From positions 1,922,001-1,986,000 of the forward strand of contig NZ_JAFBCB010000001.1 in assembly GCF_016907455.1 (NCBI RefSeq): a DNA stretch of 64,000 bases, read 5' to 3'. The notes below the pieces were generated by a model. It worked only from the letters and a program-made list of their open reading frames with translations. It was not told the origin of the DNA and ran no database searches. The DNA comes from Brachybacterium muris (GTDB taxonomy: Bacteria; Actinomycetota; Actinomycetes; Actinomycetales; Dermabacteraceae). Of the stretch, positions 1 to 64,000 are shown in pieces. Numbering within the stretch: the first letter of the stretch is position 1; each line of letters begins with the position of its first letter. The translations under genes were made by a program, and so were the position numbers.

Positions 1-978
1 CAGTGCCGCCTGGTGACCGGAGTCCACGGCCCGCAGCATGGCGCGAAGTGCGATGACCGTCTTGCCGGAGCCCACGTCGCCCTGCAGCAGGACGCTGGTG
101 GGGTGGTCCCGCTCCAGCCGTTCGATGATCTCCTGGCCCACGTACTGCTGCCCCTCGGTGAGCTCGAACGGCAGTCGCTGATCGAAGGCGGGCTGCAGGG
201 GTCCCTCAGCGCGAAGCGCCGGGGCGGGGGTCCGGGCATCGGCCACCCGGCGCTGCGCGAAGATGGTCTGCAGCACGAAGGCTTCCTCGTACACCAGGTG
301 ACGCTTCCCTCTGTCCACGTCCTCCCAGGTCAGGGGCTGGTGAAGCAGGCGCATCGCCTCGGGCAGGCGGTCGATGCCGCGGCTGTCCAGAAGTTCCCTG
401 GGCACGGGCTGCTCGAGGTTCTCGACGTGGTCCAGCGCCTTCCGCATCGCACTGCGCACGGTGGCAAGGGCAATGTTCTTGCGCAGCGGGTACACGGGGC
501 GCGGGCGGCGCGCCCGGATCCGGCCGGCGTCGGTGTCCTCGAACTCCTCGTACTGGGGGTGGGTGATCTGTGGGCGGTCGCCCATCTTGTCCCAGCCCAC
601 GGTGCCCCACACCATCAGCAGCTTCCCGGGGACCAGGCTGCGTCGATGCCAGGCCACCTGCCCGGGGTTGTAGAGGAAGAAGGTCAGGGGGATGTCGTCG
701 GTGTCGTCGGTGACGCGGGCCTCGAGGATGGTCCCGTGGCGGCTGCGCATCCGGCGCTCCTTCACCGAGACCACCCGCACCTCGGCGCTGACCTCCATGC
801 CCACGTGCACGTTGCGCAGGTGCTCCAAGGGAGCCGGGGTCACGTAGCGGCGCGGGGCCTGGCGGAGCATGGTGTCCAGGTCCAGCAGGCCCAGCTGCTT
901 CATCGCCGTGGCCTCCTTGCCGGCCAGGATCGCGGCGAGCTGGGGCGTGAGCCGGGGGAGCTTCTGCCTGCTGCTCAT
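1..978 (-). CDS. recG: ATP-dependent DNA helicase RecG (N-terminal part; gene runs off the left edge)
   Basis: The minus strand is open for 326 codons from an ATG at 978 to the window edge. RecG remodels stalled replication forks and Holliday junctions. The N-terminal wedge/OB region includes the segment around VSAEVRVVSVKERRMRSR, typical of RecG. The Walker A motif, LLQGDVGSGKTVIALRAM, lies at about residues 295-312 near the edge. The preceding LPFELTEGQ segment is the usual RecG lead into motif I. The start has an AGAAGGG-like ribosome binding site upstream. It is divergent from rpmB, a pairing common in actinobacteria. Only the N-terminal half is visible, so the rest of the helicase core cannot be checked. 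Confidence 0.93.
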   Translation of the reverse strand, partial: MSSRQKLPRLTPQLAAILAGKEATAMKQLGLLDLDTMLRQAPRRYVTPAPLEHLRNVHVGMEVSAEVRVVSVKERRMRSRHGTILEARVTDDTDDIPLTFFLYNPGQVAWHRRSLVPGKLLMVWGTVGWDKMGDRPQITHPQYEEFEDTDAGRIRARRPRPVYPLRKNIALATVRSAMRKALDHVENLEQPVPRELLDSRGIDRLPEAMRLLHQPLTWEDVDRGKRHLVYEEAFVLQTIFAQRRVADARTPAPALRAEGPLQPAFDQRLPFELTEGQQYVGQEIIERLERDHPTSVLLQGDVGSGKTVIALRAMLRAVDSGHQAAL

Positions 979-1317
979 CAGGACCCTTCTGGCCGGACCG
1001 GGGCGCGGAGAGCGGGCGGCAGCCGGCTGGGGGCTGTGTTGAGCGCTCCGACGTGGGACGATGGGTCCCTGGACCGCACCATCGTGCCACTTCGCCGGCG
1101 CCTTGTGTCGGAATCCACAACCCGGAGTGGCGCTGCGCCCCTTCTGGTGGGAGGTCACCGTGAGATACACTTCCCAGGTTGCCCCGACCTCCTGGGTGCT
1201 CCGCGCCCGTCCGATCTCAGGTCACCGCCTCCGGTGGAGGCTCCCGTGCCAGCGGCCGGCGAGCGGACACCATGGCGTGGGCACCCGAACAGATTTCTAT
1301 TCCTCAGGAGACTGACA
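979..1317. promoter_or_regulatory. Divergent recG/rpmB intergenic region
   Basis: About 340 bases without a gene. For rpmB a TACACT hexamer at 1166-1171 could be a -10 box. It is followed by a short CCCAGG/CCTGGG inverted repeat in what would be the 5' untranslated region. No convincing -35 element is visible. I see no RNA gene or small ORF with a ribosome binding site. Confidence 0.35.
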
Positions 1318-1512
1318 GTGGCTTCCACGTGTGACATCTGCGCCAAGGGCCCGAGCTTCGGCAAGAGCGTGTCCCACTCTCACCGCCGCACCTCGCGCCG
1401 CTGGAACCCGAACATCCAGAGTGTGCGCACCCTGATCAACGGCACCAGCAAGCGTCTGAACGTCTGCACCTCCTGCCTCAAGGCTGGCAAGGTGCAGAAG
1501 CTCGGCGCCTGA
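1318..1512 (+). CDS. rpmB: 50S ribosomal protein L28
   Basis: A 64-residue protein starting at GTG 1318, preceded by a TCAGGAG ribosome binding site. It matches L28 in size and sequence, with CDIC near the N-terminus, SVSHSHRRTSRRWNPNIQSV in the middle and CTSCLKAGKV at the C-terminus. It is a structural protein of the large ribosomal subunit. The two CxxC pairs mark the zinc-binding (C+) form. In actinobacteria a cysteine-free, Zur-controlled paralog often exists elsewhere, so this would be the housekeeping zinc-replete copy. A strong terminator follows directly, so it is probably monocistronic. Confidence 0.97.
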   Translation: MASTCDICAKGPSFGKSVSHSHRRTSRRWNPNIQSVRTLINGTSKRLNVCTSCLKAGKVQKLGA

Positions 1513-1543
1513 GCTTCGCGGCGGGCACGCGCCCGCATCGCTC

Positions 1544-1580
1544 GAAGGCCCCCGTCCGTCACGGACGGGGGCCTTCGTCT
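1544..1580 (+). terminator. Rho-independent terminator of rpmB
   Basis: A perfect 16-bp stem (GAAGGCCCCCGTCCGT and its complement) spans 1544-1576 and is followed by GTCTTT. It begins about 30 bp after the rpmB stop. It could also serve the convergent minus-strand gene at 1659-2756. Confidence 0.85.
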
Positions 1581-1658
1581 TTCCCGCCGTCTGGCCCACA
1601 GTCGCGTCCGCCGTCCGTTCCACGCTGCCCCGGTCGAAACCGATGTCGGGCAGGCCCC

Positions 1659-2756
1659 TCAGGTGAGCCAGTCGCGGATCTGCTGCTGCACCCCGGCAGC
1701 GGTGTCCGCGTAGAACTCCGCCTCCTCACCGCCGGCGGCAGCGACCCGATGGAAGTGGGCGGAGGTGAAGAACACCTCGTGCAGCAGGTGCGCAGCCCGG
1801 CGGCGCAGCATGGCCGTGCGCAGCTGAGCCGCATCGGGCACACCTCCGCCGGCCGGACTGCTGAGCGGCTCCCCGAGCTCAGCTCTCGCCTCGACGTACA
1901 CGTCCACCTGATGCTCGATCTGGTTCTCGTCCAGCTGCACGTACCAGGGCTCGGCCTGGATCTGGCCGCCGATGAAGGCGAGGTCCCGGGCAGGATCCCC
2001 GCGGTGGCTCCACTCCCAGTCCACCAGGCGCGGCACTCCCTGCTCGTCCACGAGCACGTTGGCGGCACTCGCGTCACCGTGGACCAGCAGGCGCTCGGCG
2101 TGGTCGAAGGCGGAACGGGCCGATTCCTGGTGCCGCAGGACCGCCGGCCACAGCTCCTCCAGGGTCCGGGCGGCATCGGGCTCGTTGGTCCTCCACCAGG
2201 CAAGCGCCTGCTCCGCATCCCGCACCGGGTCACCGACAGCGGCCAGGGCGGTGGCGTCGGCGCCGCCGTGCACGTGCAGGCGCGCCAGCTGCCGGGTCAG
2301 CGCCGCCACCAGATCGTCGTTCCAGTCCGCGGCGGGCAGGCGGCGGCCAGGGACCCGAGTGGTGACGACGAACGCCAAGGGCTCCTCCGCGGTGGGCTCG
2401 TGGGAGCCGATCGAAGCGGCCGAGAGTCCCTCGGGGACGTGTGCGAGCACTGCGAGCTCAGCACCGAGGGGGTGGGTGAGCTGGGCGATCGGGCGAGTGG
2501 GGACCTTCACCACCAGTTCGAGGGCCGGATCGCCACCGCGCACCACAGACCAGGCGCGGAAGGACTCCCCGCTGCCGAGCGGGTGCACCTGCACCTCACC
2601 CGGGCCCGGCATCGCCGTGCTCGCCTGGCCATGCCCCGCCACGTGCACGGGCAGGGCCTTGGTCCACCAGTGGTGATGGGCGGCGGCGAGCGCGGCCACC
2701 TGGTCGGCGTCGAGCTGGGGCGGGAGCACGGTGCGCGGATCGATCATGCTCACCAT
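1659..2756 (-). CDS. Aminoglycoside phosphotransferase-fold (APH/choline kinase-like) protein
   Basis: A 365-residue protein of the APH family of small-molecule kinases. The Brenner-type catalytic loop LLVHGDASAANVLVD (His-Gly-Asp...Asn) is followed by the metal-binding LVDWEWSHRGDPARDLAF segment. An N-terminal lobe binds ATP. The substrate cannot be read from the sequence, and most chromosomal members in actinobacteria are uncharacterised, so an antibiotic-resistance role should not be assumed. Two starts are possible, ATG 2756 or ATG 2747; neither has a strong ribosome binding site. It converges on rpmB and sits with other accessory genes (LysE, alcohol dehydrogenase) on the same strand. 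Confidence 0.8.
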   Translation of the reverse strand: MVSMIDPRTVLPPQLDADQVAALAAAHHHWWTKALPVHVAGHGQASTAMPGPGEVQVHPLGSGESFRAWSVVRGGDPALELVVKVPTRPIAQLTHPLGAELAVLAHVPEGLSAASIGSHEPTAEEPLAFVVTTRVPGRRLPAADWNDDLVAALTRQLARLHVHGGADATALAAVGDPVRDAEQALAWWRTNEPDAARTLEELWPAVLRHQESARSAFDHAERLLVHGDASAANVLVDEQGVPRLVDWEWSHRGDPARDLAFIGGQIQAEPWYVQLDENQIEHQVDVYVEARAELGEPLSSPAGGGVPDAAQLRTAMLRRRAAHLLHEVFFTSAHFHRVAAAGGEEAEFYADTAAGVQQQIRDWLT

Positions 2757-2811
2757 GTTCGCAGGACTCCGTGGCCCAGCTGGCCGGATGGTCCGGGCGC
2801 TGCCGCCGTTC

Positions 2812-3419
2812 TCACACGCCGAAGGCGAGTTTCGCGGCCACCAGCAGCATCACGATCCCCACTCCCGCATCGAGCAGTCGCCACGTGGAGGGCCGGTCCA
2901 GGACTCCAGCCAGCGCCCGGGCCCCGAGGCCGAGCGTGGTGAACCACACGGCACTGGCGAGCATAGCGCCGGCGGCGAAGGCCCACCGCAGCTGCCCGAA
3001 CTGGTTGGCGATCCCGCCGACCATCAACACGGTGTCCAGGTACACGTGGGGGTTCAGGAACGTGAGTGCGAGGGTGGTCAGCACCACCGATCGCGCGGAG
3101 GCGGCGCCTGGGCCTCGAGTCTGCCGGGCCTGACCGCGGAGCGGAACGACCGCAGGGCGAAGAGGATCAGGTAGACCACGCCTCCCCAGCGCAGCACGGT
3201 CAGGAGCCAGGGTGCAGCAGCAGCGAGAGCCCCGATCCCAGCGGTTCCCACGGCGATCAGCGCTATGTCGGCCAGTGCGCACAGGGCGATCACCGTGCCG
3301 ATGTGCTCTCGGCGGATGCCTTGACGCAGCACCCAGGCGTTCTGGGCACCGATCGCGACGATCAGGCCCAGCCCGGTGCCGGCGCCCGCGAGGAGCACCG
3401 GCACCAGCTGATCGCTCAC
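2812..3419 (-). pseudogene. LysE/ArgO-family amino acid exporter, frameshifted
   Basis: Two overlapping minus-strand frames together make one LysE-family exporter of about 200 residues. The first (3419 down to 3078) gives the N-terminal half with the family signature GAQNAWVLRQGIRREH and three predicted membrane helices. The second frame supplies the C-terminal half with TLALTFLNPHVYLDTV, the conserved second LysE signature, and ends at 2812. The switch must lie near 3105-3125, around RPGRLEA in one frame and GAASARSV in the other, and needs a one-base indel. The intact family exports basic or other amino acids across the membrane. Whether this is a real null allele or a sequence error cannot be told from the window. 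Confidence 0.8.
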
Positions 3420-3453
3420 CGGAGCATCATCCCCGGTCCGGGAGCAGGCGGCA

Positions 3454-4551
3454 TCATGCGGGCTGCTCCACCTCGACCTGGTCGAAGGTCGCGGTGTCGA
3501 TGACGGCGCGGAAGAACACCTCGCCCGCCACCACCTTGTCGTACATGGCGTCCGCCTCGGTCACACCGATGGTCTCGATCTGGGCGGCGATGCCGTGCTC
3601 GGCACAGAAGTCCAGCATCTCCTGGGTCTCGGCGATACCGCCGATGTTGGAGCCGGCCAGCACCTTGGAGCCACCGATGAGGGAGCCGAAGCCCAGCTTC
3701 TGCTGCTCCGGCGGCAGCCCCACCACGGCCATCACGCCGCGCGGGGTGAGCAGGGAGAGGTACTTGTCCACCGGGATGTCGGCGCTGATGGTGTTGAGGA
3801 TCAGGTCGAACTCGCCGCGGTGGTCGCGGAAGAAGCCGTCCTCGGTGGTGGCGAGCATGCGGGTGGCGCCCATGTCGATCGCCAGCTGCTCCTTCTTCAG
3901 GCTGCGGGAGAGCACGGTGACCTCGGCGCCCATCTTGGCGGCGATCTGCACACCCATGTGGCCCAGCCCGCCCAGTCCCAGCACGGCCACGCGCTTGGCA
4001 CGTTCGCCGTCCTCGGACTGGACCTTCTCCCCGGCGTCCCAGCGGGCCAGTGGCGAGTAGGTGGTGATGCCGGCGCACAGCAACGGGGCCGCGACGTCGA
4101 AGTTCAGGGCATCGGGGATGCGCAGCACGAAGCGCTCGTTGACCACGACCTTCTCGCTGTAGCCGCCCTGGGTGATGGTGCCGTCCACGTCCTCGGCGTT
4201 GTAGGTGCCGACGGAGCCGTTCAGGCAGCTCTGCTCCTCGTCCATCGCGCACTGCTCGCATTCGCCGCAGGCGTTGACCAGGCAGCCCACACCGACGCGG
4301 TCGCCCACCTTGTACCGGGTGACGTCCTCACCGACGGCCTCCACGATCCCGGCGATCTCGTGGCCCACGCACAGGGGGAAGTGCGCCTCGCCCCACTCGT
4401 TGCGGATGGTGTGGATGTCGCTGTGGCAGATCCCGGCGGCCTTGATGTCGATCACGACGTCATCGGGACGCGGATCGCGGCGCTCGATCTCGGTGACCTG
4501 GAACGGCTGGTCGGGACCGGTCTTCTGCAGGGCCTTGACGGTGAAGGGCAT
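3454..4551 (-). CDS. Zinc-dependent NAD(P)-linked alcohol dehydrogenase (cinnamyl-alcohol-dehydrogenase-like)
   Basis: A 365-residue medium-chain dehydrogenase. Catalytic-zinc residues are visible in GICHSDIHTI (Cys) and VGHEIAGIVEAVG (His-Glu). The structural zinc is bound by the NACGECEQC cluster, followed by a Cys in EEQSC. The Rossmann nucleotide site is VLGLGGLGHMGVQIA. The layout matches the YahK/AdhC (CAD) branch, which reduces a broad range of aldehydes, usually with NADPH. The start is set by GAGGAGG a few bases before ATG 4551. It is monocistronic in appearance, with the frameshifted LysE gene following 34 bp downstream on the same strand. Confidence 0.9.
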   Translation of the reverse strand: MPFTVKALQKTGPDQPFQVTEIERRDPRPDDVVIDIKAAGICHSDIHTIRNEWGEAHFPLCVGHEIAGIVEAVGEDVTRYKVGDRVGVGCLVNACGECEQCAMDEEQSCLNGSVGTYNAEDVDGTITQGGYSEKVVVNERFVLRIPDALNFDVAAPLLCAGITTYSPLARWDAGEKVQSEDGERAKRVAVLGLGGLGHMGVQIAAKMGAEVTVLSRSLKKEQLAIDMGATRMLATTEDGFFRDHRGEFDLILNTISADIPVDKYLSLLTPRGVMAVVGLPPEQQKLGFGSLIGGSKVLAGSNIGGIAETQEMLDFCAEHGIAAQIETIGVTEADAMYDKVVAGEVFFRAVIDTATFDQVEVEQPA

Positions 4552-4834
4552 GGGATCCTCCTCGGGGTGCGCTCAGGGAGCGCAGCAGTGTGATCGTGAC
4601 GGGTCAACGGTAGCCGTCGACGGTGGGAGTGGGATGACAGGAGTGCCGAGACTGAGATCGTCGGCCCCGGAGCAAGCGCCCGGGTTCCTCCCCAGCGTTG
4701 CGTCGTCCCCAGTGCGGTTGCGGGGCTTGGTTTGTCGGAGCCTGTTCCTAGTGTTGGGTGCAGGTGGAAGGGCCAGGTCATTGGCCTTTTCGTGATCAGT
4801 GATCCCGTGAGTGCAGGGAAGGGGGTGGGGGGAG

Positions 4835-6433
4835 ATGCCGTCGTACAGCTTCGGTCCGGGCGGGCTTGTCGAGGAGCCTCGTCGCGTGCCCCGCCGCGCT
4901 CCTGTCACCATCGGCGGCCCGCCCCCATCGCCTCCCAGGTCCACGGTGCAGGCGCGTACCCCGCTCACGGAGGAGACCGTCGCCGAACGGGCAGGAATCG
5001 ACGCCGACACCCCGCAGGGTGATGCGGCCGTGCGCTTGCTCGCGCTCCAGCGTCACCAGTCCGCCGAGCACGCCCGCCTACTGCGTGAACTCGCACCACT
5101 ATGGGTGGCACCCGAGGACGGTGAGTCCGCCCCGGATGACCGTGAGGAAGCAGACCTCGTGGTCGCGGTCGCCCTGCGCACCACCACAGTGCGGGCCGGG
5201 ACCCTGCTGCGCGACGCCCATCTGGCCATCGACGAACTACCGCGCCTGTTCGCGCGCCTGGAGGCCGGGGACCTGCCGGTGGAGTGGCATCAGCGGATCC
5301 TGCGCTCGGTGCGGGAACTCACCCCGGCCCAGCGGTCCGAGCTCGACACTCGCGTGGCGGCCTGGGACCTCGCCTCGATCCCCGTCCAGCGCTTCCGTCG
5401 TGAGCTGCGGCTGCTGATCGCCTGGCTCCACCAGGCCGGGCAGAACGCGCCACGCCCGGAGGACCTGCGCGACGTCGCACTCGAGGGATCCCTGGTGGAT
5501 GACGGCACCGCGACCCTGCGGATCACCGGCCCGGTCCCCGAGATCCTCTCCCTGGCACGCCGGCTCGACGCGAGTGCCCGCGCTGTCCAGGACCATCAGC
5601 GCCGCGCCCTCGCCGACGGCGCCCCGATCCCCTTCGACCCCGACGGCGCCGCGGCCCTGAACGGGTCACCCCTCACGTTGGCTGCCCTGCGCTACGCGAT
5701 CCTCACCGGATCCGTGCTCGAGACCGGCGGCATCGAGGTTCCCACCGAGCGGTTCCGCCTGAACGTGACCGTGCCGGTGATGACCCTGATGGGGTTCTCC
5801 GACGCCCCCGGGGTGGTGGACGGCACCGTCCCTGTCCCCGCCTCGATGGCCCGCATGATCGCCGCACGCGAGCCGTTCTGGTACCGGGTGCTCACCGACC
5901 CGGTCACCGGCACCTTCATCCCCGCCGCGGCCAGCAGCTACCGGCCACCCACCGCGATGCTCGAGCACCTGCGCATGGAGAACCCGGTATGCGCGGTCCC
6001 CGGGTGCACCCGCGCCAGCACCAGCCGCGCCGAGGCCGACCACATCCAGGAGTACGACCACACCGACCCCGCCTCCGGCGGCCCGACCTGCGTGAGCAAC
6101 CTCCACCTGCTGTGCTTCACCCACCACCGGTTGAAGACCCGCGGGATGATCGACCCGGTACGCGGACCCGACGGCACCACCCGCTGGAACATCGGCACCG
6201 AACGGGATGATCGGTCTCGAAGCCCCGGCAAGAACCGACCTCGCGCCACCGCGAGCATCCCCGCGAACCGTGATCTCGCCACGCCCACCCTGGCCTCGGC
6301 ACTGCTGGACGCCTGGGAACAGCACCACTGGGAACAAGAGATTAAAGCCCTCATGCGCAACGGCGCCTTCGACGAACCCGACGAGCTCGACCACGAGGAC
6401 TACCTGCGCCGCACCGCACCGCCGCCGTTCTGA
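4835..6433 (+). CDS. DUF222 / HNH endonuclease-domain protein
   Basis: About 532 residues from ATG 4835, preceded by a purine-rich AAGGGGGTGGGGGG run; an in-frame GTG at 4811 would add eight residues. The central region is the DUF222 (13E12-repeat type) domain common in actinobacteria. The C-terminal half holds an HNH motif: CAVPGCTRASTSRAEADHIQ, then NLHLLCFTHHRLK, giving the zinc cysteines and the His/Asn/His metal-binding residues. Members are abundant, often multicopy and mobile-looking, and mostly of unknown function, although nuclease activity is implied by the fold. It lies between the alcohol dehydrogenase and thiL, interrupting an otherwise conserved neighbourhood. Confidence 0.88.
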   Translation: MPSYSFGPGGLVEEPRRVPRRAPVTIGGPPPSPPRSTVQARTPLTEETVAERAGIDADTPQGDAAVRLLALQRHQSAEHARLLRELAPLWVAPEDGESAPDDREEADLVVAVALRTTTVRAGTLLRDAHLAIDELPRLFARLEAGDLPVEWHQRILRSVRELTPAQRSELDTRVAAWDLASIPVQRFRRELRLLIAWLHQAGQNAPRPEDLRDVALEGSLVDDGTATLRITGPVPEILSLARRLDASARAVQDHQRRALADGAPIPFDPDGAAALNGSPLTLAALRYAILTGSVLETGGIEVPTERFRLNVTVPVMTLMGFSDAPGVVDGTVPVPASMARMIAAREPFWYRVLTDPVTGTFIPAAASSYRPPTAMLEHLRMENPVCAVPGCTRASTSRAEADHIQEYDHTDPASGGPTCVSNLHLLCFTHHRLKTRGMIDPVRGPDGTTRWNIGTERDDRSRSPGKNRPRATASIPANRDLATPTLASALLDAWEQHHWEQEIKALMRNGAFDEPDELDHEDYLRRTAPPPF

Positions 6434-6552
6434 TCTGCGCTGCCGTTCTGACGGAGGGCAGTGGATCGCGATCGCGCTACGGCACCTCTATGCGCTCACT
6501 TCGGATCGCGACCGTGCCAGCGGTCTGGAGACGGATGATCCATCAAGCGTGA

Positions 6553-7635
6553 TCAGCCGAAGTGGTCGAACCCCTCGCCGGTGATCGGTTCACCGTCCAA
6601 CAGCACACGAGGGGCCGGCTGGCCGACGTGCTCGCGGATCACTCCGATCACCCGGAACCCCTGTGGCACCGCGCCAGGGGCGAAGGTGGCGAGCATCGCG
6701 TGCTCCTCCCCGCCGTGCAGCACCCAGTCCCACGGGTCTGCATCCAGCACTGAAGCCGGCACAGCCAGTGCGTCGACGTCACCGCCCAGGGCCGTGGCGT
6801 CGAGGTCCACCTGCACGCCGGAGGCGACGGCGATGCGGCCACCGTCGCGCACCAGTCCGTCGGACAGGTCCATCATGGCGGTCGCTGCCCTGCCGCTCGC
6901 CCATCCCAGGGACAGGTCCGGATCCGGGGCGTTGTGCCAGGCCACCAGTCCCTCCAGCTGAGTGAGGAGAGCGGGATCCAGCGGGGTGGTGGCGGGGTGG
7001 GAGGGCGGAGCCGCCGGAGTCCCGCCCGTCCCCGGGGCGATGAGCACCGTGCCGTCCCCCTTCACCTGGACCCTTCCGGAGAGCACCGCTGCCAGGCCAG
7101 CGGCGGAGCGTCCCAGGGCGGGGCTGCCGATGGCGAGGACATCCCTGGGGCGCGCGCCGCTGCGCAGCACTGCCCGTTCCCCCTCCCTGAGTGCCCCGAC
7201 GGCGGTGATGGTGAGGGTGGGCCTGTCCGCTCGCCCCAGGTCGCCGCCCACCAGCTGGGCGCCGTCCTCCCTTGCACGCCGGGTGAGTCCTTCGGTGACC
7301 TGCTCGAACCAGTCCACCGGGGTGTCCGCGGGCATGGACACGGCGGCGACCAGGGCGATCGGCCGGGCGCCCATCGCGGCCACGTCGGCCAGGTTCTGCA
7401 CGGCGGCCTTGTGGCCGATCCAGCGCGGACAGGTGGTGTGCGCGAGGAAGTCGAAGCCCTCGACCATGGTGTCGGTGGTGATCACCAGTCGGGTACCGGG
7501 AAGGTCCACCACGGCAGCGTCATCCCCCGGCCCCACCTCGACCCGATCGCCCCCAGGGACATGGGTGAGCAGCCGGGCGAGGATCCCGGCTTCGCCGAGG
7601 TGCTCGCTGGTCCCCGGGCTCTGCTGCTGGCTCAT
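6553..7635 (-). CDS. thiL: Thiamine-monophosphate kinase
   Basis: A 360-residue protein from ATG 7635 (MSQQQSPG). ThiL phosphorylates thiamine monophosphate to thiamine pyrophosphate with ATP in the cytoplasm. Family landmarks are VGPGDDAAVVDLPG near residue 35, the TTDTMVEGFDF segment, KAAVQNLADVAAMGA, QLVGGDLGRAD and a late MMDLSDGL. This is the PurM/ThiL fold with metal-binding aspartates. A CACACT hexamer six bases before the start could be a leaderless -10 box. It is divergent from the DUF3515 lipoprotein gene. Confidence 0.95.
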   Translation of the reverse strand: MSQQQSPGTSEHLGEAGILARLLTHVPGGDRVEVGPGDDAAVVDLPGTRLVITTDTMVEGFDFLAHTTCPRWIGHKAAVQNLADVAAMGARPIALVAAVSMPADTPVDWFEQVTEGLTRRAREDGAQLVGGDLGRADRPTLTITAVGALREGERAVLRSGARPRDVLAIGSPALGRSAAGLAAVLSGRVQVKGDGTVLIAPGTGGTPAAPPSHPATTPLDPALLTQLEGLVAWHNAPDPDLSLGWASGRAATAMMDLSDGLVRDGGRIAVASGVQVDLDATALGGDVDALAVPASVLDADPWDWVLHGGEEHAMLATFAPGAVPQGFRVIGVIREHVGQPAPRVLLDGEPITGEGFDHFG

Positions 7636-7716
7636 GCCCCCAGTGTGCCGGAGGGACCGGGTCTCGTGCGCCGGGCGCGCAGCGTGCCGTGCCTGCACCG
7701 ACGGTAGGCTCGACTG

Positions 7717-8253
7717 GTGCCCCTTCGATCCTGCCCGTCCACCCTGCACGCCCGTCCGTGCCGCCCCCGTCGTGCCCGACTGCTCGCGGCCTCTGCTGTG
7801 GTGGCGCTGCTGGGTGGCCTCGCGGCCTGCGGCACGGTGACGGTGCCGGCCGGGCCTGCGGCCTCGGACCCGCTGTGCGCTGAGATCGTGTTGGGAGCAC
7901 CGCACGAGATGCTGGGGCTGGAGCGCAGCGAGACCAGTTCCCAGGGCACCGTGGCCTGGGGTTCCGGCGAGGACACCGTGGTGCTGCGCTGTGGCGTGGA
8001 GCCTCCCGGCCCCACCACCGATGCCTGCACCCGCTTGGAGGACCCCAGCGGCGTGCAGGTGGACTGGATCGTGCGCGAGCAGGACGAGATCGTGCTGCTG
8101 ACCACCTACGGGCGCGTCCCCGCGGTCGACATCTCCGTGCCGCGCTCCGTGGCCCCGGATCAGCCCTCGGCCGCCGCCCTGGACATGGGCCGCCTGGTGG
8201 ATGCCACGATCCCCGCCATCGACCATTGCGTGGGCGCCGGCGACGTGTCCTGA
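7717..8253 (+). CDS. DUF3515-family lipoprotein
   Basis: A 178-residue protein starting at GTG 7717. An arginine-rich N-terminus is followed by a hydrophobic stretch and the lipobox LGGLAAC at about residues 42-48, so it is probably exported and lipidated at the Cys. The rest (CAEIVLGAPHEMLGLE, VLRCGVEPPGPTTDAC, DWIVREQD) matches the DUF3515 family, which is linked to thiL and ddl in many actinobacteria but has no assigned function. The start is supported by TAGGCT six bases upstream, consistent with a leaderless transcript. It converges on ddl. Confidence 0.85.
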   Translation: MPLRSCPSTLHARPCRPRRARLLAASAVVALLGGLAACGTVTVPAGPAASDPLCAEIVLGAPHEMLGLERSETSSQGTVAWGSGEDTVVLRCGVEPPGPTTDACTRLEDPSGVQVDWIVREQDEIVLLTTYGRVPAVDISVPRSVAPDQPSAAALDMGRLVDATIPAIDHCVGAGDVS

Positions 8254-8317
8254 AGACCGCCCGCGGCGACCCGGTCCTCGCAGGAGGTTCGGATCGGTAC
8301 GGGCAGCTCCGCGCTGG

Positions 8318-9433
8318 TCAGCGCAGGCCGATACGGCGGGTGAGCGCCTGCTCCACCAGATCCGTGATCAGCGCGGTGTAATCCACGCCCATGTTGGCCC
8401 ACAGCACCGGGAACATCGAGTACGGGGTGAAGCCGGGCATGGTGTTGACCTCGTTGACGATGACCTGGCCCTCGTCGGTGACGAACACGTCCACCCGGGC
8501 CAGCCCTTCCAGCCCCAGGATCTCGAAGGCCTGGGCGGCCACGTGCCGCACCTCCTCCAGCACCGCGTCCGGCAGCTGGGCGGGCACCTGGATGTCCACG
8601 GTGCCCTTGCCGAAGTACTTGGACTCGTAGTCGTAGAACTCGAGGTCCTCCCCCACCTTCACCTCACCGGGCACGGTGGTGCGGGGCTCGGCGCCGTCGA
8701 TGCCCTGGAGCACACCGCACTCGACCTCGCGTCCGGACACGGCCTGCTCGATCACCACAAGAGGGTCCTGGGCGAAGGCCGCCTGGAGGGCGGCCTCCAG
8801 GTCCTCCTCGCGCGTCACGCGGGTCACGCCCAGGCTGGAGCCTGCGCGGGAGGGCTTCACGAACCAGGGCAGGGGGTGCTCCGTACGCAGGTGCTCGAGC
8901 ACGGCGCGCGGCTGGCGCTCCCACCGGTCCTGGTGCACCACGATGCCGGGGGCACAGGTGAGCCCACCGGCCTCGAGGGCGCGCTTCGTGCTCGCCTTCT
9001 CCATGCACAGGGCGGAGGCCAACACACCGCTTCCCACGTAGGGCACGTCCAGCAGGTCCAGCGCACCCTGGATGGTGCCGTCCTCGCCGTACGAGCCGTG
9101 CAGCAGGGGGAAGACCACGTCGATCTCGGCCAGGGGTTCCACGCGGCCGTCACGCACCACGCGCAGCAGCATCGGTTCGCCGGGGCGGTGGGCCGCGGCC
9201 GGCAGCAGCACCTCGGGGCCGTCCTCGGTGACCTCAGGGGCGCGCCCGCCCACCATCGACCACGCCGCGGGATCGTCGGATACCTGCACGTACCGGCCAT
9301 CGCGGGTGACCCCCACGGCGATCACCTCGTACTTCTCGCGATCGATCGCGCCGAGGATGCCGCCTGCGGTCACGCACGAGATGCCGTGCTCCCCGCTGCG
9401 GCCGCCGAACAGGAGTGCAACGGTGGTCGTCAT
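8318..9433 (-). CDS. ddl: D-alanine--D-alanine ligase
   Basis: A 371-residue ATP-grasp ligase that joins two D-alanines for peptidoglycan precursors. Visible landmarks are LLFGGRSGEHGISCVTA at the N-terminus, FPLLHGSYGEDGTIQG, the VKPSRAGSSLGV ATP-binding segment, EVECGVLQG, and the C-terminal VNEVNTMPGFTPYSMFP, which carries metal ligands and the substrate loop. It is the last gene of the minus-strand run murA-orf-plsC-gpsA-ddl, starting 13 bp after the gpsA stop. A TACGCT hexamer six bases before ATG 9433 suggests it may also have its own leaderless promoter. Confidence 0.96.
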   Translation of the reverse strand: MTTTVALLFGGRSGEHGISCVTAGGILGAIDREKYEVIAVGVTRDGRYVQVSDDPAAWSMVGGRAPEVTEDGPEVLLPAAAHRPGEPMLLRVVRDGRVEPLAEIDVVFPLLHGSYGEDGTIQGALDLLDVPYVGSGVLASALCMEKASTKRALEAGGLTCAPGIVVHQDRWERQPRAVLEHLRTEHPLPWFVKPSRAGSSLGVTRVTREEDLEAALQAAFAQDPLVVIEQAVSGREVECGVLQGIDGAEPRTTVPGEVKVGEDLEFYDYESKYFGKGTVDIQVPAQLPDAVLEEVRHVAAQAFEILGLEGLARVDVFVTDEGQVIVNEVNTMPGFTPYSMFPVLWANMGVDYTALITDLVEQALTRRIGLR

Positions 9434-9446
9434 CGGGCCAGCGTAA

Positions 9447-10457
9447 TCACTCCGGTCGCACTGATCGTGACAGCAGGGCCGTGGTGACCTGCTCGATGCT
9501 CGCGCCGTGATCCACCACCGCCACCACGGCGCGGGTGATCGGCATGTCCACCCCCAGCCGCTCGGCGAGATCAGCCACGGCCCGGGCGGTGGCCACGCCC
9601 TCGGCGGTCTGGCCCACCTCGGCCACGGCCTGCTCGATGCTCAGCCCGCGCCCCAGTGCCAGGCCCAGACGATGGTTGCGGCTGAGCGGGGAGGCGCAGG
9701 TGGCCACCAGGTCGCCCATCCCGGCCAGGCCCGCGAAGGTCTCCCGGGTGCCGCCGAGCGCCACCCCGAGCCGGGTGATCTCGGCCAGGCCCCGCGTGAT
9801 GAGGGAGGCGGTGGTGTTGTGGCCGTGGCCGAGGCCCGATGCGGCTCCGACGGCGATCGCGACCACGTTCTTCACGGCCCCGGCGATCTCCACGCCCATG
9901 ACGTCGGTGGAGGTGTAGGCCCGCAGGTAGGGGGCGTCGCACCAGCGGGCGAAGGTGCCGGCCAGTTCCTCGCTCGGTGCGGCGACGACGGTGCCGCAGG
10001 GACGGCGGTCGGCGATCTCCGCGGAGAGGTTCGGGCCGGACAGCACCCCCACCAGGTCCTGGCGTGCTGCACCGGCCTGGATCAGCACCTCGCTGATGCG
10101 GGCATCGGTGCCGCGCTCGATGCCCTTGGTCAGGGACAGCACCGGAACAGCCGGCAGACCGCTCGCGAGTCCCGGCTGTTCCCGCCAGGAGGAGAGGGTT
10201 GCGCGCAGGGACTGGGCAGGCACGGCGACGACCAGTCCCTCGGCTCCGTCGAGCGCGTCCTGGATCCGCGAGGTGGCGGTGACAGAGGCGGGCAGTTCGT
10301 GCTCGCCCAGGTAGCTGTGGTTGGTGTGGTGCTCAGTGATCTCCTCGGCCACCTCCTCGCGGCGGGCCCACACCACCACATCGTTGCCGGCGTCCGCGAG
10401 GACCTGCGCGAAGGTGGTGCCCCAGCTGCCGGCGCCCAGTACTGCCAGTCGAGTCAT
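9447..10457 (-). CDS. gpsA: NAD(P)-dependent glycerol-3-phosphate dehydrogenase
   Basis: A 336-residue enzyme that reduces dihydroxyacetone phosphate to sn-glycerol 3-phosphate for phospholipid synthesis. The N-terminal Rossmann site is VLGAGSWGTTFAQVLA. Further markers are SLTKGIE, SGPNLSAEIA, EIAGAVKNVVAIAVGAASGLG with the catalytic lysine, and GLAGMGDLVATC. It overlaps plsC by four bases, so translation is probably coupled. That puts the enzyme making glycerol 3-phosphate next to an acyltransferase of the same pathway. Confidence 0.96.
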   Translation of the reverse strand: MTRLAVLGAGSWGTTFAQVLADAGNDVVVWARREEVAEEITEHHTNHSYLGEHELPASVTATSRIQDALDGAEGLVVAVPAQSLRATLSSWREQPGLASGLPAVPVLSLTKGIERGTDARISEVLIQAGAARQDLVGVLSGPNLSAEIADRRPCGTVVAAPSEELAGTFARWCDAPYLRAYTSTDVMGVEIAGAVKNVVAIAVGAASGLGHGHNTTASLITRGLAEITRLGVALGGTRETFAGLAGMGDLVATCASPLSRNHRLGLALGRGLSIEQAVAEVGQTAEGVATARAVADLAERLGVDMPITRAVVAVVDHGASIEQVTTALLSRSVRPE

Positions 10458-11302
10458 GATCGCTCCTGTCGTCGAGGCCTTCGCTGCCGGGGGTGGCCCT
10501 CCTCGGGCCGGTACGCGTCCTTGCGCGGGTCGTATCGCCGGGCGGGAGGCTCTTCGTGCCGCAGCTCAGCCAGCATCTGGGTGATCGTGTCCATCAGCTC
10601 TGCGGTGATCCGCACCGCGGCCTGCTGAGTGCTCTCGCCCTCGGAACGCTCGGCACGGATCGGCTCGCCCACCCGCACCATCACTCGCCGGCCGGGACCG
10701 GGGCGAGGGACCGTCGAACCCTGCGGCCACAGCAGGTGGGAGCCCCAACAGGCCACGGGGATCAGCGGCACCTGGGTGTCCAGGGCCAGACGGGCCGCCC
10801 CCAGACGGGCCTGCATCGGCCAGGAATCGGGATCACGGCTGTAGGTGCCCTCGGGGAACACCATGATCATCTCGCCACGGCGCAGGGCCGCCCGGGCCGC
10901 ATCGAGCGCGTCGGTCGAGCGGGACGTTCCGCGCAGCACGGGGATCTGCCCTGTGCGACGGATCAGGGTGCCGAGCACGGGGATGCGGAACAGTGACTCC
11001 TTGGCCAGGAACCGCGGCGCGACACCGGCGGCGTGCAGCAGGTGCCCGTAGGCGAAGGCGTCGAAGGGGCCCAGGTGATTGCCGCAGACGACGGCCCCGC
11101 CAGGGCGCTGCAGATGCTCGGCTCCGGCCCAGACGGGGCGGGCGAGGATGCTGAGAGCGGGGCGCAGGACGAACTGGAGCGCCCCGATGATCGCACCAGA
11201 GCGTCGCTCGGGCGGGCGCGCGGCCCCCAGGTCCCAGCTGCGCGCGATGGCACGCCGACCGCGCGGCCCCCGCAGGGGCCCGGCCGGCGACCTGGTGCGC
11301 AT
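10454..11302 (-). CDS. plsC: 1-acyl-sn-glycerol-3-phosphate acyltransferase (PlsC family)
   Basis: A 282-residue protein with the acyltransferase motifs in order: GNHLGPFDAF (the HxxxxD catalytic motif), LFRIPVLGTLIRRTGQIPV, FPEGTYSRD and VPLIPVACWG. It acylates lysophosphatidic acid at the inner membrane surface. The N-terminal 40 residues are arginine-rich and the C-terminal tail is highly charged. The start ATG overlaps the stop of the preceding gene and the 3' end overlaps gpsA, so it sits in a tight operon. Confidence 0.9.
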   Translation of the reverse strand: MRTRSPAGPLRGPRGRRAIARSWDLGAARPPERRSGAIIGALQFVLRPALSILARPVWAGAEHLQRPGGAVVCGNHLGPFDAFAYGHLLHAAGVAPRFLAKESLFRIPVLGTLIRRTGQIPVLRGTSRSTDALDAARAALRRGEMIMVFPEGTYSRDPDSWPMQARLGAARLALDTQVPLIPVACWGSHLLWPQGSTVPRPGPGRRVMVRVGEPIRAERSEGESTQQAAVRITAELMDTITQMLAELRHEEPPARRYDPRKDAYRPEEGHPRQRRPRRQERS

Positions 11303-11856
11303 CAGCGGGAGGGGTGCTCGGTGCCCCGCCCCAGGGCCTTGCGCACCGCCTGCGACCCGACCGACCGGACCGGGCGACCGCTGGTGAGGGTGCGGCGACG
11401 CAGGGTGGTGGGTGACCGCCGCGCCAGGGTGTTGACGGCGGCGGCATGCATCAGGCGGCGCGGGCCGTACTTCAGCCGACCGCGGATCGAGCGGTACTTC
11501 ACCGCGGTGGTGACCTGGAGCAGCTGACCGCCGGGCAGCAGCGCCACCCCGATGCGCACCTGCAGGTCCTCGTCGTCGTCGCGGATCAGCGCTTCGCTGC
11601 CCACCACCTCATCTGCCAGGTACTCCTTGGCAGGCGGGGGCACCATGTCCAGCAGGCGCACGGCCTCGTCGCGCAGCGCGAGCAGGCCGCGCCTGCCCAG
11701 CGGCGTGTTCTCGTGGGAGAAGATCGCCTCTGCCCACACGCGCGGATCGGTCTCGTCCACACCGCGGGTGGGGACGATCACCACGTCGCAGTAGTCCGGC
11801 ACGGGGATGTCGCGCAGGGCCAGCGAGGTGGAGGCCGTGGTGTGACCCTCGGTCAT
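11302..11856 (-). CDS. Conserved hypothetical protein, DUF2867-like
   Basis: A 184-residue protein without signal peptide or membrane helix. The central pattern (WAEAIF, LLALRDEAVRLL, DEDLQVRIGVALLPGGQLLQVTTAV, then RLKYGPRRLMH) resembles the DUF2867 family as I remember it, whose function is unknown. The last 45 residues are rich in Arg and Ser. It begins two bases past the murA stop and ends overlapping the plsC start, so it is co-translated with cell-wall and phospholipid genes. The family assignment is an inference from pattern only. Confidence 0.6.
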   Translation of the reverse strand: MTEGHTTASTSLALRDIPVPDYCDVVIVPTRGVDETDPRVWAEAIFSHENTPLGRRGLLALRDEAVRLLDMVPPPAKEYLADEVVGSEALIRDDDEDLQVRIGVALLPGGQLLQVTTAVKYRSIRGRLKYGPRRLMHAAAVNTLARRSPTTLRRRTLTSGRPVRSVGSQAVRKALGRGTEHPSR

Positions 11857-11857
11857 C

Positions 11858-13174
11858 TCAGTCCTCCCAGAACTCGGCCCCGAGCGCCGTAAGCTTCTCG
11901 CGGAACTGCTCGTAGCCGCGGTCGATCAGGTCGATGCCGTGGATCGCGGAGACGCCCTCCGCGCCGAGCGCGGCGATCAGGTACGAGAAGCCGCCGCGCA
12001 GGTCCGGCACGGTGATCTCGGCACCGTGGAGGGTCTTCGGTCCGGAGATCACTGCGGAGTGGTTGAAGTTGCGGCGGCCGAAGCGGCAGCTGGAGCCGCC
12101 CAGGCACTCGCGGTACACCTGGATGTGGGCACCCATGTCGTTCAGGGCCGAGGTGAAGCCCAGGCGGTTCTCGTACACCGTCTCGTGGACGATGGAGATG
12201 CCGTCGGCCTGCGTGAGCGCGACCACGAGGGGCTGCTGCCAGTCGGTCATCAGCCCGGGGTGGACGTCGGTCTCCACCGCGATCGCCTTCAGCGGCGTAC
12301 CGGGATGGTAGAACCGGATGCCCTCCTCGGAGATGTCGATCCCGCCGCCGATCTTGCGGAAGGTGTTCAGGAACGTCGCCATCGGCTTCTGCTGGGCACC
12401 GCGCACGAACACCGAGCCCTTCGTCACCAGGGCCGCGCAGGCCCAGGAGGCGGCCTCGATGCGATCCGGGATCGCCACGTGCTCGTAACCGCCCAGGGTG
12501 TCCACACCCTCGATGATGATGGTGCGGTCGGTCTGCACGGAGATGATCGCGCCCATCTTCTGCAGCACGGCGATCAGGTCCTCGATCTCGGGCTCCACCG
12601 CGGCGTTGGTCAGCTCGGTGACGCCCTCGGCCCGCACAGCGGTCAGCAGCACCTGCTCCGTGGCGCCGACACTGGGGTACTCCAGATGGATGTTGGCGCC
12701 GTGGAGGCCGTCCGGCGCGGTGATGTAGATGCCCATCTCACGCTTGTCCACCACGGCACCGAAGCTGCGCAGCACGTCGAGGTGGTAGTTGATCGGCCGG
12801 TCACCGATGCGGCAACCGCCCAGGTCCGGGATGATCGCCTCGCCGAGCCGGTGCAGCAGGGGGCCGCAGAACAGGATCGGGATGCGGGAGCTGCCGGCGT
12901 GGGCGTCGATGTCGGCCACGTGGGCCTTCTCCACTGCGGAGGGATCCATGCGGATCACTCCGCTCTCGACGTCGCGCTCCACCTTGACGCCGTGGACCTT
13001 CAGCAGTTCACCGACGATCTGGACGTCCCGGATGTCCGGGACAGACCGCAGCACGCTGGGCTGCTCCCCGAGCAGGGCGGCCACCATCGCCTTGGAGACG
13101 AGGTTCTTCGCACCGCGCACGGTGATCTCGCCGTCGAGGGTGTGGCCTCCACGCACATGGAATGTCGAGCTCAT
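11858..13174 (-). CDS. murA: UDP-N-acetylglucosamine 1-carboxyvinyltransferase
   Basis: A 438-residue enzyme from ATG 13174 (MSSTFHVRGG). It catalyses the first committed step of peptidoglycan synthesis, moving enolpyruvate from PEP to UDP-GlcNAc. GAKNLVSKAMVAALL is the N-terminal substrate segment. The active-site loop is LGGCRIGDRPINYH, with the PEP-binding Cys that fosfomycin alkylates; the resistant Cys-to-Asp variant is not present. It heads the minus-strand operon murA-DUF2867-plsC-gpsA-ddl. The frame stays open well upstream (to 13345), but homology starts here. Confidence 0.95.
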   Translation of the reverse strand: MSSTFHVRGGHTLDGEITVRGAKNLVSKAMVAALLGEQPSVLRSVPDIRDVQIVGELLKVHGVKVERDVESGVIRMDPSAVEKAHVADIDAHAGSSRIPILFCGPLLHRLGEAIIPDLGGCRIGDRPINYHLDVLRSFGAVVDKREMGIYITAPDGLHGANIHLEYPSVGATEQVLLTAVRAEGVTELTNAAVEPEIEDLIAVLQKMGAIISVQTDRTIIIEGVDTLGGYEHVAIPDRIEAASWACAALVTKGSVFVRGAQQKPMATFLNTFRKIGGGIDISEEGIRFYHPGTPLKAIAVETDVHPGLMTDWQQPLVVALTQADGISIVHETVYENRLGFTSALNDMGAHIQVYRECLGGSSCRFGRRNFNHSAVISGPKTLHGAEITVPDLRGGFSYLIAALGAEGVSAIHGIDLIDRGYEQFREKLTALGAEFWED

Positions 13175-13320
13175 AGTGTCCTTGCTCCGCTGGACGAGCG
13201 CCGCGGCGCCCGCTTGTTTGACCGGCTCACCATACCGGAGCACCCCGCTCGCGGTCCGCGAGGGATCTCTCAGGCATCCGTCCGGTCGGTCCGGCCGCGT
13301 CCACTCCTTCGGCCTGCCAC

Positions 13321-13350
13321 TGGGGCGTGACACGGACGGTGTCACACCCC
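13321..13350 (-). terminator. Hairpin after leuD (candidate terminator)
   Basis: On the minus strand a GGGGTGTGACAC arm pairs with GTGTCACGCCCC across a five-base loop, a few bases past the leuD stop. It has no T-tract, so it may act as a weak terminator or 3' stabiliser between leuD and murA. Confidence 0.5.
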
Positions 13351-13356
13351 ACTCGG

Positions 13357-13968
13357 TCAGGCGGACTCGGCGTTGCGGGCAGGGAGGGTCTTGGGGAGCC
13401 AGGAGGGGCGACGCGCCTCGAAGGCGGTGATGTCGGCCTCATGGCGCAGCGTCAGGCCGATGTCGTCCAGGCCCTCCATCAGCCGCCAGCGGGTGTAGTC
13501 GTCCACGTCGAAGCGGAAGGTCGCATCGGCCGCATGGACCTGGCGCTCCACCAGGTCCACGGTGATCTCCGTGCCGGGGGTCTCCTCGAGGATCTTCCAC
13601 AGCTGCTCAATGTCGTCCTGCGCCAGCTGCGCTGCGACTAGCCCCTGCTTGCCGGCGTTGCCGCGGAAGATGTCAGCGAAGCGCGAGGACAGCACGGCCT
13701 TGAACCCGTAGTCGCGCAGCGCCCACACGGCGTGCTCGCGGGAGGAGCCGGTGCCGAAGTCGGGGCCGGCCACCAGCACGGAGCCGGAGCGGTAGGCGTC
13801 CTGGTTCAGCACGAACTCGGGGTCGTTGCGCCAGGCGGAGAACAGGCCGTCGTCGAAACCGGTCTTGGTGACGCGCTTGAGGTACACGGCGGGGATGATC
13901 TGGTCGGTGTCGACGTTGCTGCGGCGCAGAGGGACACCGATACCGGTGTGGGTGGAGAAGGCTTCCAT
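13357..13968 (-). CDS. leuD: 3-isopropylmalate dehydratase small subunit
   Basis: A 203-residue protein from ATG 13968 ([11 protein letters not shown]). With LeuC it isomerises 2-isopropylmalate to 3-isopropylmalate in leucine synthesis, and the same complex can act on citramalate. Family signatures are [38 protein letters not shown] (the swivelling-domain substrate loop) and [14 protein letters not shown]. It follows leuC by 83 bp on the same strand. cimA, leuB and ilvE of the connected pathways lie 35-40 kb away in this window. Confidence 0.96.
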
Positions 13969-14051
13969 CGGGATGCTCCTGGGGTCTGTTGGTTCGAAGG
14001 TCCGGTCGTACCTTGTGGCAGGGTCCTCGCGGGTGTGGCGCGAGGGGCTGC

Positions 14052-15464
14052 TCAGGCCACCGTGACGAGGTCGGAGGGGGAGGACAGGGTGCCGCGCACG
14101 GCGGTGGCGGCGGCCACCACCGGGGAGACCAGGTGGGTGCGGCCGCCCTTGCCCTGACGCCCCTCGAAGTTGCGGTTGGAGGTGGAGGCGGCCCGCTCTC
14201 CCGGCTTCAGCTGGTCGGGGTTCATGCCCAGGCACATCGAGCAGCCGGCCTGGCGCCACTCGGCACCGAAGTCGAGGAAGTCGCGGTCCAGTCCCTCCTG
14301 CTCGGCCTGCAGGCGCACGCGCGCCGAGCCGGGCACCACCAGCACCCGCACCTCGGGGTGCTTGGTCTTGCCGCGGATGACATCGGCGAAGGCGCGCAGG
14401 TCCTCGATGCGACCGTTGGTGCACGACCCCATGAACACGGTGTCCACCTTGATGTCCTTCAGCGGGGTGCCGGGGACCAGGTCCATGTACTCCAGTGCGC
14501 GCTCGGCCGCGACGCGGGCGTTGTCCTCGGCGAAGTCCTCGGGCGCGGGCACGGCGGCGCTCAGCGGCAGGCCCTGGCCGGGGTTGGTGCCCCAGGTGAC
14601 GAAGGGCTCCAGCTGGTCGGCGTCGATGGTGACCTCGGTGTCGAACACGGCGTCGTCATCACTGCGCAGGGTGCTCCAGTACTCGACGGCCTCGTCCCAG
14701 GCCTCGCCCACCGGGGCGTGGGGACGGCCCTGGACGTAGTCGAAGGTGGTCTGGTCCGGGGCGATCATGCCCGCGCGGGCACCGGCCTCGATGGACATGT
14801 TGCAGATCGTCATGCGCCCCTCCATAGAGAGGTCACGGATCGCCTGGCCGCGGTACTCCAGCACGTAGCCGGCGCCGCCGCCGGTGCCGATCTTCGCGAT
14901 CACCGCGAGGATGATGTCCTTCGCGGTGACACCCGGCTTCAGCGAGCCCTCGATGTTGATGGCCATGGTCTTGAACGGGGTCAGCGGCAGGGTCTGGGTG
15001 GCCATCACGTGCTCCACCTCGCTGGTGCCGATGCCGAAGGCTAGAGCCCCGAAGGCACCGTGGGTGGAGGTGTGGGAGTCGCCGCACACCACGGTGATTC
15101 CGGGCATGGTCAGGCCCAGCTGCGGGCCCACCACGTGCACGATGCCCTGGTCCTTGTCGCCCAGGGAGTGGATGCGCACCCCGAACTCCTCGGCGTTGCG
15201 GCGCAGGGTCTCGATCTGCGTGCGCGAGGTGATGTCCGCGATCGGCTTGTCGATGTCGATCGTGGGGGTGTTGTGGTCCTCGGTGGCGAGGGTCTGGTCC
15301 ACCCGGCGCAGGGCGCGGCCCTCCTGCCGCAGGCCGTCGAAGGCCTGAGGGCTGGTGACCTCGTGGATCAGGTGGAGGTCGATGTAGAGCAGATCCGGCT
15401 CGCCGTTCTCTCCGCGGCGCACCACGTGGTCCGCCCAGACCTTCTCCGCCAGCGTTCCCGCCAT
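14052..15464 (-). CDS. leuC: 3-isopropylmalate dehydratase large subunit
   Basis: A 470-residue aconitase-family protein from ATG 15464, with GGAAGGATC just upstream as ribosome binding site. Iron-sulfur ligands are in [13 protein letters not shown] and [12 protein letters not shown]. Other landmarks are GQTLAEKVW-like [10 protein letters not shown] at the start, the [18 protein letters not shown] segment, [20 protein letters not shown] and [20 protein letters not shown]. It makes the [4Fe-4S] heterodimer with LeuD. It is divergent from an IclR regulator whose family (NdgR/LtbR) represses leuCD in other actinobacteria. Palindromes and an operator-like site fill the gap. Confidence 0.97.
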
Positions 15465-15479
15465 GGATGATCCTTCCCC

Positions 15480-15528
15480 GCGTCCGGATCGCGGACGCCT
15501 GCTGTTCGTGCGTCCGGGATACGGACGC
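15480..15528. repeat. Twin palindromes GCGTCCG-N5-CGGACGC in the leuC upstream region
   Basis: Two 19-bp inverted repeats with identical 7-base arms lie at 15480-15498 and 15510-15528, with centres 30 bp apart and different 5-base centres (GATCG and GGATA). They fall between the leuC start and the presumed promoter. They could be paired operator sites on one DNA face, or two tandem stem-loops in the leuC 5' untranslated RNA. Confidence 0.75.
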
Positions 15529-15598
15529 GTTGCTGCCATCACCCGAGTGCCGGGTGCACCACGCCATCCTGCGGCGAATCCCACTCCCCGACACTTGC

Positions 15599-15615
15599 GT
15601 CTCACAGACTAAGAC
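15599..15615. promoter_or_regulatory. Candidate LtbR/NdgR operator between leuC and its regulator
   Basis: The 17-bp stretch GTCTCACAGACTAAGAC reads GTGAGAC on the minus strand. This matches the 3' end of the binding motif I recall for LtbR of Corynebacterium glutamicum. On the plus strand it lies between TTGCGT (15595-15600) and CAGTAT (15619-15624), an 18-bp spacing that would make a leaderless promoter for the regulator at 15631. Binding by the neighbouring protein is inferred. Confidence 0.5.
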
Positions 15616-15630
15616 GGGCAGTATCGGACC

Positions 15631-16365
15631 ATGGACACCACATCGACGGAGAACGGCAGTGGCGTCGGCGTTCTCGACAAGGCCGCGATCGTTCTCAGCG
15701 CCCTCGAGGCCGGCCCCGCCACCCTGGCCCAGCTCGTGCAGTCGACGGGCCTCGCCCGCCCCACCGCCCACCGTCTCGCGGTGGCGCTCGAGTACCACCA
15801 CCTGGTGACCCGCGACATGCAGGGCCGCTTCGTGCTGGGCCCGCGCCTGGGGGAGCTCGCCGCCGCCGCCGGCGAGGACCGCCTCCTGGCCGCCGCCGGG
15901 CCCGTGCTGGCCGCACTGCGCGACCACACCGGGGAGTCCGCTCAGCTGTACCGCCGCCAGGGAGACCACCGCATCTGCGTGGCCGCGGCCGAGCGCCCCA
16001 TCGGCCTGCGCGACTCCGTGCCGCTGGGAGCGACCCTGACCATGAAGGCCGGCTCAGCCGCGCAGATCCTGCTGGCCTGGGAGGAACCCGACCGACTGCA
16101 CCGCGGCCTGCTGGGCGCCCGCTTCACCGCGACCCAGCTCTCGGCCGTGCGCCGACGCGGATGGGCACAGTCCATCGGTGAGCGCGAGCCCGGCGTGGGA
16201 TCGCTCTCCGCCCCGGTCCGCAGCTCCAACGGACGCGTGGTGGCGGCGCTGAGCATCTCCGGCCCCATCGAGCGCCTCACCCGGCAGCCCGGCCGCCTGC
16301 ACGCCACCTCGGTGATGAGCTCTGCGAACCACCTCACCGAGATGCTGCGCCGCGCGGGAGGCTGA
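15631..16365 (+). CDS. ltbR: IclR-family regulator, NdgR/LtbR type
   Basis: A 244-residue IclR-family regulator. The N-terminal winged helix-turn-helix covers about residues 15-70 (AAIVLSALEAGPATLAQL, then STGLARPTAHRLAVALE). The C-terminal effector domain includes RDHTGESAQLYRRQGD, LGATLTMKAGSAAQILLAW and SLSAPVRSSNGRVVAALSISGP. It is divergent from leuCD. In Corynebacterium (LtbR) and Streptomyces (NdgR) the homologue in exactly this position represses leuCD and other branched-chain amino acid genes, so that role is inferred here. A CAGTAT hexamer six bases before the ATG suggests a leaderless transcript. Confidence 0.88.
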   Translation: MDTTSTENGSGVGVLDKAAIVLSALEAGPATLAQLVQSTGLARPTAHRLAVALEYHHLVTRDMQGRFVLGPRLGELAAAAGEDRLLAAAGPVLAALRDHTGESAQLYRRQGDHRICVAAAERPIGLRDSVPLGATLTMKAGSAAQILLAWEEPDRLHRGLLGARFTATQLSAVRRRGWAQSIGEREPGVGSLSAPVRSSNGRVVAALSISGPIERLTRQPGRLHATSVMSSANHLTEMLRRAGG

Positions 16366-16404
16366 ATCAGGCCCTCCCGGTCCGGTCAGCCACTCCTGGT
16401 GCGC

Positions 16405-17223
16405 CTACGCCCTCTCGACCCAGACGGGGGTGTGGGCGAACCTGAGCACGGTGACCAGCTGGCGCGGAGCAGCGATCCGATCGGAGTGTCGGGGATCCTT
16501 CTCCCCCGCCACCACCATCATCGACGCCCCTTCGCTGGCCTGCACCAGTTCCCTCGGGGAATCGCTGGTGGGGATGGTCACCCCCTGCACCTCGACACCG
16601 GGATGCGTGCGCGCAATCTCATCCCGCACCTCGGCCAGGACCTCCTGGGCCCGCTGCTCGTCCGCGTCCGCGCGGGCAACCAGCTGGATGGGGCGGCCGT
16701 AGCAGGCGGCGAGCTCAGCTGCCCGCAGGGCGGCCTCCTGGCCTCGCGGATGGTGGATCAGACCGATCGGGCCGTCGACATCAGGCCTGCCTCGCACCAC
16801 CACCACGGGACAGTGCGCCCTGGCGGCGAGTGCGAGGCTCTTGGAGCCGACGATGATGGCGAGCAGCCTCCCCAGCCCGCGGCCTCCCACCACGATCACC
16901 TCGGAGCGGGCACTGGCCCCCACCAGCACGGGGACGGGGTTGCCGTCGATGATCTGCGAGGTGATGGTGAGCTCGGGGCGGAGCTCGCGTGCGATCGCGA
17001 CAGCGTCCTCGATCAGGCCGTCGGCCGCACCCCGGATCCCCGACCCGGTTACGCCAGGGATAGGGTCGGTGTTGACATCGAGTTCGGTCCAGACGAAGGC
17101 GTGGACCAGGTGCAGGTGACCACCGATCACATGGGCGTGGTGAGCAGCCCAGCGGACGGCATCGTCCGCTTCTGGTGAGTCGAACACACCGACGGTCACG
17201 CGCGGAGTTGTGACGGGGCTCAT
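16405..17223 (-). CDS. Tandem universal stress protein
   Basis: A 272-residue cytoplasmic protein from ATG 17223 with two UspA domains. Domain 1 (about residues 8-140) starts VTVGVFDSPEADDAVRWAA and ends with the ATP-loop-like VGGRGLGRLLAIIVGSKSLA and HCPVVVVRG. Domain 2 (about 145-270) starts GPIGLIHHPRGQEAALRAA and closes VTVLRFAHTPVWVE. In domain 2 the nucleotide loop is degraded (VVAGEKDPRHSDRIA). TACAGT lies six bases before the start, a possible leaderless -10 box. It converges on the IclR gene; its signal is unknown. Confidence 0.88.
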   Translation of the reverse strand: MSPVTTPRVTVGVFDSPEADDAVRWAAHHAHVIGGHLHLVHAFVWTELDVNTDPIPGVTGSGIRGAADGLIEDAVAIARELRPELTITSQIIDGNPVPVLVGASARSEVIVVGGRGLGRLLAIIVGSKSLALAARAHCPVVVVRGRPDVDGPIGLIHHPRGQEAALRAAELAACYGRPIQLVARADADEQRAQEVLAEVRDEIARTHPGVEVQGVTIPTSDSPRELVQASEGASMMVVAGEKDPRHSDRIAAPRQLVTVLRFAHTPVWVERA

Positions 17224-17300
17224 ACAACGACTGTACGCCGGAGGCCGCGCGGGCGCACCGCTTCTGGTCCTTGTGGGCGCCCGGTCCCGCACATGAAGAA

Positions 17301-17328
17301 GGAGCCGGCGCCCATGGCAGCCGGCTCC
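17301..17328 (-). terminator. Terminator after the tRNA cluster
   Basis: On the minus strand a GGAGCCGGC arm and its complement flank a ten-base loop and are followed by TTCTTC. It lies 14 bp past the last tRNA-Glu. Confidence 0.75.
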
Positions 17329-17341
17329 TGCTTCCTGCTGG

Positions 17342-17414
17342 TACCCCGTACCGGATTTGAACCGGTGTTACCGCCGTGAGAGGGCGACGTCCTGGGCCGC
17401 TAGACGAACGGGGC
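17342..17414 (-). tRNA. tRNA-Glu (CTC), copy A
   Basis: A 73-nt cloverleaf: 7-bp acceptor stem (G1-U72 wobble, then GC pairs), anticodon CTC in the loop after GTCGCC, T-arm CCGGTTCAAATCCGG, discriminator A; no CCA encoded. It differs from copy B at two positions, one making a wobble at the top of the anticodon stem. Confidence 0.95.
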
Positions 17415-17476
17415 TCCACACCCTGCACAGAACCCTGTGACAGAGAGCAAGTGCAGCCCCGAAGGACTGCACTTCG

Positions 17477-17549
17477 TACCCCGTACCGGATTTGAACCGG
17501 TGTTACCGCCGTGAGAGGGCGGCGTCCTAGGCCGCTAGACGAACGGGGC
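17477..17549 (-). tRNA. tRNA-Glu (CTC), copy B
   Basis: A 73-nt cloverleaf almost identical to copy A, with anticodon CTC and a fully paired anticodon stem (CCGCC/GGCGG). It lies 62 bp upstream of copy A in the same transcriptional direction. Confidence 0.95.
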
Positions 17550-17578
17550 GCGGCCGGATCGACCGAAGTCGATCAGCG

Positions 17579-17650
17579 CTGGGGTACCTGGACTCGAACC
17601 AAGAACAACTGAACCAGAATCAGCCGTGTTGCCAATTACACCATACCCCA
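17579..17650 (-). tRNA. tRNA-Gln (CTG)
   Basis: A 72-nt cloverleaf with acceptor TGGGGTA/TACCCCA, anticodon CTG in loop TTCTGGT, T-arm with GGTTCGAGTCC and discriminator G. It is first of three tRNAs downstream of gltX. In bacteria without a glutaminyl-tRNA synthetase this tRNA is also a GluRS substrate. Confidence 0.95.
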
Positions 17651-17780
17651 TGGTCAGAGCACGTTTTCAAGATCTTCTCGGCGGTGATCCTCCTGAGGCG
17701 GAGGGCTCGTGGCCGGGCTTCTCTCGGAAGCGTACCGGGAGACGACTCTAGCGAATCCTCGGCCGCATGACAAAGCGAAA

Positions 17781-17838
17781 GGGCCGTTCGGCCGTGTGAG
17801 GCTGCGCACCCAGTGCACCTCACGCGGCCGAACGACCC
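17781..17838 (-). terminator. Terminator of gltX
   Basis: A 21-bp near-perfect inverted repeat (two G-U pairs) begins 13 bp after the gltX stop and is followed on the minus strand by CTTTCGCTTT. It separates gltX from the tRNA cluster. Confidence 0.8.
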
Positions 17839-17850
17839 GACCGGCGGGGC

Positions 17851-19374
17851 TCAGGCGGCCAGGCGGTCCCGCAGAGCGCGCAGTCGCACGAGGCTGGAGG
17901 GTTTGCCCAGCAGCTCCATCGACTCGAACAGCGGCGGGGAGATGCGGCGGCCGGAGATGGCGCTGCGCAACGGCCCGAAGGCCAGGCGCGGCTTGATGCC
18001 CATGTCCTCGACGATGGCGGTGCGCAGCACGTCCTCGAGTGCGGCAGCGGTGAAGGAGTCCTCCGGCACCGCCTCGACCTCGGTCACGGCGCGATCCAGC
18101 ACCGCAGCAGGGTCGTCCCCGATCTTCTTCAGGGCGTCGTCCTCGACCACCAGGGCCGCGTCGTCCACGAACAGGAAGCGCAGCAGGTCCGGGGCCTCGC
18201 CCAGCAGGTTCATGCGCGTCTGGACCAGCGGGGTGGCGGCGGCCAGCAGAGCTCGCTGCTCGGCGGTGACCGTCTCCCCCAGCACGCCTGCCTGCTGGAG
18301 GTAGGGGATCATCCGCTCGGTGAGCTCGGCCTCGGGCAGCAGGCGGATGTGGTCGGCGTTGATGGCGGTGGCCTTCTTGATGTCCACGCGGGCGGGGTTG
18401 GGGTTCACGCCGGTGGCGTCGAACCTCTCCACGAACTGCTCGCGGCTGAACACGTCCTGGTCGGCGCTGTAGCCCCAGCCCAGCAGGGCCAGGTAGTTGA
18501 CCATGCCCTCGGGCAGGAAGCCCTGCTCGCGGTACAGGAACAGATTGGACTCGGGGTCGCGCTTGGAGAGCTTCTTGTTGCCCTCCCCCATCACGTACGG
18601 CAGGTGGCCGAACTCCGGGATCCTCTCGGCCACGCCGATGTCCATCAGGGCGCGGTACAGGGCGATCTGGCGGGGGGTGGAGGACAGGATGTCCTCGCCG
18701 CGCAGCACGTGCGTGACGCGCATCAGGGCATCGTCCACCGGGTTCACCAGGGTGTAGAGCGGCTGGCCGTTGGCGCGCACCACCACGTAGTCGGGGGTGG
18801 AGCCGGCCTTGAAGGTGATCTCCCCGCGCACCATGTCGGTGAAGGAGATGTCGACGTCGGGCATCCGCAGGCGCCATGTGGGCTCACGACCCTCTGCACG
18901 GAAGGCGGCCTTCTGCTCCTCGGTGAGCTCGCGGTCGTAGCCGTCGTAGCCCAGCTGCGGGTCACGGCCGGCGGCGACGTGGCGGGCCTTGGTCTCCTCA
19001 GCGGTGGAGTAGGACTCGTAGATGTGCCCGGCGTCCTTGAGCTTGGCGATCACGTCCTGGTAGATCTCGCCGCGCTGGGACTGACGGTACGGGCCGTGGG
19101 GGCCTCCCACCTCGACACCCTCGTCCCAGTCGATGCCGAGCCAGCGCATGGCGTCCAGCAGCTGGTGGTACGACTCCTCGCTGTCGCGGGCGGCGTCAGT
19201 GTCCTCGATGCGGAAGATCAGCTTGCCGCCGTGGTGGCGGGCGTGGGCCCAGTTGAACAGGGCCGTGCGCACCATGCCGACGTGCGGGGTGCCGGTGGGA
19301 CTGGGGCAGAACCGTACCCGCACCTCCTCGGGCTCAGAGGTGGTGGGGGTGACGGTGTCGCCGGTGGTGGTCAC
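17851..19374 (-). CDS. gltX: Glutamyl-tRNA synthetase
   Basis: A 507-residue class I synthetase that charges tRNA-Glu in the cytoplasm. The HIGH-type site is [19 protein letters not shown], with His as the third and fourth residues replaced in the common TPHVG form. Further on come [15 protein letters not shown], the QSQR segment and the KMSKS-type loop [13 protein letters not shown]. The C-terminal anticodon-binding domain is complete. It starts at GTG 19374 after a GAGGAG ribosome binding site. Downstream on the same strand are tRNA-Gln and two tRNA-Glu genes; in most actinobacteria GluRS is non-discriminating and also mischarges tRNA-Gln for GatCAB. Confidence 0.97.
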
Positions 19375-19482
19375 GCGGGATGCTCCTCGATGGGGACGGA
19401 TGTATGTGGTCGATGCAGGTGCGGCGCCTGGGGGCGCGCCGGAACGGTGGTTCGTCGGATCGGTTCGCCGGTGCGGGGTCGT

Positions 19483-20259
19483 TCAGCGCCGCACGACGGG
19501 GTTGGTGAGGGTGCCGATCCCTTCGATGGTCACGTCGATGCTGGATCCGGCCTCGACGGTGCGCACGCCGGCGGGGGTGCCGGTGAGGATCACGTCACCG
19601 GGAAGCAGGGTCATCACCTGGGAGATCTCGGAGACGATCTCCTCGATCGAGCGGATCATGTCGGCGGTGGTGCCGTCCTGGGCGCTCTCACCGTCCACGC
19701 TGGAGGTGATCGACAGCGCGGAGGTGTCCAGGTCGGTCTCGATCCAGGGGCCGATCGGGCAGGAGGTGTCGAAGGCCTTGGCCCGCAGCCACTGCTTCTC
19801 CTCGCGCTGGGCATCCCGGGCGGTGAGGTCATTGGCGCAGGTGAAGCCCAGGATCGCTGAGCGCACCTGTTCGGGGGTGAGGCCCTTGCTCATCCCCTTG
19901 ATCACCACGGCCAGCTCGGCCTCCAGGCTCACCTCCTGGCTGTAGGCCGGCAGCACCACGGGATCGCCGGGACCGATCACGGAGGTGTTGGGCTTGAGGA
20001 AGTACAGGGCCTGCTCGGGCACCTCGTTGCCCAGCTCGGCGGCGTGGGCGGCGTAGTTGCGGCCCACGCACACCACCTTGGAGCGGGGGATCACGGGGGC
20101 CAGCAATCGCACGTCCTCCAGCGGAAGGATCGTGCCGGTGGGGCGGATCTCTGTGTACAGGGGATCACCGGTGATGCCGTAGACCATCTCGCGGCCATCC
20201 TTGGACTGGACGATGCCGTACATCGGGTCGTCACCGGTGGTGAATCGTGCGATACGCAT
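19483..20259 (-). CDS. Fumarylacetoacetate hydrolase-family protein
   Basis: A 258-residue FAH-fold enzyme. Metal ligands are visible in SLEAELAVVIKG (Glu-x-Glu) and GFTCANDLTARD (Asp). The substrate lid CVGRNYAAHAAELGNEVP and GDVILTGTPAGV near the C-terminus are family signatures. Members hydrolyse or decarboxylate acyl pyruvates, fumarylpyruvate or oxaloacetate; the substrate here cannot be assigned. TAGACT lies seven bases before ATG 20259, so the transcript may be leaderless. It precedes gltX by 108 bp on the same strand and is divergent from a DUF2249 gene only 35 bp away. Confidence 0.9.
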   Translation of the reverse strand: MRIARFTTGDDPMYGIVQSKDGREMVYGITGDPLYTEIRPTGTILPLEDVRLLAPVIPRSKVVCVGRNYAAHAAELGNEVPEQALYFLKPNTSVIGPGDPVVLPAYSQEVSLEAELAVVIKGMSKGLTPEQVRSAILGFTCANDLTARDAQREEKQWLRAKAFDTSCPIGPWIETDLDTSALSITSSVDGESAQDGTTADMIRSIEEIVSEISQVMTLLPGDVILTGTPAGVRTVEAGSSIDVTIEGIGTLTNPVVRR

Positions 20260-20294
20260 GGTGGCCAGTCTAGGTGGTGGGGATACTGGCCCTC
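20260..20294. promoter_or_regulatory. Symmetrical divergent leaderless promoters
   Basis: In this 35-bp gap TAGACT (minus, 20272-20267) and GATACT (plus, 20282-20287) each stand exactly seven bases before a start codon. The two promoters must overlap in their upstream elements. Confidence 0.6.
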
Positions 20295-20576
20295 ATGATC
20301 GAGCTCACCGATATCTCCTGCCCCGGTTCCGGAGGCTGCGGTTGCGGCAGCGGCGGAGTCTGCGGCTGCAGTGCAGGCACTTCTGACACCACCCATGATT
20401 CCGTCCTCGGGGCCCTGGAGCAGCTGCAGGCGGGCTCCTCGATGGTGCTGTTCGCCGACCGCGAGCCGCATATGCTGCTGGCGCGGATCGACGAGCGCTT
20501 CGGCGATGCCGTGAGTTGGGAGTACGACTCCCGGGAGGTGGGCGATATCCGCCTGCGCTTCACCAAGGAGACCTGA
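20295..20576 (+). CDS. DUF2249-domain protein with Cys/Gly-rich N-terminus
   Basis: A 93-residue protein. Residues 9-27 are an unusual cysteine-glycine stretch, CPGSGGCGCGSGGVCGC, with five cysteines that could bind metal or an Fe-S cluster. Residues 35-90 match the DUF2249 fold: VLGALEQLQAGSSMVLFADREPHMLL, then ERFGDAVSWEYD. DUF2249 proteins often occur with denitrification or electron-transfer genes, but no function is established that I know. GATACT seven bases before the ATG suggests leaderless expression from a promoter overlapping that of the FAH gene. Confidence 0.75.
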   Translation: MIELTDISCPGSGGCGCGSGGVCGCSAGTSDTTHDSVLGALEQLQAGSSMVLFADREPHMLLARIDERFGDAVSWEYDSREVGDIRLRFTKET

Positions 20577-20619
20577 CCGACCCGCATCGCCCCCACTTCC
20601 GCTCCCCCATCCGACCAGC

Positions 20620-20637
20620 TATAGTTGAACCATCAAC
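20620..20637 (+). promoter_or_regulatory. Promoter/operator of the flavin monooxygenase gene
   Basis: TATAGT (20620-20625) looks like a -10 box and overlaps the inverted repeat GTTGA-ACCA-TCAAC (20624-20637). A repressor bound there would block the polymerase. The regulator is not in the neighbourhood. Confidence 0.45.
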
Positions 20638-20666
20638 CACATTTCGGCGCGGCAGGACGTGAACCC

Positions 20667-21725
20667 GTGAGCACCACCCACAGCACCACCGTCAACCCCT
20701 CGACGATCACCTTCGGCCTGGACACCTTCGGCGATGTCACCCATGGCCTGGACGGCACCCCCGTGGCCCCTGCCCAGGTGATCCGCAACGTCCTGGCCGA
20801 GGGCGTCCTCGCCGACCAGGTGGGCATCGACCACTTCTCCATCGGCGAGCACCACCGCCCCGATTTCGCCATCAGCGCCCCGGACACCGTGCTGGCGGGC
20901 CTGGCCACCCGCACCGAGCGCATCACCCTGGGCACCGCGGTGACGGTGCTCAGCTCCGACGACCCGATCCGGGTGTTCGAGCGCTTCTCCACCCTGGATG
21001 CCCTCTCCAGCGGTCGCGCCGAGATCACCATCGGCCGCGGCTCCTTCACCGAGTCCTTCCCCCTGTTCGGCTACGCCCTGCAGGACTACGAGACCCTGTT
21101 CGAGGAGAAGATCGACCTGCTCTCCACGATCCTCCCGCAGAAGCCGTTCAGCTGGTCCGGTAGCACCCGCCCGCCGCTGAAGGACCAGTCGGTGCACCCG
21201 CGGGCCGAGCGCACCATCCCCACCTGGGTGGCCGTGGGCGGCAGCCCGAACTCCGTAATCCGCGCCGCCCGCTACGGCTTCCCACTGATGCTCGCCGTGA
21301 TCGGAGGCCAGGCCGAGCGCTTCGCCCCCTACGTGCAGCTGTTCCACGAGGCCAACGAGAAGCTCGGCAACCCCGCCCTGCCCGTGGGCGTCCACTCCCC
21401 CGGCCATATCGCCACCGACGACGACACTGCGCGCGACCAGCTGCGCGACGCATGGCTGGCCACCCGCAACCAGCTGGGACGCGAGCGAGGCTGGGGCCCG
21501 GCCGGCCCCGGCGAGTTCGACGCCGAGGTGGAGCACGGCGCGCTGTACGTGGGCTCGGTGGAGACCGTGGCCCAGAAGATCGCCCACACCGTGCGCACGC
21601 TCGGCGTGGGCCGCTTCGACCTCAAGTACGCCAACGGCACCGTGGCCCACGAGCACCTGATGCAGTCGATCGAGCTGTACGGCACCCAGGTGATCCCTCG
21701 GGTGCGCGAACTGCTCGCGAGCTGA
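20667..21725 (+). CDS. LLM-class flavin-dependent oxidoreductase (luciferase-like)
   Basis: A 352-residue TIM-barrel monooxygenase of the bacterial luciferase superfamily, which uses reduced FMN or F420. Landmarks are FGLDTFGDVTHG at the first strand, GVDHF-like GIDHFSIGEHHRPDF, TERITLGTAVTVLSSDDPIRV, the SGRAEITIGRGSFTESFPLFG segment and a C-terminal ETVAQKIAHTVRTLGVGRFDLKY. The substrate is unknown. GTG 20667 was chosen because it follows AGGACGTG and gives the normal N-terminus; a TTG at 20625 would lie within the promoter. It is monocistronic in appearance. Confidence 0.88.
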   Translation: MSTTHSTTVNPSTITFGLDTFGDVTHGLDGTPVAPAQVIRNVLAEGVLADQVGIDHFSIGEHHRPDFAISAPDTVLAGLATRTERITLGTAVTVLSSDDPIRVFERFSTLDALSSGRAEITIGRGSFTESFPLFGYALQDYETLFEEKIDLLSTILPQKPFSWSGSTRPPLKDQSVHPRAERTIPTWVAVGGSPNSVIRAARYGFPLMLAVIGGQAERFAPYVQLFHEANEKLGNPALPVGVHSPGHIATDDDTARDQLRDAWLATRNQLGRERGWGPAGPGEFDAEVEHGALYVGSVETVAQKIAHTVRTLGVGRFDLKYANGTVAHEHLMQSIELYGTQVIPRVRELLAS

Positions 21726-21784
21726 GGCACTGCCCCGGTCGGCTGGGCGTAGGTCCCGGGGTGCACGGTGGCAGAATCCTCGGC

Positions 21785-22363
21785 ATGGCCCCGGACCTGA
21801 CCCCGCACGCGCTCGATGACGGGGACGTCCTGTACGCGACGCCCACCCGGGAGTACCGCAGGCTGCTCCAGGGGACCGTCCGAGCGATCCAGGTGCTCGC
21901 GGTGGCCCTGCTGGTGATCACCGGGGGCGCCGCGATCTGGGCACTCGTCGCGAGCGAGCGTTCGGACGGTGCCCTGTTCGCTGTATTCATGGTGATCCCG
22001 GCCCTGGGATCCCTCCTGCTGCTGGCCCTCACCCCCCGGATCCTTCGCACGCTGCATCGCACCGTATTCGTGGTGACCACCGAAGGGCTCACACTCACAC
22101 CTCTGCACGAGTCCTCGCGGCATGTGCCCTGGGATGATGTCGACCACCTGGCCCAAGAGGAGAGCTCGAGACTGCGCGGCGCCCTGGTGGTGGCGACCAC
22201 CGACGGCGAGCGCATCACCGCGACCGGCACCGGCCCCGCCAGTGCCATCAGCTTCGCGCCTCTTCCCGCTCGCCTCGCACGCAACACCCGAGGCGCACCC
22301 GCTCCGCACGTTGCGGCCCACGCCGCACTCGACCTGTATCGCAGCGGCGCGTTCCACCGTTGA
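21785..22363 (+). CDS. Small membrane protein with PH-like domain
   Basis: A 192-residue protein of unknown function. Two hydrophobic helices lie at about residues 34-56 and 62-82. They are followed by a soluble domain starting FVVTTEGLTLTPL, then HVPWDDVDHL, the pattern of a bacterial pleckstrin-homology-like domain. It ends in a region enriched in Ala/Arg. The architecture matches the gene at 28694, so the two may be distant paralogs. CAGAAT seven bases before the ATG may be its -10 box. It converges on the ABC ATPase gene with a 19-bp gap. Confidence 0.6.
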   Translation: MAPDLTPHALDDGDVLYATPTREYRRLLQGTVRAIQVLAVALLVITGGAAIWALVASERSDGALFAVFMVIPALGSLLLLALTPRILRTLHRTVFVVTTEGLTLTPLHESSRHVPWDDVDHLAQEESSRLRGALVVATTDGERITATGTGPASAISFAPLPARLARNTRGAPAPHVAAHAALDLYRSGAFHR

Positions 22364-22382
22364 TGCACCGTCGCGACGGGTT

Positions 22383-23243
22383 CTAGAGCTGGCGGTCCGC
22401 TTCCTCTGCGGGATCGTGCACCCTCCCGCTCGAGGCACCCGGATCCTCGTCCTCGATGATCTCGGTGATGCGACGCACGCCTTCGGCGAACTCCGGATGG
22501 GTGCGCAGGTTGTGGACGGTCTCGTCGTCCCTGCCCGAGTAGGCGGGAAGGATCTCGTCGTGGACGACGCGACCGGGCCGCGGTGACATAACGATCACAC
22601 GGTCCCCGAGGTATACGGCCTCTTCCACGCTGTGAGTGATGAAGAAGACGGTGTCCTTGCGCAGGTGGTGCAGCACCAGCAGGTCGCTCTGCAGGCGGCG
22701 ACGGGTCAGGGAGTCCAACGCACCAAAGGGCTCGTCCAGCAGCATGATCTGCGGGCTGTTGGCCAGCACGCGGGCGATCTGGCAGCGCTGCTTCATGCCC
22801 CCGGACAGCTCGTAGGGCTTGGAGTCGGCGAAGTCGGCCAGGCCCACCATCTCCAGGTAGCGGTCCGCGATGCGAGTGCGTTCCTCTGCGGGGACGCCCC
22901 GGTACTTCGGGCCCGCCTCCACATTGCGTCGCACGGTCCACCACGGGAACAGGTTGGGCTGCTGGAACACCACGCCGCGCTCCGGCGACGGACCGGTGAC
23001 GGGCGCGCCGTCGACCGAGACGGTGCCCTCGGAGGGGCTGAGGAAGCCGGCCAGCATCCGCAGCAGCGTCGTCTTGCCGCATCCCGAAGGGCCCACCACA
23101 GTCACGAAGGATCCGGCCTCGATGTCGAGGTCCACACCGTCGAGCGCGGTCACCTCCGCACCGGCGTCGGTGAGATAGCGGTGTGTGATCGATTCCAGTC
23201 TGATACCGCCGCCTGCCTGCTCGTTCTGAGCGTCGGTGCTCAT
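22383..23243 (-). CDS. ABC transporter ATP-binding protein (nitrate/sulfonate/taurine type)
   Basis: A 286-residue ATPase with Walker A GPSGCGKTTLL, Q-loop FQQPNLFPWWTV, signature LSGGMKQRCQIARVLA, Walker B IMLLDEPFGALD and H-loop FFITHSVEEAVYL. The class is the TauB/SsuB/NrtD group, which powers uptake of organosulfur compounds, nitrate or related small molecules. Its start overlaps the stop of the substrate-binding gene by four bases. That partner gene is broken by an IS element and no permease gene remains, so this intact ATPase is probably an orphan. The last 60 residues are acidic and extend past the usual family length. Confidence 0.93.
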   Translation of the reverse strand: MSTDAQNEQAGGGIRLESITHRYLTDAGAEVTALDGVDLDIEAGSFVTVVGPSGCGKTTLLRMLAGFLSPSEGTVSVDGAPVTGPSPERGVVFQQPNLFPWWTVRRNVEAGPKYRGVPAEERTRIADRYLEMVGLADFADSKPYELSGGMKQRCQIARVLANSPQIMLLDEPFGALDSLTRRRLQSDLLVLHHLRKDTVFFITHSVEEAVYLGDRVIVMSPRPGRVVHDEILPAYSGRDDETVHNLRTHPEFAEGVRRITEIIEDEDPGASSGRVHDPAEEADRQL

Positions 23244-23590
23244 TCGGCGACCTCCTGGACGGCGTCGCCGTAGACCCGTTCGGCGTAGTGCTCGGGCGAG
23301 TGCGCCCCGGTGCTCTGCCGCACCTGGGCCAGGAACTCGGCGGTGGAGGCGATCGACTCGGCCGCTCCCCCGCCCATCCATTCCTCACCGGCGAGGTCCT
23401 CGGCGGTGAGGTAGGTGTAGCCGGACATCTGGTCCAGCGCCACCGCCGGGGTGATGCCCAGCTGCGCGGAGATCGATTCGGCTGCCAGTTCGGGGTCCTC
23501 GATCACTCTTTGAGCCGCGTGGTCCTGCATACGGGTCCACATCAGCATGAACTCGGGTTCGGCCTCGATGAACTCATCTCGGGCGGTCTG
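23240..23590 (-). pseudogene. ABC substrate-binding protein, C-terminal part (disrupted by IS21 copy 1)
   Basis: The last about 115 codons of a periplasmic-type binding protein (from ARDEFIEAEPEF to QEVAE). It covers the second lobe's closing helices, with MWTRMQDHAAQRVIEDPE and MSGYTYLTAEDL. It joins in frame to the piece at 26172-26659 if the IS and one copy of the GTCTG duplication are removed, giving FDMQT-ARDEF. The resemblance is to TauA/SsuA-type proteins. It overlaps the ATPase start. Confidence 0.85.
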
Positions 23591-23704
23591 TGAATATTCG
23601 CCTCGCTGGGGTCCGCTGATCGAGGGTTCGGGTGCCACGTCGCTGCCGTAGCGGTGGCGTCGTTCGGGACCACCAGTGGTGTCGTTGGGGCCGCTCTGTC
23701 TACG

Positions 23705-23743
23705 CTCCTTCCGCCGTGTGTATAGGGCACGCGGCGGAAGGAG
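23705..23743 (+). promoter_or_regulatory. Hairpin sequestering the istA ribosome binding site (copy 1)
   Basis: CTCCTTCCGCCGTG pairs with CGCGGCGGAAGGAG across an 11-base loop. The 3' arm contains the ribosome binding site GGAAGGAG nine bases before the istA ATG, so folding would hide it. Confidence 0.7.
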
Positions 23744-23752
23744 CAATCTGGA

Positions 23753-25315
23753 ATGGTACGGAAGATCAGGGCGAAGCTGGTGCTCCAGCTGCGCGCAGAA
23801 GGTCTGTCGGGGCGAGCGATTTCGTCCTCGCAGGGCATGTCCCGCAAGTCCGTGAGGGCGGTGTTCGAGGCCGCTGACGCTGCAGGGATCGGGTGGGGCG
23901 ATATCGCGGACGTCGCCGATGAGCAGGTGTATGCCCGGTTGTTCCCGGGCCGGGGCGAGCACGAGAGCGTGTTCGCACAGCCGGACTGGGAACAGGTCCA
24001 TCGAGAGATGGCCAGGGTCGGCGTGACGCTGAAGCTGTTGCACGGCGAGTACTTCGACGCGACCACGGCGGCTGGGGATCCGGCGATGGGGTATGACCGG
24101 TTTTGCCGCACCTACCAGCACCACGTCATGGTCACCGGTGCCGCTTCGAGAGTCGGTCACAAGGCCGGCCAGAGCGTGGAGGTCGACTGGTCCGGCCCCA
24201 CGATGGAGCTGGCCGATCCGGTCACCGGCGAGGTCTCGAAGGTGTTCTTGTTCGTTGCCTGCCTGCCTTTTTCTCGTTACGCGTTCTGCTTCCCGGCGCT
24301 GGATATGCGCCAGGAGTCCTGGCTGCGAGCGCACGTAGCGATGTTCGAGGCGCTGGGCGGGACGGTCCCGAGGATCGTTCCGGACAACCTCAAGACCGGT
24401 GTGGTGAAGCACCCCCGCGAGGGCGAGATCGTCCTGAACGATGCGTATCGCGAGATGGCAGCGCATTACTCGGCGGCGGTGCTCCCGGGGAGGGTGCGGA
24501 AACCGAAAGACAAGGCGAGCGTGGAGAACACCGTCGCGCACGTCGCGACCTGGGTCATCGCCGGGCTGCGGGATCAGCGATTCACGTCCCTGCCCGAACT
24601 TGCAGCCGCCATCGGGCAGCGGATGGAGGCCTATAACGCGGAGCCGTTCCAGAAGCGGCCCGGATCCCGCGCCAGCGTGTTCGACGCGGAGGAGCGGCCG
24701 CTGCTGACGCCGCTGCCGGCGGTGCCCTACGAGATCTCGACATGGCACTACGGACGACGAGTGGGCAGGAACGGGCACGTCACGTTCGCGCGGAACTTCT
24801 ACTCCGCGCCGTTCGCGCACATCGGCGCGAAGGTCGATCTGCGCATCACGGCCCGGACGCTGGAGATCTATCAGGGCAGCCAGCGACTGACCAGTCACCT
24901 GCTGCTCCCGGAGACCGCGAGCAATGAGTACCGCACCAACGACGCGGACCTACCTGCGGGCGAGCGTTTCCAGGCCTGGGACGCGCAGAGGGTGCGGGCG
25001 TGGGCAGATCGGGTCGGGCCGGCCACGGTGATCGTGATCCAGCGGATCTTCGAGTCCGTGCCGATCGTGGAACAGGGCCTGGATCCCGCGTTGGCGGTGC
25101 TACGGCTCTCTCGCCGCTTCTCCGTAGATCGGGTCGAGGCGGCCTGCGCACTCGCGCTGACGGGACGGGTCCGTTCACCGCGCTATGCGCATCTGCACCC
25201 GATCTTGGCCACCGGGCAGGACAAGGTCGCCGCCCTGCGTCCACCCCGCGAGGAACCCGCGGAAGACGGCGGATACGTCCGTGGCGCCGACTACTACGCC
25301 GGAGGTGTCCGGTGA
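23753..25315 (+). CDS. istA: IS21 transposase IstA (copy 1)
   Basis: A 520-residue DDE transposase. An N-terminal helix-turn-helix (about residues 8-45, LRAEGLSGRAISSSQGMSRK) binds the ends. The retroviral-integrase-like catalytic domain has VDWSG (first Asp), RIVPDNLKTGV (second Asp) and KASVENTVAHV (Glu). The C-terminal part holds the Mu-type beta-barrel and a region that contacts IstB. It starts at ATG 23753 after GGAAGGAG, which lies in a hairpin. It appears intact and full length for the family. Confidence 0.97.
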   Translation: MVRKIRAKLVLQLRAEGLSGRAISSSQGMSRKSVRAVFEAADAAGIGWGDIADVADEQVYARLFPGRGEHESVFAQPDWEQVHREMARVGVTLKLLHGEYFDATTAAGDPAMGYDRFCRTYQHHVMVTGAASRVGHKAGQSVEVDWSGPTMELADPVTGEVSKVFLFVACLPFSRYAFCFPALDMRQESWLRAHVAMFEALGGTVPRIVPDNLKTGVVKHPREGEIVLNDAYREMAAHYSAAVLPGRVRKPKDKASVENTVAHVATWVIAGLRDQRFTSLPELAAAIGQRMEAYNAEPFQKRPGSRASVFDAEERPLLTPLPAVPYEISTWHYGRRVGRNGHVTFARNFYSAPFAHIGAKVDLRITARTLEIYQGSQRLTSHLLLPETASNEYRTNDADLPAGERFQAWDAQRVRAWADRVGPATVIVIQRIFESVPIVEQGLDPALAVLRLSRRFSVDRVEAACALALTGRVRSPRYAHLHPILATGQDKVAALRPPREEPAEDGGYVRGADYYAGGVR

Positions 25316-26058
25316 GCGTGATCGATAACGACACGAAGCGGAAGCTGCGCGAGATGGGCGCGACCGCGCTGCTGGACGCGATCGATGCCCAGGATGAGGC
25401 TCACGTGCTGGGGATGTCGTTCCAGGAACGGCTCCAGCTGATCGTGGACGAGGCGCATTCCATCTTCAATCATGGAAAGGTCGAGGGTCTGATCCGCCGG
25501 GCGGGGCTGCGTTATCCCGGAGCGGACCTGCGGCGGCTGGATCTGGTCGAGGAACGGGGACTGAACCGGAACGTGATCGCGCAACTGGCAACCTGCTCCT
25601 TCATCCAGCGGCAACAGAACGTGGTCTTCCAGGGCTTCACCGGCTCAGGGAAGTCCTACCTCGGCTGCGCGCTGGCGAAGCAGGCCTGCCAGCACCGGCT
25701 CCGAGCCCACTACATCCGAATGCCCGACCTCGAAGAGGCCTGGGCCCTGGCAAAGGACAAGCCGCAGGGCCAGACGAAGTTCCTGCGGAAGTACTCCACG
25801 TTCTCGCTGCTGGTGATCGACGAGTGGCTGCTGGACCATCCTGACGAGGGAATGCGTTCGATGCTGCTGGAACTGCTCGAGCGCCGCTATGACACCGGCT
25901 CGACCGTGTTCTGCACCCAGTACCCGAAGAAGGACTGGCACGCCCGGCTCGGTGGAGCAGTCCACGCCGATGCGATCATGGACCGCATCGTGCACAACAC
26001 AATCTGGATCGACACCGGCGACAGGAACATGCGAGAACACACCGCACTGCCCCAGTGA
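25312..26058 (+). CDS. istB: IS21 helper ATPase IstB (copy 1)
   Basis: A 248-residue AAA+ protein that helps IstA choose and remodel target DNA. Walker A is FQGFTGSGKSYLGCALA, Walker B is LLVIDEWLL, and the sensor region is STVFCTQYPKKDWHARL. The start GTG overlaps the istA TGA (GTGA), typical translational coupling in IS21 elements. It appears intact. Confidence 0.96.
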   Translation: MSVIDNDTKRKLREMGATALLDAIDAQDEAHVLGMSFQERLQLIVDEAHSIFNHGKVEGLIRRAGLRYPGADLRRLDLVEERGLNRNVIAQLATCSFIQRQQNVVFQGFTGSGKSYLGCALAKQACQHRLRAHYIRMPDLEEAWALAKDKPQGQTKFLRKYSTFSLLVIDEWLLDHPDEGMRSMLLELLERRYDTGSTVFCTQYPKKDWHARLGGAVHADAIMDRIVHNTIWIDTGDRNMREHTALPQ

Positions 26059-26171
26059 CCCGATGCCGGCGGGAGCCAGTGGTCCCCACCGCGGCGGCTA
26101 CTGGCCCCCGTCGGCACGATCGGCGGTCCCCAAGAGCAAGATTCGGTGGCTCCCACGACTACGAATACTCA

Positions 26172-26659
26172 GTCTGCATGTCGAAGGTGACGAAGCCCTG
26201 CTCTGCGGCCTCGGCGCTGTCGATCACCACGGTCCCGCCGATGTCGGTGAGCTCGGTGAGTGTGGGTTCCCAGGTCCAGGCGGCATCGATCTGTCCGGCG
26301 CGGGCCGCGGCGGGCATCTTGTCATTGGTCAGGTTGATGACCTCGACCTGCCCTTCGATACCGGCAGCCGAGATCATCGACAGCAGCACGTAGTGCGGGG
26401 TCGCGCCGAAGGTGACCGCCACGCGCTTGCCGGCGAGGTCCTCGATCGACGTGATCTCCTCGTCGAAGGCCACCAGGGCCTCGGACGACCCGATCACGTC
26501 GGGCACCCAGACCAGGGAGATGGGGAGGTCCAGGGGCGGGCTCATGGCCTTGACCCCGGCGGAGGAGCCGTAGATGCCGATGTCGATGGAGCTCGATCCG
26601 AACGCCTGGATCACGTCGTTGCCACCGTTGAAGCGCAGCCATTCGATCGTGGCGTTGAT
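26172..26659 (-). pseudogene. ABC substrate-binding protein, middle part (N-terminus deleted)
   Basis: About 160 codons of the same binding protein as at 23240-23590. The first readable residues are INATIEWLRFNGGNDVIQ, followed by SSSIDIGIYGSSAGVKA, LVWVPDVIGSSEALVAFD and IEDLAGKRVAVTFGATPHY, all typical of TauA/SsuA-like proteins. The signal peptide and about the first 50 residues are missing. The sequence passes directly into the tail of a plus-strand gene, so a deletion has removed the start of this gene and whatever lay upstream, presumably the permease. The exact junction is within a few codons of 26659. Confidence 0.8.
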
Positions 26660-26784
26660 TCCTCGTGCTCGGAGCGGCCGTCGGGCTCAAGCTCTTCGAG
26701 GGGCGACTGAACATCATCCCGCCCAGCCGTCACATCAAGCTCAAGGAGACCGAGCTGCCCGATCACCGCATCACCGACCGCTGA
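26659..26784 (+). pseudogene. C-terminal remnant of a membrane protein gene
   Basis: Forty-one codons open from 26659 to TGA 26784, beginning FLVLGAAVGLKLFEGRLN, like a last membrane helix, and ending in a charged tail (KLKETELPDHRITDR). There is no start codon with a ribosome binding site, so it looks like the end of a truncated transporter gene. It precedes the CoA-disulfide reductase gene by 62 bp and may once have been in its operon. A YeeE/YedE-type thiosulfate transporter is one possibility, from context only. Confidence 0.5.
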
Positions 26785-26846
26785 TCTCCGAGTCCGCACC
26801 ATCCCGCACTGACCACCGATAGACCTTCAGGGAAGGAACACCACCC

Positions 26847-28547
26847 ATGTCCGACACCAAGCGTCACCTCATCGTCGGCGGCGTCGCCGGCGGCGCCTCC
26901 ACCGCAGCCCGACTCCGTCGCCTGGACGAGAGCGCCGAGATCATCATGTTCGAGCGGGGACCCCACGTCTCCTTCTCCAACTGCTGCCTGCCCTGGCACC
27001 TCTCCAGCGCGATCCCCGAGGCCGACAACCTGGTGCTCATGTCCCCGCCGCAGTTCTGGGCCCAGTACCGCATCATCGCCCGCACCGGCCACGAGGTCAC
27101 CGCTGTGGACACGGCCGCCAAGACCATCACCGTCAAGGACATGGCCACCGGTGAGGAGAGCACCGAGAAGTACGACACCCTCACCCTCTCCCCCGGCGCC
27201 GCACCGATCCGTCCACAGATCCCCGGCATCGACTCCGACCACGTCTTCACCGTGCGCAACGTCCCGGACATCGACGCCCTGCAGCGGTTCGTCGTCGGCA
27301 ACGATGCGAAGGACATCGTGGTCATCGGCGGCGGCTTCATCGGCCTGGAGGTCGCGGAGAACCTGGTGCACGCCGGCCGCAAGGTGGCCCTGGCCGAGGC
27401 GCTGCCGCAGGTGCTCGCCCCGGTGGACCCGGAGCTCGCCGCCGTGCTGCACAAGGAGCTGCACGACAAGGGTGTGGACCTGCGCCTGGCCGACGGTGTC
27501 GCCGAGATCCGCGAGAAAGAGGTCGTGCTGACCTCCGGCGCGGTGCTCCCGGCCGACGCAGTCGTCATGTCCATCGGTGTGCGCCCGGAGACCGAGCTGG
27601 CCAAGGCCGCGGGCCTGGAGATCGGCACCACCGGCGGCATCAAGGTGGACGAGAACTTCCAGACCTCCGCCAAGGACGTGTACGCCGTGGGCGATGCGAT
27701 CGAGGTGAGGAACCACATCACCGGTGAGCCGACCCGTCTGGCCCTGGCCGGTCCGGCGCAGCGGCAGGCCCGTATCGCCGCAGACCACATGTACGGTCGC
27801 CCCACCCGCAACCGCGGCGTGATCGGCTCCTCCGTGGTCCAGGTGTTCGACTACACCGCTGCCTCCACGGGCCTGAACGAGGAGCAGGCCAAGGCAGCAG
27901 GGCTCGACTACGGTTTCGTGTACGTGATCCCTGCGGACTCCGTAGGCATCATGCCGGACTCGAAGCCCATGTTCTTCAAGCTGCTGTTCGAGCGTCCCTC
28001 GGGTCGAGTGCTGGGCGCTCAGGCCGTGGGCAAGGGCGGCGCCGACAAGCGCGTGGACGTGGTCGCCACCCTGATCATGATGGACGGGACGCTGGAGGAC
28101 CTCGCGGACCTGGAGCTGGCGTACTCGCCGCTGTACTCCACCGCCAAGGACGTGGTGATCCACGCCGCCCTGGTGGGCCTGAACGTCCTGAACAATGAGT
28201 TCGAGCAGGTGCCGGTGACGGCGGTGCGAGGCCTGGTCGAGCAGGGCGCCTTCATCATCGACGCGCGCGAGCCCGATGAGTTCGAGGCCGGCCACATCAC
28301 CACCGCGGTGAACATCCCGCTCTCGCAGTTCCGCGACCGATTGGACGAGATCCCGGAGGACCGCGAGGTGTACGTGCACTGCCGTTCCTCGCAGCGCTCG
28401 TACAACGAGGTCCGCGCCCTGCAGCAGCTGGGCAGGCCCAACGCGGTGAACATCTCCGGTTCCTACCTGGGCATCTCGATGGAGCAGTACTTCGACGATC
28501 AGGCCTCCGGGCGCGAGCCGATCGTCACCGAGTACAACTTCACCTGA
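26847..28547 (+). CDS. cdr: CoA-disulfide reductase / rhodanese fusion (FAD-dependent)
   Basis: A 566-residue flavoprotein. The FAD Rossmann motif is IVGGVAGGASTAARLRR. The redox cysteine is in HVSFSNCCLPWHLS, as in CoA-disulfide and CoA-persulfide reductases. The NAD(P)H site is VVIGGGFIGLEVAENL, and the second FAD motif is DVYAVGDAIEV. Residues from about 470 form a rhodanese domain with the catalytic Cys in VYVHCRSSQRSYNEV. Such CDR-Rhd fusions reduce CoA disulfides, persulfides or polysulfides in thiol and sulfur metabolism. The ribosome binding site is GGAAGGA, 11 bases before the ATG. A hairpin follows. Confidence 0.92.
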   Translation: MSDTKRHLIVGGVAGGASTAARLRRLDESAEIIMFERGPHVSFSNCCLPWHLSSAIPEADNLVLMSPPQFWAQYRIIARTGHEVTAVDTAAKTITVKDMATGEESTEKYDTLTLSPGAAPIRPQIPGIDSDHVFTVRNVPDIDALQRFVVGNDAKDIVVIGGGFIGLEVAENLVHAGRKVALAEALPQVLAPVDPELAAVLHKELHDKGVDLRLADGVAEIREKEVVLTSGAVLPADAVVMSIGVRPETELAKAAGLEIGTTGGIKVDENFQTSAKDVYAVGDAIEVRNHITGEPTRLALAGPAQRQARIAADHMYGRPTRNRGVIGSSVVQVFDYTAASTGLNEEQAKAAGLDYGFVYVIPADSVGIMPDSKPMFFKLLFERPSGRVLGAQAVGKGGADKRVDVVATLIMMDGTLEDLADLELAYSPLYSTAKDVVIHAALVGLNVLNNEFEQVPVTAVRGLVEQGAFIIDAREPDEFEAGHITTAVNIPLSQFRDRLDEIPEDREVYVHCRSSQRSYNEVRALQQLGRPNAVNISGSYLGISMEQYFDDQASGREPIVTEYNFT

Positions 28548-28620
28548 CCTCGGCGGGCTCAGCCTGTCGATCCGGCGTGGTCCCGGCTCCGTGGGGAGCA
28601 GGGTCGGGACCACCACCTCC

Positions 28621-28651
28621 GGGGCGGTGCGATCATGGATCGCACCGCCCC
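28621..28651 (+). terminator. Hairpin after the CoA-disulfide reductase gene
   Basis: A perfect 14-bp stem (GGGGCGGTGCGATC) with a 3-base loop. A second hairpin (GTGGTCCCG/CGGGACCAC) lies just before it. There is no T-tract, so termination efficiency is uncertain. Confidence 0.55.
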
Positions 28652-28693
28652 GCCATGCTGCGTGGGATGAGACGAGCAACGGGAAGGACATGC

Positions 28694-29293
28694 ATGGGGA
28701 CTGCGACGGCGGCACCTCCGGGCCGGGGCCAGGAGCTGTACAGGGCCGAGTTCTACCCGATCTTCCCCATCCTGCAACGGATCGGGCTGGTGATCGCCGG
28801 AGCGGTCTTCGTGGTCCCCGCGCTCCTGCTCGGGGTCCTCGTCGCGATCGCCATGCAGTCGACCTGGGGCATCGTGGTGGCACTGGGAGTGGTCCTCGTC
28901 GGAGCCGCCCTGGGCGGGGTGTTCATCGCACTGACGTGGCGCAGCACGTCGATGGCCATGGTGGTGACCACCACCGGCATCGAGGTGCGCGGGTACTGGA
29001 TCCGCCGTTGGGTCCCGTGGGAGCAGATCGCGAGGATCGAGTCCAGCGCCCACTGGTACTGGCGCCGGGCCACCTGCATCCTCACCCACCACAGCCTTAC
29101 GGCCAACGGCGAGCGCATCATCGCCACCGTGACGGCCTACCAATACATCTTCTGGCGCAATGAGGCGTACGACGCCCAGGCCCGCGATCCGCGCGAACAC
29201 CTCATGCCCACCCGGGTGGCGATCGACGCGCACCGCAGATACCTGCGCGGCGAGTTCTCTGCTGCCGCTTCCCCCGACCGGGAGAAAGCCTGA
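28694..29293 (+). CDS. Membrane protein with PH-like domain
   Basis: A 199-residue protein of unknown function from ATG 28694, preceded by GGGAAGGA. Two membrane helices lie at about residues 30-53 and 58-82. The soluble part starts MVVTTTGIEVRGYWIRRWVP, with WEQIARIE after it, as in bacterial PH-like domains. The order of parts and the C-terminal HRRYLRGEF resemble the protein at 21785. Its stop overlaps the start of the next gene by one base, so the two are probably translationally coupled. Confidence 0.6.
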   Translation: MGTATAAPPGRGQELYRAEFYPIFPILQRIGLVIAGAVFVVPALLLGVLVAIAMQSTWGIVVALGVVLVGAALGGVFIALTWRSTSMAMVVTTTGIEVRGYWIRRWVPWEQIARIESSAHWYWRRATCILTHHSLTANGERIIATVTAYQYIFWRNEAYDAQARDPREHLMPTRVAIDAHRRYLRGEFSAAASPDREKA

Positions 29294-30020
29294 TGACGGC
29301 GCCGTCGATCGTGGCACCCGTACGGGTGCTCACCGCTGCGCAGGCCCGTCAGGCCCGGCTGCTCCACGAGGAGCGGGCCGACGCCCTCACTGCCGAGCAC
29401 CGGGAGCGCCGCGCGCGAGGTGAGAAGCACCCCGTGGAGGACTTCCTGTTCTCCTACTACCCGTTCTCCACTGCGCGTCTGCGGCGCTGGCATCCGGGGT
29501 GGCGCATGGCCTACGACCCTGTCGCCGACCTGGACCCCGCGGGGCACGGGATCGGCGGTGACGTGCAGGAGGACGGCTCACGCACCTGGTACGTGGACGT
29601 TCCCGCGGGAACGTTCGAGTCCGAGATCCCGGACGGGGACGTTCCTGCGGGAACGCTTCTGCGCCGGGCCGATGTGGACCGGTATCTCGCCGAACGCTCT
29701 GATGCGCTCGGCTTCATGGTGCGTCTGCTGTCTGCCTCATCCATGGCGCGGCGCACCCCGCAGTTCGGCTGCTTCGGGCTGCATGAGTGGGCGATGGTGC
29801 ACGGACTGCGACCGGGACAGCAGCGCCACGAGGCCCTCCCGCTGCGCCTGAGCCAGGCCGAGACCGACGCAGTGGTGGAGAGGGAGCGCCTGGTGTGCTC
29901 GCACATCGATGCGTTCCGCTTCTTCACCCCCTCGGCCGCCCCGCGCAACGCCACCCAGCCCACCCGGGCCACCCAGGAGGCCAACGACAACCCGGCCTGC
30001 CTGCACGTGGGGATGGACCT
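29293..30020 (+). pseudogene. Conserved actinobacterial protein often labelled 3-methyladenine DNA glycosylase, N-terminal part
   Basis: This piece gives about 243 codons of a family that, from memory, is commonly annotated as 3-methyladenine DNA glycosylase in actinobacteria; the activity is not proven by anything here. Conserved blocks are HPVEDFLFSYYPFSTARLRR, QFGCFGLHEWAMVHGL, CSHIDAFRFFTP and PACLHVGMDL. At the last block the reading frame runs into foreign DNA and stops at 30033. The rest of the protein, beginning at DLYKW, is found 6.4 kb downstream at 36425-36694. The break is flanked by the direct repeat GACCT. The start ATG overlaps the preceding stop. Confidence 0.85.
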
Positions 30021-30117
30021 CCACACGTCATAAAGACATCGTACCTCTGGTGAGGCACACCACTCTTTGTGCTCGGCACAGGTATGCTCAGCTCACACGC
30101 TGAACATAGGAGAAGAA

Positions 30118-30492
30118 ATGCCCACGACCTGCGCTGTCAACGGTTGCCCCGCCGAAGCCAAGACCCCCCTCCCCCTCCTGGCGGGAGGAGAGGTGCGGTT
30201 GGAGTGGTTGACGTGCCAACTTCACGCCGATGCGATCCGCGCGGGCGAGGAGTTCTCCATCTCGGGGGCCAACGACTCCACGATCTTCATGGGTACCGAC
30301 CTCCCGCCCAAACTCGAAAGCGTCAGTGCGGTCGGCTTGGGAAACGTGCCCACCCTGCTCCTCAACCTCGAGGACCGTGACGGCGGCAAGCGCCAGATTG
30401 CCATTGAAGTGACCCGTGACCAGATCGACATGCTTGGAGACCTGCTCGTCAAGGACGTGATGTTTGAGGCAACACCTGTAGCCGACGCGTGA
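30118..30492 (+). CDS. Small protein with putative zinc finger, function unknown
   Basis: A 124-residue protein from ATG 30118 after a clear AGGAGAAG ribosome binding site. Near the N-terminus CAVNGCPAEA is followed about 25 residues later by LTCQLHADAI. The Cys-Cys/Cys-His spacing suggests a small zinc knuckle. The C-terminal two-thirds is a mixed beta/alpha region (VPTLLLNLED, IAIEVTRDQIDMLGDLL) without a family I can name. There is no signal peptide or membrane segment. A TATGCT at 30083 may be a -10 box. It is the first gene of the inserted segment and may have been next to the 443-aa gene before the IS1380 element entered. Confidence 0.65.
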   Translation: MPTTCAVNGCPAEAKTPLPLLAGGEVRLEWLTCQLHADAIRAGEEFSISGANDSTIFMGTDLPPKLESVSAVGLGNVPTLLLNLEDRDGGKRQIAIEVTRDQIDMLGDLLVKDVMFEATPVADA

Positions 30493-30740
30493 TCAGTGGT
30501 TCATACGCACCGGGAGAGCGCCCGACTTTCGGCGAATTGTGCTCAGGTGCGGATGGACGACTCCTGGCGTTAGCCTCGATCTTTCATGGTGCTGCTGAGC
30601 GGCGGTGTCCGGCGTCGTTGCCGGTGTGCGCGAGCTGATTGTGGCATGAGGGTGTGACGGGTCGCCGCGTGTCGATCGCGGTGGCCGGGCGTTCCGGTGC
30701 CAGGGTCCTTGGGGAGTGCGGTCAGCGACGGGGCCGGGAG

Positions 30741-31212
30741 CTATCCGGCCGGGGCGGGAAGCTGGGTGAGGCGGTCGTAGCCTGCCTGGATGATCCCGGC
30801 CCAGCGTGACCGGTCCGAGAGATGCAGGACCCGCTGCCGGGCATGGCGAGCGAAGGTTGCGGCGGTCTGGAACAGACGCAGTCGCTGGCGTTTGGGTTCC
30901 CATCGCCGTGCCGAGGAGTCGGGAAGCGCGAGCAGGCCCATCCAGGCAGTGATTTCGCTGGCCAGAGCGATGATCTGGCACCAGATCCGGTTCTGGGCGA
31001 AGGATTTCAGCGGCAGGTTCCGTAAGCCAGCGTCTTTCGCGGCCCGGATCCGGTCCTCGCAGCGAGCACGGCGACGGTGGCGCACTTCCAGGTCCGCCAA
31101 CTGGCCTTGCGTGGTGTTGGTCGCGAAGGCGGTCAGGCGGTAACCGTCGACGTCCTCGAACCGCAGCTGCGCCCCGGGGTGCGGTCGCTCGCGGCGGACG
31201 ATGACCCGCACC
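30741..31212 (-). pseudogene. IS1380-family transposase, C-terminal part
   Basis: About 156 codons from VRVIVRRERPHPGAQLRF through GQLADLEVRHRRRARCEDRI and LRNLPLKSFAQNRIW, typical of the C-terminal catalytic part of IS1380/IS1677-type transposases with the last acidic residue in the RCEDRIR block. It continues from the piece at 33794-34715 once IS21 copy 2 and one duplicated pentamer are removed. Confidence 0.88.
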
Positions 31213-31326
31213 TGAATATTCGCCTCGCTGGGGTCCGCTGATCGAGGGTTCGGGTGCCACGTCGCTGCCGTAGCGGTGGCGTCGTTCGGGACCACCAGTG
31301 GTGTCGTTGGGGCCGCTCTGTCTACG

Positions 31327-31365
31327 CTCCTTCCGCCGTGTGTATAGGGCACGCGGCGGAAGGAG
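31327..31365 (+). promoter_or_regulatory. Hairpin over the istA ribosome binding site (copy 2)
   Basis: Identical to the hairpin in copy 1; the 3' arm contains GGAAGGAG. Confidence 0.7.
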
Positions 31366-31374
31366 CAATCTGGA

Positions 31375-32937
31375 ATGGTACGGAAGATCAGGGCGAAGCT
31401 GGTGCTCCAGCTGCGCGCAGAAGGTCTGTCGGGGCGAGCGATTTCGTCCTCGCAGGGCATGTCCCGCAAGTCCGTGAGGGCGGTGTTCGAGGCCGCTGAC
31501 GCTGCAGGGATCGGGTGGGGCGATATCGCGGACGTCGCCGATGAGCAGGTGTATGCCCGGTTGTTCCCGGGCCGGGGCGAGCACGAGAGCGTGTTCGCAC
31601 AGCCGGACTGGGAACAGGTCCATCGAGAGATGGCCAGGGTCGGCGTGACGCTGAAGCTGTTGCACGGCGAGTACTTCGACGCGACCACGGCGGCTGGGGA
31701 TCCGGCGATGGGGTATGACCGGTTTTGCCGCACCTACCAGCACCACGTCATGGTCACCGGTGCCGCTTCGAGAGTCGGTCACAAGGCCGGCCAGAGCGTG
31801 GAGGTCGACTGGTCCGGCCCCACGATGGAGCTGGCCGATCCGGTCACCGGCGAGGTCTCGAAGGTGTTCTTGTTCGTTGCCTGCCTGCCTTTTTCTCGTT
31901 ACGCGTTCTGCTTCCCGGCGCTGGATATGCGCCAGGAGTCCTGGCTGCGAGCGCACGTAGCGATGTTCGAGGCGCTGGGCGGGACGGTCCCGAGGATCGT
32001 TCCGGACAACCTCAAGACCGGTGTGGTGAAGCACCCCCGCGAGGGCGAGATCGTCCTGAACGATGCGTATCGCGAGATGGCAGCGCATTACTCGGCGGCG
32101 GTGCTCCCGGGGAGGGTGCGGAAACCGAAAGACAAGGCGAGCGTGGAGAACACCGTCGCGCACGTCGCGACCTGGGTCATCGCCGGGCTGCGGGATCAGC
32201 GATTCACGTCCCTGCCCGAACTTGCAGCCGCCATCGGGCAGCGGATGGAGGCCTATAACGCGGAGCCGTTCCAGAAGCGGCCCGGATCCCGCGCCAGCGT
32301 GTTCGACGCGGAGGAGCGGCCGCTGCTGACGCCGCTGCCGGCGGTGCCCTACGAGATCTCGACATGGCACTACGGACGACGAGTGGGCAGGAACGGGCAC
32401 GTCACGTTCGCGCGGAACTTCTACTCCGCGCCGTTCGCGCACATCGGCGCGAAGGTCGATCTGCGCATCACGGCCCGGACGCTGGAGATCTATCAGGGCA
32501 GCCAGCGACTGACCAGTCACCTGCTGCTCCCGGAGACCGCGAGCAATGAGTACCGCACCAACGACGCGGACCTACCTGCGGGCGAGCGTTTCCAGGCCTG
32601 GGACGCGCAGAGGGTGCGGGCGTGGGCAGATCGGGTCGGGCCGGCCACGGTGATCGTGATCCAGCGGATCTTCGAGTCCGTGCCGATCGTGGAACAGGGC
32701 CTGGATCCCGCGTTGGCGGTGCTACGGCTCTCTCGCCGCTTCTCCGTAGATCGGGTCGAGGCGGCCTGCGCACTCGCGCTGACGGGACGGGTCCGTTCAC
32801 CGCGCTATGCGCATCTGCACCCGATCTTGGCCACCGGGCAGGACAAGGTCGCCGCCCTGCGTCCACCCCGCGAGGAACCCGCGGAAGACGGCGGATACGT
32901 CCGTGGCGCCGACTACTACGCCGGAGGTGTCCGGTGA
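31375..32937 (+). CDS. istA: IS21 transposase IstA (copy 2)
   Basis: The 520-residue translation is the same as in copy 1, with the DDE residues in VDWSG, VPDNLKTGV and KASVENTV. The gene appears intact, so this copy can in principle supply transposase for all three elements. Confidence 0.96.
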   Translation: MVRKIRAKLVLQLRAEGLSGRAISSSQGMSRKSVRAVFEAADAAGIGWGDIADVADEQVYARLFPGRGEHESVFAQPDWEQVHREMARVGVTLKLLHGEYFDATTAAGDPAMGYDRFCRTYQHHVMVTGAASRVGHKAGQSVEVDWSGPTMELADPVTGEVSKVFLFVACLPFSRYAFCFPALDMRQESWLRAHVAMFEALGGTVPRIVPDNLKTGVVKHPREGEIVLNDAYREMAAHYSAAVLPGRVRKPKDKASVENTVAHVATWVIAGLRDQRFTSLPELAAAIGQRMEAYNAEPFQKRPGSRASVFDAEERPLLTPLPAVPYEISTWHYGRRVGRNGHVTFARNFYSAPFAHIGAKVDLRITARTLEIYQGSQRLTSHLLLPETASNEYRTNDADLPAGERFQAWDAQRVRAWADRVGPATVIVIQRIFESVPIVEQGLDPALAVLRLSRRFSVDRVEAACALALTGRVRSPRYAHLHPILATGQDKVAALRPPREEPAEDGGYVRGADYYAGGVR

Positions 32938-33680
32938 GCGTGATCGATAACGACACGAAGCGGAAGCTGCGCGAGATGGGCGCGACCGCGCTGCTGGACG
33001 CGATCGATGCCCAGGATGAGGCTCACGTGCTGGGGATGTCGTTCCAGGAACGGCTCCAGCTGATCGTGGACGAGGCGCATTCCATCTTCAATCATGGAAA
33101 GGTCGAGGGTCTGATCCGCCGGGCGGGGCTGCGTTATCCCGGAGCGGACCTGCGGCGGCTGGATCTGGTCGAGGAACGGGGACTGAACCGGAACGTGATC
33201 GCGCAACTGGCAACCTGCTCCTTCATCCAGCGGCAACAGAACGTGGTCTTCCAGGGCTTCACCGGCTCAGGGAAGTCCTACCTCGGCTGCGCGCTGGCGA
33301 AGCAGGCCTGCCAGCACCGGCTCCGAGCCCACTACATCCGAATGCCCGACCTCGAAGAGGCCTGGGCCCTGGCAAAGGACAAGCCGCAGGGCCAGACGAA
33401 GTTCCTGCGGAAGTACTCCACGTTCTCGCTGCTGGTGATCGACGAGTGGCTGCTGGACCATCCTGACGAGGGAATGCGTTCGATGCTGCTGGAACTGCTC
33501 GAGCGCCGCTATGACACCGGCTCGACCGTGTTCTGCACCCAGTACCCGAAGAAGGACTGGCACGCCCGGCTCGGTGGAGCAGTCCACGCCGATGCGATCA
33601 TGGACCGCATCGTGCACAACACAATCTGGATCGACACCGGCGACAGGAACATGCGAGAACACACCGCACTGCCCCAGTGA
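32934..33680 (+). CDS. istB: IS21 helper ATPase IstB (copy 2)
   Basis: The 248-residue AAA+ ATPase has the same translation as in copy 1 (Walker A GFTGSGKS, Walker B LLVIDEW). Its GTG start overlaps the istA stop by four bases. Confidence 0.95.
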   Translation: MSVIDNDTKRKLREMGATALLDAIDAQDEAHVLGMSFQERLQLIVDEAHSIFNHGKVEGLIRRAGLRYPGADLRRLDLVEERGLNRNVIAQLATCSFIQRQQNVVFQGFTGSGKSYLGCALAKQACQHRLRAHYIRMPDLEEAWALAKDKPQGQTKFLRKYSTFSLLVIDEWLLDHPDEGMRSMLLELLERRYDTGSTVFCTQYPKKDWHARLGGAVHADAIMDRIVHNTIWIDTGDRNMREHTALPQ

Positions 33681-33793
33681 CCCGATGCCGGCGGGAGCCA
33701 GTGGTCCCCACCGCGGCGGCTACTGGCCCCCGTCGGCACGATCGGCGGTCCCCAAGAGCAAGATTCGGTGGCTCCCACGACTACGAATACTCA

Positions 33794-34715
33794 GCATCTG
33801 CTCAGGCCAGTCCTTGAGGTCCAGCAGTCCGGTCAGCTCGGCCACGTCCGCCCCTTCTCGTGGGGTGCCGTCGGGGTCATAGGCCGGCTCCCAGACATGC
33901 TCGGGGATGATCCGATAGACCTCCGGGGTGTTGGCGGGCAACGTGAATCCCACCGAGTACGAGACCCGGCGTTTGACCAGCTCCTCGATGGTTTTCTTGG
34001 TGGAGCCGGCACCGTCGATCCGGATCAGCACCTTCTTCCCCGGCCTGGGCCCCAGCCCTACTTGGGCCAGCGCCTGTCTGATCACGGTCTTGTGGTCAGC
34101 AGCCGTGTTCGAGCCCGCGTTCCCGGGCCGGAGCAGGCAGGTCAGCATCTCCCCACCACCGCCTTCGCCGTGGTCGGCGAAGGCCAGCAGGGGATGGAAC
34201 CCGAATCCCTTCTTGAACGTCGCTCGTGCGTTCTCCTTCTCGCTATGAGCTGTCACGAGGGTGGCGTCCAGATCGATGACCAGCGGGTTCTTCGCGGTGA
34301 CGTGATGGCTCGGGGCATGGCTGCCGGCCCGAGCCCACGCCGCCTCGCGGGCGCGGCGCCGGGCGGTGTTGATCGCGCGTTCGGCAGCATCGACATCGCT
34401 GGCCAGGAGCGCGAGCAGGCGAGAGATCGTGGGATCCGAGGCCACCTGACCGTAGACGTCCGGCTCGGCCCGCACCGCGGCGACGTCGGCCAGGCAGTCC
34501 CCGCCCACAGCCAGTGTCAGCGCGAGGTCGAGCAGGATCTTGCCTGGATCATGCTGCGCCAACGGGCGCCGCCACGGTCCCAGCGCTTGCGACAGGGCCC
34601 GGTCCAGACCGGTGGCGCGGACCGTCTCGGTCAGCAGCACCCCACCCGCCTGCCCCACCGCCGCACTCGGTGCGACATCAACCTGCACCCGCGGATACAA
34701 CCCGGTAGTGTTCAC
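33794..34715 (-). pseudogene. IS1380-family transposase, N-terminal part
   Basis: About 307 codons from GTG 34715. Family blocks are SAAVGQAGGVLLTETVRATG, LAVGGDCLADVAAVRAEP, PLVIDLDATLVTAHSEKENA (catalytic Asp region) and VLIRIDGAGSTKKTIEEL (second Asp). It ends at GLLDLKDWPEQM where IS21 copy 2 begins. With the C-terminal piece the intact protein would be about 463 residues, as expected for this family. Confidence 0.9.
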
Positions 34716-34941
34716 CCTGAAGGTGCTCCTTCGACCTTGGAGAATTGGACCCTAAGCAAGCCCTATTCTTCCAGGTCAGGAGCACCTTTCCGCGTCTACG
34801 ACCACCCCTCGGACACCTCAACGATGAAAGCCCGAGGTTAACTGCGCACCCCTACGACCCGCAGCTCCCGGCACCGTACGATTCCTCTAGCGTCGAACGC
34901 GGCGCAGGATGCCGCCGAACAGAGCCGTTAGGAAGCGTCAT

Positions 34942-36273
34942 ATGGAGAGCACAGGCAGAACCAGCCACCGCGCCCCGAGCACCTGCATGATGCCGAGCAC
35001 GTGCCGCATACCAGTCGTGCACAGGCGACTTGAAGCCGCGCATCGCGCATGGCATACCGCCCGCGAAGGCTACAACGACCCCAATGACTTTACTTTTGGC
35101 CTAAATAGCTGCATTCAAGAGCTACGCAACGTAACATTCGCCCTTCAATCGGCTCTCCGGAATAAAGTAGAGGGATTCGATGAGTGGTATGCACCATGGT
35201 CCCAGACACTTCGATCAGACGACGTATGCAAATGGGCAAGTAACGCTCGCACGGAAATCACCAAGGTTGGCGATCTAAATTCACGTTCAACCCTCCGAGT
35301 GTGGCACCTCTTCACCTACGATGATGTTGCCGCGTTTCGCCAGTACAAGGTAAATGGCGCCGATTATAGCAACTACGCAATAGAGCCACTCTTAAGCGCC
35401 GCCGAGGTTGTCGAGAATGACAAATTAGCCTCCGGCAATTCGCCTAGAGTTCAAGCGCTCGGGATGGAGCGACGGTGGACCGTCCCTGAGATTCCCGAGT
35501 GGGAGCTTCTGGATGCTCTTTCACACTGCTACGGCGTACTGGCAAAACTCGTAATAGACTGCGAAGCCAGCCTCATCGCGCCTCTAAGCGGCAGGAACTA
35601 TTCCGCCTTCGCGGAGCAAATTACGGACAAAACCACAACGCCGAACTGCATGCGAGCAAAGGAAACTGACCGGCTAGAGCTAGTCTCTCCGAAAACCGGC
35701 CTTGCCAGCGCGCACCGCATTACGAGAATCGAGCGAGATGATAGTACGCTGCCAGAATTAGTGGAGCGTTATGGGCCGCTTCGGGTTCTGCCGAAAGACG
35801 TGTCCTCCCCCCTCGATCTAGTATTACCTCAGTTCAATAACGCCAAGAGAGTGCTTGCCGCCGACGGTTATCACCTTCGAATACAGATGCTGTATCGAGG
35901 TACTACTATCGTTCACAACGAAGCGGTCGAGCTAGGCGACCGGACCGATAAATATATGCACTCCTTGCGTTTGGCCGAGCTTGCAACGCGACTTGGCGCG
36001 GACGGCTTCTTCGAGATAGCCGAAGCCTGGTACGCAAGCGCGCATTCAGCAACGGCTGATCCATACGGCGAAATCTCCGACCGGGAAGGTCGACGCGAGA
36101 TACTCTTCGTGACAGCGTTTACCCGGCGGGAGGGCGTTCTGTCGCGATGGTGCTTTTTCAATCGCACGGCTTTCGGGATTACTTTCGAGGAAGACCGCTC
36201 GGATACCCTAGCGTGGAATCACCTCAAGCCCCTAGCCCAGTCCTGGGGAGTGGGTTTCGAAGCAACCATTTAG
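34942..36273 (+). CDS. Unknown protein, AT-richer foreign gene in the insertion
   Basis: A 443-residue protein I cannot assign. ATG 34942 is favoured by AGGAAG seven bases upstream; an in-frame ATG at 34909 is possible. Residues 25-130 look all-helical (HRRLEAAHRAWHTAREGYND, FTFGLNSCIQELRNVTFALQ, EWYAPWSQTLRSDDVCKWAS, NARTEITKVGDL), a pattern I have seen in conserved hypotheticals of actinobacterial genomes. The second half (300-440) is mixed, with RLAELATRLGADGFFEIAEAW and a closing beta-rich part. No signal peptide, membrane helix or catalytic motif is evident. Codon use is plainly AT-richer than the host, with many AAT, ATA and TTA codons, so it is recently acquired. Cargo of the insertion; a defence or accessory role is only a guess. 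Confidence 0.75.
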   Translation: MESTGRTSHRAPSTCMMPSTCRIPVVHRRLEAAHRAWHTAREGYNDPNDFTFGLNSCIQELRNVTFALQSALRNKVEGFDEWYAPWSQTLRSDDVCKWASNARTEITKVGDLNSRSTLRVWHLFTYDDVAAFRQYKVNGADYSNYAIEPLLSAAEVVENDKLASGNSPRVQALGMERRWTVPEIPEWELLDALSHCYGVLAKLVIDCEASLIAPLSGRNYSAFAEQITDKTTTPNCMRAKETDRLELVSPKTGLASAHRITRIERDDSTLPELVERYGPLRVLPKDVSSPLDLVLPQFNNAKRVLAADGYHLRIQMLYRGTTIVHNEAVELGDRTDKYMHSLRLAELATRLGADGFFEIAEAWYASAHSATADPYGEISDREGRREILFVTAFTRREGVLSRWCFFNRTAFGITFEEDRSDTLAWNHLKPLAQSWGVGFEATI

Positions 36274-36424
36274 GTAATCTGCCTCTTTGAACGGCTTTGC
36301 ATGAAAGTTGAGGGATAGGTCATGGTCGCTCTATACCGATCGTGCGTCGGAACCGTAGCGGATCACAAACGTTGACTCCCAAGCTATGGCCGTAAAGGCG
36401 CAACTTTGAGTGCTATTTTCTCCT

Positions 36425-36694
36425 GACCTGTACAAGTGGGCGATGAAGCTCTCCCCCTTGGTGCCGAGCTCCCTGGTGCTGGACTGCTTCGAGCACGCCC
36501 GCGAGACCCGCGTGCTGGACATGGAAGCGAGCCCGTATGACGTGCGGCCCCTGGGCTACGGGGTGGTCCCGATCGAGACGCCTGCCGGGAAGGCGGAGTA
36601 CGTGCGGCGGCAACGTGCCCTGGTCGACAGGGCCGAGCAGCTCCGCGGGCGGATCCTGGGTGAGCTCGAGGGATTGCCGGTCGACGCTCCCTGA
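36425..36694 (+). pseudogene. Glycosylase-family gene, C-terminal part
   Basis: Ninety codons that complete the gene broken at 30020: DLYKWAMKLSPLVPSSLVLD, ARETRVLDMEASPYDVRPLG and GKAEYVRRQRALVDRAEQLR, ending at TGA 36694. A GTG at 36410 inside the insertion is in frame and could start a short fragment, but there is no evidence it is expressed. Confidence 0.85.
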
Positions 36695-36845
36695 GCGGGC
36701 CCGCCCCTGTCGCGCAGGGACCGGATCATGCACGATGGACACCGCACGCCCGCCCATCACATCCGGGACCGAGGAGACGAGCGCCTGGTTCAGGTGCTGT
36801 GCCTGCTGCCACCTTTCAAACTCCCGGACTGAGCTGAGGAGCACC

Positions 36846-37067
36846 ATGACCGCACGCCGATCCGATGACCCGACCGCCGACGCCGCGGCGCCGGATGCCG
36901 CGTCGAGTCTCGAGTACTGGACGAAGGAGCGTCGTGACGCAGCGAATCCGGTGCCGATGACCCGTGAAGTCCCGACTGAGAGTGAGGAGGACCGGGCCGA
37001 CAGGACCCCGGATCCACCCTCTACCTGCAACGACACCGGCGAACAGGAGCCGGGGACCTCCGAGTGA
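36846..37067 (+). CDS. Small acidic protein with a YWTxER motif, function unknown
   Basis: A 73-residue protein from ATG 36846 after GCTGAGGAGC. It is highly polar, rich in Asp, Glu, Pro and Thr, and probably unstructured. Its middle, LEYWTKERRDAANPVPM, resembles the propeptide motif AWTEERMEQATPADE in the secreted protease 220 bp downstream. There is no signal peptide. It could be a real small gene or the remains of a protease propeptide region. Confidence 0.5.
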   Translation: MTARRSDDPTADAAAPDAASSLEYWTKERRDAANPVPMTREVPTESEEDRADRTPDPPSTCNDTGEQEPGTSE

Positions 37068-37285
37068 TCGCACCCGAGGACCAGTACGGAAGTACCAGCG
37101 AGTAACGGGAGAAGCGGGCACGGCAGGAGAAAGTCCATCCTTTGGTGCCGCCGGGCATACACGGACGAATCGGTCGCCGCGAGGGTCGTGCCCCGATGTG
37201 GGCCAGGTCACCGCTCCTACGATGACTGGCCTCGGCTCCCGCAGTCGGGACCTGTCCACGTAGTCCCTTCGAAAGGACTCCCCTC

Positions 37286-38252
37286 GTGGCCAACGCATCG
37301 ATCACCAAGAACGACCGGACCAGACGCTCCTCACGGATCCGCAACGGGGTGAAGCTCGCCGGCGGCGCCGCCTTCGCCCTCACCCTGTCCCTCAGCAGTG
37401 CCGGCCTCGCCGGTGCCGATCCGATCTCCAGCCCGAGCATGGACCGAGGAGCGGATGGAGCAGGCCACCCCTGCCGACGAGCTGGTCGAGGACAAGGGCG
37501 CGGCCCCCGCCGAGGTCGAGCGGGACGCTGCCCCGTTGAAGGTGCCGTCGGTCTCCACCAGCAACCTGCCGCAGACCGCTGCCGAGACCGTTCCCGGCAG
37601 CGGAGACCTTGGAGGCACCGACCACATCGGCAAGGTGTTCTTCACCGTCGGCGGCAACGACTACGTGTGCTCCGGCAACTCGGTGGCCTCCACCAACGGC
37701 TCCACCGTCTCCACCGCGGGTCACTGCGCCAGCAGCGGTGGCACCTGGGCCAGCAACTGGGTGTTCGCCCCGGGATACGACCACGGTGAGACCCCCCACG
37801 GACTGTGGGCGGCCACCGAGATCGTCTCCACCAGCCAGTGGATCAACAGCGAGGACATCAACTACGACGTGGCCTTCGCCAAGGTGCAGTCCGATACCGC
37901 CGCGGGCACCCTGTCCGAGACCGTCGGAGCGTCCGGCGTCGCCTTCAACGAGGAGCGCGGTCTGGCATACAGCGCCTACGGCTACCCGGCCGATGTCCCG
38001 TTCGACGGTGAGGGCCTGGAGCAGTGCCACGGCACCACCTCGGACGACACCCTGGGCGGCACCCAGAGCCAGGGCATCGACTGCGACATGACCGGCGGCT
38101 CCTCCGGTGGCCCCTGGTTCATCGGCGGTGACGCCGGCGGCTACCAGAACTCGGTGAACAGCTTCGGCTACAAGACCCAGGCCAATGTGATGTACGGCCC
38201 GTACTTCGGTGACGAGGCCAAGCAGGCCTACCAGGAGGCAGAGGTCGCCTGA
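37286..38252 (+). pseudogene. Secreted trypsin-like serine protease, frameshifted after the signal peptide
   Basis: GTG 37286, after GAAAGGA, opens a frame with a good Sec signal peptide (GVKLAGGAAFALTLSLSSAG, cleavage near GLAGA). About residue 50 the frame must shift by one base, near 37435-37445, to the long frame ending at 38252. That frame carries the propeptide AWTEERMEQATP and a chymotrypsin-fold domain with STAGHCAS (His), INYDVAFAKV (Asp) and DMTGGSSGGPW (Ser), a complete triad. The natural product would be about 320 residues and exported. The likely lesion is one extra C in the run before GAGCATGG. It may be real inactivation or a sequence error. A terminator follows. Confidence 0.85.
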
Positions 38253-38300
38253 CCTCACCCTGCATGGCCGCGTGACAGCACGGGCACGTGACTGCGCGAC

Positions 38301-38332
38301 GAAGGCCGGTGTCCACCAGGGCACCGGCCTTC
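38301..38332 (+). terminator. Terminator after the protease gene
   Basis: An 11-bp perfect stem GAAGGCCGGTG and its complement around a 10-base loop, followed by GTCAC. Confidence 0.65.
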
Positions 38333-38381
38333 GTCACGTCCGGGTGCCCGCGTGCATAGCCGTTTCCTCGGGGGATGTCGT

Positions 38382-38909
38382 TCAGTCCTCGAGCAGCAGG
38401 GAGCGGATCCGCAGCTCCGCCTCTTCGTAGCTGATGCCGTCGTAGAAGTCCCGCACCAGCGGGTGGTCGACCTCGGGATCGGGCTCGAGGAAGGGCCGAA
38501 GGTCTCCCCGGGTGGTGACTCGCATCGCCAACGGCTGGGGGAACTCGTACCCGGGGATCGCGGTGCTGAGCCAGCCGAAGTAGTGGGCGTGATGGTCCGG
38601 ATCGTCCCAGTGGTCGACGTAGTCGGTGAAGCTCTGCTCGCTGAGGGATACCCATGGCCCGTACTCGAGCGTGCGCTGATGGCCGATCACGGGCAGAGAC
38701 AGGGTGACCCGGATGAAGCGGTCCACCTGGTCTCCCCAGTCGATCACCACCAGGTCGTCGTCGGCGTGTGCCCGTTCCTGCTCCTCGGGTGTGAGTTCCA
38801 GGTACGGGTCGGGACGGTGGAAGCTCAGCGCGGGCCAGTCGTCCCCGCCGCCGTGGGACCCGTCGTGGTGCTCACCGCAGGCGTCGCAGTGGAAGCTGGT
38901 GTCGGCCAT
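38382..38909 (-). CDS. DUF2199-family protein
   Basis: A 175-residue cytoplasmic protein. It starts with a zinc-knuckle-like FHCDACGEHHDG, then WPALSFHRPDPYLEL, RFIRVTLSLPVIGHQRTLEYG and GPWVSLSEQSF, HYFGWLSTAIPGYEFP and DHPLVRDFYDGISYE. These blocks match DUF2199, a family without assigned function. The ribosome binding site AAGGGGAGG precedes ATG 38909, so unlike several neighbours it is not leaderless. It is divergent from the helicase gene. Confidence 0.85.
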   Translation of the reverse strand: MADTSFHCDACGEHHDGSHGGGDDWPALSFHRPDPYLELTPEEQERAHADDDLVVIDWGDQVDRFIRVTLSLPVIGHQRTLEYGPWVSLSEQSFTDYVDHWDDPDHHAHYFGWLSTAIPGYEFPQPLAMRVTTRGDLRPFLEPDPEVDHPLVRDFYDGISYEEAELRIRSLLLED

Positions 38910-38992
38910 CGGACCTCCCCTTCCTCAAGGCCGGCGCCGTCGGCCGCCCCTGCACGCATCGTAGGCGCTCACGCACCTGAGAGACTGGACCC

Positions 38993-41581
38993 ATGGCTTC
39001 GCTGACCCCTTTCCTGCCCGGTGACCACTCCTCCCCCGTCGCCGCGGACGACGAGGCGGCGCAGGACCGGATCGTCGACGGGTTCATCGCCTCCCAGGAG
39101 GAGATCGGCCGCACCCTGTACCCCCACCAGGAGGAGGCGCTGCTGGCGATCGCCGCCGGGGACCATGTGATCGCAGCGACCCCCACCGGATCGGGGAAGA
39201 CCACCATCGCCTACGCAGCCCTGTTCGCGGCCATGGCCCGCGGCGAGCGGGCCTACTACACCGCCCCCATCAAGGCCCTGGTGAGCGAGAAGTTCTTCGA
39301 CCTGGTCTCCCAGTTCGGCGCGGAGAACGTGGGCATGATGACCGGGGACAGCTCCGTGAACCACGATGCCCCGATCATCGTGTGCACCGCGGAGATCTTC
39401 GCCAACCATGCCCTGCGCGACGGTCCCACCTCCGATGTGGGCCTGGCGGTGATGGACGAGTTCCACTTCTACGGCGACTCCCAGCGCGGTTGGGCCTGGC
39501 AGGTGCCGCTGGTGGAGCTGCCCAACTGCCAGTTCGTGCTGATGAGCGCGACCCTGGGCGATGTCACCTTCTTCGAGGAGGACCTCGAGCAGCGCACCGG
39601 CCGCCCGGTCACCACGATCGACGACGCGCCCCGCCCGGTGCCGCTGGACTTCCGCTGGTCGATGGAGCCGCTGCCGGACACGATCGCCACGATCCTCCAG
39701 GACCGCGACGCCCCGGTGTACATCGTGCACTTCACGCAGAAGGAGGCGCTGGAGCAGGCACAGGCCCTGCAGAGCCAGAAGATCCTCACGGCTGAGGAGA
39801 AGGAGCGGGTGCGGGAGATCATCGGCGACTTCCGCTTCGCCAAGGGCTTCGGCCGCACCCTGTCCAAGCTGGTGCGGGAGGGAATCGGTGTGCACCACGC
39901 CGGGATGCTGCCCAAGTACCGGCGACTGGTGGAGAAGCTCGCCCAGTCGGGCCTGCTGAAGATCATCTGCGGCACCGACACCCTGGGTGTGGGCATCAAT
40001 GTGCCGATCCGCACCGTGCTGCTGACGGGACTGGTGAAGTACGACGGACGCCGCTCCCGCCTGCTGAACGCCCGCGAGTTCCACCAGATCGCCGGTCGTG
40101 CTGGAAGGGCCGGCTACGACACCGTCGGTCACGTGGTGGTCCAGGCCCCGATCTGGACCATCGAGTTCGAGCGCGAGCGCGCCAAGGTGCGCGCCCGGGA
40201 GGAGGCCGGCAAGGCCCCCAACAACGCGAAGAAGCGCAAGAAGGAACCCAAGCCCAAAGTGCCCGATGGTGCGGTGACCTGGTCCGAGCAGAACCTCACC
40301 AAGCTGGTGGAGAACCCCCCGGAGCAGCTGCGCCCCCACCTGCGGATCACCGCTTCCATGGTGCTGGCGCTGATCACCCGCCCCGGGGACGCGATCGCCG
40401 CGGGCCGGCACCTGATCATGACCAGCCACCAGACCCGCACCCAGAAACTGGTGCTGGTGAAGCAGGCCGTGGAGATCTTCCGCGGGCTGCGCGACGCCGA
40501 CATCATCGAGATCCTCGATGAGCCCGACCACCTGGGCCGCCGGATCGCCCTGGTGGAGGACCTGCAGCTGGACTTCACCATGAACCAGCCGCTGGCCCCC
40601 TTCGCGATCGCGATGATCGACTCCCTGGACGAGGAGGCGGACACGGTCACCCTGGACACCGTCTCGATCATCGAGGCGATCCTGGAGGACCCGATGCAGA
40701 TCCTGCTGGCCCAGCAGAACGCCGCCAAGGGCGAGCTGCTGGCGGAGCTGAAGGCCGACGGCGTGGAGTACACCGAGCGGATGGCGCAGCTGGACGAGGT
40801 CACGTGGCCGAAGCCCCTGGCCGAGGACCTCGAGGCGGCACTGGAGATCTATCGCGCCAAGCACCCCTGGGTGCGGGCCGGGGACCTCTCCCCCAAGTCG
40901 ATCGTGCGGGAGATCTACGAGACCGGGCAGACCTTCAGCGAGTTCGTGCAGCGCTACACCCTGGCCCGCTCCGAGGGCATCGTGCTGCGGTACCTCTCGG
41001 ACGCCTACCAGGCGATGCGCCGCACTATCCCCCAGGACCTGCGCACCGAGCAGCTCGAGGACATGATCGAGTGGCTGGGCGTGCTGGTGCGCGGCATCGA
41101 CTCCTCCCTGCTGGACGAGTGGGAGGCCCTCACCCATCCCGAGGACGCTCCCGACGGCGCCGAGGAGATCAGGCCCACGACCCCGCGGGGGCTGTCCGCC
41201 CAGACCAAGGTGCTGCGCACGATGGTGCGCTCGGCGATGTGGCAGCGGGTGGAGCACTTCGCCTTCGAGCGGGAGGCACGCCTGGCAGAGCTGGACGGCG
41301 CCTCCGGATGGGACCGGAAGGCCTGGGCCGAGGCCATGGACGACTACTACGACACCTACGACCACGTGGGGATAGACGGCCCGGCCCGCTCACCGCAGCT
41401 GCTGCAGATCACCGAGGAGTCCAAGGTGTGGCGGATCCGCCAGGTGCTGGATGACCCGGACCACAACCGCGACTGGGGCATCGAGGCGGAGCTGGACCTG
41501 GAGGCCACCGACGAGGCCGGCGAGCCGGTGCTGGCGATCACCCACGTGGGCGTGAATATTCGCCTCGCTGGGGTCCGCTGA
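38993..41581 (+). CDS. Ski2-like DEAD/DEAH-box helicase (DUF3516 type), C-terminal tail altered by IS21
   Basis: An 862-residue superfamily 2 helicase. Motif I is ATPTGSGKTTIAYAA, motif II is MDEFHFYG, motif III is LMSATLG, then GIGVHHAGMLPKYRRLVE and motif VI HQIAGRAGRAGYD. The C-terminal half matches the DUF3516 extension of actinobacterial members. Substrate RNA or DNA is not known. IS21 copy 3 begins at 41553, so the last nine residues (VNIRLAGVR) and the stop come from the IS. Joining across the IS with one GGCG removed restores an original end of ...ITHVGELGGH. The core is intact, so the protein is likely functional. GAGACT six bases before the ATG suggests leaderless start. Confidence 0.92.
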   Translation: MASLTPFLPGDHSSPVAADDEAAQDRIVDGFIASQEEIGRTLYPHQEEALLAIAAGDHVIAATPTGSGKTTIAYAALFAAMARGERAYYTAPIKALVSEKFFDLVSQFGAENVGMMTGDSSVNHDAPIIVCTAEIFANHALRDGPTSDVGLAVMDEFHFYGDSQRGWAWQVPLVELPNCQFVLMSATLGDVTFFEEDLEQRTGRPVTTIDDAPRPVPLDFRWSMEPLPDTIATILQDRDAPVYIVHFTQKEALEQAQALQSQKILTAEEKERVREIIGDFRFAKGFGRTLSKLVREGIGVHHAGMLPKYRRLVEKLAQSGLLKIICGTDTLGVGINVPIRTVLLTGLVKYDGRRSRLLNAREFHQIAGRAGRAGYDTVGHVVVQAPIWTIEFERERAKVRAREEAGKAPNNAKKRKKEPKPKVPDGAVTWSEQNLTKLVENPPEQLRPHLRITASMVLALITRPGDAIAAGRHLIMTSHQTRTQKLVLVKQAVEIFRGLRDADIIEILDEPDHLGRRIALVEDLQLDFTMNQPLAPFAIAMIDSLDEEADTVTLDTVSIIEAILEDPMQILLAQQNAAKGELLAELKADGVEYTERMAQLDEVTWPKPLAEDLEAALEIYRAKHPWVRAGDLSPKSIVREIYETGQTFSEFVQRYTLARSEGIVLRYLSDAYQAMRRTIPQDLRTEQLEDMIEWLGVLVRGIDSSLLDEWEALTHPEDAPDGAEEIRPTTPRGLSAQTKVLRTMVRSAMWQRVEHFAFEREARLAELDGASGWDRKAWAEAMDDYYDTYDHVGIDGPARSPQLLQITEESKVWRIRQVLDDPDHNRDWGIEAELDLEATDEAGEPVLAITHVGVNIRLAGVR

Positions 41582-41666
41582 TCGAGGGTTCGGGTGCCAC
41601 GTCGCTGCCGTAGCGGTGGCGTCGTTCGGGACCACCAGTGGTGTCGTTGGGGCCGCTCTGTCTACG

Positions 41667-41705
41667 CTCCTTCCGCCGTGTGTATAGGGCACGCGGCGGA
41701 AGGAG
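41667..41705 (+). promoter_or_regulatory. Hairpin over the istA ribosome binding site (copy 3)
   Basis: Identical to those in copies 1 and 2. Here it matters most, because helicase transcripts read straight into this element. Confidence 0.7.
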
Positions 41706-41714
41706 CAATCTGGA

Positions 41715-43277
41715 ATGGTACGGAAGATCAGGGCGAAGCTGGTGCTCCAGCTGCGCGCAGAAGGTCTGTCGGGGCGAGCGATTTCGTCCTCGCAGGGCAT
41801 GTCCCGCAAGTCCGTGAGGGCGGTGTTCGAGGCCGCTGACGCTGCAGGGATCGGGTGGGGCGATATCGCGGACGTCGCCGATGAGCAGGTGTATGCCCGG
41901 TTGTTCCCGGGCCGGGGCGAGCACGAGAGCGTGTTCGCACAGCCGGACTGGGAACAGGTCCATCGAGAGATGGCCAGGGTCGGCGTGACGCTGAAGCTGT
42001 TGCACGGCGAGTACTTCGACGCGACCACGGCGGCTGGGGATCCGGCGATGGGGTATGACCGGTTTTGCCGCACCTACCAGCACCACGTCATGGTCACCGG
42101 TGCCGCTTCGAGAGTCGGTCACAAGGCCGGCCAGAGCGTGGAGGTCGACTGGTCCGGCCCCACGATGGAGCTGGCCGATCCGGTCACCGGCGAGGTCTCG
42201 AAGGTGTTCTTGTTCGTTGCCTGCCTGCCTTTTTCTCGTTACGCGTTCTGCTTCCCGGCGCTGGATATGCGCCAGGAGTCCTGGCTGCGAGCGCACGTAG
42301 CGATGTTCGAGGCGCTGGGCGGGACGGTCCCGAGGATCGTTCCGGACAACCTCAAGACCGGTGTGGTGAAGCACCCCCGCGAGGGCGAGATCGTCCTGAA
42401 CGATGCGTATCGCGAGATGGCAGCGCATTACTCGGCGGCGGTGCTCCCGGGGAGGGTGCGGAAACCGAAAGACAAGGCGAGCGTGGAGAACACCGTCGCG
42501 CACGTCGCGACCTGGGTCATCGCCGGGCTGCGGGATCAGCGATTCACGTCCCTGCCCGAACTTGCAGCCGCCATCGGGCAGCGGATGGAGGCCTATAACG
42601 CGGAGCCGTTCCAGAAGCGGCCCGGATCCCGCGCCAGCGTGTTCGACGCGGAGGAGCGGCCGCTGCTGACGCCGCTGCCGGCGGTGCCCTACGAGATCTC
42701 GACATGGCACTACGGACGACGAGTGGGCAGGAACGGGCACGTCACGTTCGCGCGGAACTTCTACTCCGCGCCGTTCGCGCACATCGGCGCGAAGGTCGAT
42801 CTGCGCATCACGGCCCGGACGCTGGAGATCTATCAGGGCAGCCAGCGACTGACCAGTCACCTGCTGCTCCCGGAGACCGCGAGCAATGAGTACCGCACCA
42901 ACGACGCGGACCTACCTGCGGGCGAGCGTTTCCAGGCCTGGGACGCGCAGAGGGTGCGGGCGTGGGCAGATCGGGTCGGGCCGGCCACGGTGATCGTGAT
43001 CCAGCGGATCTTCGAGTCCGTGCCGATCGTGGAACAGGGCCTGGATCCCGCGTTGGCGGTGCTACGGCTCTCTCGCCGCTTCTCCGTAGATCGGGTCGAG
43101 GCGGCCTGCGCACTCGCGCTGACGGGACGGGTCCGTTCACCGCGCTATGCGCATCTGCACCCGATCTTGGCCACCGGGCAGGACAAGGTCGCCGCCCTGC
43201 GTCCACCCCGCGAGGAACCCGCGGAAGACGGCGGATACGTCCGTGGCGCCGACTACTACGCCGGAGGTGTCCGGTGA
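41715..43277 (+). CDS. istA: IS21 transposase IstA (copy 3)
   Basis: The 520-residue translation equals copies 1 and 2, with a complete DDE triad. It lies in line with the helicase gene, 133 bp after its present stop. Confidence 0.96.
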   Translation: MVRKIRAKLVLQLRAEGLSGRAISSSQGMSRKSVRAVFEAADAAGIGWGDIADVADEQVYARLFPGRGEHESVFAQPDWEQVHREMARVGVTLKLLHGEYFDATTAAGDPAMGYDRFCRTYQHHVMVTGAASRVGHKAGQSVEVDWSGPTMELADPVTGEVSKVFLFVACLPFSRYAFCFPALDMRQESWLRAHVAMFEALGGTVPRIVPDNLKTGVVKHPREGEIVLNDAYREMAAHYSAAVLPGRVRKPKDKASVENTVAHVATWVIAGLRDQRFTSLPELAAAIGQRMEAYNAEPFQKRPGSRASVFDAEERPLLTPLPAVPYEISTWHYGRRVGRNGHVTFARNFYSAPFAHIGAKVDLRITARTLEIYQGSQRLTSHLLLPETASNEYRTNDADLPAGERFQAWDAQRVRAWADRVGPATVIVIQRIFESVPIVEQGLDPALAVLRLSRRFSVDRVEAACALALTGRVRSPRYAHLHPILATGQDKVAALRPPREEPAEDGGYVRGADYYAGGVR

Positions 43278-44020
43278 GCGTGATCGATAACGACACGAAG
43301 CGGAAGCTGCGCGAGATGGGCGCGACCGCGCTGCTGGACGCGATCGATGCCCAGGATGAGGCTCACGTGCTGGGGATGTCGTTCCAGGAACGGCTCCAGC
43401 TGATCGTGGACGAGGCGCATTCCATCTTCAATCATGGAAAGGTCGAGGGTCTGATCCGCCGGGCGGGGCTGCGTTATCCCGGAGCGGACCTGCGGCGGCT
43501 GGATCTGGTCGAGGAACGGGGACTGAACCGGAACGTGATCGCGCAACTGGCAACCTGCTCCTTCATCCAGCGGCAACAGAACGTGGTCTTCCAGGGCTTC
43601 ACCGGCTCAGGGAAGTCCTACCTCGGCTGCGCGCTGGCGAAGCAGGCCTGCCAGCACCGGCTCCGAGCCCACTACATCCGAATGCCCGACCTCGAAGAGG
43701 CCTGGGCCCTGGCAAAGGACAAGCCGCAGGGCCAGACGAAGTTCCTGCGGAAGTACTCCACGTTCTCGCTGCTGGTGATCGACGAGTGGCTGCTGGACCA
43801 TCCTGACGAGGGAATGCGTTCGATGCTGCTGGAACTGCTCGAGCGCCGCTATGACACCGGCTCGACCGTGTTCTGCACCCAGTACCCGAAGAAGGACTGG
43901 CACGCCCGGCTCGGTGGAGCAGTCCACGCCGATGCGATCATGGACCGCATCGTGCACAACACAATCTGGATCGACACCGGCGACAGGAACATGCGAGAAC
44001 ACACCGCACTGCCCCAGTGA
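43274..44020 (+). CDS. istB: IS21 helper ATPase IstB (copy 3)
   Basis: The 248-residue translation equals the other copies; four-base overlap with istA, Walker A and B motifs intact. Confidence 0.95.
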   Translation: MSVIDNDTKRKLREMGATALLDAIDAQDEAHVLGMSFQERLQLIVDEAHSIFNHGKVEGLIRRAGLRYPGADLRRLDLVEERGLNRNVIAQLATCSFIQRQQNVVFQGFTGSGKSYLGCALAKQACQHRLRAHYIRMPDLEEAWALAKDKPQGQTKFLRKYSTFSLLVIDEWLLDHPDEGMRSMLLELLERRYDTGSTVFCTQYPKKDWHARLGGAVHADAIMDRIVHNTIWIDTGDRNMREHTALPQ

Positions 44021-44205
44021 CCCGATGCCGGCGGGAGCCAGTGGTCCCCACCGCGGCGGCTACTGGCCCCCGTCGGCACGATCGGCGGTCCCCAAGAGCA
44101 AGATTCGGTGGCTCCCACGACTACGAATACTCAGGCGAGCTGGGCGGGCACTGAGGTCGTCCGCGCGTCCCGCCGGAGTGCCCAGCAGCCGCGTACGGTT
44201 GCCGG

Positions 44206-45447
44206 ATGAACCAGACACGGCGCTTCGACCTCGTTCTCTTCGGTGCCAGCGGCTTCGTGGGCCGCTTGGTGGCCCAGCACCTGGCCGATCAGGCCCCTGC
44301 TGGGGTGCGCATCGCCCTGGCAGGACGCACCCTCGCCCGGCTGGAGGAGGTGCGGGACCGTCACGGCCGGTCCGAGTGGGCTCTCCTCACCGCCGACAGC
44401 AGCGACCACGCCGCGTTGGCCGACCTCGCCGGGGCGGCCCGCGTGGTGGCGAGCACCGTCGGCCCGTACCACCGCCACGGCCTGCCCCTGGTGCTCGAGT
44501 GCGCCCGAGCCGGCACCGACTACGTGGACCTGACCGGGGAGGTCGCCTTCGTCCGCGAGTCGATCGACCGCGCCCACGACGAGGCGGTGCGCACTGGAGC
44601 CCGCATCGTGCACTCCTGCGGTTTCGACTCGGTCCCCTCCGACCTGGCCGTCCACCTCCTGCACGGCGCCGCCACCGCGGACGGCGCCGGCGGGCTGGGC
44701 GACACCACGCTGCTGGTGACGCAGCTGCGCGGCGGCCTCAGCGGCGGCACCGTCGACTCGATGCGCGAACAGCTCACCCTGGTCCGCTCGGACCGGGAGG
44801 CAGCGCAGCTGGCCGCCGATCCCTACGCGCTCGCACCGGACCGGGCCACCGAGCCGCGCCTGCCCGGGCAGGACGACTCGACCGAGATCTTCATCGAGTC
44901 CGCATCGGGTCGGTGGACGGCGCCGTTCGTGATGGCGTCCTACAACACCCGTATCGTGCGCCGCAGCCACGCGCTGCTGCGCGAGCACGGGGACACACCG
45001 GCGGGGTACGGCGCGGCGTTCCGGTACCGCGAGATGGTCGACACCGGGCGAGGGCGGAGGGGACGCCGGCGTGCACAGGCGCTCCGAACCGGACTCGCGG
45101 CGCTGTGGCTGGGGCTGAGCACACCGGGCCTGTCGCGGATCGTCGATGCCCTGCTGCCGGAGCCCGGCGAGGGCCCCTCCGCGGCGCAGCGTGACGCCGG
45201 CAGGTTCGAGGTGCAGGCACGGACCACCACCGACAGCGGGGAGTACCTCGCCACCGTGGGAGCACAGGGCGATCCCGGGTACGCCGCGACCTCCGTCATG
45301 ATCGGACAGGCCGCCCTCGCGCTGGCTGTCGACCCCGGCCACTGCCACCCCGATGGCGGCGTGCTGACACCGGCCGTGGCCCTGGGCGATGTGCTCGTGG
45401 AGCGGCTGCGGGCGCAGGGTTTCCGGTTGCGCGTGGACCCCCTCTAG
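44206..45447 (+). CDS. Saccharopine dehydrogenase-like / trans-acting enoyl reductase family protein
   Basis: A 413-residue oxidoreductase. The N-terminal Rossmann site is LVLFGASGFVGRLVAQHL, followed by IALAGRTLARLEEV, VVASTVGPYHRHG, TDYVDLTGEVAFVRESID and HSCGFDSVPSDLAVHLL. This is the pattern of the saccharopine dehydrogenase NADP-binding family that includes the mycobacterial trans-acting enoyl reductase Rv2953. Lipid-related roles are possible, but the substrate is unknown. TACGGT six bases before the ATG suggests a leaderless promoter, which survived the IS21 insertion 72 bp upstream. Its stop overlaps the stop of the convergent CBS gene (CTAG). Confidence 0.85.
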   Translation: MNQTRRFDLVLFGASGFVGRLVAQHLADQAPAGVRIALAGRTLARLEEVRDRHGRSEWALLTADSSDHAALADLAGAARVVASTVGPYHRHGLPLVLECARAGTDYVDLTGEVAFVRESIDRAHDEAVRTGARIVHSCGFDSVPSDLAVHLLHGAATADGAGGLGDTTLLVTQLRGGLSGGTVDSMREQLTLVRSDREAAQLAADPYALAPDRATEPRLPGQDDSTEIFIESASGRWTAPFVMASYNTRIVRRSHALLREHGDTPAGYGAAFRYREMVDTGRGRRGRRRAQALRTGLAALWLGLSTPGLSRIVDALLPEPGEGPSAAQRDAGRFEVQARTTTDSGEYLATVGAQGDPGYAATSVMIGQAALALAVDPGHCHPDGGVLTPAVALGDVLVERLRAQGFRLRVDPL

Positions 45448-46475
45448 GCGCCGGTCTTCTGCGGCTCCCGGCGGGGCAGCACCTTGCGCATGATGTCGGT
45501 CGAGGTGACCACGCCGAGGAACTCCTCCCCGTCCATGACCGCCGCGAGCTGCTCGTTCTCTCCGCGGATCATGGTCAGCGCGGCCAGCACCGGGGTGTCC
45601 CCCTGGAGCCGGAAGGCGGGGCGAGCCAGTTCGGCGACGGGACGGGCCGGGTCCTCCAGCAGGGTGTCGCGCACGTGGATCACACCGGGGCCGTCTGCAT
45701 CCAGGTCCCGCACCAGGATCCGCTTGTGACCGGTGCGGGCCGAGGCCGCCTGGAGATCGGCGACGGTGGCATCGCGATCCACGGCGGTGGCCCGATCGGC
45801 CGGGTCGATCAGCTCGCGCAGCGGGACGTCGGCCAGGTCCAGCACCTCGGAGATCTGCGAGCGGAACTCCTCCTCCAGCACGCCCTGCTCGCCGGAGTGC
45901 TCCACCAGCTGGCGGATGGTGTCCGCGTCCCGCCCTCCCACGGCGGCGCGGTCGACGGGCTCGATGCCGCTGGCCTTCACCAGGCGGTTGGCGACGGCGT
46001 TGACGAAGGTGAGCAGGGGTCGCACCAACGTGATGAACACGCGGGAGGGGATCGCGATGACCTTCGCAGCGGTCTCGGGAGCGGCGATCGCCCAGGACTT
46101 CGGAGCCATCTCCCCGACCACCAGGTGCAGGAACGTCACCAGCAACAGGGAGAGGACGAACGACGTGGTGCCCGCCACCTGGGACGGCAGACCGATGGTC
46201 TCCAGCAGTGGCCCGAGTGCCTTGTCCACGCCGGGCTTGGTGATCGCGCCCAGGGCGAAGGTGCACAGGGTGATGCCGAGCTGGGCGCCGGCCAGCATGA
46301 TCGTCAACTCGTGCATGCCCTTCAGCGCTGCCCTGGCGGAAGCGCTGGTATCAGCCTCCTCCTCCAGACGGTGGCCTCGTGCGCCCAGCAGGGCGAACTC
46401 GATGATCACGAAGAATGCGCTGGCCACCAGCAGCAGGATCGTCGCGACGATGACGAAGACGGGATTGGTGCTCAT
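45444..46475 (-). CDS. CNNM/DUF21 membrane protein with CBS domains (short form)
   Basis: A 343-residue protein. Four hydrophobic segments make the DUF21/CNNM transmembrane domain (residues 5-175), with FVIIEFALLGARGHRLEEEA and a LGITLCTFALGAITKP helix. A CBS pair follows (about 205-335). The CorC_HlyC C-terminal domain found in its neighbour is missing. Family members are linked to magnesium or other divalent-ion transport. The start overlaps the end of the longer paralog by four bases, so the two probably form a heteromeric pair. Confidence 0.88.
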   Translation of the reverse strand: MSTNPVFVIVATILLLVASAFFVIIEFALLGARGHRLEEEADTSASARAALKGMHELTIMLAGAQLGITLCTFALGAITKPGVDKALGPLLETIGLPSQVAGTTSFVLSLLLVTFLHLVVGEMAPKSWAIAAPETAAKVIAIPSRVFITLVRPLLTFVNAVANRLVKASGIEPVDRAAVGGRDADTIRQLVEHSGEQGVLEEEFRSQISEVLDLADVPLRELIDPADRATAVDRDATVADLQAASARTGHKRILVRDLDADGPGVIHVRDTLLEDPARPVAELARPAFRLQGDTPVLAALTMIRGENEQLAAVMDGEEFLGVVTSTDIMRKVLPRREPQKTGA

Positions 46476-47890
46476 CGTTGCTCCTCCTCGTCACGGGTCT
46501 CGTCGTCGTCCAGGTCCTCCAGCTCGCCCGGATCGACCTCGTGCTCCTGCAGCTCGACCCGCAGGCGGCTGGGCACGTGCCGGTCGGTCTCCAGCACCTC
46601 GATGTGCAGCTCGCGCCGCATCGGCTGGTCGGCGACCATGTCGCTTGGCACCGCCGGCAGCGTCACGGTCAGGGTGCGGCCCTCTTCGGGCAGCTCGCCG
46701 AGCTGGGCGATGACCAGGCCACCCACGGTCTCGTAGTCGTCCTCCGGCAGCGGGTAGCCGATCAGCCGGATCAGCTCGTCGGCGTGGACGTCGCCGTCCA
46801 TCTCCCAGGAGTCCTCGGGGCCGTCGGAGGCGGTGACCTCGTCGGTGTCCTCGTCGTGCTCGTCGTGCAGCTCACCGATGAGCTCCTCGGCCAGGTCCTC
46901 CTCGGTGAGGATCCCGGAGAAGGTGCCGAACTCGTCGATCACGCAGGCGATCTCCTGACCCACCTCGCTGAGCGCCTCGAGCACGTCCGGCAACGGCATG
47001 CGCTCGGGCACGATGAGCGGTTCGCGCATGGCGACGGTGACGGGCTCCTCGTCCCGGTGGCGGGCCGCCAGCAGGTCGGTCATCAGAACCACGCCGACGG
47101 GCTCGTCCTCGTCGGAGACCACGGGGTAGCGGCTGTGAGCGCCGGCCATCAGGGTGCGGATCTCGCCGATCGTGGTGTCCTCGTCCACCGTGTCCACCTT
47201 GGCGCGGGGCACCATGGCGTGCTCGGCGTCCTGCTCGGGGAAGTCGATCACCCGGTCGATGACGTTGGAGAGGTCCTCGGGCATGTCACCGCTGGCGCGG
47301 GAGTCCCGCACGATGCGCTCGAGGTCCTTGGCGGTGGCGGTGGAGTCCACGTCGTGCACGGGCTCCATGCCCAGCAGGCGGATCAGTGCATTGGAGGCGT
47401 GGTCGAAGAAGGAGATCAACCAGCCGAACAGGGCCAGGTAGATCAGGGTGGTGCGGGATACGAGGCGCGCCACCTTGTCCGCGGCGGCGATGGCGAGGTT
47501 CTTGGGGTACAGCTCACCGAAGATCATCTGCACCACGGTGGCGATCACCAGGGCCAGCACGGTGCCCACCGAGATGCTCACGGCGGCCGGTACGCCGGCC
47601 CTGCCGAGCAGATCGCCGAGGGCCTCTCCCACCAGGGGTTCGGCAACGTAGCCGACCATCAGGCCGGTGACGGTGATGCCCAGCTGCGCTCCGGAGAGCA
47701 TAAACGAGGTGCGCTCGGTGACCTTGAGGGCACGTGCAGCCGCTTCGTCGCCACCGGCTGCCGCGGCGCGCAACTTGGCACGGTCCACTGACATGAAGGC
47801 GAATTCCTGGGCCACGAAGTAGCCGTTGGCGGCGATCAGCACCAGGATGATGAGAATGCCGAGCAGCAGGAGGAGGATCGTGGTGCCCAT
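46472..47890 (-). CDS. CNNM/DUF21 membrane protein with CBS pair and CorC_HlyC domain
   Basis: A 472-residue protein, often labelled hemolysin C or CorC family. The N-terminal DUF21 domain (residues 5-200) has NGYFVAQEFAFMSVDRAKLR and SGAQLGITVTGLMVGYVAEP. Two CBS domains follow, with MVPRAKVDTVDEDTTI and EVGQEIACVIDEFGTFSGIL. The C-terminal CorC_HlyC domain includes IRLIGYPLPEDDYETVGGLV. It is probably an integral membrane regulator or transporter of divalent cations, gated by nucleotide binding at the CBS pair. The acidic tail (DLDDDETRDEEEQR) is long. It is first in a two-gene operon. Confidence 0.9.
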   Translation of the reverse strand: MGTTILLLLLGILIILVLIAANGYFVAQEFAFMSVDRAKLRAAAAGGDEAAARALKVTERTSFMLSGAQLGITVTGLMVGYVAEPLVGEALGDLLGRAGVPAAVSISVGTVLALVIATVVQMIFGELYPKNLAIAAADKVARLVSRTTLIYLALFGWLISFFDHASNALIRLLGMEPVHDVDSTATAKDLERIVRDSRASGDMPEDLSNVIDRVIDFPEQDAEHAMVPRAKVDTVDEDTTIGEIRTLMAGAHSRYPVVSDEDEPVGVVLMTDLLAARHRDEEPVTVAMREPLIVPERMPLPDVLEALSEVGQEIACVIDEFGTFSGILTEEDLAEELIGELHDEHDEDTDEVTASDGPEDSWEMDGDVHADELIRLIGYPLPEDDYETVGGLVIAQLGELPEEGRTLTVTLPAVPSDMVADQPMRRELHIEVLETDRHVPSRLRVELQEHEVDPGELEDLDDDETRDEEEQR

Positions 47891-48042
47891 CAGCCACGCC
47901 CTCCGATGAGCGCACTGGTGGGCCGGGGACTGGCAGACGGGGAGTCGTCGGTCATGACGGCGATCGTAATGGCTTTCCTACGCGGTGTCTGAGAAGGGGC
48001 TGGCACTGGCAGCGAGGTGTAGCGCCTGTCACCCCTGGATCA

Positions 48043-48591
48043 TCAGGGCAGGTCGTCGACCTCGAGATCCACCATCAGTTCCCCGGCGATCCGCTCCAGG
48101 GCCTCGCGCACCTCGGTCGGGTCGCCCTGGGCAGGAAGGTGCACCAGCGCCTCGGCCTCGAACAGCACCCCACCGCCCTGCGGGGCGTCGGTGGTCCACG
48201 AGCGCAGCTCCTCGATGCTGGCGTGCAGCGCTGCCAATGCCGTGGTCACCTCGCGCACCATGCCGGAGCGGTCCTGGCCGATCAGGTGCACGTGCAACGG
48301 CACGGACCCCTCCGCCGGGCCGTCGGCGAGCATGGCATCGCGTTCTGCTGTGCGGGCCTCGGTGACATCGACCCGCAGCCCGACGCTCTGCTGCAGGGAG
48401 GCGAGGGCCGCTGTGAGCTCCTCGGCGCGGTCCTCGGGGACGTCCACCAGCACGACGCCGGCGAATTTGCCTGCCAGGTGGGAGAGGCCGCTCTCCAGCC
48501 AGTTGCCGCCGTGCAGGTCCACCTGCTCGGCCAGTGCGGAGACCAGTCCTTCGCGGTCGTCCCCGATCGCGGTCAGCACGAGTTGAGTCAT
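48043..48591 (-). CDS. Tandem ACT-domain protein (GcvR-like)
   Basis: A 182-residue protein from ATG 48591 (MTQLVLTAIGDDREGLVSAL). Two ACT domains, at about residues 3-80 and 98-178, begin with that block and with VHLIGQDRSGMVREVTTAL. The layout matches the GcvR-type amino acid-sensing regulators, which control glycine cleavage genes in enterobacteria. Here its position downstream of cimA, on the same strand and 61 bp away, suggests it could sense an amino acid of the serine/branched-chain pathways; that is inference. Confidence 0.8.
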   Translation of the reverse strand: MTQLVLTAIGDDREGLVSALAEQVDLHGGNWLESGLSHLAGKFAGVVLVDVPEDRAEELTAALASLQQSVGLRVDVTEARTAERDAMLADGPAEGSVPLHVHLIGQDRSGMVREVTTALAALHASIEELRSWTTDAPQGGGVLFEAEALVHLPAQGDPTEVREALERIAGELMVDLEVDDLP

Positions 48592-48652
48592 GCTGCGCAG
48601 ACTATCCGAGACCGACGTCACTCGGGAGTGCTCGATCACGATGACGGTGGGA

Positions 48653-50329
48653 TCAGCCGGTGGGTGCGGCCACGCCCGCCTTGTACAACCCGTAGGTGTA
48701 CGCGTCGGAGATGGCCTCCCAGGATGCCTCGATGATGTTGGGACCCACGCCGACGGTGGTGAACTCGAGGTCCGCCCCGGCGGTGCGCACCAGCACGCGG
48801 GTGGTGGCGTCGGTGCCGTGGTGGGCATCGAGGATCCGCACCTTGAAATCCTGCAGCTCCAGCTGGTCGATCAGTGGGAAGCGGTCCCGCAGTGCCTGCC
48901 GCAGGGCGAGGTCCAGGGCGTTGACAGGACCGTTGCCCTCGGCGATCGCCACAGCTCGTCCCGTGGAGGCGCCCCCGTTCTGCCCTGTGCCGGTTCCGCT
49001 GACGGTTCCGCGCAGCTTCACGGTGGCCTCGGTCTCCAGGGTGCCGTCACGCAGCTGCTGGGAGGTGGCGCGCCAGGACTCCACCTCGAAGTACCGCGGC
49101 ACACGGCCGATCTCGTCCAGCAGCAGCAGCTCGAAGGAGGCATCGGCAGCCTCGTAGGAGTACCCCTCGGCCTCGCGCTGCTTCACCGTGCCCGCCAGGC
49201 GCGAGAGCACGTTCTGCTCCCCCGTCAGGTCGAAGCCCAGCTCACGGCCCTTCAGCTCGATGGAGGCGCGGCCTGCCATGTCCGAGATGATCATGCGCAT
49301 GTCGTTGCCGATGGCGCGCGGATCCATGTGCTGGTAGAGGTCCGGGTCCACCCGGATGGCGCTGGCGTGCAGGCCCGCCTTGTGGGCGAAGGCGCTCGCC
49401 CCGACGTAGGGCGCGCGGGCGCCGACGGGCATGTTGACGATCTCGCCGATGGCGTGCGCGATCCGTGTGGCCTCGGCGAGGGTCTCCCCCGGCACCAGGT
49501 CCAACCCCATCTTCAGCTGCAGGTCTCCGAGCATGGTGAGCAGGTCCGCGTTGCCGGTGCGCTCCCCGTAGCCGTTGACGCAGCCCTGCACGTGGGTGAT
49601 GCCCGCTCGCACTGCCATGAGGGCGTTGGCAACGGCACAGCCGGAGTCGTTGTGGGTGTGTGCGCCCAACCGCGCCCCGGCGTGCCCTGCGGCCTCCAGG
49701 CGGGCGCGCAGCTCCTCGACCACCTCGGTCACCTGGTGCGGGAGCATGCCACCGTTGGTGTCGCACAGCACCACCACGCGCGCGCCCGCCGCGAAGGCCT
49801 CGACCACCACGGAGGTGGTGTAGTCGGGATCATGGGCGAAGCCGTCGAAGAAGTGCTCGGCGTCCACGAACACCTCCCGCCCCAGCCGGACCAGGTGGGC
49901 GACGGTGTCCCGCACCATCGCCAGGTTCTCCTCGCCGTTGGTGCGCAGCGCGCCGGTGACGTGGCGCAGATCGGACTTGGCCACCAGCGTCACCGTGGGG
50001 GCGCCGGAGCCCACCAGGGCCGTGACCTGCGGGTCGTCCTGCACGGGCACGCCGGCCTTGCGGGTGGCACCGAAGGCCGCGAGCCTGGCGCAGTGCAGGT
50101 CCAGTTCGGTGCGGGCGCGGGCGAAGAACTCGGTGTCGCGCGGCACGGCACCGGGCCAGCCGCCCTCGATGTAGGTGACGCCGAGCTCGTCGAGGTGGCG
50201 GGCCACCGCGAGCTTGTCGGCCACCGACAGGGTGAGACCCTCCTGCTGGGAGCCGTCACGCAGGGTGGTGTCGTAGAGGTGGAACGCGTCGATCGGATCG
50301 ACTGCGGTGCGGGGACCGGGGGTCGTCAT
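48653..50329 (-). CDS. cimA: (R)-citramalate synthase
   Basis: A 558-residue member of the isopropylmalate/citramalate synthase family. The N-terminal TIM barrel has FHLYDTTLRDGSQQEGLTLS, TYIEGGWPGAVPRD, VVVLCDTNGGMLPHQV and the metal-binding GAHTHNDSGCAVANAL. The C-terminal regulatory LeuA-type domain starts near residue 430. The GGWPG and QQEGLT signatures match citramalate synthases rather than LeuA. It condenses acetyl-CoA with pyruvate, the threonine-independent route to 2-ketobutyrate for isoleucine. It follows ilvE by 7 bp and so is co-transcribed with ilvE, leuB and serA. Confidence 0.92.
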   Translation of the reverse strand: MTTPGPRTAVDPIDAFHLYDTTLRDGSQQEGLTLSVADKLAVARHLDELGVTYIEGGWPGAVPRDTEFFARARTELDLHCARLAAFGATRKAGVPVQDDPQVTALVGSGAPTVTLVAKSDLRHVTGALRTNGEENLAMVRDTVAHLVRLGREVFVDAEHFFDGFAHDPDYTTSVVVEAFAAGARVVVLCDTNGGMLPHQVTEVVEELRARLEAAGHAGARLGAHTHNDSGCAVANALMAVRAGITHVQGCVNGYGERTGNADLLTMLGDLQLKMGLDLVPGETLAEATRIAHAIGEIVNMPVGARAPYVGASAFAHKAGLHASAIRVDPDLYQHMDPRAIGNDMRMIISDMAGRASIELKGRELGFDLTGEQNVLSRLAGTVKQREAEGYSYEAADASFELLLLDEIGRVPRYFEVESWRATSQQLRDGTLETEATVKLRGTVSGTGTGQNGGASTGRAVAIAEGNGPVNALDLALRQALRDRFPLIDQLELQDFKVRILDAHHGTDATTRVLVRTAGADLEFTTVGVGPNIIEASWEAISDAYTYGLYKAGVAAPTG

Positions 50330-50336
50330 GGCATCC

Positions 50337-51428
50337 TCACACCAGTCGGGTCAGCCAGCCGTGGCGGTCGGGGACCCGGCCGTACTGGATGCCGGTCAGC
50401 TCCTCGCGCAGGGCGAGGGTGGTCTGGCCGGAACCGCCGTCGCCGATGGTCCAGGTGCCGTCCTGGGAGCGGAACTCACCGATCGGGGTGATCACCGCCG
50501 CGGTGCCGCAGGCGAACATCTCGGTGATCTCCCCGGCGCTGATCTGGCGGGCGACCTCGCTCATCAGCAGCGTGGTCTCCACGGGCTGAAGCCCGCGGTC
50601 CTGGGCGATGCGCAGCACGGACTCGCGGGTCACGCCCTCCAGGATCGATCCGGACAGGCGCGGGGTGAGGATGCGGTCGTCCCGCGTGATCGCGAAGACG
50701 TTCATGCCGGAGAGCTCGTCGATCGCGGTGTGGGTCTCGGAGTCCAGGAACATCACCTCATCGGCCCCGTGGGAGACGGCCTCGTTCTTGGCCAGCAGAG
50801 AGGAGGCGTAGTTGCCGCCGCACTTGGCGGCGCCCGTGCCACCGGCGCCGGCGCGGGCGTAGGTGTCGGTCACCCACACCACCAGCGGCTGCACGCCGCG
50901 CGGGAAGTAGGTGCCGGCCGGGGAGGCGATCACGTAGTAGTCCACCGTGTGGGAGGCCCGCACCCCCAGGAACTCCTCGGAGGCGAACATGAACGGCCTC
51001 AGGTACAGGGAGGTCTCCCCCTCCGGCTGCGGCACCCAGGGCTCATCGGCGGCAACGAGGGCGCGCACGGACTCCAGGAAGTCCCGCTCGGGAAGCTCGG
51101 GCAGTGCGAGCCGGCGGGCGGAGCGCATCATGCGGCGCGCGTTCTGCTCGGGCCGGAAGGTCCACACGGAGCCGTCGGCGTGGCGGAACGCCTTCATGCC
51201 CTCGAAGATCTCCTGCCCGTAGTGCAGCACCGCCGCAGCGGGTGAGAGCTGCAGCGGCCCGAAGGGCACCAGCTCGGCGCCGGTCCAGCCCTCCGACACG
51301 GTCCAGCGGGCGTGAGCCATGAAGTCGGTGAAGTGCTGGCCGAAGCCGGGGGCGGCGAGGATGCGGGCGCGCTCGTCGTCGGTGATGCGCCGCGCGGTGG
51401 CGGCGGGGGTGAAGGTGAGCGCGCTCAT
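50337..51428 (-). CDS. ilvE: Branched-chain amino acid aminotransferase
   Basis: A 363-residue fold type IV PLP enzyme that makes the last transamination in leucine, isoleucine and valine synthesis. The PLP lysine is in GTGAAKCGGNYASSL. Other blocks are HYGQEIFEGMKAFRHADG, RPEQNARRMMRSA, LYLRPFMFASEEFLGV, EVMFLDSETHTAIDELSGMN and EMFACGTAAVITPIGEFR. The start ATG 51428 lies after GAGGAGA. It is the third gene of serA-leuB-ilvE-cimA. Confidence 0.96.
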   Translation of the reverse strand: MSALTFTPAATARRITDDERARILAAPGFGQHFTDFMAHARWTVSEGWTGAELVPFGPLQLSPAAAVLHYGQEIFEGMKAFRHADGSVWTFRPEQNARRMMRSARRLALPELPERDFLESVRALVAADEPWVPQPEGETSLYLRPFMFASEEFLGVRASHTVDYYVIASPAGTYFPRGVQPLVVWVTDTYARAGAGGTGAAKCGGNYASSLLAKNEAVSHGADEVMFLDSETHTAIDELSGMNVFAITRDDRILTPRLSGSILEGVTRESVLRIAQDRGLQPVETTLLMSEVARQISAGEITEMFACGTAAVITPIGEFRSQDGTWTIGDGGSGQTTLALREELTGIQYGRVPDRHGWLTRLV

Positions 51429-51468
51429 CGATGTCTCCTCGGGACGGGGTAGGGGCAGGATAGTTCGG

Positions 51469-52554
51469 TCAGTGTCCGCTGATCGCGGCGACCAGGGCGT
51501 CGCCGATCTCGGTGGTGCTGCGGGTACCCAGCTCGCCCCGAGCGGCGAGGTCGGCCTCGACGGCGGCCCGCACGGTCGCGGCGGCCTGCTCGTGGCCCAG
51601 GTGGTCCAGCAGCAGTGCCACGGAGGACACGGTCGCGGTGGGGTCAGCGATTCCCTGCCCGGCGATGTCGGGGGCGGAGCCGTGCACCGGCTCGAACATG
51701 GAGGGGAACTCGCCGGTGGGGTTGATGTTCCCGCTGGCGGCCAGTCCGATGCCGCCGCCGATCGCGGCGGCGAGGTCGGTGAGGATGTCGCCGAACAGGT
51801 TGTCGGTGACGATCACGTCGAAGCGGCCCGGGTCGTTGACCAGGTAGATGGTGGCGGCATCGATGTGGGCGTAGTCCACGGTGACCTCGGGGAACTCGCG
51901 GCCCACCTGGTCCACCACGCGGCTCCACAGCTTCCCGGCGTGGACCAGCACGTTGTGCTTGTGGACCAGGGTGAGGCGCCGGCGGCGGCGCTGGGCCTGC
52001 TCGAAGGCGTAGCGCACCACGCGATCGACACCGACGGCGGTGTTCAGCGAGACCTCGGTGGCGACCTCCAGCTCGGTGCCGGTGCGCATGGATCCGCCGT
52101 TGCCGACGTACGGGCCCTCGGTGCCCTCGCGGACCACCAGGAAGTCCACCTCGCCGGGATCGGCCAACGGTGAGGCAACGCCGGGCACCAGGCGGGTGGG
52201 GCGCAGGTTCACGAAGTGGTCGAAGCCGAAGCGGAGCTTCAGCAGCAGCCCTCGCTCGAGGACCCCGGAGGGGACCTCGGGGTCGCCGACGGCACCCAGC
52301 AGGATCGCGTCGTGCTCGGCCAGGCGCTGCATGTCGTCCTCGGTGAGGGTCTCGCCGGTGCGGTGCCAGCGGCCGGCGCCGAGGTCGAAGTCGGTGGTCT
52401 CCACCGACACGCCGGCGGGTTCGAGAGCGGCGCGCAGGGCCCGCAGACCCTGGGGGACCACCTCTTTGCCGATGCCGTCGCCCTCGATGACGGCGAGGCG
52501 GATGCGGGTGCGCCGGGGGTCGGGGGCGCTGGGAGTGCTGGGGTTGCTCGTCAT
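51469..52554 (-). CDS. leuB: 3-isopropylmalate dehydrogenase
   Basis: A 361-residue NAD-dependent decarboxylating dehydrogenase of leucine synthesis, which also acts on methylmalate from the CimA route. Landmarks are [89 protein letters not shown] and [15 protein letters not shown]. The start ATG 52554 follows GGAGACAGCC; an upstream extension to 52605 has no support. It begins 13 bp after the serA stop. Substrate-supplying leuCD is 37 kb away under its own control. Confidence 0.95.
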
Positions 52555-52567
52555 GGCTGTCTCCGGT

Positions 52568-54175
52568 TCAGTACGCGATGTCGACGGTGTGGATGGCGCG
52601 GGCACCGATGGCCTCGCCGATCCGCTCGGCGAGCTCGCGCGGGGCGGACTGGTCGAGGTTGAGGATCACCAGGGCCTCGGCGCCGGGTCCGTCCCCGGCG
52701 CGGGACACCTGCATGCCGGCGATGTTGACGCCGGCCTCGCCCAGCAGGGCACCGTACTGGCCGATCTGGCCGGGGCGGTCCTCGTAGCGGATCATCATCA
52801 GGTGGTCGCTGAGTGTCACGTCCAGGGGGTGCCCGGCCACCTCGATCAGCTTGTGGATCTGGTCCACTCCGCTGAGGGTGCCGGAGACGGAGACCACCTC
52901 GCCGTCACGGAGGGTGCCGCGCACCTGGATCACGTTGCGGAAGCGCTCGGTGCCCTCGTGGGTCTCGAGGTTCACGGTGATCCCGCGCTCCTCGGCGAGG
53001 ACGGGGGCGTTGACATAGCTGACCTGCTCGGTGACGACGCTGCGGAACACACCGCGCAGCACCGACAGCTTCAGCGCGGTGACGTCGCGGGAGGCGATCT
53101 CGCCGCGGATCACGATGTCCAGCAGCTCGGGAGCCTCCCCCGCCATCACGGTGAACAGCTGGCCCAGGCGGTCGGCGAGGGCCACCCCCGGGCGCACCAG
53201 GTCGTCGATGGCTCCCCCGGCCACGTTGACGGCGTCGGGGACCAGCTCCCCGGCCAGGGCCAAGCGCACGGACTGGGCCACGGCGATGCCGGCCTTCTCC
53301 TGCGCCTCGGCGGTGGAGGCACCCAGGTGCGGGGTCAGGGTGACGTTGTCGAGCTCCAGCAGCTTCGCGGCGCTCGGGGAGGCCGAGGGCGGCTCCGAGG
53401 AGTACACGTCCAGCGCGGCGCCGGCGATCCGCCCACTGGTGAGAGCCTCCACCAGGGCGTGCTCGTCGATGAGACCACCGCGGGCGGCGTTGACCACGTG
53501 CAGGGTGGGCTTGGCCATCGCCAGCTGCTCGGCGCCGATCAGACCCGTGGTCTCCGGGGTCTTGGGCATGTGCACGGTGACCACGTCGGATTCGCGCATC
53601 AGCTCGTCGAGCTCGACCACCCGCGCGCCCAGCTCGGCGGCGCGGGTGTGGTTGACGTACGGGTCGTAGGCCAGCAGGTGCACGCCGAAGGGGGCCAGGC
53701 GCTCGGCGACCAGCTGACCGATGCGGCCGAAGCCCACCACACCCACGGTCTTGCCCAGCAGCTCGGTGCCCGTGAGGGCCTTGCGCTCCCACTTGCCCTG
53801 CTTCATCGAGGCGTCGGCGCGGCCAAGGTTGCGCAGGGAGGCCAGGATCAGCGTCACCGCGAGCTCGGCGGCCGAGACGATGTTGGAGGTGGGGGCGTTG
53901 ATCACCATCACCCCGGCGGCGGTCGCGGCGGGGACGTCGACGTTGTCCAGGCCCACGCCGGCGCGGGCGACGACGCGCAGCTTCGGGGCCGCGGCGTACA
54001 CCTCCGCGTCGACCAGGGTGGCGGAGCGGACCAGCAGGGCATCGGCCTCCGCCACCGCGGCGAGCAGCGCGGGACGGTCGGTGCCGTCCACGCTGCGGAC
54101 CTCGACGTCGGGGCCCAGGACCTCGACGGTGGCGGGCGACAGCTCCTCAGCGATGAGCACGACAGGACGCGTCAC
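52568..54175 (-). CDS. serA: D-3-phosphoglycerate dehydrogenase
   Basis: A 535-residue enzyme, the long actinobacterial form: substrate and Rossmann domains (residues 1-315), an intervening ASB domain and a C-terminal ACT domain starting near [20 protein letters not shown]. The NAD motif is [16 protein letters not shown] and the catalytic His is in [13 protein letters not shown] region partners. It oxidises 3-phosphoglycerate in the first step of serine synthesis, usually inhibited by serine through the ACT domain. GTG 54175 is set by GGAGGAG. It heads the serA-leuB-ilvE-cimA run. Confidence 0.96.
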
Positions 54176-54477
54176 GGAATCTCCTCCGGTACGGATGGGG
54201 GTCGTCGCTCACGCCCTCGGGTGCGACGGGTTTCAGGGGACAGCGTAGTCCGGTGTCCGCCATGCGGGAACGCGGGTCAGAATGCGAGATCAGCGGCCGG
54301 TGAGTCCACTCGTGCTGCGCCGACAGCCTGATCAATCGCTGGCTGCGGAGCTGTCGGCGACGGGACAGGGCTCCCCCGCTTCCGCTTCGATCGCCGAAGC
54401 AGCAGACCTCTCATCACTGCGAGGCATTCTGCTCACCGGGTCGAGGCGAACTGCAGCGCGCCGAGGAGTCGCTCCGC
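54176..54477. promoter_or_regulatory. Intergenic region upstream of serA
   Basis: About 300 bases without a gene, between the lipoprotein stop and serA start. It should hold the serA promoter: a TACGCT on the minus strand about 70 bases before the start is a possible -10 box, without a clear -35 partner. I see no leader peptide, riboswitch-like fold or terminator. Confidence 0.35.
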
Positions 54478-55808
54478 TCACCCCTCCACGCGAATCCCCG
54501 CCAGCACCTGGTGGGCGAGGACGGGCGCCTCCTCGGCGGAGACCCCGTTGACCTGCACGCGATACTCCTCCTCCCCCACGTGCACGCGTACGGCGACGAC
54601 CATCCCGTCCTCGCCACCCCGGCTGACCGCGGCGGTGACCAGGTCCGCACCGCCGATCTCCGCCCGCGCGGCGTAGAGCACGGCGTCGAGCAGGTAGGGG
54701 CTCGGGACCGGCAGGCGGAACAGGGTGATCCCGCCCTTGCGAGTGCCATTCTCGTCGACGCTGGAGATGCCGAGCTCTACCTCCTCGAGCTCACCCGACG
54801 TCGGAGGGATCGCGGCGGTGAGGCGGCCGAAGGAGATCTCCTGCCAGTCCTCGGGCACCTCGGTCGGCTCGACCAGTGGCAGCTCCTCCGCGTCGGAGAT
54901 CGCGAGCGTGGGCACCGTGGCGACGACGTAGGTCATCAGCGCGTTCATCCGGCCGTCCTCGACGCCGAGATAGAAGGCGACCTCGCGCCGCAGGAACCCG
55001 TCCTCTCCCTCGCGCACGATCGGCACCACGCCGCGCACGAACGCGACCAGAGCGGCGCCCGCGCCGGGGAACGTGGTGCCCTCCGGCACCCGTGCGAGGA
55101 GGCTGGAGGTGTCCAGCACGCTCATCCGAGGACCATCCTCGGGATAGGGCGCCGGTTCGAGGTCGAACATCTCCGGCACGCCCACCTCGGGCGTCGGCGC
55201 CCCGCTGATGGGGACTTGCTCGAACAGCGGGTCGAAGGCCGAGGGGTTGAAGCCCTCGAGCCCGAACGCCTTCACGAGGACGGGCCCGATCTCACCGCTG
55301 CGGGAGTTGTCGGCCTCGAGCAGCAGAGGGGTGTCGGCGACCTCGACGACCGTCTGGAGCAGCACGTCACGCAGGGCGCTGCGCGCCTCGGAATCCCCAC
55401 CGAGTGCCGCCGCGGCCTCGGCGTCGAACTCGAGCGGCTCGGCGGTGAGCAGGGGCGAGTCATCCGGGAAGCCGGGAGAGGCCCAGGTCCCGAAGCGGTC
55501 CTCTCGCTCGAGCGGCCCTGGCTCGATCCTCGTGCGCTCGTCCGCCGCGGCGGTGTCGATCTCCACGAGCCGCAGATCCTCCGCCGCCGCCCAGTCGTCG
55601 AAGGTGGTGCCAGGCTCCGGGGCGGGCTCCGAGGAGGCGCCTCCCCCGTCGCTTCCGGCACCCGGCGCCGGGTCCGTCCCTCCGGCCGGCTCCTCGTCCC
55701 CGCCCGGAAGCAGGGAGCATGCCCCCGCCGTCGTCATCACGCCCAGGGTCCCCAGCCCGGTCAGCGCCGTGCGTCGGTGGTCGTGCGGGTGGTCGCGTCC
55801 TTGCTCAT
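54478..55808 (-). CDS. Putative lipoprotein, function unknown (possible frameshift in the signal peptide)
   Basis: The main frame ends at 54478 and covers about 420 residues without a match I can name. Near its N-terminus RRTALTGLGTLGVMTTAGAC looks like a twin-arginine lipoprotein signal with Cys as acyl site, followed by an Asp/Glu/Gly/Pro-rich linker (GGDEEPAGGTDPAPGAG) and an acidic, secreted-type domain. The best start, ATG 55808 after GGGGGATCCAGGG, reads MSKDATTRTTTDARR and then stops, in another frame; a one-base shift there would join it to RTALTGLG. Either a sequence error or a real lesion, or translation starts elsewhere in the long frame (open to 55896). Confidence 0.6.
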
Positions 55809-55884
55809 CCCTGGATCCCCCTGCTCGGCACGTCGGCCGAGCTGTCGTGTGTGTGTTCAGAACATCATGATGCACGAAAGACCG

Positions 55885-55915
55885 CGGCGGGAGCACCTCG
55901 AGGGTGCTCCCGCCG
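55885..55915 (-). terminator. Terminator of ilvC
   Basis: A 13-bp perfect stem (CGGCGGGAGCACC) with a short loop begins about 20 bp after the ilvC stop and is followed on the minus strand by CGGTCTTTCG. Confidence 0.75.
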
Positions 55916-55935
55916 TCGCGTGGGGATCGGGTGGG

Positions 55936-57072
<1,137 letters not shown>

Positions 57073-57107
57073 TCAGATGATGGAACGCGATAGGTGGGGA
57101 GGCGGGC

Positions 57108-57644
57108 TCAGCCCAGCAGGTTCTTGTCGGTGAGAGCGCGGCCGCCGCGTCCGATGGCCACTTCGCCGGACTTCACGATCTCGCGGATCCCGAAGGGCTC
57201 CAGCATGCTCAGCAGCGCGGTGAGCTTGTCCTGGGTGCCGGTGGCCTCGATGGTCACCGCGTCGGCGGCGGCGTCCACCACCTTCGCGCGGAACATCTGC
57301 ACGATCTCCAGCACCGAGGTGCGGGTGGTGTTGTCGGCGGAGACCTTGACCAGCACCAGTTCGCGCTGCACTGTCTGCCGGGGCTCCAGCTGCACGATCT
57401 TCAGCACGTTGACCAGCTTGTTGAGCTGCTTGGTGATCTGCTCCAGAGGGTGCTGGGCGACGTCCACCACCACGGTGATGCGGGAGATCTCCGGGTGCTC
57501 GGTGGGGCCCACCGCGAGCGAGGCGATGTTGTAGCCGCGACGGGCGAACAGGGCGGCGACGCGGGTCAGCACACCGGGCTTGTTCTCCACCAGGACCGAG
57601 AGGGTCTGGGTGTCGGCGGGCATGACGGATTCGGTGGCGTTCAT
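57108..57644 (-). CDS. ilvN: Acetolactate synthase small (regulatory) subunit
   Basis: A 178-residue protein from ATG 57644. It has an N-terminal ACT domain (TLSVLVENKPGVLTRVAALF, RRGYNIASLAVGPTEHPEIS, TVVVDVAQHPLEQI) and the C-terminal small-subunit domain (RELVLVKVSADNTTRTSVLE, PFGIREIVKSGEVAIGRG). It binds valine and gives feedback inhibition of IlvB. It starts two bases after the ilvB stop; a start at 57665 overlapping ilvB is possible. Confidence 0.95.
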   Translation of the reverse strand: MNATESVMPADTQTLSVLVENKPGVLTRVAALFARRGYNIASLAVGPTEHPEISRITVVVDVAQHPLEQITKQLNKLVNVLKIVQLEPRQTVQRELVLVKVSADNTTRTSVLEIVQMFRAKVVDAAADAVTIEATGTQDKLTALLSMLEPFGIREIVKSGEVAIGRGGRALTDKNLLG

Positions 57645-57646
57645 TC

Positions 57647-59404
57647 TCAGATGTCCCTCTCCCACTCGGGGCTCATGCCCTGCGCGATCTGGATCTCGTC
57701 GTTGGAGACGCCGGCGGGGACCATGGGCCAGACCATGGCGTCGGCGCTGACCTGGAAGTCCACCACCACCGGGCGGTCGTTGATCTCCATGGCCTGCTCG
57801 ATGGTGGCGTCGATGTCCTCATCCCTCTCGCAGCGCAGACCGGCCGCGCCGTAGGCGTCGGCGAGCTTGACGAAGTCGGGGATGCGGCGGGTGCCGTGCC
57901 CGGTGTTGAGATCGGTGTGGGAGTACCGCTTGTCGTAGAAGAGGTTCTGCCACTGCCGCACCATGCCCAGCGAGCTGTTGTTGATCACCGCGACCTTGAT
58001 CGGGATGTCGTTGATGACGCAGGTGGCCAGCTCCTGATTGGTCATCTGGAAGCAGCCGTCGCCGTCGATCGCCCACACGGTGGTGTCCGGCCGGCCCACC
58101 TTGGCGCCCATCGCGGCGGGCACCGAGTAGCCCATGGTGCCCAGGCCCCCGGAGTTGATCCAGGAGTTGGGCTTCTCGTAGCGAATGAACTGGCTGGACC
58201 ACATCTGGTGCTGGCCCACGCCCGCCACGTAGATCGAGTCCGGTCCGGAGATCTCGCCGATCCGGGAGATCACCTTCTGCGGGGCGGTGTAACCGTCGGC
58301 GGTGGCGGTCCATCCCAGCGGGTAGGTGTCACGCAGCATCGACAGGGTGCTCCACCAGGACTCGTAGTCACGGGTGTCGTCGGCGGCGATGCGCTCACGC
58401 AGCTCTGCTGTCAGCGCGGTGGCCACCTCGGCGGCCTGGCCCACGATCGGGACGTCGGCGGTGCGGTTCTTGGAGATCTCCGCAGGGTCGATATCGGCAT
58501 GGACGATCGTCGCGTTCGGCGCGAAGGAGTCCAGGCGACCGGTCACGCGGTCGTCGAAGCGCGCACCGATGGCCACGATCAGATCCGCCCGCTGCAGCGC
58601 GGAGACCGCCGCGACGGTGCCGTGCATGCCGGGCATGCCCAGGTGGCTGGGATGCGAGTCCGGCAGGGCGCCGCGGCCCATGAGGGTGGTGACGAACGGT
58701 GCGCCGCTGGTGTCGATCAGCTCGGTGACCCGCTGGGAGGCGCGGCCACGGATCACGCCGCCGCCCAGCAGGAACACGGGGCGACGCGCCTGCATCAGCA
58801 ACGAGGCCGCCTCCCTGATCTGCTTGGTGTGGGGGCGGGGCTGCGGCCGGTAGCCGGGCAGGTCCAGGGTCTCGGGCCACACGAACTCGGCGGTGGCCTG
58901 CTGGGCGTCCTTGGTGACGTCCACCAGCACCACGCCGGGGCGGCCGGTGGAGGCGATGTGGAATGCCTGCTTGATCACCTTGGGGATCTCGGCCGCGTCC
59001 TTGACCAGGAAGTTGTGCTTGGTCACCGGCATCGTCATGCCCACGATGTCCGCCTCCTGGAAGGCGTCCGTACCGATGAAGGAGGAGCCCACCTGGCCGG
59101 TGATCGCCACCATCGGGATGGAGTCCATCTGGGCATCGGCGATGGGGGTGATGAGGTTGGTGGCACCGGGTCCGGAGGTTGCCAGGCACACGCCCACCTT
59201 GCCGGTGGCGTGGGCATAGCCGCTGGCAGCGTGGCCGGCGCCCTGCTCGTGACGCACCAGCACGTGGCGCAGCTTCTTCGCGTCCATCAGCGGGTCGTAG
59301 GTGGGCAGGATGGCGCCGCCGGGAAGGCCGAAGACGACCTCGGCCCCGGCATGCTCGAGGGACTGGACCAGCGCCTGGGCGCCGGTGAGGTGCTGAGGTG
59401 TCAT
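57647..59404 (-). CDS. ilvB: Acetolactate synthase large (catalytic) subunit
   Basis: A 585-residue ThDP-dependent enzyme making acetolactate or acetohydroxybutyrate. Landmarks are [38 protein letters not shown] (the catalytic Glu region), [20 protein letters not shown], and the ThDP/Mg motif [19 protein letters not shown], with the closing [18 protein letters not shown]. The start ATG 59404 follows GAAGGAG. Upstream lie a branched-chain-residue leader peptide and an attenuator, so expression is probably tuned by Ile/Leu/Val-tRNA charging. Confidence 0.97.
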
Positions 59405-59467
59405 CGGTACTCCTTCGTCGACATGGTGGACAGGTTTCATGCGACCGAACAGGTGGTGCGGGTAATG

Positions 59468-59499
59468 AAAAAGCCCCTCAGCCTGAGGCTCTGAGGGGC
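59468..59499 (-). terminator. ilvBN transcription attenuator
   Basis: On the minus strand GCCCCTCAG and CTGAGGGGC form a 9-bp stem, extended inside by AGCCTCAGG pairing, followed by TTTTTC. It lies between the leader peptide and ilvB, the standard position of an amino acid biosynthesis attenuator. The G/C stem with a U-run is the best intrinsic terminator in the window apart from that of rpmB. Confidence 0.88.
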
Positions 59500-59528
59500 G
59501 CGGGACGTCTCGTGGGGACGAACGGGCG

Positions 59529-59567
59529 TCAGCCGCGCTCGGTGATTACGAGAAGAATCATGTGCAT
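59529..59567 (-). CDS. ilvL: ilvBN leader peptide
   Basis: Twelve codons read [12 protein letters not shown] then TGA. Five consecutive branched-chain codons (ATT CTT CTC GTA ATC) form the regulatory core. The stop lies about 30 bases before the attenuator stem. By analogy with known ilv leaders, ribosome stalling at these codons when Ile, Leu or Val tRNAs are uncharged would favour an antiterminator fold. The start has no strong ribosome binding site (GGTGACC is closest). Confidence 0.85.
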
Positions 59568-59782
59568 GCGGTCACCATAGCCCCCGTGGTGCCACCACCC
59601 GGACAGGGTGTCCACGATACGGACCCTTATGTCGTACGTCCCGGCCCCACCAGGTTCATCCCCACCAGGTACTTACCAGACCCCGGCCCGCCGCGCGACG
59701 GTCGGAAAGTCCCGCCCGATGCTCCCGGCTCCCCTATTCTGGTCGCAAGCAGTCCCCTCGCAGAGAGTCGCGTGAACCACTG

Positions 59783-62470
59783 ATGACCGCTCCCGGACAC
59801 TCCCCCCTGACCACCGTCGAGGACAACGACACGACCCCACCGCTGGAGGGCGAGCACATCGTCGTCGTGGGCGGCGGCATGACCGGCCACCGCTTCGTCT
59901 CCCGCCTGCGCGCCCAGGACCCCGAGGGGACCTGGACCCTCACCATGATCGGTGAGGAGCCCCAGCAGCCGTACGACCGCGTGCACCTGTCGAACTGGTT
60001 CTCCAGCCGCAACGCGGACCTGCTCACCCTGGACCCCACGGTCTGGGACGATCCCCGCATCACCCTGGTCACCGGCGACGCCGTGACCGCCCTGGACCGC
60101 GATGCGCAGACGGTCACCACCGCCAGCGGCACCGTGCACGCCTACGACCGCCTGGTGCTGGCCACCGGCTCCTGGGCATGGTCGCCCCGCGCCGAGGGCA
60201 ACGACCTCCCGGGCACCTTCTCCTACCGCACCATCGATGACGTCGAGAAGATGGCCGAGTGGGTCACCCTGCGCTCGCAGAAGGTGGGCCGTCCACTGCG
60301 CGGCGTGGTCGTCGGAGGTGGCGTGCTCGGCCTGGAGGCAGCTGCCGCCCTGAAGAACATGGAGGTGGACACCACCGTCGTCGAGTTCGCGGACCGCCTG
60401 ATGGCCGTCCAGCTGGATCAGGGCGGCGGCGAGATGCTGCGCCTGCTGATCGAGGATCTCGGCATCGGCGTGCGCACCGGCGTGGGAGCGGCCCGCTTCT
60501 CCCCCGCCGCCGATGGCGCCATGGGCACTGCCCACCTCACCGACGACTCCGAGCTGCCCGCCGACATCGTGGTGTTCTCGACCGGCATCCGCCCCCGCGA
60601 CAAGGTGGCCCGCGAGGCGGGCCTGGCGATCGGTGAGCGCGGCGGCGTGGTGGTGGGTGACTCCTGCCAGACCTCCGACGATGCCATCTGGGCCGTGGGC
60701 GAGTGCGCCTCCTTCAACGGCGTGTGCGCGGGCCTGGTGGCCCCCGGCAACGACATGGCCGATGTGGTGGTGGACCGCTTCCTCGGGGGCAAGCGCACCC
60801 ATGAGCGCGGGGTTGAGGGCACCAAGCTCAAGGGCGTCGGCGTGGAGGCCGCGGCCTTCGGCGACGTCAACGGGATCACCCCCGGAGCACTGGACGTCAC
60901 ATTCATCGACCCCTTCCACCGCCAGTACCGCAAGCTGGTGATGAGCGATGACGCCAAGACCCTGCTGGGCGGCGTGTTCATCGGCGACATCGAGCTTTAC
61001 TCCTCGCTGCGCCCGCTGGTGGGCCGCGAACTGGGCGCCGATCCCTCAGCGCTGATCGCACCGGCCGGTGCGGGCGCGATGCCCGACACCGAACTGCCCG
61101 ATGATGCCGTGGTGTGCTCCTGCAACAACGTTGCGGCGGGCACCATCCGCACCGCGGTCAACGAGCAGGGCTGCCACACCATCGGCCAGATCAAGGAGTG
61201 CACCAAGGCCGGCACCGTGTGCGGCTCCTGCGTTCCGCTGCTGACCAAGATCCTGAACAAGGAGCTGGAGAAGTCCGGCATCACCGTCTCCAAGGGCCTG
61301 TGCGAGCACTTCGCCCACTCCCGCGCGGAGCTGTTCAAGCTGGTGGAGGAGGGCGGCCAGCAGACCTTCAGCGAGGTGGTCGCCGCCTTCGGTACCGGCC
61401 GCGGCTGCGCTGCCTGTCGCCCCGTGGTGGCCTCGATCCTGTCCACGCTGGGCGCGATCACCGGCAAGCGCCACAACCCGGTGGGACGCCAGCTGGGCTC
61501 CCTGCAGGACACCAACGACTTCGTGATGGCCAACATCCAGAAGGACGGCACCTACTCGGTGATCCCGGCGATGCCCGCCGGTGAGGTCACCCCCGAGGGG
61601 CTGATGGTGATCGCGCAGGTCGCCCAGGACTACGGCCTGTACGTGAAGCTCAACGGTGCCCAGCGCATCGGCATGTTCGGCGCCCGCCTGGAGCAGCTGC
61701 CGGAGATCTGGAAGCGCCTGGTCGACGCCGGTTTCCAGTCCGGTCACGCCTACGGCAAGTCCCTGCGCATGGTGAAGGCGTGCCTGGGCACCAACTGGTG
61801 CCGCTTCGGTGTGCAGGACTCCACCACCATGGCCGTGGCGCTCGAGAAGCGCTACCGCGGCCTGCGCTCCCCGCACAAGCTGAAGATCTCCGTCTCCGGC
61901 TGCGCCCGCGAGTGCGCGGAGGCCCAAGCCAAGGACGTGGGCGTCATCGCCACCACCAAGGGCTGGAACCTGTACGTGGGCGGCAACGGCGGAGCCCAGC
62001 CGGCCCACGGCAAGCTGCTGGTGGAGGACCTGGACGACACCAACCTGGTCAAGTGCATCGACCGCTTCCTGATGCTGTACGTGCGTGAGGCCGACAAGCT
62101 GCAGCGCACCGCACGCTGGGTGGAGGAGTTCCCCGGTGGGGTCGACGAGCTGCGTCGCATCATCGTGGACGACTCGCTCGGCATCGGCGAGCAGCTGGAG
62201 GAGTCCATGCAGAAGCACGCCGACTCCTACGTGGACGAGTGGGCCGAGGCCGTGTACGACCCGGAGCGCCGCGCGAAGTTCGTCTCCTTCGTCAACGCGC
62301 CGGACGCCTCGGACCCGAGCCTGAAGTACGTAATCGAGCGCGGTCAGGCCCGCCCGGCGATGGAGGGCGAGACCGACACCTACCCATCGCTGCTGGCGGC
62401 CCGCGAGCACGCCATGGCCACCCCGGGCACCGCCGAGCCCTCCGGCTACGACCCCACCGACAAGAATTGA
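59783..62470 (+). CDS. nirB: Assimilatory nitrite reductase large subunit
   Basis: An 895-residue flavo-siroheme enzyme reducing nitrite to ammonium with NAD(P)H. In order: FAD site HIVVVGGGMTGHRFVSRL (residues 24-41), NAD(P)H site GVVVGGGVLGLEAAAAL, FAD closing block DAIWAVGECASF, and a [2Fe-2S] BFD-like domain with VVCSCNNVAAGTIR and TKAGTVCGSCVPLL. The sulfite/nitrite reductase half carries the siroheme-[4Fe-4S] cysteines in KACLGTNWCRFGVQDS and SVSGCARECAEAQAKD. A TATTCT at 59735-59740 is a likely -10 box. The gene is divergent from ilvBN and followed by nirD and a siroheme synthesis gene. Confidence 0.96.
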   Translation: MTAPGHSPLTTVEDNDTTPPLEGEHIVVVGGGMTGHRFVSRLRAQDPEGTWTLTMIGEEPQQPYDRVHLSNWFSSRNADLLTLDPTVWDDPRITLVTGDAVTALDRDAQTVTTASGTVHAYDRLVLATGSWAWSPRAEGNDLPGTFSYRTIDDVEKMAEWVTLRSQKVGRPLRGVVVGGGVLGLEAAAALKNMEVDTTVVEFADRLMAVQLDQGGGEMLRLLIEDLGIGVRTGVGAARFSPAADGAMGTAHLTDDSELPADIVVFSTGIRPRDKVAREAGLAIGERGGVVVGDSCQTSDDAIWAVGECASFNGVCAGLVAPGNDMADVVVDRFLGGKRTHERGVEGTKLKGVGVEAAAFGDVNGITPGALDVTFIDPFHRQYRKLVMSDDAKTLLGGVFIGDIELYSSLRPLVGRELGADPSALIAPAGAGAMPDTELPDDAVVCSCNNVAAGTIRTAVNEQGCHTIGQIKECTKAGTVCGSCVPLLTKILNKELEKSGITVSKGLCEHFAHSRAELFKLVEEGGQQTFSEVVAAFGTGRGCAACRPVVASILSTLGAITGKRHNPVGRQLGSLQDTNDFVMANIQKDGTYSVIPAMPAGEVTPEGLMVIAQVAQDYGLYVKLNGAQRIGMFGARLEQLPEIWKRLVDAGFQSGHAYGKSLRMVKACLGTNWCRFGVQDSTTMAVALEKRYRGLRSPHKLKISVSGCARECAEAQAKDVGVIATTKGWNLYVGGNGGAQPAHGKLLVEDLDDTNLVKCIDRFLMLYVREADKLQRTARWVEEFPGGVDELRRIIVDDSLGIGEQLEESMQKHADSYVDEWAEAVYDPERRAKFVSFVNAPDASDPSLKYVIERGQARPAMEGETDTYPSLLAAREHAMATPGTAEPSGYDPTDKN

Positions 62471-62483
62471 GGAGTGCGCAGCG

Positions 62484-62912
62484 ATGAACACCGACGCCAC
62501 CGTGGACACCTCGGCCGGCACCGCCGGCGAGATGATCGAGATCTGCTCCGTGGACGCCCTGACCGTGGAGCGCGGCGCCGCCGCACTGCTGCCTGACGGC
62601 ACCCAGATCGGCGTGTTCCTGCTGGAGGACGGCAGCGTGCACGCGATCCAGCAGCTGGATCCGTACTCGGGCACCAACATCCTCTCTCGCGGCCTGGTGG
62701 GCTCCCACCTGGTGCCGGGCGAGGGCGAGGAGGCCGGGACGATCGTTCCCACGATCGCCTCCCCGATGTACAAGCAGGCCTGGAACCTGAGCACCGGCGA
62801 GGTGCTGGACTCCGGTGGTGGCGAGAAGAAGCCGATCTCGGTGTTCGACGCCGAGATCCGGGACGGGAAGGTCTACGTCTCCTCCTCGCCCCGCGCCCTG
62901 CCCGAGGCATGA
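62484..62912 (+). CDS. nirD: Nitrite reductase small subunit
   Basis: A 142-residue Rieske-fold protein that pairs with NirB. Characteristic blocks are GTQIGVFLLEDGSVHAIQQL, DPYSGTNILSRGLVGS, PTIASPMYKQAWNLSTGEVL and a closing ISVFDAEIRDGKVYVSS. As in other NirD proteins, the Cys/His cluster ligands of true Rieske proteins are absent. It starts 13 bp after the nirB stop, with GGAGTG as ribosome binding site, and overlaps the next start by four bases. Confidence 0.95.
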   Translation: MNTDATVDTSAGTAGEMIEICSVDALTVERGAAALLPDGTQIGVFLLEDGSVHAIQQLDPYSGTNILSRGLVGSHLVPGEGEEAGTIVPTIASPMYKQAWNLSTGEVLDSGGGEKKPISVFDAEIRDGKVYVSSSPRALPEA

Positions 62913-64000
62913 CGACCACCGACCCGCTCGAGGCCGATCCGCTGACCGTCGACGCGCTGTCCGCAGCGGTCCTGGAGCCCGGTTCCGTCGCCCTGGTGGG
63001 CGGTGGTCCGGGCGCCCTGGACCTGATCACCGTGCGGGGCCTGGCACTGCTGCGCCAGGCCGACGTGGTGGTGGTGGACAGGCTCGGCCCGGTGGGCCTG
63101 ACCGAGCTGCTGGGCGACGAGGTGGAGATCATCCCCGTGGGCAAGGCCCCCGGGCAGCACTCCATGCGCCAGGCCGACATCGAGCAGGTGCTCGTGGACC
63201 AGGCCCGGGCAGGCAAGCGCGTGGTGCGCCTGAAGGGCGGGGACCCGTTCCTGCTGGGGCGTGGTGGCGAGGAAGTGATCGCGTGCCGTACCGCCGGTGT
63301 CGACGTGCAGGTGGTGCCCGGGGTGACGTCCTCGATCGCCGGGCCCGCTGCCGGTGACGTGCCGGTGACCCACCGCGGCACGGCGGTGGCCGTGCACGTG
63401 GTCAACGCCCACGGTGACCTGGGGCCTGCGGACCTCGCGGCCCTGCGCGATGCCGGCACCACCACGGTGCTGATGATGGGCGTGGAATGGCTGCCCCGCC
63501 TGGTCTCCCAGGCGATGCTCAACGGCGTCTCCGGGCACACCCCGGTGGCGATCGTGCAGAGCGCCACCCTGCCCGAGCAGAAGGTGGCCCGCGGGACCCT
63601 CGCGACCATAGAGCAGGTGGTAGCCGAGCAGCAGATCCAGCACCCTGCGGTGATCGTCGTCGGTGCCACCGCTGCTGAGGGCTTCCTGGCCGCGCCGGAG
63701 CCCGAGGGAACCGGTCGCGGAGCCGGCCGTGACAACCTCACCGCCCCGCAGGAGGAGCCGGAGGAGCCCTTCGCCGCACGCACCGACTCCCCCGTGCTGA
63801 TCGGCTGCGCCCACGGCACCCGCTTCCGAGGTGGCCGCGACGTGATCCGGGAACTGCTGGTGATGGCCTCCCAGCTGGTGGACGCCCCCGTGCGCGAGTC
63901 CTTCGTGGACATCCAGGCCCCCGCGATCGACGACGCCGTGGCCGCCCACGCCGGGCCGTCGGTCGCCACCCGACCGGACACCCCCGTGACCGCGGTGGTG
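62909..64000 (+). CDS. cobA: Uroporphyrinogen-III C-methyltransferase fused to a CbiX-like domain (runs off the right edge)
   Basis: 364 codons from ATG 62909 to the window end. Residues about 25-270 are a SUMT methyltransferase: LVGGGPGALDLITVRGLALL, VVVDRLGP, VRLKGGDPFLLGRGGEEV and PGVTSSIAGPAAGDVPVTHRG. They methylate uroporphyrinogen III to precorrin-2, the first step to siroheme. After an acidic linker, PVLIGCAHGTRFRGGRDVIR starts a CbiX/SirB-type chelatase domain with the AHGT histidine. The same operon thus supplies the siroheme needed by NirB. It overlaps nirD by four bases. The C-terminal part is outside the window. Confidence 0.92.
   Translation, partial: MTTTDPLEADPLTVDALSAAVLEPGSVALVGGGPGALDLITVRGLALLRQADVVVVDRLGPVGLTELLGDEVEIIPVGKAPGQHSMRQADIEQVLVDQARAGKRVVRLKGGDPFLLGRGGEEVIACRTAGVDVQVVPGVTSSIAGPAAGDVPVTHRGTAVAVHVVNAHGDLGPADLAALRDAGTTTVLMMGVEWLPRLVSQAMLNGVSGHTPVAIVQSATLPEQKVARGTLATIEQVVAEQQIQHPAVIVVGATAAEGFLAAPEPEGTGRGAGRDNLTAPQEEPEEPFAARTDSPVLIGCAHGTRFRGGRDVIRELLVMASQLVDAPVRESFVDIQAPAIDDAVAAHAGPSVATRPDTPVTAVV

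Follow-up and report, generated by a model that had tools for sequence, protein, structure and literature searches.

Insertion of a two-gene islet at GACCT in a conserved gene of Brachybacterium muris: a relative of phage lambda Ea47 in what may be the remnant of a larger element

A conserved gene of the high-GC actinobacterium Brachybacterium muris is interrupted by a 6,404-bp insert that is flanked on both sides by GACCT and harbors, in addition to insertion sequences (ISs), an orphan gene and a gene for a distant homologue of the phage lambda protein Ea47. It is located in the window analyzed here, a stretch of 64,000 nucleotides that corresponds to positions 1,922,001-1,986,000 of the complete 3.65-Mb chromosome and whose numbering is used below. 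We favor the reading that the insert is what is left of a larger element that had integrated here, be it a prophage, an integrative element or a plasmid, and give this reading somewhat less than an even chance; the capture of a linear foreign fragment is a less probable but serious competitor, and the data do not decide between the two.

The left fragment of the disrupted gene (29293..30020, plus strand), which is 84% identical to the intact gene of a congener, terminates with the left copy of the 5-bp direct repeat (30016..30020), and its reading continues into the insert up to a chance stop at 30033. The right copy of GACCT (36425..36429) precedes the right fragment (36430..36694, plus strand). 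Deletion of positions 30021-36429, which retains one GACCT, joins both fragments to an open frame of 330 aa that reads ...CLHVGMDLYKWAMKL... across the junction. An uninterrupted gene with a single GACCT or GATCT at the corresponding position is present in all congeneric loci fetched (19/19), and the best relative exhibits 85.8% identity over 992 bp. The left part of the gene was found in 50 of the 58 relatives searched, of which the 19 fetched congeners were examined in detail and the rest represent matches to the left part only. The continuity of the gene in the congeners thus documents that the insertion is real and, within the set examined, confined to this genome, and it bears out the original prediction of a conserved gene split at GACCT with a single-copy empty site in related genomes.

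The probability that two random junctions share at least five bases is about 0.005 by hand calculation, and the GACCT repeat is therefore meaningful, but with 5 bp it is too short to distinguish by itself between a target duplication, a recombinase core and microhomology. Both ends of the insert (30021..30117 and 36274..36424) are non-coding, and their comparison revealed neither terminal nor subterminal inverted repeats, in agreement with what had been noticed initially. Dyad symmetry of the kind associated with serine integrases does not exceed that of shuffled sequences, neither for the rejoined insert ends (P 0.18) nor for the empty site (P 0.93). Profile searches of the insert detected no integrase or other recombinase beyond the IS1380 and IS21 transposases, so the supposed lack of an own recombinase holds, and no phage, conjugation or att-like features are left in it. 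Terminal inverted repeats are a feature of the known DDE elements that duplicate 5 bp of their target. A transposon of this type (Tn3, Tn7 or Mu) is not supported, since the insert contains neither inverted repeats or dyad symmetry nor a cognate transposase or any other non-IS recombinase, and its ends occur only once in the genome.

The exact repeat, the restoration of the frame on excision and the compact two-gene core would also suit a small non-autonomous transposon that duplicated 5 bp of its target, was mobilized by an enzyme encoded elsewhere and delivered both genes. The missing inverted repeats nevertheless render this scenario improbable, as do the insert ends, for which the genome contains no second copy (all further matches are IS21 and IS1380 material), and the core DNA, which was not found in plasmids and whose phage matches are restricted to IS1380-related sequences. 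Other insertions with the same ends, for which a search had been suggested, are accordingly lacking in this genome. Even less credit is due to a class of non-autonomous cassettes without terminal inverted repeats that would duplicate 5 bp, rely on an enzyme in trans and move Ea47-like genes and other cargo among actinobacteria; although a new type of transposon is conceivable, nothing speaks for it. The initial proposal of a non-autonomous or undescribed element, or alternatively the scar of a larger one, survives in its second half: the scar is favored, whereas the undescribed transposon lacks support.

About 4.26 kb of the insert are taken up by an IS1380-family element (30574..34837, minus strand), whose transposase gene is split by an IS21-family element (31213..33793, plus strand), and the nested arrangement recognized at the outset is thereby corroborated. 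Both halves of the IS1380 transposase match PF13701 and NF033539 (E 9e-54 and 2e-35 for the latter), and the 182.6-bit half exceeds the cut-off of 180 bits. The limits of the element were derived from a comparison with other genomic copies, which start with CCTCG and finish with CGAGG, and its own ends are of the CCTCGA...TCGAGG type. It corresponds to the IS1380 family in transposase and ends, and differs by the IS21 split and by its flanks TTAG/TTAA, which represent an imperfect 4-bp target duplication; a perfect duplication is a feature of the insertion that is not required for family membership. Several other IS1380 copies in the genome exhibit the perfect duplications CTAG, TTAA or CTCG, and one further copy (L068) also shows a one-base mismatch (CTAG/CTAA). 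The flanks TTAG/TTAA could be explained by one point mutation and also by a deletion between two IS1380 copies. The closest relatives of the element within the genome are 77-78% identical. Elsewhere on the chromosome, two oppositely oriented IS1380 copies (L077 and L078; G000:C1 2152294-2153232 and 2155267-2156205) are separated by about 2 kb, and L078 has unlike flanks (CTAG/TTAG), a pattern that would agree with inversion of the intervening segment. The terminal region of the window copy (34718-34830) is matched by the Rfam "sRNA" family Ms_IGR-7 (RF02469) with 42 of 45 bits, just under the gathering score, and what this family describes may actually be the end of an IS1380 element.

The IS21 element is composed of istA for the transposase (31375..32937, plus strand; NF033546, 228 bits, cut-off 160) and istB for the helper ATPase (32934..33680, plus strand; PF01695, E 7e-41), the latter with 140.7 bits on Pfam (cut-off 24.1) and 185 of 200 on NF038214. 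Both genes and the ends TGAATATTCG/TGAGTATTCG are those of the IS21 family, from which it stands out by an unusually large expansion to about 130 copies. We counted 130 exact left ends in the 3.65-Mb genome and at least 35 copies of about 2.58 kb with 99-100% identity; the expansion is apparently recent, and if the majority of the copies are complete, IS21 would make up as much as about 9% of the chromosome. Three copies are located in the window (about 23591-26174, 31213-33793 and 41553-44136). Given the 130 left ends in the genome, the presence of IS21 at this site says little about the insert, and IS1380 is the more telling of the two elements.

The non-IS core comprises positions 30021-30573 and 34838-36424, which refines the limits proposed originally and confirms the estimated size of about 2.1 kb (2.14 kb). 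Its two genes are both encoded on the plus strand. Gene 1 (30118..30492) is an open reading frame for an orphan protein of 124 aa that is preceded by the ribosome-binding-like sequence GGAGAAG. Its G+C content amounts to 63% and that of gene 2 to 55%, a gap that is consistent with segments of different origin that were brought together; gene 2 is indeed, as had been stated, richer in AT than the neighboring host genes (about 68-71% G+C). Relatives of gene 1 were found neither in 297 genomes of the order nor in phages, plasmids or viral contigs, and the search of 385 genomes of the class returned only stray matches (E 0.005 upward). None of the profile libraries searched contains a family for it, which leaves its former label "zinc-knuckle-like" without support, and an AlphaFold2 model from the single sequence is poor (pLDDT 40). 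Neither gene 1 nor gene 2 matches any PADLOC defence model at E up to 1.

Gene 2 (34909..36273, plus strand) encodes a protein of 454 aa, or 443 aa from the alternative start at 34942, and had been regarded as cargo of uncharacterized kinship. This view has to be abandoned, as its sequence identifies the product as a distant homologue of phage lambda Ea47. It matches PHROG_19262 with E 8e-19 over profile positions 8-337 of 410, and lambda Ea47 together with its lambdoid relatives was retrieved by tblastn with E 8e-17 and about 25% identity. The homology extends over about 76% of gene 2 (residues 39-385) and includes conserved R, W and RRW positions, and 17 positions are invariant in an alignment of 22 members of the family. 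A further likeness to lambda is the placement as a single accessory gene near an att end, but lambda has ea31-ea59 alongside, which are absent from the window insert. Ea47-like genes are rare: the order has them in 2 of 297 genomes and the class in 3 of 395, counts that include the window genome. A scan of named genomes recovered 24 loci from actinobacteria, Clostridiaceae, Gallicola, Patescibacteria and others, plasmid-borne homologues of gene 2 are present in Streptomyces, Nocardia, Arthrobacter, Acidithiobacillus and E. coli, and the scan of viral contigs gave no confirmed relative.

Three PLSDB records assigned to Stenotrophomonas, Paenibacillus and Salmonella (NZ_CP104294.1, NZ_CP068597.1 and NZ_CP082339.1) have the length of lambda (48,499-48,502 bp) and the same ea47 score, and probably represent contamination with lambda DNA; "Campylobacter phage CJLB-4" (MW057783.1, 48,361 bp) may be another such case. 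The E. coli plasmid pSM107_MCR (IncI2; L037) harbors lambda-type J, lom and tail-fibre genes together with ea47 near the shufflon pilV and an integrase, and is possibly a phage-plasmid co-integrate.

A recombinase gene adjoins the Ea47-like gene in a few loci. In L042 the latter overlaps the end of a serine recombinase gene, in L063 it is convergent with a large serine recombinase, and in L059 it follows a phage integrase at a distance of about 230 bp; in lambda, ea31 and ea59 stand between ea47 and att/int. A comparison of occupied and empty sites in Micromonospora (L049) placed the gene about 24 bp inside the edge at which synteny with the rest of the genus ends, and was informative for one edge only. 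That several other elements have the gene next to an integrase or close to an att site argues for the scar of a larger element. Most Ea47-like neighborhoods, on the other side, contain no recombinase among the three nearest open frames per side, and none of the Ea47-like genes is close to a tRNA that would indicate tRNA-linked integration. No neighbor recurs that might represent a conserved partner, and the gene thus travels alone. Neighbors of the defence type are an nSTAND3 gene (L044), a PIN-domain gene (L045) and DUF4365 (L058), and a joint scan of 66 neighbors yielded two GajA/OLD-type ATPases and one Pycsar effector. Ea47-like genes hence stand beside defence genes in some loci, which, as raw counts, is a lead only.

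The AlphaFold2 model based on 22 homologues (pLDDT 80.5, pTM 0.73) consists of an N-terminal helical bundle and a C-terminal alpha/beta part. As a whole it has no significant match among solved structures, and the sole significant structural matches are small uncharacterized phage proteins, e.g., from Mycobacterium phage Catdawg (7e-5). The bundle bears the motif R103-x4-K108, which corresponds to R-N-x3-K/H in the family: R is present in 22/22 aligned sequences, the following N in 20/22 and K at the last position in 21/22, including the window protein, while H occurs only in L046 and, beyond the alignment, in L036 (RNLVVH) and L043 (RNVTLH). The canonical HEPN motif R-x4-6-H, with its usual polar residue after R, is formally not present in the window protein, which has K in place of H. 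HEPN toxins (7ae6, 7ae9, 7ae2, 8yuf; Z 6.9-7.8) rank among the better structural matches but are on a par with unrelated four-helix bundles such as FAT (Z 8.0-8.6), and their values are below the trusted level for helical bundles; the structure search excluded no HEPN, recombinase or defence family, as absence from its ranked list is no evidence. The resemblance of the N-terminal domain to HEPN is suggestive only, and the domain may derive from HEPN with the catalytic histidine mostly lost. A protein of 258 aa in L043 (1378-2154, minus strand), which resembles only the N-terminal part of Ea47 and contains the complete R-x4-H (RNVTLH), is judged from its sequence a possible active HEPN-like relative.

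As the sole sizeable non-IS protein of the insert, and with a family scattered over distant bacteria, the Ea47-like protein might itself be the recombinase of a minimal autonomous element. We consider this very unlikely: the predicted helical bundle and alpha/beta part gave no recombinase match, although this is a weak test, its relatives adjoin genuine integrases, and lambda prophage strains whose ea47 had been replaced continued to serve for induction and phage delivery (PMC11980383). Lambda ea47 is described in the same study as non-essential and serves as an insertion site, and the lambda interaction map places Ea47 in the unknown class (PMC3224144).

Under the favored reading of a remnant, a larger element would have entered the conserved gene at GACCT by means of a site-specific recombinase of its own, with gene 1 and the Ea47-like gene as its two outermost accessory genes. 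The middle part with the integrase would have been lost later, plausibly because two IS1380 copies recombined or because DNA next to an IS1380 was deleted. A single IS1380 with the imperfect duplication TTAG/TTAA would have stayed behind, into which IS21 then inserted during its genome-wide expansion. The Ea47-like protein would not be the mobilizing enzyme but cargo that may act in phage exclusion or bind RNA. The imperfect target duplication is as expected after an IS-mediated deletion and, together with the neighborhoods, favors this reading. Prophage morons and terminal accessory genes are likewise foreign genes of different composition that occupy the end of an integrated element, but the insert has no phage genes that would prove such an origin. 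The insert itself contains no integrase gene, and the remnant is in this respect inferred. Several points weigh against a remnant: there are no phage, conjugation or att-like features, the junction arms are devoid of dyad symmetry, TTAG/TTAA could reflect one point mutation as in L068, five bases are short for a tyrosine-integrase core, and most relatives have no recombinase nearby. None of the genomes searched yielded a relative in which the element is present at full length.

The competing explanation dispenses with a mobile element: a linear foreign piece with both genes, with or without IS1380, would have become inserted at a staggered double-strand break, either through Ku-dependent end joining or via the 5-bp microhomology. 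The genome encodes Ku (E 9.9e-50), and a captured fragment would conform to two unrelated genes of differing composition, to ends that are unique in the genome and to an insert with neither inverted repeats nor recombinase. For a random fragment, however, it is rather tidy that both ends lie in non-coding DNA just beyond complete genes, and we regard capture as possible but the less likely of the two.

Lambda ea47 accordingly emerges as one member of a widely scattered accessory family that reaches Actinobacteria, Clostridia and Acidithiobacillus, and whose conserved N-terminal motif is open to mutation and testing. As for the insertion, it is an ordinary genomic islet with edges that are still exact, and it lends itself well to the question of whether ISs wear integrated elements down until only the end genes are left.
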